Position numbers and translations under genes: made by a program. DNA of 21,808 nucleotides from a virus, in the IMG/VR virus record IMGVR_UViG_3300037843_000180, positions 1 to 21,808 of that record, one strand, 5' to 3'. The notes under the pieces are model-generated. The model saw only the letters and a program-made list of their open reading frames with translations. It did not search any database and was not told the DNA's origin. Shown piece by piece: positions 1 through 21,808 of this stretch (position 1 is its first letter; the number at the start of each line of letters is the position of its first letter).

Positions 1-522
1 CCTTCTGGCGTGAATTTAAATGGAACAGTTGCTAATGTAAATATTCCTGCTTCCTCAGCTTCTGCTCCGTCTGGTGCTCATCTTATTTTTGATGGTGCAA
101 ACTTTGAAGTAGTATTGTGGACTTCGAATAGTTATACATTACCAACACAATACACAAAAGGATTTTGTTCAGAAGTATGGGGAGGCACAGCAACTTCTAA
201 TGTTTTACAGGCGACTGATGATTACATAGCGAATAACTCATGTTTCAATGATTCCGGTGTACCACGGACTATTACAGCAGTTAAATGCCGAAGTGATTAT
301 GTATCTAGTACGATAACTGTTAACCCAACTATGGGAGCGGCGGGAACAGGTACGACAATTGGTAATGGTACTCCACTTACTTGTGGTAGTAGTTTGGCTT
401 ATAGTTCATCTATTACACTTACAAATACTAGTTGGCTTACTGGTACTGGTATAACTCCTGTAATGGGGTCAATTGATACTCATAGTACTAGTATTGTTAT
501 GATTGTGGAGTATACATACTAA
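1..522 (+). CDS. Cysteine-containing tail fibre-like protein, C-terminal part (5' partial)
   Basis: The frame is already open at base 1 (P-S-G-V-N...), so this is probably the C-terminal part of a longer protein rather than a gene starting at the GTG at 10. The visible 173 residues are rich in Ser, Thr, Gly and Asn with alternating hydrophobics, which suggests a beta-structured appendage domain. A block with the pattern NNSCFNDSGVPRTITAVKC pairs two cysteines around a short strand, and the chain ends in a beta strand (IVMIVEYTY). From memory, this end resembles C-terminal domains of tail fibre-like proteins in environmental phages, but I recognise no named family. The stop overlaps the next start as TAATG, so translation is probably coupled. 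A role in host binding is inferred from composition and position only. Confidence 0.6.
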   Translation, partial: PSGVNLNGTVANVNIPASSASAPSGAHLIFDGANFEVVLWTSNSYTLPTQYTKGFCSEVWGGTATSNVLQATDDYIANNSCFNDSGVPRTITAVKCRSDYVSSTITVNPTMGAAGTGTTIGNGTPLTCGSSLAYSSSITLTNTSWLTGTGITPVMGSIDTHSTSIVMIVEYTY

Positions 523-1250
523 TGAAATATTTTATTACAATTGTTGTATTGTTATGCTTATCTTGCCCATCTTGGGCGACATGGGGAGTAGTCCAGCACA
601 CAATAGGTTCAGCAGCTTGTACAAGTACAAACCAAACTTGTAATCTACCAGTATCAAGTACTGGTAACAATGATCTAATTATTGTAGGACTTGTCATAGC
701 CGCGAATGGTGAATATATTACTGCTATCAGTGACGGGAGCAGTAGTTATGTTGTCAATTCTGGTGCCCTTGCAGGAAATGCTTGTGCTGGACAAGATGCT
801 GCTCCTCTTGGAAGTGATTGCGGTTATACATTATCAAGTGTAAGTGGTAAAACTTCTATTACAGTAACTCGTACTGATGCTACGAGTCATATTTGGCGAG
901 TTAGTGCAACTGAGTACTCCTTTAGCGCAGCGTCTATTGCATTTGATGTAGTGGGTAAAAGAGATCAGTCCTCAAATTGTACATCTTGTGCCGGAGTTGC
1001 TTTAACTCTTATCGGAACAAATGATGCTATTTATCAGATAGATGCTTCTGGGTTGCCTTCGGCAATCACAACGTACTCACCCGCTGACTTTGCTGCTCAT
1101 ATAGGAGCTGCTAGTCTTATTAACACGAATAGCGGGACCGCTCCTACATGGACACAATCTAATAATCCATCGGCATTGAGTGCAATTGCTTTTAAAGAAG
1201 TAACTGGTAGTGGTACATTACGTCGTCGAGCAATGGTGATTCAAGAATGA
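522..1250 (+). CDS. Exported or virion-associated cysteine-rich beta protein with signal peptide
   Basis: The 242-residue protein starts with a textbook Sec signal, MKYFITIVVLLCLSCPSWA, with likely cleavage after SWA by signal peptidase I. The mature part is Ser/Thr/Gly-rich, predicted to be mostly beta, and has several Cys pairs (for example CTSTNQTC and CTSCAG) that could form disulfides outside the cytoplasm. It ends with a basic patch, RRRAMVIQE. I do not recognise the family. It overlaps the previous gene by 1 base and the next gene by 4 bases (ATGA), so all three are likely translated together. The first seven residues, MKYFITI, are repeated exactly at the start of the next protein. It could be a tail or adhesin component, or a secreted protein that alters the host surface. 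The export signal is clear; the function is not. Confidence 0.75.
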   Translation: MKYFITIVVLLCLSCPSWATWGVVQHTIGSAACTSTNQTCNLPVSSTGNNDLIIVGLVIAANGEYITAISDGSSSYVVNSGALAGNACAGQDAAPLGSDCGYTLSSVSGKTSITVTRTDATSHIWRVSATEYSFSAASIAFDVVGKRDQSSNCTSCAGVALTLIGTNDAIYQIDASGLPSAITTYSPADFAAHIGAASLINTNSGTAPTWTQSNNPSALSAIAFKEVTGSGTLRRRAMVIQE

Positions 1251-4156
1251 AATATTTTATAACAATCTTTATTTTTTTGTTATTACCTATTATTACCTTT
1301 GGTCAGGCTAATGGTACTTGTAATAATTCTACGCACTTAGTCTATGGTCCCACAGGTCCACCTTATTTTGGTGGTGATAATTGTAGTACAAGTCCATTTA
1401 CAATTGGTGTTTTACCAATATGGTATTCAAATTGGTCAACTGATTTGGGTTATACTGGTGCAGGAATTATATTTACAAATAACGTTGGTTTACCAGAGAT
1501 GCGACTAACGGATGGTAATACAATTCCATTACATCCTGGTACAGATATTGTAAATAATCCATCAGGAGCTGACGAAGAGAAGAATTGGGGTTATCAAGAT
1601 TCAATGGTAAGTGTTTCTGGAAACTCGGATGGATTAAGACAGTATTGGTTCTTAACATCAAATTTTACTAATAACTCATCCATTTGCTCAGGCAAGGCTT
1701 TTTGTGTACAATCACTGCAATGTAGTCAACTTGATTCTTTTGCTTGTCAAAATTATAATGCAAGTTATTCAAGTAATCCCCTTTTGACTATTGGTAACGA
1801 AGCACCAATGTCACAGACTACAAAATATTATGTATATGCTTTGCAACCGACTACAAACTGTCCGGGATCATATTGTGCTATTGTGCAATATAATTTTACC
1901 CAATGTGTAGCGACTGGACAATGTTATTATATGAGTGGTCTTACACCGACTGCGGGAAGATACACTCAGAATACGATTTATGATTTTTCAGCTCCTGGTA
2001 ATTGCTTAGCAAATTCAACTGCACAATCTTTTAATGGTACATGGAATGGGCAACTATCTATAACATCAGATGATGCAGTTTTTCAAGTTAGTTATTCAAT
2101 GAATCAATTTTCAAATGGTGGGCAAGATACAGGGACAATTACTGCCATTTATACATGGAATTCTAGTACTAGTGCTATTAGTACATCTACTAATGTATCT
2201 ATACCAGCAGGTTGTCGTATTTATAATACTGGCACAGCAGCGTCAACATATACTCCGTCTGGAGGATTAAATAATAGGGGTGCATGGTCGGTAGGAACAC
2301 AAGCTCTTGGTCCTAATGGTAATTGTGGATCGGTAAATGTAAGTGCTGGTGGTATTGTTACATGGACAAGTACTACAGGTGTTCCAAATTGTACTGGAAC
2401 CACTGGATTCACTTCTACTACAAATGCTATACAAATTGGAGGAGGTACTACAACTCCTATTGGTGCGGTATATCCGGTTACATATACAGATGCGAATCAT
2501 TTAGCTATTACTAGTGGTTGGGGAGGTACAGGTTATTCTGGATTGCCTTTTATAACAGGTATTCCCGCAGGATGGACAGTTGGAGATTATGGATACCAAG
2601 CTCCAATAAATATGATTAATTGTGGAGGTGTTGCTGGAGCTTGTTCAAGTGCTTATACAATTCATGATTCCAATGGTACTCGTGGTCCTTTGTGGGGATT
2701 TATCTCCGCGTACTTTTCACTTAATGGTTGTACTTCAACATGCCCAAGAGATAGTAATGCTCAGTATTATTGGTTATTTAACCAAAATCCTGCTACTTAT
2801 CCAAATGTAGCAGCCGGGAATTTTACTGGTCAAGGTCACTCTGGAAAGATGAATTTAGGTTTATCTCATGAAATTGGTAAAACTACTCAAGTAGTTTATA
2901 CACCTGTTCTTACATCAGCAGGACAGTTTGGAGGACCATATACTCCTGCTACAAGTGATTTCTATGTAGTTTGTGATAATGGACTTGTTAGTAATTTACA
3001 AGATTGTCCATCTAGTTCATTATTATTGAATCCAAATGTTCCATCACCGGGATATATGGATATGCACGACTCGACAGTTAATTCAAATCTTTATGATACA
3101 AATCCGGTGATATTAGCAAGTTCGGTAGAAGCATCGACTAACTATATTTCTAATGGAAATAGACAGAATAATGGTTGTGGTGGTTTATATCCATACTGGT
3201 CACCAACTACTCCCCCAGATTGTACTGGGTTCAATCCATTCACAGGAGCAGGTATTGGTGAAGTTATGGCTACACAAGTAAGTGAAACTCCTGGAAGTAG
3301 TGCAGCGAATGCGGCATGTGCTTATGCTAATACAGCACCGGCATTACCTACAGGGAGTTCGTTATCTAATTCAGCTCCTGGAGCTACTGGAATACCTTGT
3401 ACAAATACATCTACTGTTAATGGCCCAATGCCTATTGTTCGTCTTGGTTTGTGTTATATTTCGTCAGTAAGTAATATTTTTAATGCCTTACAATGTACTC
3501 TTGATGTCTCTCAGACAGGATACTTCTACACAGTTACATCAGATGGTATGGGTGCATTTGGTTGTGGTCCAACTTGTGCTCCGGTTAATATTATAGGAAT
3601 TGTTGGTAATGGTACCAAGGTTACTTTTACAACACAGATGGCTACGGGAGTAGCTAATGTATATAATCCCGGAGTTAATCAGTTAGTAACACTTGGTACA
3701 TTACCTGCTCCGTGGAATGTTTTAAGTGGTATGCAGGTTCAATTGACTGCGAGTGGGGCAACTAGTTTTAGTATAGCTAATACAACTAATGTTACAGCAT
3801 GTTCCGGTAGTTGTGGAACAGTTACAAATACTCTTGTAGTTGGTGGTTTGGATTTTTATGGTGGTAATACTTATACAACAGGTAATATTATTACACCACA
3901 AGCAGGAAACTCACATAATTATACATATGTGTTAGATGCAAGTACGACTGGTTGTGTGGCTGATACGCCTGTAACATGGATACCTGGGACGGTAATAGAT
4001 GGTGGTGGCTGTCAATGGAATTATTATGGCATACAAAATGCTCGTTCAGATGTTTTTATTGGAGCGACTTTTCCTGCCGGAACTAGTACAGTTAGTTTTA
4101 TGACTATTTCAGGAAAAAAGATTAAAATAGCAAGTGATAATACTGTAATTCAATAA
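1247..4156 (+). CDS. Large signal-peptide-bearing cysteine-rich beta protein (tail fibre or adhesin-like)
   Basis: This 969-residue protein begins with MKYFITIFIFLLLPIITFG, a Sec signal with probable cleavage before QANGTC. The rest is Gly/Ser/Thr/Asn-rich with many cysteines, often in close pairs (CGPTC, CSGSC), so it probably folds as disulfide-stabilised beta domains. Two segments resemble small beta-sandwich repeats often seen in phage appendage proteins: about residues 366-430 (GGIVTWTS ... YPVTYTDANHLAIT) and about 786-865 (GTKVTFTT ... VTLGTLPAPWN ... GATSFSIANT). No catalytic motif is evident. It overlaps the preceding gene by 4 bases and is followed after 18 bases by the tail-hub-like gene. 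A receptor-binding or adhesin role is inferred from size, composition and position. A secreted non-virion protein is the main alternative, because phage fibres assembled in the cytoplasm do not normally carry signal peptides. Confidence 0.75.
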   Translation: MKYFITIFIFLLLPIITFGQANGTCNNSTHLVYGPTGPPYFGGDNCSTSPFTIGVLPIWYSNWSTDLGYTGAGIIFTNNVGLPEMRLTDGNTIPLHPGTDIVNNPSGADEEKNWGYQDSMVSVSGNSDGLRQYWFLTSNFTNNSSICSGKAFCVQSLQCSQLDSFACQNYNASYSSNPLLTIGNEAPMSQTTKYYVYALQPTTNCPGSYCAIVQYNFTQCVATGQCYYMSGLTPTAGRYTQNTIYDFSAPGNCLANSTAQSFNGTWNGQLSITSDDAVFQVSYSMNQFSNGGQDTGTITAIYTWNSSTSAISTSTNVSIPAGCRIYNTGTAASTYTPSGGLNNRGAWSVGTQALGPNGNCGSVNVSAGGIVTWTSTTGVPNCTGTTGFTSTTNAIQIGGGTTTPIGAVYPVTYTDANHLAITSGWGGTGYSGLPFITGIPAGWTVGDYGYQAPINMINCGGVAGACSSAYTIHDSNGTRGPLWGFISAYFSLNGCTSTCPRDSNAQYYWLFNQNPATYPNVAAGNFTGQGHSGKMNLGLSHEIGKTTQVVYTPVLTSAGQFGGPYTPATSDFYVVCDNGLVSNLQDCPSSSLLLNPNVPSPGYMDMHDSTVNSNLYDTNPVILASSVEASTNYISNGNRQNNGCGGLYPYWSPTTPPDCTGFNPFTGAGIGEVMATQVSETPGSSAANAACAYANTAPALPTGSSLSNSAPGATGIPCTNTSTVNGPMPIVRLGLCYISSVSNIFNALQCTLDVSQTGYFYTVTSDGMGAFGCGPTCAPVNIIGIVGNGTKVTFTTQMATGVANVYNPGVNQLVTLGTLPAPWNVLSGMQVQLTASGATSFSIANTTNVTACSGSCGTVTNTLVVGGLDFYGGNTYTTGNIITPQAGNSHNYTYVLDASTTGCVADTPVTWIPGTVIDGGGCQWNYYGIQNARSDVFIGATFPAGTSTVSFMTISGKKIKIASDNTVIQ

Positions 4157-4174
4157 ATATTAAAGTATATTATT

Positions 4175-5515
4175 ATGTCTAAAAACTACTTTGAGATTAC
4201 ATATCAAGGACCATTCAAGGGTGTTAATACTGCTTTGCCTGAAGATGTTATAGGTAAAGAATATAGTCCTTATATTAATAATTTTATCTTGAAGAATGGA
4301 GAACTTAGAACTAGACCTAATCAGAATGGAAATATAATACCGCCTCCGCCTGATGGTAAAGTTATTGATATTATTACATCCTTTATGGACGCTAATACTG
4401 TAGTACATACAGTAGCAGTTACAAGTACGGGACTATGGCAATTAAACTCGAATTGGTGGACTAATCCGAAATCTTCTAAAAAGGCATGGCAATTAGTTGG
4501 TCAGTATCCAGCACAGCCGGGTCCAAATATTCCAGCAGCAACCTCAGTATTTGTAAATAAATTTTTCTGGACTAATGGTGGTCTTAACCTTTGGATGTGG
4601 GATGGAATTACTAGTATAGGCGCCCCTAGTATATGGAAATCTAAGACTACGTATTTATCAGGTTCGATAATACTAGATAGTAACGGTAATATACAAATTG
4701 CTGGTAATACAGGTATGAGTGGTTCAGGTGCTCATCCTGTTTGGGGGAATACATTAGGAGCACAGACTACTGACGGTTCTATCACATGGACAGAAAATGG
4801 CAAACCAGCTTATTCTAATGGATTTAGTTCTATTGGTGTTGTAGATGCTACTAATGGTTATACTGCTGGTGCATTTTTTCTAATTGAGTTAAATTCTCAA
4901 TTAATAATGTTGAACACAAGGGAATCAACAGGAAGTTATCCACAAAGGATAAGATGGTCACCGTCAGGTATTCCTACTATATGGGATCCAAATGTTAATC
5001 TTGGTGCAGGTTTTAATGATGAATTAGATGTACCAGATTCTATAACAGGAGCCTTTACTGTTGGAACAACGGCATTTATATTAAGAACCAATGGTATTAC
5101 AGAGATGATTTCAAACAGTGGTAGTGGGATTAATCCATTTAGTTTTAATCATCTATGGGCTAGTGATCGTGGGATAGGTAATACATTACCTTTTGGCTAT
5201 GCCTCTTTTGGTCCCATTGGGATATTTATATCTGTAGATGATATTTACAATGTCTCTCTAGGTGGCTTTAAGAAAGTTGGTGGTGTTGCTCGTGATGCTA
5301 TTTTTAATGACTTAGCTCAGGCATCATTTTATCCTATTGGTTCTATAGTGCCATATTATACTCCTAGTTATGTGTATAATCATTATAGATTGAATATCCC
5401 ACAAGGACAGAACTCAGTAACCTGGGTATATTCTATTGAAGATGATTCATGGGTAAGAGAATTTAAAAGTAACTGTAATTTTACAGGTCAAACTCGTTGG
5501 TCTTACGTGAGCTAA
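4175..5515 (+). CDS. Tail hub or packaged-DNA stabilisation-like structural protein (P22 gp10-like)
   Basis: The 446-residue protein has the N-terminal pattern typical of short-tailed phage hub or DNA-stabilisation proteins: PFKGVNTALPED near residue 12, then NNFILKNGELRTRP near residues 36-49. Regularly spaced strand-forming segments with Trp and Gly follow (ILRTNGITEMI, GPIGIFISVDDIYNVSLGG), as in a beta-propeller-like body, and the chain ends in VTWVYSIEDDSWVREF. An inserted module at about residues 149-213 has the pattern SIWKSKTTYLSGSII ... HPVW ... TTDGSITWTENGKP. It resembles small carbohydrate-binding-like or decorative modules found in phage proteins. No signal peptide is present, unlike the preceding genes. 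The expected role is to close the portal channel or link head and tail, which fits the adaptor-like gene downstream. The family call is by pattern memory. Confidence 0.65.
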   Translation: MSKNYFEITYQGPFKGVNTALPEDVIGKEYSPYINNFILKNGELRTRPNQNGNIIPPPPDGKVIDIITSFMDANTVVHTVAVTSTGLWQLNSNWWTNPKSSKKAWQLVGQYPAQPGPNIPAATSVFVNKFFWTNGGLNLWMWDGITSIGAPSIWKSKTTYLSGSIILDSNGNIQIAGNTGMSGSGAHPVWGNTLGAQTTDGSITWTENGKPAYSNGFSSIGVVDATNGYTAGAFFLIELNSQLIMLNTRESTGSYPQRIRWSPSGIPTIWDPNVNLGAGFNDELDVPDSITGAFTVGTTAFILRTNGITEMISNSGSGINPFSFNHLWASDRGIGNTLPFGYASFGPIGIFISVDDIYNVSLGGFKKVGGVARDAIFNDLAQASFYPIGSIVPYYTPSYVYNHYRLNIPQGQNSVTWVYSIEDDSWVREFKSNCNFTGQTRWSYVS

Positions 5516-5516
5516 T

Positions 5517-6143
5517 ATGCCCGGTAATCCTAATGGTGGTGGTACTCATTTTCCTGGTGGTGGAAAATATCCTATTGGTGGTGGTGGTCCTACTGGAGGT
5601 AATTCTAATACTGGAGGTACTCCTGGACTTATTACTAGTACAGGAGGTTTGTTTGGATCTAGTGGATTATTACTAGTTCCTTCGTATAATATAATTACGG
5701 GTAAAGCCTTTATAACTTTGATAGATGCTACAAATTTTAATTGTGAAGAGAATTCACAGTATACATTTAGACAAGAAGCTAATTTTGGGAATATTCCAGG
5801 TGAAGGTAGATCGTGTAGTATTCATCTAATAATATTGAAGTATCGAGAGATTGGAGCTGTCTCCTTCAATATTAATATTACAGTATTTAGTCAGATTCAA
5901 GATAATTTTATAAATGTAGTTATTCCAGTTAATATACCGATTATACCATATACACAAATGACAAAGGCAAGAAAGAATGCTTTTCCTGATAATAGAATAC
6001 ATACAGTAAAGATAGCTCCTCCATATGGGGTTATAACTGGAGAAAGGCCTCAACCATCTATAACAGTTACTGGTGGTAAAGGTCCATTAGCAATAACAAA
6101 ATTAGTAATGTGTGGAAACGCTGATGAAGCAGCGCAGATGTAG
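5517..6143 (+). CDS. Virion protein with glycine-rich N-terminus, unknown function
   Basis: The protein has 208 residues. Residues 1-50 are almost entirely Gly, Pro, Asn, Thr and Ser (MPGNPNGGGTHFPGGGKYP ...) and probably form a flexible arm. Residues 51-208 alternate hydrophobic and polar residues (ISFNINITV-like strands) and look like a compact beta domain. The start codon overlaps nothing but lies 1 base after the preceding stop (TAATATG), and it has no strong Shine-Dalgarno, so translation probably depends on reinitiation. Its position among tail-hub and small structural genes suggests a minor virion protein. I do not recognise the family and saw no catalytic motif. Confidence 0.65.
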   Translation: MPGNPNGGGTHFPGGGKYPIGGGGPTGGNSNTGGTPGLITSTGGLFGSSGLLLVPSYNIITGKAFITLIDATNFNCEENSQYTFRQEANFGNIPGEGRSCSIHLIILKYREIGAVSFNINITVFSQIQDNFINVVIPVNIPIIPYTQMTKARKNAFPDNRIHTVKIAPPYGVITGERPQPSITVTGGKGPLAITKLVMCGNADEAAQM

Positions 6144-6146
6144 ATT

Positions 6147-6488
6147 ATGAAACTTAGAAGATTATCTACGGTTGGCTATAAAAATATAGGTGAAAAGTTG
6201 TTCATGGACCAAATACAACAGCTTTTTAATAAGAATATTAGTTTTGGTACTGGTATAGGAACACAGGATCAAAATATACAAGGAAAGAAGATAGAGATTG
6301 CTGACAGTGGTGCAGCTAATTCTTCTATTACTATTAATCATAATCTTGGTTATATACCAAAGTTCTATGATGTTAAATATTTAAGTGCTTCATCTGCGAT
6401 ATTTGATTTCGGTACAACATGGACAAAGACACTAGCATTCTTAGCAAGTTCTACGGCACATATTAAATTCAGAGTCTTTATACACTAA
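6147..6488 (+). CDS. Small virion protein with tail-type INHNLGYIP motif
   Basis: A 113-residue protein. The segment SSITINHNLGYIPKFYDV at residues 59-76 matches a motif common in phage tail and fibre proteins (T-I-x-H-N-L-G-x-x-P), where it forms a beta strand followed by a tight turn. Residues 1-30 are basic and likely helical. The C-terminus (STAHIKFRVFIH) is a strand typical of the end of such domains. It begins 3 bases after the preceding stop. Minor tail or head decoration protein is the inference; the exact position in the virion cannot be told from sequence. Confidence 0.65.
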   Translation: MKLRRLSTVGYKNIGEKLFMDQIQQLFNKNISFGTGIGTQDQNIQGKKIEIADSGAANSSITINHNLGYIPKFYDVKYLSASSAIFDFGTTWTKTLAFLASSTAHIKFRVFIH

Positions 6489-6499
6489 GGATATATACA

Positions 6500-6898
6500 A
6501 TGGCAGCGAATAAAATTACCAATACACTTGTAGCTAATATTACTGCACAAGAAGATTCTACGCAGAATGTTATAGTTAATAGGGGAACTGGAAATCCTAA
6601 TTTTGATTCTGTATTAGCACAGATGACAGAATATTTTGTCTGTGCTAATGGAGCTAATATTATTCCTTTACCAACAGCAATTTGTTATCAATTATATATT
6701 AAAAATAATGATGCAGCATTACTTGTAACACCAACTATTACTCCTAAAGGTGGTGTTGCTGCGATATACCCACAGTTATATCCTGGAGATCAATTATTTA
6801 TTTGGCAATCTAATGCTGGAGCAAATGCAGGTTTTACAGCACTTACTTTAACAGCTAGTGCAGTTGGATGCTTAGTTGAATATTTTATTGGTGCTTAA
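6500..6898 (+). CDS. Small beta-rich virion protein, unknown function
   Basis: A 132-residue protein preceded by AAGGATAT, a fair Shine-Dalgarno placed about 9 bases before the ATG. It is rich in Ala, Asn, Thr and Val. Strand-like segments include CYQLYIKNNDAALLVTPTI and YPGDQLFIWQSNAG, and the chain ends in CLVEYFIGA. The pattern of short hydrophobic strands with Asn/Gly turns resembles capsid- or tail-decorating proteins, but I cannot name a family. Its stop (TAA, 6896-6898) is immediately followed by the ATG of the adaptor-like gene, which suggests coupled expression. Confidence 0.6.
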   Translation: MAANKITNTLVANITAQEDSTQNVIVNRGTGNPNFDSVLAQMTEYFVCANGANIIPLPTAICYQLYIKNNDAALLVTPTITPKGGVAAIYPQLYPGDQLFIWQSNAGANAGFTALTLTASAVGCLVEYFIGA

Positions 6899-7696
6899 AT
6901 GATTATTAATGATCTTGTAGGACCAGTAATTGGAAAATTACGACAACGGACGGAATTTGCAGCTATTATTCCATACTATACTGCTGTTGCTATTCTTGAT
7001 CTTACTGAGAATATCGAATTTGAAGAACTTAAGGTAACTGGTCCGCTTTCTAATTTTATTGTTAACCAAGCGGAATATCCTATTGCTGGTTATGATATTA
7101 ATGGTATACAGGGAAATCCATTTATAAATGCTACAGATCATAGACTCACATTTATTACTTCTTGGTTCATCTATTTCGATACTAGTGGACAACCAGTAGA
7201 AGGTCAGAGTACAGGATATGAAATAAATAAACGTGATCTCCGTGTTGTAGAACCAATGTCTAAGATACTTGGTATTCCGAGTGTATATACTATACATGGT
7301 GATAAAAAGAATAAGGGTATTATTATTGTTGGCCAAATGCCAAATAATCCCTATGCTTGTCAAATGAGGTATCAAAGGGAGCATCCGTTTAATATATCAA
7401 AAGGTAAATTATTACAAGCACAAACAAATACTCAATTAGCTAGTGAGCTTGGTGCTTCTGAAATATTCATGCCGGATGATTGGTCTGATATTGTTGTATA
7501 TTATACGGCAGAAAAAATCTGTGACGATGTAGGTATGAATGAAATTGCTTCTAATTATCATCAAAAATTATTCGGTTATAAAGATAAGTATGGTAGTGAT
7601 ATGCCAGGACTTATAACTGTAAAGAAAACTCCAGCAGAACGTAATGCAAGTTTTAATAGTCGTGCTATGCGACCTGTAGTTCGGAGGTATACTTAA
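6899..7696 (+). CDS. Probable head-tail adaptor (gp4/gp11-type) protein
   Basis: The 265-residue protein begins with a helix-forming segment (LVGPVIGKLRQRTEFAAIIP) and has a central beta part. It then shows a helical block around residues 190-228 (FMPDDWSDIVVYYTAEKICD, then NEIASNYHQKLFGYKDKYG) and ends in a basic tail (RAMRPVVRRYT). A pattern of LP/MPD-D-W followed by a helix with YYTAEKI and a second helix is typical of adaptor proteins that dock below the portal in short-tailed phages such as T7 and P22. It starts directly after the previous stop, and its own 3' end contains the GGAGGT ribosome site for the next gene. The position between tail-hub-like and ejection-like genes supports the call. 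Assignment is by pattern and context, with no residue-level proof. Confidence 0.55.
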   Translation: MIINDLVGPVIGKLRQRTEFAAIIPYYTAVAILDLTENIEFEELKVTGPLSNFIVNQAEYPIAGYDINGIQGNPFINATDHRLTFITSWFIYFDTSGQPVEGQSTGYEINKRDLRVVEPMSKILGIPSVYTIHGDKKNKGIIIVGQMPNNPYACQMRYQREHPFNISKGKLLQAQTNTQLASELGASEIFMPDDWSDIVVYYTAEKICDDVGMNEIASNYHQKLFGYKDKYGSDMPGLITVKKTPAERNASFNSRAMRPVVRRYT

Positions 7697-7697
7697 A

Positions 7698-8717
7698 ATG
7701 GGATCTAGTGGCGCAAGTTTTGGAAATCTTCCAGGGAACAATGCTCCTGCACCTGTATTTGGTGGTACTAATCCTACAGGTATGATTCCGGGTGGATATA
7801 ATACTAAAAGTAGTTATGGTTTTCCTTCGTATAATATGTTCGGAGGCTCGCCAGCAGGAGGGTCCAGTGGTTATGTAACACCAATGGCGAATCAAGGAAT
7901 ATACGGAACTGGTAGTAGTGGTTCTGGTATGCAGGGGTTAAGTAGTGGTAATGGTTTACCCTATGGCGGGGCTGATTTTGGTCTGATGGGTGAATTAGAT
8001 TCTGCTTATGGTGAGGGTGTTGGACATAGTATAGATTCGATATTGACACAGGGATTATTTAATCCACAAGTTGCGGCTGCGTATATGAATGCAATGCAAC
8101 CAGCTTATAATCAGGGTATTGCTACACAAGAACAAGCCTTTGGTGCAGAAGGTGCTCGTTTTGGTAGTGCTGCTGCTCTTGGTATTGGCAACTTTGCTAG
8201 TCAGTTTGATCTTAATGAACAGCAGACAATGGCAACAATGTATATGCAAGCTCAGCAAGAACAGTTGAGTTTGTTAGAAGGTATACTACCAACTATGCAT
8301 AGTGAAGCTGCTAATGGTGGTATATGGGGTGATATTGTTGGTGGCCTTGAAATGGCTGGCGGTGCTGCTTTAGATGTAGCATCTGTTGTTGGAGCACCGT
8401 TTACAGGTGGTATGAGTTTAATGGCTTTAGGTGCTGGTACTAGTTTAATGGCCGGTGGAGCTAATGAGTTAGTGCAAAATAATAATGGTGGTGGTGGTGG
8501 TGGATTTAGTAGTACTCCACAAGCTACAACAAATCCCTTTGGTATTAGTGGAATGGGTGGAACTTCAGGTGTTGGGCCTTATAATTCTGGTTCTAATAAT
8601 CCCCAAGATTGGTGGAGTATGTATCCACAGAGTTATTGGGAGTCCGCCAGTGCAGGACAAGCATTAGGCGGAGCAAATGTTCCTAATTATAGTACCGAAG
8701 AGACACCTTTTATATAA
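7698..8717 (+). CDS. Internal virion or DNA-ejection-like protein A (Gly-rich, hydrophobic hairpin)
   Basis: A 339-residue protein with a strong Shine-Dalgarno, GGAGGT at 7683-7688. Residues 1-95 are low-complexity Gly/Ser/Pro/Asn. Residues 120-200 are helical with many Gln, Met and Ala (QPAYNQGIATQEQAFGAEGARFGS, then LNEQQTMATMYMQAQQEQL, quoted in parts). Residues 210-258 form a Gly/Ala-rich hydrophobic stretch (GGLEMAGGAALDVASVV, then GGMSLMALGAGTSLMAGG) that could insert in a membrane. A six-glycine run follows at 264-269, encoded by a GGT repeat. Small Ala/Gln helical proteins with a hydrophobic segment just before two larger helical proteins recall the ejection proteins of short-tailed phages (T7 gp14, gp15, gp16), which form a channel across the cell envelope. 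That is inference from layout and composition. Confidence 0.6.
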   Translation: MGSSGASFGNLPGNNAPAPVFGGTNPTGMIPGGYNTKSSYGFPSYNMFGGSPAGGSSGYVTPMANQGIYGTGSSGSGMQGLSSGNGLPYGGADFGLMGELDSAYGEGVGHSIDSILTQGLFNPQVAAAYMNAMQPAYNQGIATQEQAFGAEGARFGSAAALGIGNFASQFDLNEQQTMATMYMQAQQEQLSLLEGILPTMHSEAANGGIWGDIVGGLEMAGGAALDVASVVGAPFTGGMSLMALGAGTSLMAGGANELVQNNNGGGGGGFSSTPQATTNPFGISGMGGTSGVGPYNSGSNNPQDWWSMYPQSYWESASAGQALGGANVPNYSTEETPFI

Positions 8718-8736
8718 ATTTTGAAGGTAAAATATT

Positions 8737-10086
8737 ATGGCTGATAATGATCCCGGTGCTGCTGTTCCTAATACTTTAGATGCTGCTGCTACTGCTACAC
8801 AAGGAATGATTCCTGGTCAGGTACAGGGAAGGCAGCAGAATATGACTGCTTTTGGTCCTGCTCCTATGGTACAACCTCCACCTATACCACGATTCCAAGC
8901 ACCACAACCACAGTTTGCTAAAGCAGGTAATGAGTTTCAAACTGTTAGTGGTCGAAAACGTGCGGATAGACAGACTGTTATAAGTGGGGCGGCTAGTTTG
9001 ATAAAGTCTGGTACTGATTATATTCAAGCTAAAAAGCAACGTGCCTTGTCAATGGATATACAGACATTGATGGAGGCATCGCAAGGACGTACTGAGGCAC
9101 AACAAGTATTACAAGCTCCTGATAGTTCCCCAGAACAGATACAGGAAGCACAAAAGGCATTGGAGACAAATACAAATAGAATAAACGATATTACTAAAGA
9201 TCCTAAGAAATCTAAACAGCTACAGAAAGCCTTTAATGTTGACTTATTTGGTGGTGGTAAAAACAAAGCAGAGAATCAAGCAATGATGACTGCTTGGCAA
9301 GAATATAATAAGAAACAACAAGAAGGAGATAAGACTGCTCTTAATCCTACTGCTCAGAAATTAATAGGACAACAACCACAAAGATTAGGTCTTGGTCCAC
9401 AAGCACAGGCACAGGCGGCGGCTATTAAGGCTGGAGTTATACCAGGTGCTAATAAAGTTTTACAAGCAAATGTAGATATGTATAAATCTTTACAAACTGC
9501 TAAATCTAATGAAGAGCGAACTGCTGCTATACAACAAGCTGCACAAATCAGAGCAGATGCTGAAAAATACCATGCAGATAAGATTATAGATGCTGCTAAT
9601 GTACGAGCATTAGGTGTAGAAAAAGCTGCGGAGATTCGTAGTAGAGCTGAAATTATTAAGGCTCAGACTGTTGCAGCTACATGGGATAAAAGAATAAATG
9701 CTCTTACAAGTATAGCTAATGATAAGAATCTTAATGAGAAGGATAAAACTATTTTAGGAAGTCTTAGTAAAGAAGCTACTATATATAATACTCAAATTAA
9801 AACTCTTATAGAGGAAAATCTTAAAATACAAGCAGAGTTAGATAAAAAAGGTTCTTCCTTATTTGGTATTAAATTCGGTGCTGCTAATGATGCTGATTCT
9901 AAATTGATGCGTCAGAAGATAGGTATGAATAATATGGCTATCAAAATGACGCAGAAAAGTTTAGATGAGACTCAAAATAAAATTAAGGCTTTGCAACAAA
10001 TGGGTATTATTACAATGAGTGATAGTGAAAAAGAAACAGATGAATCCCCAGAAGTAGATGTAAATGATGATGAAATACCGGAGTAA
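8737..10086 (+). CDS. Internal virion or DNA-ejection-like protein B (Gln-rich, long helices)
   Basis: A 449-residue protein preceded by GAAGGT at 8722-8727. The N-terminal 60 residues are disordered and rich in Pro, Gln and Ala. From residue 70 onward it is largely helical. The clearest part is at about residues 240-330, a charged Ala/Lys/Glu/Arg helix with heptad-like spacing (ERTAAIQQAAQIRADAEKYH, then VEKAAEIRSRAEIIKAQ). A second helical stretch at about 345-425 ends in an acidic tail (ESPEVDVNDDEIPE). No enzyme motif is visible. It lies between two other ejection-like genes, 19 bases after one and 4 bases before the next. By analogy with T7 gp15 or P22 ejection proteins it may be packed in the head and released into the periplasm with the DNA, but I cannot confirm homology. 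Confidence 0.6.
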   Translation: MADNDPGAAVPNTLDAAATATQGMIPGQVQGRQQNMTAFGPAPMVQPPPIPRFQAPQPQFAKAGNEFQTVSGRKRADRQTVISGAASLIKSGTDYIQAKKQRALSMDIQTLMEASQGRTEAQQVLQAPDSSPEQIQEAQKALETNTNRINDITKDPKKSKQLQKAFNVDLFGGGKNKAENQAMMTAWQEYNKKQQEGDKTALNPTAQKLIGQQPQRLGLGPQAQAQAAAIKAGVIPGANKVLQANVDMYKSLQTAKSNEERTAAIQQAAQIRADAEKYHADKIIDAANVRALGVEKAAEIRSRAEIIKAQTVAATWDKRINALTSIANDKNLNEKDKTILGSLSKEATIYNTQIKTLIEENLKIQAELDKKGSSLFGIKFGAANDADSKLMRQKIGMNNMAIKMTQKSLDETQNKIKALQQMGIITMSDSEKETDESPEVDVNDDEIPE

Positions 10087-10090
10087 ATAA

Positions 10091-11716
10091 ATGGCAGATA
10101 CCGCTACAGCTACTACCGACAAACAAGAAGTAGTTGGTCCTGATGGTAAAAAGTATAAATTCTCTAAGAATATCTCTCCACAGAGAATAGACAAGTATTT
10201 TACCAAACAAGGATGGGTCAAAGATAAAAGTGGTAAATGGCTTACTGCGTCTGGAGAATCTGCTAAAAAAGAAGTACCTTCTGAAACTCCATCTTTAAAA
10301 GCAAAATTTTCTACAGGTTTAACTGTAGGTGGTGGAACTAAAGTTAGTATGGGTCTTGGCGATCCTAAAGAAAATGTATCAGCTACTAAAGATTATATAG
10401 GAACATCTTTACCATCTATAGGCGGTGCTGCTGGTGGAATTGTTGGAGGATCTCCTGGTGCTGCTCTTGGAGGAGCAATAGGTCAAGTTATTAAAGATAT
10501 AACAGTTCGTCCATCATTCTTAGAGGCTCCACAAGGTGCAAGAAAGATAGTTTCTGATATAGTTATAGAAACTGCAAAACAAGGGGCTTTACAAAAAGTT
10601 GGAGATATTGGTGGTGAGTTATTTTTTAAGGCTCTTTCTAAAATACCACATGCTGTTATAAAAAATGGAATTAAATTACTTCCTAGTGAAACTGGAGCAG
10701 GTGGAAAGATCACTAGATACGTTGAAGATTTATTAGGAAACTTATTTCCCTCCGCCGGAACTATGGAAGCATTTAAGGCGGGACAAAGTGGAGAGATAGT
10801 AAATAAGATCGAATCTTTTGCACAAGGTATGTCTAAATTTGATGGCACTCCTGAAGAAATGGGTAAATTAGTAAAAACGGCTATGGAGTCAGGAGAAAAT
10901 AGTGGACAAAAAGCTGTTGATGCTGCTAGGACAGCTTATATAAAGAAAGGATATTCTGCAAAACAAGCAGAGCAGTATCTTGCTAAAACTAATCTTTATA
11001 AGAATTTTGTAAAAGAATATAAGAATCAACTTGCACAAAGTATTATAAAAACAAACAAACCAGAAGCTATTGCCGGGATGTTAACATCAAGTTCCTTTGC
11101 ACATGAAGATGTTAGAACTTTTGTTTCTACTCTTGAAGAAATGCATCCTGATACTTTAGGCAAGGCTCAGAATAGAATAATGAGAGATATGCTTAGTCAG
11201 ACTCTTACTAAATTTAAAGATCCTGTTGCTAAGGGTGCCCCAGGAATGGCTAGAAAATTTGGTGGAGATCATTGGGTTGATACTCTTAATAAGGTTGGAG
11301 AAGAAAGACTTAAAGCTATATATGGTGAAACTGGATATAAAAATATAGAAGAATTCACTAAAATTGTTGGTCTTGTTGGCCGTAATGCACAGGGTTCTTC
11401 TATTGGTAAGTTTATGAACCTTATGTTATTTTTATCACCTATTAGATCTGGGCTTAGTCCTAAAACTTTGACACATACAGGATTGTTATCATATGCACTT
11501 AATAGAACAGCAAAAGTTATAACTAGTACGGAGGGTATAAAACTCACTAATAATTATTTAAGAGCAACTATATCCAATTCTCCAAGACTTATAAATCTAG
11601 CTAGAGAGGAACTTAATAAGTTTAATGAACGAAGTGATCTTGAATATCAGAAAGAAGAGTTAGAAGGCGAACAAGAGTATATGGCAGAACATAATAAAAA
11701 CAAGGAGAAAAAGTAA
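10091..11716 (+). CDS. Internal virion or DNA-ejection-like protein C with glycine-zipper segment
   Basis: A 541-residue protein. Residues about 15-45 contain VGPDGKKYKFSKNISPQRID, a pattern (DG-x-x-Y-x-F ... I-x-x-Y) that I associate with N-terminal regions of phage internal proteins. At about residues 107-136 there is a Gly/Ala zipper, PSIGGAAGGIVGGSPGAALG followed by GAIGQVI, which is suited to membrane insertion or oligomerisation. The rest is mainly helical and rich in Lys and Glu, ending in a highly charged coil (EELEGEQEYMAEHNKNKEKK). Its stop shares one base with the next start (TAATG). The size and the zipper fit the third member of an ejection complex. A lytic transglycosylase domain as in T7 gp16 is not apparent, so any peptidoglycan step would need another protein, for example the product of 15103-15519. 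Confidence 0.6.
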   Translation: MADTATATTDKQEVVGPDGKKYKFSKNISPQRIDKYFTKQGWVKDKSGKWLTASGESAKKEVPSETPSLKAKFSTGLTVGGGTKVSMGLGDPKENVSATKDYIGTSLPSIGGAAGGIVGGSPGAALGGAIGQVIKDITVRPSFLEAPQGARKIVSDIVIETAKQGALQKVGDIGGELFFKALSKIPHAVIKNGIKLLPSETGAGGKITRYVEDLLGNLFPSAGTMEAFKAGQSGEIVNKIESFAQGMSKFDGTPEEMGKLVKTAMESGENSGQKAVDAARTAYIKKGYSAKQAEQYLAKTNLYKNFVKEYKNQLAQSIIKTNKPEAIAGMLTSSSFAHEDVRTFVSTLEEMHPDTLGKAQNRIMRDMLSQTLTKFKDPVAKGAPGMARKFGGDHWVDTLNKVGEERLKAIYGETGYKNIEEFTKIVGLVGRNAQGSSIGKFMNLMLFLSPIRSGLSPKTLTHTGLLSYALNRTAKVITSTEGIKLTNNYLRATISNSPRLINLAREELNKFNERSDLEYQKEELEGEQEYMAEHNKNKEKK

Positions 11717-11952
11717 TGACAGCTCCACATTTCCATACTGCAAAAGAAGTTGTAGAAGCTATTAAAAACATCGGTCATAATGATAGAACTGGTTATGACG
11801 GAGCTACAGAAGGAGCACCTACTAAGATTGATGGTGGTTCTATTAAAAATAGAACTACCGAAACAGTAGGTGTTCAACCAAGACATAAAGGTGAAGATTG
11901 GGCTAGTGAACGTCATATGCCACTAGAAGCAAAATCTACTGGTAAAAAGTAA
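11716..11952 (+). CDS. Small hydrophilic orphan protein
   Basis: A 78-residue, hydrophilic, histidine- and glycine-containing protein (MTAPHFHTAKEVVEAIKNIG at the start, then mostly polar). It has an excellent ribosome site (AAGGAGA, 11699-11705 region) inside the end of the upstream gene and overlaps that gene by 1 base, so it is very likely expressed. The first 20 residues may form one amphipathic helix; the rest is probably disordered. No family recognised. Its place between the last ejection-like gene and the ATP-grasp gene allows a virion accessory role or a peptide substrate for the ligase; the second idea is speculation. Confidence 0.55.
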   Translation: MTAPHFHTAKEVVEAIKNIGHNDRTGYDGATEGAPTKIDGGSIKNRTTETVGVQPRHKGEDWASERHMPLEAKSTGKK

Positions 11953-11962
11953 TTAAAAGAAA

Positions 11963-13240
11963 ATGGCTAAAATACTCATAGTTACTTATAGCGGATACGG
12001 CAACTGGTTCTCTCTTCAATTAGAACAAGAAGGCCACAATGTCGATATTTGGTATTGTGATAACTATGAAAAATATGGTTTGGTTTTGGATGGTCTGATT
12101 ACGAGACCGTTCAAAACCAAACCGAATTTTAAAAAATATGATCTTGTTCTATTTGATTTAACTGGCCGTCCGAAGATTGCAGAAGAGGTTATTAGTCTAG
12201 GTATTCCTTGTATTGGTGATGGTGATCTTAATACACAACTTGAAGATGATAGACTCTTCGGGATACAGGTAATGGAGGGATGTGGTATAAATGTCCCATT
12301 TTATGAAACATTTAATGACATTAGTGCAGCGAAAAAGTTTATTAAGAAAACAAATAAAAGATATGTCTTTAAACCTAACGGAGGTCAAGAACAAGATACG
12401 GCAACAACATATGTCAGTAAGACAGCAGATGATATGCTCAAGTACCTTGATAAACTTGGCTCTATTACAAAAGATGTTGAATTTATCTTACAAGAAGTAG
12501 TAACAGGTACTGAGATCAGTACTGAGGCATGGTTTAATGGCCAGAACTTCTTTTTTATAAATGCCACTCTCGAAGAAAAGAAGTTCATGGAAGGAAATAA
12601 AGGTCCGAATACTGGTTGTGCTGGAAATCTTGTATGGATATACGATCAAATTAATCCACCTGCTATTTTCAAAGAAGGACTGCTAAAACTTAAAGATTTT
12701 CTAAATCAATATAATTATCATGGTATGGTGGATCTTAATACTATAGTTTCAGATAATAAAATCTACGGACTTGAATGGACACCGAGATTTGGTTACGATG
12801 CTTCTGCTACTATTTTTGCTTGTCTTGATAATTGCCTTGGTGATTTTCTAGGCGCCATTGCTTCTGGAGTGGAACCTGAATACAATTATAGTCATAATTA
12901 TGCTGCTGCTACTCGTCTTAGTATTCCCCCATATCCAACAGAAATAGAGGGTGAACATCCTGAAGAAGTTCCTATTGAAGGTATAGAAGAAGATGATATA
13001 TTTAAAAATTGCTTTCTATACGATTGCTGTACTGATAGACATGATGCTCTTTGTACTGTTGGTATTAGTGGCTTTGTTGCCGCTCCTATACAAACCGGTG
13101 GATCTATACAAGAAGCATGGGGAAAAGTAGAAGAGAAAGTAAAGAGGATTAATATACCAAATATGCAATATAGAAATGATATAGAAAAGACAACAACTGA
13201 ACGATATAATACTCTTGCTCGGCAGGGGTGGCTTAGGTGA
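11963..13240 (+). CDS. PurD-like ATP-grasp ligase
   Basis: A 425-residue protein with the layout of phosphoribosylamine-glycine ligase (PurD). It has a Rossmann-like N-domain (MAKILIVTYSGYGNW), a linker with QLEDDRLFGIQVMEGCGI (PurD has a QLEGSK-type segment here), and an ATP-grasp core with the lysine of YVFKPNGG (K137) and the acidic residues of QEVVTGTE (E178, E184). GNKGPNTG follows at 211-218, then EWTPRFG at 271-277, and the C-terminal PurD-type end NIPNMQYRNDIEK at 397-409. Family members join a carboxylate and an amine through an acyl-phosphate at the cost of ATP. The usual RFGDPE is RFGYDA here, so the substrate may differ from glycine and phosphoribosylamine. It sits among late genes, coupled by GTGA overlap to the next gene, which is odd for a purine enzyme and suggests modification of a protein or other virion-linked substrate (inference). 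A long hairpin lies in codons 39-54. Confidence 0.8.
   Translation: MAKILIVTYSGYGNWFSLQLEQEGHNVDIWYCDNYEKYGLVLDGLITRPFKTKPNFKKYDLVLFDLTGRPKIAEEVISLGIPCIGDGDLNTQLEDDRLFGIQVMEGCGINVPFYETFNDISAAKKFIKKTNKRYVFKPNGGQEQDTATTYVSKTADDMLKYLDKLGSITKDVEFILQEVVTGTEISTEAWFNGQNFFFINATLEEKKFMEGNKGPNTGCAGNLVWIYDQINPPAIFKEGLLKLKDFLNQYNYHGMVDLNTIVSDNKIYGLEWTPRFGYDASATIFACLDNCLGDFLGAIASGVEPEYNYSHNYAAATRLSIPPYPTEIEGEHPEEVPIEGIEEDDIFKNCFLYDCCTDRHDALCTVGISGFVAAPIQTGGSIQEAWGKVEEKVKRINIPNMQYRNDIEKTTTERYNTLARQGWLR
12077..12123 (+). other. Long RNA-type hairpin inside the ATP-grasp gene
   Basis: Bases 12077-12096 pair continuously with 12104-12123, leaving a 7-base loop (GATTACG, 12097-12103). The 20-pair stem contains two G-U pairs (T91 with G109, G89 with T111, last digits of 12xxx) and can extend by a further U-G pair at 12076/12124. 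The G-U positions pair in the sense transcript but would be A-C mismatches in an antisense RNA, and T-G mismatches in a DNA cruciform. The 3' flank is GAATTTTAAAAAA rather than a clean U-tract, so a terminator is possible but not typical. It could be an RNase processing site, a translation pause or an attenuator, or a coding coincidence. Confidence 0.7.
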
Positions 13241-13638
13241 TTAATATTGAAATAAAAACTATCCCACATCTTCGCCAGCGTTATCCTACTTGCGGTGATT
13301 ACTATTATGAAGATGGGATAACTAAAATATTTGTGAGTGATTTAAATAACGGGAAGTATGAATTTCTTGTTGCCGTACATGAACTAATTGAAGAATTTCT
13401 AACAAAAATAAGAGGAGTAAAAGAAGAACATATTACTGAGTTTGATAAACAGTACGAACAGAAAAGACTACCGGGAGATTTTTCTGATCCTGGTAATGAT
13501 ATAAATGCTCCGTATTTTAGAGAACATCAGTTTGCTACAGTAATTGAACATATTGTTGCCTCTGAAATAGGTGTAAATTGGGAGGATTATGAAACGGCTA
13601 TTAATAATCTTGATGAGCCTGCTAATACTGGCTGCTAA
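13237..13638 (+). CDS. HExxE phage protein, possible zincin-like peptidase
   Basis: A 133-residue protein starting with GTG that overlaps the ATP-grasp stop (GTGA); AGGGG at 13224-13228 is its ribosome site. It contains VAVHELIEEFLTKIRGV (residues 46-61, H48, E49, E52), followed by DFSDPGNDINAPYFREHQFA (81-100) and TVIEHIVASEIGVNWEDYE. The combination of HELIE, an acidic PGND-x-x-x-PY segment, an EH, and a final GV-W-x-x-Y is a pattern I remember from conserved hypothetical proteins of many tailed phages. HExxE is close to the zincin HExxH signature, with the third ligand changed to Glu; H97 and H105 could supply others. Peptidase activity is only a suggestion. The tight coupling with the ATP-grasp gene hints at a joint task. 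Confidence 0.65.
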   Translation: MINIEIKTIPHLRQRYPTCGDYYYEDGITKIFVSDLNNGKYEFLVAVHELIEEFLTKIRGVKEEHITEFDKQYEQKRLPGDFSDPGNDINAPYFREHQFATVIEHIVASEIGVNWEDYETAINNLDEPANTGC

Positions 13639-14680
13639 TCTTTATGGACAAGCATCATATACAACTGTAACAGCTACGTTAACAGATAGTAACTCCCAAA
13701 TATGGTCAGGTGCTACGGTAATAGCTACCCTCCGTCCTGCACCTAATAATCCAGGGTTACCTCTTAATAATGGGCTTGCTATAACAGATAGTCCTCAGAC
13801 TGTTGTAACAAATGGTGCAGGATTATTTACTCTTATTCTTGATAATACGAATAAAATAACACCCGCAGGAGCATTGTGGACCTTTACTATATATCCAAAT
13901 GCTACAGTAACTAATGGAAGTAGTATAAGTCTACCGATTACAGGTACTGCTGTTAATCTATCAGGTGTTCTTAGTAGTATTCTTATTCCTCCTGCTGTAT
14001 TTGCTGCACCTTCTGTTAATAGAGCTTATTCTTCTTCCGAAGTTACTGGAGGTTCAGGAGGGTTGTATTGGGATACCACAGCTAATGTTTTAAAAGGATG
14101 TTATACTGTTGGTGGTGGAGCATGTTCATGGACAACTATTGGTAATATTGGTGTTCCTGGGTTTCATTATTATATTCCTTATAATAATGGTATTGGTGGA
14201 TTTACTGCTAATATCAATTTGCAATTTAACGATGCTACTAATACATTTGCGACATATAATGCAACATTAAGTGGAACACTTGGACTACCATTATCTGATG
14301 GTTGTTTAAATATTGCTTCTGGAATTGTTGGTTCTTACCTTTGTGTTGGAGGAACTCCAACTATCACTGTCGGACCTGGTGCAGGAAATAGTTCAGGTGG
14401 TACAGCAGTTCTTAATACTGGTAGTTTAGATAAAGTAGGGGGTGTTGCGGTACATACAGGCACATCAACCTTGGCAAATTCCACTATTCTTACTGTAAGA
14501 TATAGCACTCCTTTTACTACATTATCATCTTGTACAGTTACTCAACAATTTAGTGCTGATGTTTATGGACAACCAATATCTATACTGTCTGGCACAGCTG
14601 CATGGCTTATTTATTCTGGAACGCCAGCACTTGATCCAAGTACAACTTATATATGGTACTACATATGCCAAGGATACTAA
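13589..14680 (+). CDS. Signal-peptide-bearing tail fibre-like protein
   Basis: The 363-residue protein starts inside the preceding gene (50-base overlap). The start is supported by GGGAGGA at 13580-13586 just upstream of the ATG, and by the Sec signal it creates, MKRLLIILMSLLILAANLYG, with cleavage likely before QASYTT. The N-terminal mature domain (TVTATLTDSNSQIWSGATVI) looks like an Ig-like or carboxypeptidase-regulatory-like beta domain found at the start of some fibre proteins. Later Gly/Ser/Thr-rich repeats end in a Trp/Tyr-containing tail (STTYIWYYICQGY). It resembles the products of 522-4156 in composition and export signal, so the same comments apply: host-surface binding is likely, but whether it is in the virion or secreted is unknown. 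Confidence 0.7.
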   Translation: MKRLLIILMSLLILAANLYGQASYTTVTATLTDSNSQIWSGATVIATLRPAPNNPGLPLNNGLAITDSPQTVVTNGAGLFTLILDNTNKITPAGALWTFTIYPNATVTNGSSISLPITGTAVNLSGVLSSILIPPAVFAAPSVNRAYSSSEVTGGSGGLYWDTTANVLKGCYTVGGGACSWTTIGNIGVPGFHYYIPYNNGIGGFTANINLQFNDATNTFATYNATLSGTLGLPLSDGCLNIASGIVGSYLCVGGTPTITVGPGAGNSSGGTAVLNTGSLDKVGGVAVHTGTSTLANSTILTVRYSTPFTTLSSCTVTQQFSADVYGQPISILSGTAAWLIYSGTPALDPSTTYIWYYICQGY

Positions 14681-15099
14681 TCTTCATTTTCTTTATTCTA
14701 ATTGTACCCAGTTGTATAGCTCAAAGACAACAAAAATTCTGGACAGTTGAGCGTTTCTCTGTTACATCTATACTAGCAGGAGAAATAGCCTTCGATGGCT
14801 ATGTTGCTCAAAATGCTCTACAGTATGGAGCAAAAGAAAATAACCCAATAGCAAGACCATTTGAAACTCATGGTACTATTGGCCAAGCCACGATTTCTAT
14901 ACTAGGAATAGTTAGTGTGCTCGGAGTACAGTATATAGCTCACCGAGCACACCATGAAAGGATAGCCGATTGGCTAGGACGTATTGTAGTTATAGGTGAA
15001 GGGATTAATGATATTTCACAAGGTATAAACAACACGAATGGTTGGAATACCTGTGCTGTTATAAATGTACAAGGAAAATGTCTCAAATGGAATCTGTGA
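14665..15099 (+). CDS. Exported membrane-associated protein, possible lipoprotein
   Basis: The start is uncertain. ATG at 14653 adds MVLH; ATG at 14665 gives a cleaner signal, MPRILIFIFFILIVPSCIAQ, and is chosen here (144 residues). VPSC could be a lipobox with Cys as the lipidated residue, or SCIA could be a signal peptidase I site. A second hydrophobic segment, TISILGIVSVLGVQYIAH, is followed by a His/Arg-rich stretch (RAHHERIADWLGR). The segment AKENNPIARPF ahead of the membrane helix is a pattern I recall from small hypothetical proteins of Acidobacteria, which is a weak host hint. It overlaps the preceding gene by 16 bases and is the last gene of the + strand module. A lysis or superinfection role is possible, but no family proves it. 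Confidence 0.6.
   Translation: MPRILIFIFFILIVPSCIAQRQQKFWTVERFSVTSILAGEIAFDGYVAQNALQYGAKENNPIARPFETHGTIGQATISILGIVSVLGVQYIAHRAHHERIADWLGRIVVIGEGINDISQGINNTNGWNTCAVINVQGKCLKWNL
14915..14952. repeat. 10-bp perfect inverted repeat within the last late gene
   Basis: GTGTGCTCGG at 14915-14924 is exactly complementary to CCGAGCACAC at 14943-14952, with an 18-base spacer. It is GC-richer than its surroundings. It lies in the second hydrophobic segment of the exported protein and has no T-tract after it, so it is not a standard terminator. It may be an RNA stem or a coding coincidence. Confidence 0.5.
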
Positions 15100-15102
15100 T
15101 AT

Positions 15103-15519
15103 TTATTTTAATTTCACCAGATCACCTAATTTAGTATCTGGTGTTATTAAATTTGTATTATAAATTATATTTAACCAGCCAGCTATAATCTTTGAATAGT
15201 GTTGTGGATCATTATTATCTATAGCTGGAGCATAGATACTAAACAAATCATGTAATGTACTCTGTGCTGTAAGTTTATGGATAGATAAACAATTTAATTT
15301 AAGACTTATATCATGAGTTAATGACGACCATCCAGAAGAAAATGATGGAAATATTGCATATCCCTTATCATCTTCTCCGATCTTAAAAATACTATCTCTA
15401 AGATTTCCAGGATTTCTATTCCGCCATGATGTACTACCTTTTGGATAAATAATAGAATTTGGAGCATTCCATCCTTCAAAACGCATAATACAATCAGCTA
15501 ATGCTTCTATAATATTCAT
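15103..15519 (-). CDS. Lysozyme-like or virion muramidase-like protein
   Basis: A 138-residue protein. The early helix with RFEG (IMRFEGWNAP, residues 11-20) and the motif SWRNRNPGNLRDS (31-43), then GYAIFPSFSSGWSSL (53-67) and a late helical region with FSIYAPAIDNNDPQHYSKII, match phage proteins annotated as lysozyme- or transglycosylase-like or as structural proteins. E15 is the candidate catalytic acid. There is no signal peptide or membrane segment, so release would need a holin that I did not identify, or the protein acts from within the virion. It is the last gene of the - strand module, with its stop 3 bases from the opposing gene, and it lies 1 base after the GroES-like gene. It is unusual that it is not in the late + strand module. 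Confidence 0.6.
   Translation of the reverse strand: MNIIEALADCIMRFEGWNAPNSIIYPKGSTSWRNRNPGNLRDSIFKIGEDDKGYAIFPSFSSGWSSLTHDISLKLNCLSIHKLTAQSTLHDLFSIYAPAIDNNDPQHYSKIIAGWLNIIYNTNLITPDTKLGDLVKLK
15115..15143. terminator. Probable terminator between convergent modules
   Basis: CACCAGAT at 15115-15122 pairs with ATCTGGTG at 15136-15143 across a 13-base loop. On the + strand it is followed by TTATTAAATTTG, and on the - strand by AAATTAAAATAAAT after the stem. It lies 16 bases past the stop of the last + strand gene and overlaps the last codons of the - strand gene. The place, where two opposing operons meet, favours a terminator, mainly for the + strand, but the stem is short and the tail is not a pure T-tract. 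Confidence 0.4.
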
Positions 15520-15520
15520 A

Positions 15521-16207
15521 TTAATCTTCTCTCGCTACACCTAGATTTTCCATATCAGCATATGAATCTTGATGCATACCGTCTGCAACTTTCTTTAACT
15601 GTATAATTATCCCAAGAATATCTTTTTCTATCATTATCTTGAAATCAATATCCATAAACTTAAATGGAACTCCTGAATAAGTAGCCAAAAGTACCTTCAT
15701 ACCGGGTTTGATAATAGTGATTCCCACTGTACTGATCGCCAGAACATCCCCTGAGTCTGTGTTTCGTTGACTAGTATCTGGAATAATAATCGTCCCCCCA
15801 CGACCTTTACATTGTTCACATAATTGAAAACCATATGTCTTACGACCATCGGATTCTCCTACAGAGCATGTAGGGCATGGTACTTCTGAGATACCATTAA
15901 AAGAGACCTTTTTACCTTGACAACGACCACATGGAAGTTCTGTATGTCCCTTACCATTACATGCAGTACAATCATATTTACTTTTGTGTCCATCCACTTT
16001 TACTAAGACCCGTCCATCGCCACCGAAGATAGGTTGGATCATATATTCATCTTTGATGTTAGCCCAATTATCTTTCTCCCTTAACATATGTTCTTTTTCC
16101 ATACGAGCAAAATAACTTTTCTTCTTATTTTCAGCTTTTATAGTCTGAGATTGCCTTATGTAATAATCTGGTTCACTATGGGTTTCCTGTGGTTTTTGTG
16201 GATTCAT
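15521..16207 (-). CDS. GroES-like co-chaperonin with DnaJ-type zinc finger in the mobile-loop position
   Basis: A 228-residue protein with AAGGACA ahead of its ATG. Residues 1-55 are a charged, probably helical extension. Residues 56-74 (MIQPIFGGDGRVLVKVDGH) match the first GroES strands (IRPL-x-DRVLVK). Residues 80-137 hold four Cys pairs in DnaJ order: CTACNGKG, CGRCQGKK, CPTCSVGE, CEQCKGRG (C80/83, 93/96, 111/114, 130/133), enough for two zinc sites. GroES then resumes with GGTIIIPDTSQ (137-147), SGDVLAIS (152-159), KPGMKVLLATYSGVPFKF (167-184) and IMIEKDILGIIIQL (191-204). In GroES the GGIII-type segment is the GroEL-binding mobile loop, so the finger is inserted in or next to that loop. 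The roof hairpin between GDVLAIS and KPGMKV is very short, as is known for T4 gp31. Likely role: work with host GroEL in folding phage proteins, the finger perhaps binding clients. The fusion and its roles are my inference. Confidence 0.8.
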   Translation of the reverse strand: MNPQKPQETHSEPDYYIRQSQTIKAENKKKSYFARMEKEHMLREKDNWANIKDEYMIQPIFGGDGRVLVKVDGHKSKYDCTACNGKGHTELPCGRCQGKKVSFNGISEVPCPTCSVGESDGRKTYGFQLCEQCKGRGGTIIIPDTSQRNTDSGDVLAISTVGITIIKPGMKVLLATYSGVPFKFMDIDFKIMIEKDILGIIIQLKKVADGMHQDSYADMENLGVARED

Positions 16208-17387
16208 AATATATTTGTCCTTTCAAATCTATTTTCTCTGCTATAAGACCAGCAGATTTTAAAATTGTTATTACTTGTAATAACTGATCTGTTGTTGCAT
16301 CACGATACATAAACCTAACAATAGATTTATAATATGCCATACCAACAGAATCAATATAAGTTAGTAGCTTTGCCTGTATCGAAGCTATCGGACTTTCCCC
16401 AACACTCCTGAAAACAATATCAACTTTATCTCTGATTCCTTCAACATAGCTAATAGCTCTTTGTAAGTGATCTCTTGTGATTGTGAAACTATCTGACTCA
16501 GAAATACTGGTTGTAATGGCCGTTTTGATAATATGAGAGGAGATTCTGGATTTAAAGTTCTGACTAGCATCACTATCATTATCCCTGCGTCTGTTATGGG
16601 CTTCGTAGACTTTTTCCCAAAGTTTCGCTGCTTGGTCATCTATAGTCAATTCTCCTTGCAAGTTACTAATATGTTTTAAATCATTGATAAGATCATCCTT
16701 TAATTTGGATATATTTTGTTTTGGAGCGCCAAAGTTATTCTTTACTAATTGATATTTATCTGTAGCATAGACAAAAATAGTACGAGCAGTGAAACCGCCA
16801 GTAATAGGTGCCAACCTGTCCTTAGATAAGGAGCGCACATAATCAGGAACACACCCACCAAGTAAACTAACAGACATATCTTCAATGGCATGTTTTCCCT
16901 TATTCTTTGTCTTATATTCAAACTTATTCTGATCCCACCATGCACATAACAAACTGTGCATGTTATCATAATTTTGAAGAAATACAGCTAATTCTGGAGC
17001 GATAATACATGTTGTATGATCTTTTAGAATGTTTGTTGTTATAATCTGCCCTACTTTTAAATTTACTGTACTAAAACCTTCCGATAACTCTTCAAGTATT
17101 TCTTGTGGTGTATGCCAATCTTTAATATAATTGACACACTTAGCATTAAAGGCTAGGTCATATCCTCTAGATATAGCTTCACCTTTGCCAATTCCAGGTG
17201 GTCCAACAAGAATGATGTATTGGTTAGGAAAAAATTTAATTCCTCTGTACCAGATATAACAATTACGTTTTATTGTAGAAGATAAAGTTGATATTCCTGA
17301 CCATAATAACCATTCCTTTGGACTTTCCATATTGTCACAATAATCCATAAAAGAATCAAGCCAACTCTTTCCAAGCAATCTGGCCAC
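16176..17387 (-). CDS. DUF3987-like P-loop ATPase, probable replication helicase
   Basis: A 403-residue protein. The start is a GTG with AGAGG five bases upstream; no better ATG gives the intact N-terminus. Walker A is GPPGIGKGE at 62-70 (K68), a Walker B-like strand CIIAPELAVFL lies at 127-137 (E132), and GGFTARTIFVYA at 197-208 has the arginine (R202) typical of DUF3987-like proteins. An N-terminal WLLWSGISTLSSTIKR segment is also typical of that group, which is often found as a helicase-like partner of phage or plasmid primases. The C-terminal part (residues 310-400) looks like a winged-helix domain (QVITILKSAGLIAEK). No separate primase is visible in the window. It overlaps the GroES-like gene by 32 bases and lies 12 bases after the MazG-like gene. 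Confidence 0.7.
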   Translation of the reverse strand: MARLLGKSWLDSFMDYCDNMESPKEWLLWSGISTLSSTIKRNCYIWYRGIKFFPNQYIILVGPPGIGKGEAISRGYDLAFNAKCVNYIKDWHTPQEILEELSEGFSTVNLKVGQIITTNILKDHTTCIIAPELAVFLQNYDNMHSLLCAWWDQNKFEYKTKNKGKHAIEDMSVSLLGGCVPDYVRSLSKDRLAPITGGFTARTIFVYATDKYQLVKNNFGAPKQNISKLKDDLINDLKHISNLQGELTIDDQAAKLWEKVYEAHNRRRDNDSDASQNFKSRISSHIIKTAITTSISESDSFTITRDHLQRAISYVEGIRDKVDIVFRSVGESPIASIQAKLLTYIDSVGMAYYKSIVRFMYRDATTDQLLQVITILKSAGLIAEKIDLKGQIYYESTKTTGNP

Positions 17388-17399
17388 AAAAGCCTCTTC

Positions 17400-17756
17400 T
17401 TATGATTTTTTATTACCATGACGATATGGACGAGCAGAATTATATTCCATTTTCAGTCTAATAGCTTCCATTAGATTTATTTTAAAATAACCACAGTAAT
17501 GGAATAATCTAATGGCAAGATCTGCAAGTTCTATTGGAATACCTTCTGGTTTTATATGTCCTTGGTCATAATATGTTTCATTGTAGTCATGATGCTTACG
17601 ATATTCCTCATATGCTTCCGACAATTCTGTATGCATTAAAGCAATGGCATCTGAAAAAGTTATTGTTGTATCATGCCACCCTTTATCTGCGGCCCTTTTT
17701 GTACATAACTCTATTAATTCTTTTACACCGTAGTCATCATCGTAGATTTGTTGCAT
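17400..17756 (-). CDS. MazG-like nucleoside triphosphate pyrophosphohydrolase
   Basis: A 118-residue all-helical protein with the MazG family metal motif: ELSE at 44-47 within MHTELSEAYEEYR and ELAD at 76-79 within IPIELADLAIRLFHYCGYF. The C-terminal K-x-x-YN-x-x-RPYRHG (102-114) is also characteristic. Such enzymes hydrolyse NTPs or dNTPs to monophosphate and pyrophosphate with Mg2+; in phages they may clean the nucleotide pool or lower ppGpp. The start has AAGGAGC 11 bases upstream. It overlaps the polymerase gene by 34 bases, so it belongs to the replication operon. Substrate preference cannot be read from sequence. Confidence 0.8.
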   Translation of the reverse strand: MQQIYDDDYGVKELIELCTKRAADKGWHDTTITFSDAIALMHTELSEAYEEYRKHHDYNETYYDQGHIKPEGIPIELADLAIRLFHYCGYFKINLMEAIRLKMEYNSARPYRHGNKKS

Positions 17757-19213
17757 CTTGGATATAGCTCCTTTACCTTTCTATAAGTCTCAATAAGACA
17801 ATCTTCCGTATATACTTTCATCTTTTCCTTATGTAGCCAATCATATCCAATCATACCCTCTATCGGAATCTCTATCTGCACTCCGTTATGGAATGTAATA
17901 ACTCTCTTAAATGCTTTTGCAGTATTGGCAAAAACTCTTCGTAACTCTGACTCATTATCTGGTAATTCTTGACACAAGCTGTCATGTCCGTCCTGTAATA
18001 TATAATTATGACATTTCTCAAGTTCGCAGACTGCAAGACCTGTATTGTCACCCACTGTACTTTGGGGGATATAAGAATATGCTTCATTAAATATTGAGTA
18101 ATTCTTTTCACCACTGCGTAGGCCAAGAAATTGTCTTTCCCTTCCCAACGGAGTAACAAGTTTGTGTAAGGAACTGGCGAGACATTCTTGGATATATTTA
18201 TGGTACACTCGTTTAACATTAGGATCAATCCGATCTATGGTAGCAAGGATGTTTTTACATGTCTCTATTGGTACTGTAAAACCACCTTCGGCAGCCAGTG
18301 ATTCACTTAGACGTGTTGGCTGCATACCATAATTATTGGCATGACGCCCTTTCTTACCCATATAATATTGCATCTCGGCAGTATATACCTGTTCTGGGGT
18401 ATATAGACCACCTTCGTTATTACGTGCTCTTTTTAAATCATCAACGCTTATATTGAAGATCTGACTTGCAAACTTATAATGTCTGTTAACACCACGTCTC
18501 ATTTCATCTAGAGCCGTTGTGTTATTAGACAATGCCTGTACAGGCCAATCTTCGGCACTTATTTGGTCTACGAAGAAAAATATTCTATTTTTACGCGCAA
18601 TGATACATTCTTTCCATAAACTAGAAAGGCGGCCTCTTGAGGGAAAATTCTGAGCATTTCCTCCAAGGCCAAAGATACTTTTTTTACTACCTCTTCTTCC
18701 TGTAAGGGTAGCGGCAACGTTGTAGTTACTGAAGTAGATGTCCTTGAATAAACGTGCATTTAGATACCTATTTCTAAAAGTGATGGCTTCTTTTATTTCC
18801 AACAACTTCTTTATGCCGTCGCCAGCACCCTGCGACGGCCAACGAGTAGGATCTGCTAATAATTTCACAAGCGCAAGTTTAGCAACACTGTCAACAAGTT
18901 CATATTCATCTGTTTCTTCATCCTTTTTGCGTATTTTCGGGACGTTGTAACCTAGTGATTTCAATGATTCTAATAATTTTTGTGTAGAGTTAACATTTAG
19001 AGAGTTCTTATCCCCCGGATTATTGTTTGCGCCGATGTAAACTGGAAAACCCCACATATTTGTGAGAAAGACACAATTATCGTCTAGTTCTTTTTGTACA
19101 TGAACACGGACTTGTTCCTTCTTTGGAACATCTATCATCAATCCTCTTAAATCAATCCTATGAAAATGGTAAGCTAATTCATGTTCATAAGTAGATGTTA
19201 TAAGGTTTTGCAT
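17723..19213 (-). CDS. polA: DNA polymerase I (family A), polymerase-domain subunit of a split enzyme
   Basis: A 496-residue protein that covers only the polymerase part. The start (TYEHELAYHFHRIDLRGLMID) corresponds to the region just after the exonuclease domain in whole PolA (M-x-x-x-G-x-x-ID). Motif A is VDQISAEDW with D216 and E221 at the usual spacing. Motif B is GKKGRHANNYGM (286-297), with K287, H291 and Y295 at positions usually R, K and F/Y. Motif C is DGHDSL (408-413), with HDS in place of the common HDE. The catalytic Asp pair (D216, D411) is kept. The ATG has a perfect AAGGAGGT a few bases upstream, inside the HNH gene, so this part is translated on its own. The 3'-5' exonuclease is encoded at 20025-21128; the two probably work together. 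TGRRGSKKSIFGLGGNAQNFP (quoted loosely, 171-191) matches the PolA TGR...LQN-P region. Confidence 0.85.
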   Translation of the reverse strand: MQNLITSTYEHELAYHFHRIDLRGLMIDVPKKEQVRVHVQKELDDNCVFLTNMWGFPVYIGANNNPGDKNSLNVNSTQKLLESLKSLGYNVPKIRKKDEETDEYELVDSVAKLALVKLLADPTRWPSQGAGDGIKKLLEIKEAITFRNRYLNARLFKDIYFSNYNVAATLTGRRGSKKSIFGLGGNAQNFPSRGRLSSLWKECIIARKNRIFFFVDQISAEDWPVQALSNNTTALDEMRRGVNRHYKFASQIFNISVDDLKRARNNEGGLYTPEQVYTAEMQYYMGKKGRHANNYGMQPTRLSESLAAEGGFTVPIETCKNILATIDRIDPNVKRVYHKYIQECLASSLHKLVTPLGRERQFLGLRSGEKNYSIFNEAYSYIPQSTVGDNTGLAVCELEKCHNYILQDGHDSLCQELPDNESELRRVFANTAKAFKRVITFHNGVQIEIPIEGMIGYDWLHKEKMKVYTEDCLIETYRKVKELYPRCNKSTMMTTV

Positions 19214-19611
19214 TGTACCTCCTTATAATATCTTTTTCTATAAGCTAATCTACATTTTTTACATCTTCTTTTACCTTTTTCATATAAAATATTATCATCT
19301 ATAATTTGATGACCATTTTTGCATATTTCATGATTAGCTCTTAAATTGTTTTTAGTTGTCAATAATTCAAGATGTTCAAATTTGACACATAGTTTATTAT
19401 GGCATTTATGATGTGGTTCATAGTTTGATATTACTTCTTTTCCAGAATGTAGTTCATACGAAAATACATGAACACCTATAGGTTTTCTTCTACCCATTAT
19501 CCAACCATAACCAGAATTATTTTTTCCTGCTGTCCATATAATACAATCTCCATCATTTTCTAAGTGGGATAAAAATCTATCAATAATATTGGTATTATAT
19601 GGTCTTGTCAT
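19198..19611 (-). CDS. HNH homing-type endonuclease
   Basis: A 137-residue protein with an AP2/HNH_3-like layout: CIIWTAGKNNSGYGWIMGRR near 23-42, VHVFSYELHSGKE at 47-59, and the HNH core HHKCHNKLCVKFEHLEL at 67-83 (H67/H68, N72, H80). A C-terminal zinc-binding set C97, H101, C117, C120 (CKNGH ... CKKC) is common in phage members of this group. Such enzymes nick or cut DNA in intergenic or conserved gene sites and spread by gene conversion. It has CGGAGG before its ATG and overlaps the polymerase start by 16 bases, carrying the polymerase ribosome site in its 3' end. It lies between the two halves of the DNA polymerase, a classic target for homing enzymes. It is even more AT-rich than its neighbours, which fits later arrival. 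Confidence 0.85.
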   Translation of the reverse strand: MTRPYNTNIIDRFLSHLENDGDCIIWTAGKNNSGYGWIMGRRKPIGVHVFSYELHSGKEVISNYEPHHKCHNKLCVKFEHLELLTTKNNLRANHEICKNGHQIIDDNILYEKGKRRCKKCRLAYRKRYYKEVQCKTL

Positions 19612-19862
19612 TATGCCTCCGGTGCATTAGTCTCTGGTGGCTCCATTACCATAAAACCATTAATAGGCTTATCTGCATCAAAAGGAAAATCAGCTTCAAG
19701 AACTAGAGTATCTGGAATTTTAATAGCTACTCCACGATTTTGTGTCATGGCCTTGCCCCCTAGAATACGATTCTCATTAACTTCTTTGATGGTATATATA
19801 ACACCATTAAGAAAGATTTTTTTTCCTATTAATAATTTATTACCAAGAATATCTTTTGCCAT
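19611..19862 (-). CDS. Small protein of unknown function
   Basis: An 83-residue protein with a strong AAAGGAG ribosome site and a stop adjoining the HNH start. It is predicted to have several short strands (LLIGKKIFLNGVIYTIKEVN, then VAIKIPDTLVLEADFPFD), which suggests a small SH3- or OB-like barrel, and a disordered acidic end (VMEPPETNAPEA). No family recognised. Its place between the two polymerase halves is notable: it may be a resident gene, or part of the inserted segment with the HNH gene. Confidence 0.6.
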   Translation of the reverse strand: MAKDILGNKLLIGKKIFLNGVIYTIKEVNENRILGGKAMTQNRGVAIKIPDTLVLEADFPFDADKPINGFMVMEPPETNAPEA

Positions 19863-19879
19863 TGTTAGCTCCTTTTGTT

Positions 19880-20047
19880 TTATAATACATTTATTTTACG
19901 ATAATCATGTTTTTCATTATTATGCTTCATACAATCATCTATTGTCTTAAACAATAGAATCTCTTTATGTAAATGACAAGCGGCTCTATATCCTTTTGGT
20001 AGGATATACGGTGGTACATAATCACTATCTAAGCCACGGTCTATCAT
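19880..20047 (-). CDS. Small Cys/His-containing orphan protein
   Basis: A 55-residue reading from the ATG at 20047, which has a weak AGAAGAAGA ribosome site. An upstream in-frame ATG at 20080 would give 66 residues but has no ribosome site and overlaps the exonuclease gene more deeply. The segment GYRAACHLHKEILLFKTIDD followed by CMKHNNEKHDY places C and H residues as C-x-H ... C-x-x-H ... H, which could bind one zinc ion. The N-terminal part has DYVPPYILPKG. No family recognised. It follows the exonuclease gene with a 23-base overlap, as expected in a compact operon, but its small size leaves doubt. Confidence 0.5.
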   Translation of the reverse strand: MIDRGLDSDYVPPYILPKGYRAACHLHKEILLFKTIDDCMKHNNEKHDYRKINVL

Positions 20048-21128
20048 TAAATTCTTCTTCTTGCCTTTCATAGATTTCATAAGTCACAGCAGCGTCCTTT
20101 GCGTTATAAATCATAAATTTTGACTTATATTTTACATTGAAATTTTTTCCTTCGTCCTTATAATAAGGCTCCCTAGTGTACTGTCGTGTTTGAAAATGTA
20201 AGGCGTGTTTGAGGGAAGGCCATAGTATGTGATGTCGTATAAGGGTATCCATGCATCGTTTGAGACATAATGAAAATCCGAGTGCTTCCAAATAATGGGA
20301 ATCAAATAGAAAGTAATTCTGACCAATCTGAGGCACTTTCGTAAGAATCTCATTTAACAACCTCCAAATCTGACAACACTGATCTTCATCATAATCCCAT
20401 AAACTAAAACTCATAGCATCTAATGCTGACTTAGCCAGTGCAATAGTATAAGGATACCCACAATTAATCCCATGATAAAAACTATTTTTCCGTGGTCTAA
20501 TGGTTTCAATATCAACAGATACCAAAGATAAGGACAGGCAATCATGAAGATAACTAATAAGATCAGGGTAAAGAGGTTCGACTGCAAGATTGCGTCTAGG
20601 TAATGGATTAATTGTTCCATATTTCTTCCAATAATCAAATTCCTCTTTTACATGTCCAAAATCTATAAATGCCTGTATTTCATTATAATCCCAGTTACGT
20701 GTAACCCAATCTGGAGGATGGCTCCCTATTATATAATGAGGGTATGAAAGGTATTTAGATTTTAATAGAGAGCCAGCCCATTTTATCAAACTGCTATTCT
20801 TTTCTTTCGCTTGTGTTGTCTCAGGAACGAGATAATTAAGAATCTCATCACTGAGTGGTACTATAAAAGTAGGTCTATAACGATCCAATTCGGATAACAA
20901 AGCACTGAGTACATTCGGTGCGTCATATGTAGCCCCTAGACATGGACGAAGGCTTCTGATATAAGTGTCCCTGTTAAGATCGAGTCCGCCTAGTTTCCAT
21001 GTTTTCTTAAAATTCCAGCCATAGCCACCGCTAAGAACAACTCCATCTTGGGCATCGTTGTTATATGGAGCATCAACAAGAACCCAGATAGGATTTGTTG
21101 TATAACCGAAATCTTTTATAACGGACAT
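20025..21128 (-). CDS. UDG-like domain fused to 3'-5' exonuclease (exonuclease subunit of split DNA polymerase)
   Basis: A 367-residue protein starting in a TAATG overlap with the upstream gene. The C-terminal half is a DEDD 3'-5' exonuclease: VSVDIET at 203-209 (D206, E208), GQNYFLFDSHYL at 269-280 (N271, D276) and YNAKDAAVTYEIY at 341-353 (Y341, D345), the order and spacing of PolA proofreading domains. The N-terminal half resembles family 4/5-type uracil-DNA glycosylases: VLVDAPYNNDAQDG at 16-29, GLDLNRDTYIRSLRPC at 48-63 and GSHPPDWV at 135-142. A UDG-like, exonuclease, polymerase order is known in phage SPO1-type DNA polymerases. Here the protein stops right after the exonuclease, and the polymerase part is a separate gene about 0.8 kb downstream. 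Whether the UDG-like domain is active is unclear. Confidence 0.75.
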   Translation of the reverse strand: MSVIKDFGYTTNPIWVLVDAPYNNDAQDGVVLSGGYGWNFKKTWKLGGLDLNRDTYIRSLRPCLGATYDAPNVLSALLSELDRYRPTFIVPLSDEILNYLVPETTQAKEKNSSLIKWAGSLLKSKYLSYPHYIIGSHPPDWVTRNWDYNEIQAFIDFGHVKEEFDYWKKYGTINPLPRRNLAVEPLYPDLISYLHDCLSLSLVSVDIETIRPRKNSFYHGINCGYPYTIALAKSALDAMSFSLWDYDEDQCCQIWRLLNEILTKVPQIGQNYFLFDSHYLEALGFSLCLKRCMDTLIRHHILWPSLKHALHFQTRQYTREPYYKDEGKNFNVKYKSKFMIYNAKDAAVTYEIYERQEEEFNDRPWLR

Positions 21129-21466
21129 TATTTCTTCTCTGAGTGCTGTATTGAGTTTCTTTCCTCAATTAAATATCCCTTATACATTCTATACCAAGCA
21201 ACCATCATAAAATTACAAAGAAGAGCATCTAAATCTTCTTGTTTTCTAGTTTCTGCAAAAAGAGCCGCATGTCTTAAGGCATGGGATAATCTCATTTCAG
21301 CAAATTCACTGTTCCCCCTTTTCCATTTAAATCTACCATGTTTTTGTCTACCAAAATAAAATCTTCTAGCTGCTGCTACTAAGCCAGCAAAAGGAAGATC
21401 ATTCCAATCTTCATTTAATTCCGATGACGTTGCTCCAGAATCATGTTTAATAACTTTTCCTTCCAC
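21128..21466 (-). CDS. dATP/dGTP diphosphohydrolase N-terminal-like domain protein
   Basis: A 112-residue helical protein starting with GTG, with AAAGGAGT upstream (21471-21478). The pattern LVAAARRFYFGRQKHGRF at 29-46 followed by KWKRG, then ALRHAALFAE at 63-72 and DALLCNFMMVAWYRMYKG at 80-97, resembles the domain annotated in phages as dATP/dGTP diphosphohydrolase N-terminal (also seen as DUF5664). It has the expected sequence of a KYG-x-x-NW-like turn, an RH helix and a final helix, although the NW here reads FKW and the HLAHA-like segment is LDALLCNF. The changes in usual metal-binding acids make activity doubtful. The TAATG overlap with the exonuclease gene puts it at the head of the replication operon. 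Confidence 0.45.
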   Translation of the reverse strand: MEGKVIKHDSGATSSELNEDWNDLPFAGLVAAARRFYFGRQKHGRFKWKRGNSEFAEMRLSHALRHAALFAETRKQEDLDALLCNFMMVAWYRMYKGYLIEERNSIQHSEKK

Positions 21467-21487
21467 TATGACTCCTTTTATAAAAAA

Positions 21488-21576
21488 TGGTGCTAGTGAC
21501 GGGAATTGAACCCGTATGACTTATTATCGTCGGTGGATTTTAAGTCCACTGTGTATGCCAATTCCACCACACTAGC
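21488..21576 (-). tRNA. tRNA-Leu (anticodon UAA)
   Basis: On the - strand the sequence folds as a complete class II tRNA. The acceptor arms are GCTAGTG (21576-21570) and CACTAGC, all seven pairs Watson-Crick, then discriminator A and an encoded CCA (21488-21490 as TGG on +). The D-arm region is TGGTGGAATTGGCATACAC. The anticodon stem GTGGA/TCCAC encloses loop CTTAAAA with anticodon TAA. A long variable arm has a short GAC/GTC stem, and the T-arm is ACGGG TTCAATT CCCGT. It reads UUA (and possibly UUG), codons that are frequent in these AT-rich genes. It lies between the right-edge gene and the replication operon, transcribed in the same direction. Confidence 0.95.
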
Positions 21577-21587
21577 ACCTGTTAAAG

Positions 21588-21808
21588 TTATTGAGTTTTC
21601 TTACCAATTAAATCCGTCAAATGACGAATATCAGGAAATCTCGTATTACAACCCTGAATAGCACAACGGATTTGTTTTACTTCATTACGTTCGATACCAT
21701 CATAGACAGTGGTAATTAATTCTGCTTCTAGTACTTTACCAAGCAGAGGACCACTGTACTGAGCACCGTCATAATAGTCTGGAGCATCAGCATGTTTAGT
21801 AGCATCTT
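21588..21808 (-). CDS. Unknown protein, C-terminal fragment (5' partial)
   Basis: An open frame enters from the right edge on the - strand (first full codon at 21806) and ends with TAA at 21588-21590, giving 72 residues. The readable part starts DATKHADAPDYYDGAQYSG and ends with a stretch containing RCAIQGCNTRFPDIRH and a tail LTDLIGKKTQ. The C-x4-C-x8-H arrangement might bind a metal, but the evidence is thin. Codon use and a good stop just before the tRNA gene support a real gene. No family recognised. Confidence 0.6.
   Translation of the reverse strand, partial: DATKHADAPDYYDGAQYSGPLLGKVLEAELITTVYDGIERNEVKQIRCAIQGCNTRFPDIRHLTDLIGKKTQ

Follow-up and report, generated by a model that had tools for sequence, protein, structure and literature searches.

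A predicted phage GroES-type co-chaperonin with a DnaJ-like, four-CxxC module in its mobile loop

Results

The window, meaning the whole stretch of DNA that was analysed, is a 21,808-bp IMG/VR virus record. It carries a co-chaperonin gene on the minus strand, read from position 16207 down to 15521, where the plus strand is closed. The gene (15521..16207) encodes a protein of 228 aa (P0001), recognised by the Cpn10 profile and by its homologues; its parts and the three neighbouring genes named next lie on the same strand. A DUF3987 primase-like gene upstream (16176..17387; Pfam DUF3987, 1.5e-13; phrog_14296, 3.1e-39) overlaps its start by 32 nt, and a downstream gene of 138 aa (15103..15519), which resembles part of a tape-measure family and endolysins (phrog_2276, 6.7e-8), starts one base past its stop. 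The family A DNA polymerase gene (17723..19213; Pfam DNA_pol_A, 2.8e-9) forms part of a conserved neighbourhood (29 loci). In the window, the polymerase and its exonuclease-like domain are split over two ORFs (17723-19213 and 20025-21128), each matching part of phrog_17, with small ORFs in between, one of them at 19198-19611.

The protein scored above the curated cut-off of the Pfam Cpn10 model (E=3.3e-8, with 33.9 bits where 21.1 are required), as did most of its relatives. When the cysteine-rich block was excised, the score rose to 39.8 bits (4.6e-10), and the match then started at profile position 8. NCBIfam GroES models likewise gained on excision, with all of them remaining below their curated cut-offs. 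Since excision both raises the Cpn10 score and extends the match to the N-terminal side, we conclude that the stretch preceding the cysteines is part of the Cpn10 domain, into which the cysteine block is inserted. Consistent with this, a profile of the family (67 sequences; see below) with the insert removed aligned over the full length of GroES chains, starting at residue 1-2 (3nx6, 1.6e-14; Cpn20, 3.7e-25), and the joint 67-sequence profile matched GroES and Cpn20 chains in the PDB with a best value of 3.6e-17. In the alignment of the excised profile, the insertion point falls after strand 1 ends and ahead of the GG-I-V-x-P of the mobile loop, which rules out an end-to-end fusion. A misassembly or frame artefact is ruled out by the 67 non-redundant open frames found across many contigs.

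Strand 1 of the GroES barrel corresponds to residues 57-71 (15995..16039), IQPIFGGDGRVLVKV, which align with GroES residues 1-15 in the excised-insert profile and form a strand in the predicted structure. The cysteine-rich module follows at residues 76-137 (15797..15982), in the mobile loop's N-terminal limb, supported by the cysteine columns and the profile matches. It precedes and spares the hydrophobic GroEL-binding tripeptide: residues 140-142 (III; 15782..15790) align with the Ile-Val-Leu of GroES, and position 140 is I, L or V in 67/67 sequences. The remainder of the barrel occupies residues 150-201 (15605..15760), supported by the Pfam Cpn10 match, which runs up to residue 201, and by the model. 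Alignments place a shortened roof segment within it at residues 160-168 (15704..15730). The roof spacer is 9 residues long here and 8 in most homologues, compared with about 17 in E. coli GroES by our own count, and the gap is visible in the family-profile alignments. A helix predicted by AlphaFold at residues 14-45 (16073..16168) precedes the barrel; neither its length nor its sequence is kept among the aligned relatives.

An AlphaFold2 model built with the 67-sequence alignment had a pLDDT of 81 and a pTM of 0.66; a model built with three sequences only reached a pLDDT of 31, and the 67-sequence model alone was used. Foldseek recovered the Cpn10 fold from it, the best matches in the PDB being Cpn10 structures (probability 1.00, E about 1e-4), and also returned T4 gp31 (1g31, probability 0.97). 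Against a viral library, the named top matches were virus co-chaperonins, and the BFVD matches included long uncharacterised GroES models such as A0A8S5RQD3 (174 aa). The preliminary description of this locus had, with no strand named, proposed GroES-type segments on both sides of the cysteines, joined at the mobile loop by insertion rather than by fusion, and a roof hairpin nearly absent, as in T4 gp31. The Cpn10 score, the family profile, the full-chain match of the joined flanks, the predicted fold and the roof spacer all agree with that account. We conclude that the protein is, by its sequence, a GroES/Cpn10 co-chaperonin with a four-CxxC module in the N-terminal limb of its mobile loop.

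Two other combinations of a GroES-type fold with metal sites differ from this arrangement. Helicobacter pylori HspA is a metal-binding GroES that has its metal site in a His/Cys extension at the C-terminus, whereas the metal module here would be an inserted one. Zinc alcohol dehydrogenases, which gave weak matches, have a GroES-like fold with an inserted structural zinc lobe; these are enzymes, not lids, and the lobe sits elsewhere, after the strand equivalent to KxGDxV.

The four CxxC pairs lie exactly where they had been described: motif 1 at C80 and C83 (15959..15970), motif 2 at C93 and C96 (15920..15931), motif 3 at C111 and C114 (15866..15877) and motif 4 at C130 and C133 (15809..15820). 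Motifs 1, 2 and 4 have the extended CxxCxG form, and motif 3 reads CPTCSV. The insert-only profile found BSD2 (1.3e-7) and DnaJ (1.8e-6) as its top PDB matches, and the corresponding part of the joint profile matched the zinc domain of E. coli DnaJ (1exk, 6.9e-5) and BSD2 (1.6e-3). The earlier identification of a DnaJ zinc finger thus holds as a significant family-level resemblance, but not at the level of single proteins: among the members for which a bit score was seen, all fell below the Pfam cut-off of 32.7 bits for the DnaJ central domain (CXXCXGXG), with 16.1 for the window protein and 26.4 for the best relative. We therefore prefer the term DnaJ-like to DnaJ domain.

C80 and C83 are kept in 67/67 members, and C130 and C133 in 66/67 by alignment column; the remaining member, L066, does have the last CxxC, in a shifted alignment. 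Such conservation exceeds what chance would give. Inserts contain eight cysteines in 54 members, four in 10, nine in two and 12 in one, and none has six. In the four-cysteine members the outer motifs 1 and 4 are retained, while motifs 2 and 3 are missing jointly. Zn(Cys)4 sites would be expected to change by whole sets of four, as seen here (4, 8 or 12 cysteines in 65/67), and the insert probably binds zinc. In the structure of the DnaJ zinc domain, motif 1 pairs with motif 4 and motif 2 with motif 3; the joint loss of motifs 2 and 3 suggests the same pairing here, with motifs 1 and 4 forming a putative site I and motifs 2 and 3 a putative site II. A quick tree built from the GroES core with the insert left out, in which many forks are weak, requires at least seven switches between four and eight cysteines. 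The lengths of the loops between the motifs vary widely.

Some members carry further cysteine motifs. The sole member with 12 insert cysteines (L088:13215-13937) could hold three zinc sites. Two members (L044:2898-3566 and L098:3124-3768) have two further CxxC motifs where the roof hairpin would be, so that the other loop of the same fold also carries a zinc-like insertion, and one (L004:13112-13822) has two additional CxxC pairs ahead of the GroES part that resemble an N-terminal zinc ribbon.

As a single query against IMG/VR, the window protein gave no match. The neighbouring DNA polymerase, used as a query instead, led to three contigs with GroES-like proteins that share 46-48% identity with that of the window and keep all eight cysteines. 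A polymerase alignment then yielded 17 loci, and among the 16 with at least 3.5 kb of downstream sequence the gene was present in 15; the polymerase of the lone locus without it is only 22% identical. Given that these loci were picked without regard to the co-chaperonin gene, we conclude that the gene is core in that lineage. Further members came from two degenerate DNA patterns, of which one crosses the insert-to-GroES junction and the other the GroES-to-insert junction; these brought the IMG/VR family to 72 ORFs and 67 non-redundant sequences, including that of the window. CxxCxGxG beside IxxP is not diagnostic alone, as such a DNA pattern also returned unrelated CxxC proteins.

When five members were run by tblastn against 50,697 phage records, no zinc-bearing family member came up. 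The window protein gave four weak matches in the same records, two to ordinary GroES and two unrelated, and an ordinary GroES query matched 211 records at a loose limit of E=10, and in 181 of these the match spanned at least 80% of the query. No PHROG spans both the GroES and the zinc parts. A motif scan of cellular genome contigs returned two chance frames only; the scan pattern would catch just 9/67 known members, so that it lends weak support to absence from cellular genomes. A pattern on the N-terminal side of the insert catches 55/67, although it had itself served to collect members. One annotated co-chaperonin of 200 aa, gp096 of Cellulophaga phage phi18:3 (L123:41458-42060), was considered and rejected, having no CxxC insert. 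It lies one gene ahead of terminase and portal, and the same phage has a second GroES-like gene, gp080, of 84 aa. The architecture had been put forward as undescribed, and we found no such protein in the open-access literature that was searched. It counts as a new domain architecture for co-chaperonins, seen in many phages that are uncultivated and absent from every isolated phage that was tested.

The family occurs in two gene neighbourhoods, which the GroES-core tree separates with one change, and the insert is at the same site in both. In the lineage of the window, the gene comes after the family A polymerase and the DUF3987 primase. In the second lineage, it lies ahead of terminase and portal, with DnaD- and DnaB-like genes in between, and one locus (L101) has a major head protein further on. 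Records of 18 relatives were searched for chaperonin genes: Cpn60 was absent from 18/18, most of which may be incomplete, and 17/18 had one Cpn10 match each. The lack of a GroEL in these records makes the host GroEL the likely partner.

In the window's lineage, 22 of the 30 records searched, among them 20/20 of those of at least 44 kb, unexpectedly encode a separate protein with a C-terminal J-domain-like stretch and an HPD motif; in the other lineage, 0/15 records do. These proteins (L124-L145; records G001-G003, G005, G007-G010, G014, G019-G023, G025, G026, G028, G030-G033 and G035) are mostly 160-270 aa long, and all 22 have a terminal region of the form YRxxAxxxHPD...KMSELN. The three that were scored fell just under the Pfam DnaJ cut-off (24-25 against 27.8). 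The zinc co-chaperonin contains no HPD itself, and there is no J-domain match or J-like protein in the window, which, as a fragment, reaches only some 5.6 kb upstream of the gene.

Discussion

The closest parallel is T4 gp31, likewise a phage-encoded co-chaperonin of GroES fold that has no GroEL of its own, an enlarged mobile loop and no roof loops (PMC6318259). The family described here shares the phage origin, the short roof, the enlarged mobile loop and the lack of a phage GroEL in records of which many may be incomplete. The mobile loop of gp31 differs in having 22 residues and no metal module (PMC6318259), whereas the insert here adds about 60 residues and four CxxC pairs. The barrel and the GroEL-binding tripeptide are also those of bacterial GroES and chloroplast Cpn20, neither of which has the mobile-loop insert or the shortened roof hairpin. 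The four CxxC pairs with their glycines recall the DnaJ central zinc domain and BSD2/ZnJ2; here, however, they sit inside a GroES loop, in a protein with no J domain and below the Pfam DnaJ cut-off.

We consider it probable, though well short of certain, that the protein is a gp31-like phage co-chaperonin that caps the host GroEL, with a zinc clip organising the docking loop. Subunits would form a ring and would cap GroEL instead of the host GroES, and the lid would assist the folding of at least one phage protein, for which head proteins are the best guess. gp31, with its longer loop, missing roof and larger chamber, is required for folding of the T4 capsid protein (PMC6318259); for the present family, a role in capsid-protein folding is pointed to only by the gene order of the second lineage, where the gene lies ahead of terminase, portal and head genes. 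That order and the near-universal presence of the gene in the polymerase-anchored lineage count for a lid, while its position beside replication genes rather than head genes in the window's lineage counts against one, as does the possibility of a phage GroEL beyond the searched records.

GroES docks on GroEL through its mobile loop. This loop is highly flexible when free (residues 17-34) and is immobilised upon binding (PMC5653362). The insert ends a few residues before the retained tripeptide. In DnaJ fashion, motifs 1 and 4 would hold one zinc at its base, which would be the invariant site, and a second zinc would sit between motifs 2 and 3 as the optional site. Judging from its position, such a clip might pre-organise a loop that is otherwise disordered, and, standing right before the tripeptide, could pre-pay part of the cost of immobilisation. 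A pre-organised loop would dock more strongly in competition with host GroES and offer extra surface at the GroEL rim, and the shortened roof would give a more open, gp31-like dome. Engineered human Cpn10 accepts foreign peptides in its mobile loop and still forms heptamers with suitable linkers (PMC5118791).

The main rival to a gp31-like lid is that the zinc module captures clients: it would hold phage proteins that are unfolded or nascent at the rim, and deliver them into the GroEL cage, so that an Hsp40-like holdase and an Hsp10 lid are merged in one protein. We regard this as distinctly the less likely reading, though a serious one. BSD2 and DnaJ are the top matches of the insert, ZnJ2, a J-domain-free protein with the same module, prevents aggregation (PMC5818400), and a separate J-like HPD protein is encoded in the window's lineage. 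Ten members, however, have just one of the two zinc sites, though client binding would still be possible with one, and the loops between the motifs are highly variable in length. Moreover, a Cys-deficient ZnJ2 mutant retained holding activity (PMC5818400), so zinc need not imply client binding. A structural role in organising the loop is at least as likely as Hsp40-like handling of clients or zinc.

The J-like protein allows a more elaborate arrangement, which we think improbable, in which an Hsp40 is rebuilt over two genes: the J-like protein would engage the host DnaK, and the zinc module of the lid would take the client. If true, this would be a phage-run hand-off from Hsp70 straight to the chaperonin cage. 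A phage-encoded chaperone partner relevant to these J-like proteins is the J-protein Rki of phage RB43, which stabilises sigma-32 and so raises host heat-shock proteins, including GroEL (PMC3486835). Rki differs from the co-chaperonin in acting on DnaK and in being without a GroES or zinc part.

It is very unlikely that the protein blocks GroEL, its tripeptide binding the chaperonin while the bulky loop stops productive encapsulation and so shuts down host folding or a GroEL-dependent defence. The docking motif is retained and the bulky insert adjoins it, but the entire barrel, which a decoy would not need, is conserved, and phages normally need GroEL themselves. Least probable of all is reuse of the GroES fold without GroEL, for instance in nucleic-acid binding or transcription control, as the overlap with the primase gene and weak matches to Q-type antiterminators (phrog_127) and anti-TRAP might suggest. 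Both identities were set aside, the matches covering the CxxC stretches only. The barrel and the GroEL-binding tripeptide are conserved, and the neighbours differ in the second lineage.

The family is a natural one, with a probably folded metal module of 4, 8 or 12 cysteines in the docking loop, and it makes the relation of loop flexibility to chaperonin affinity and timing directly testable. It may represent a second phage route, besides gp31, for remodelling the GroEL cage.
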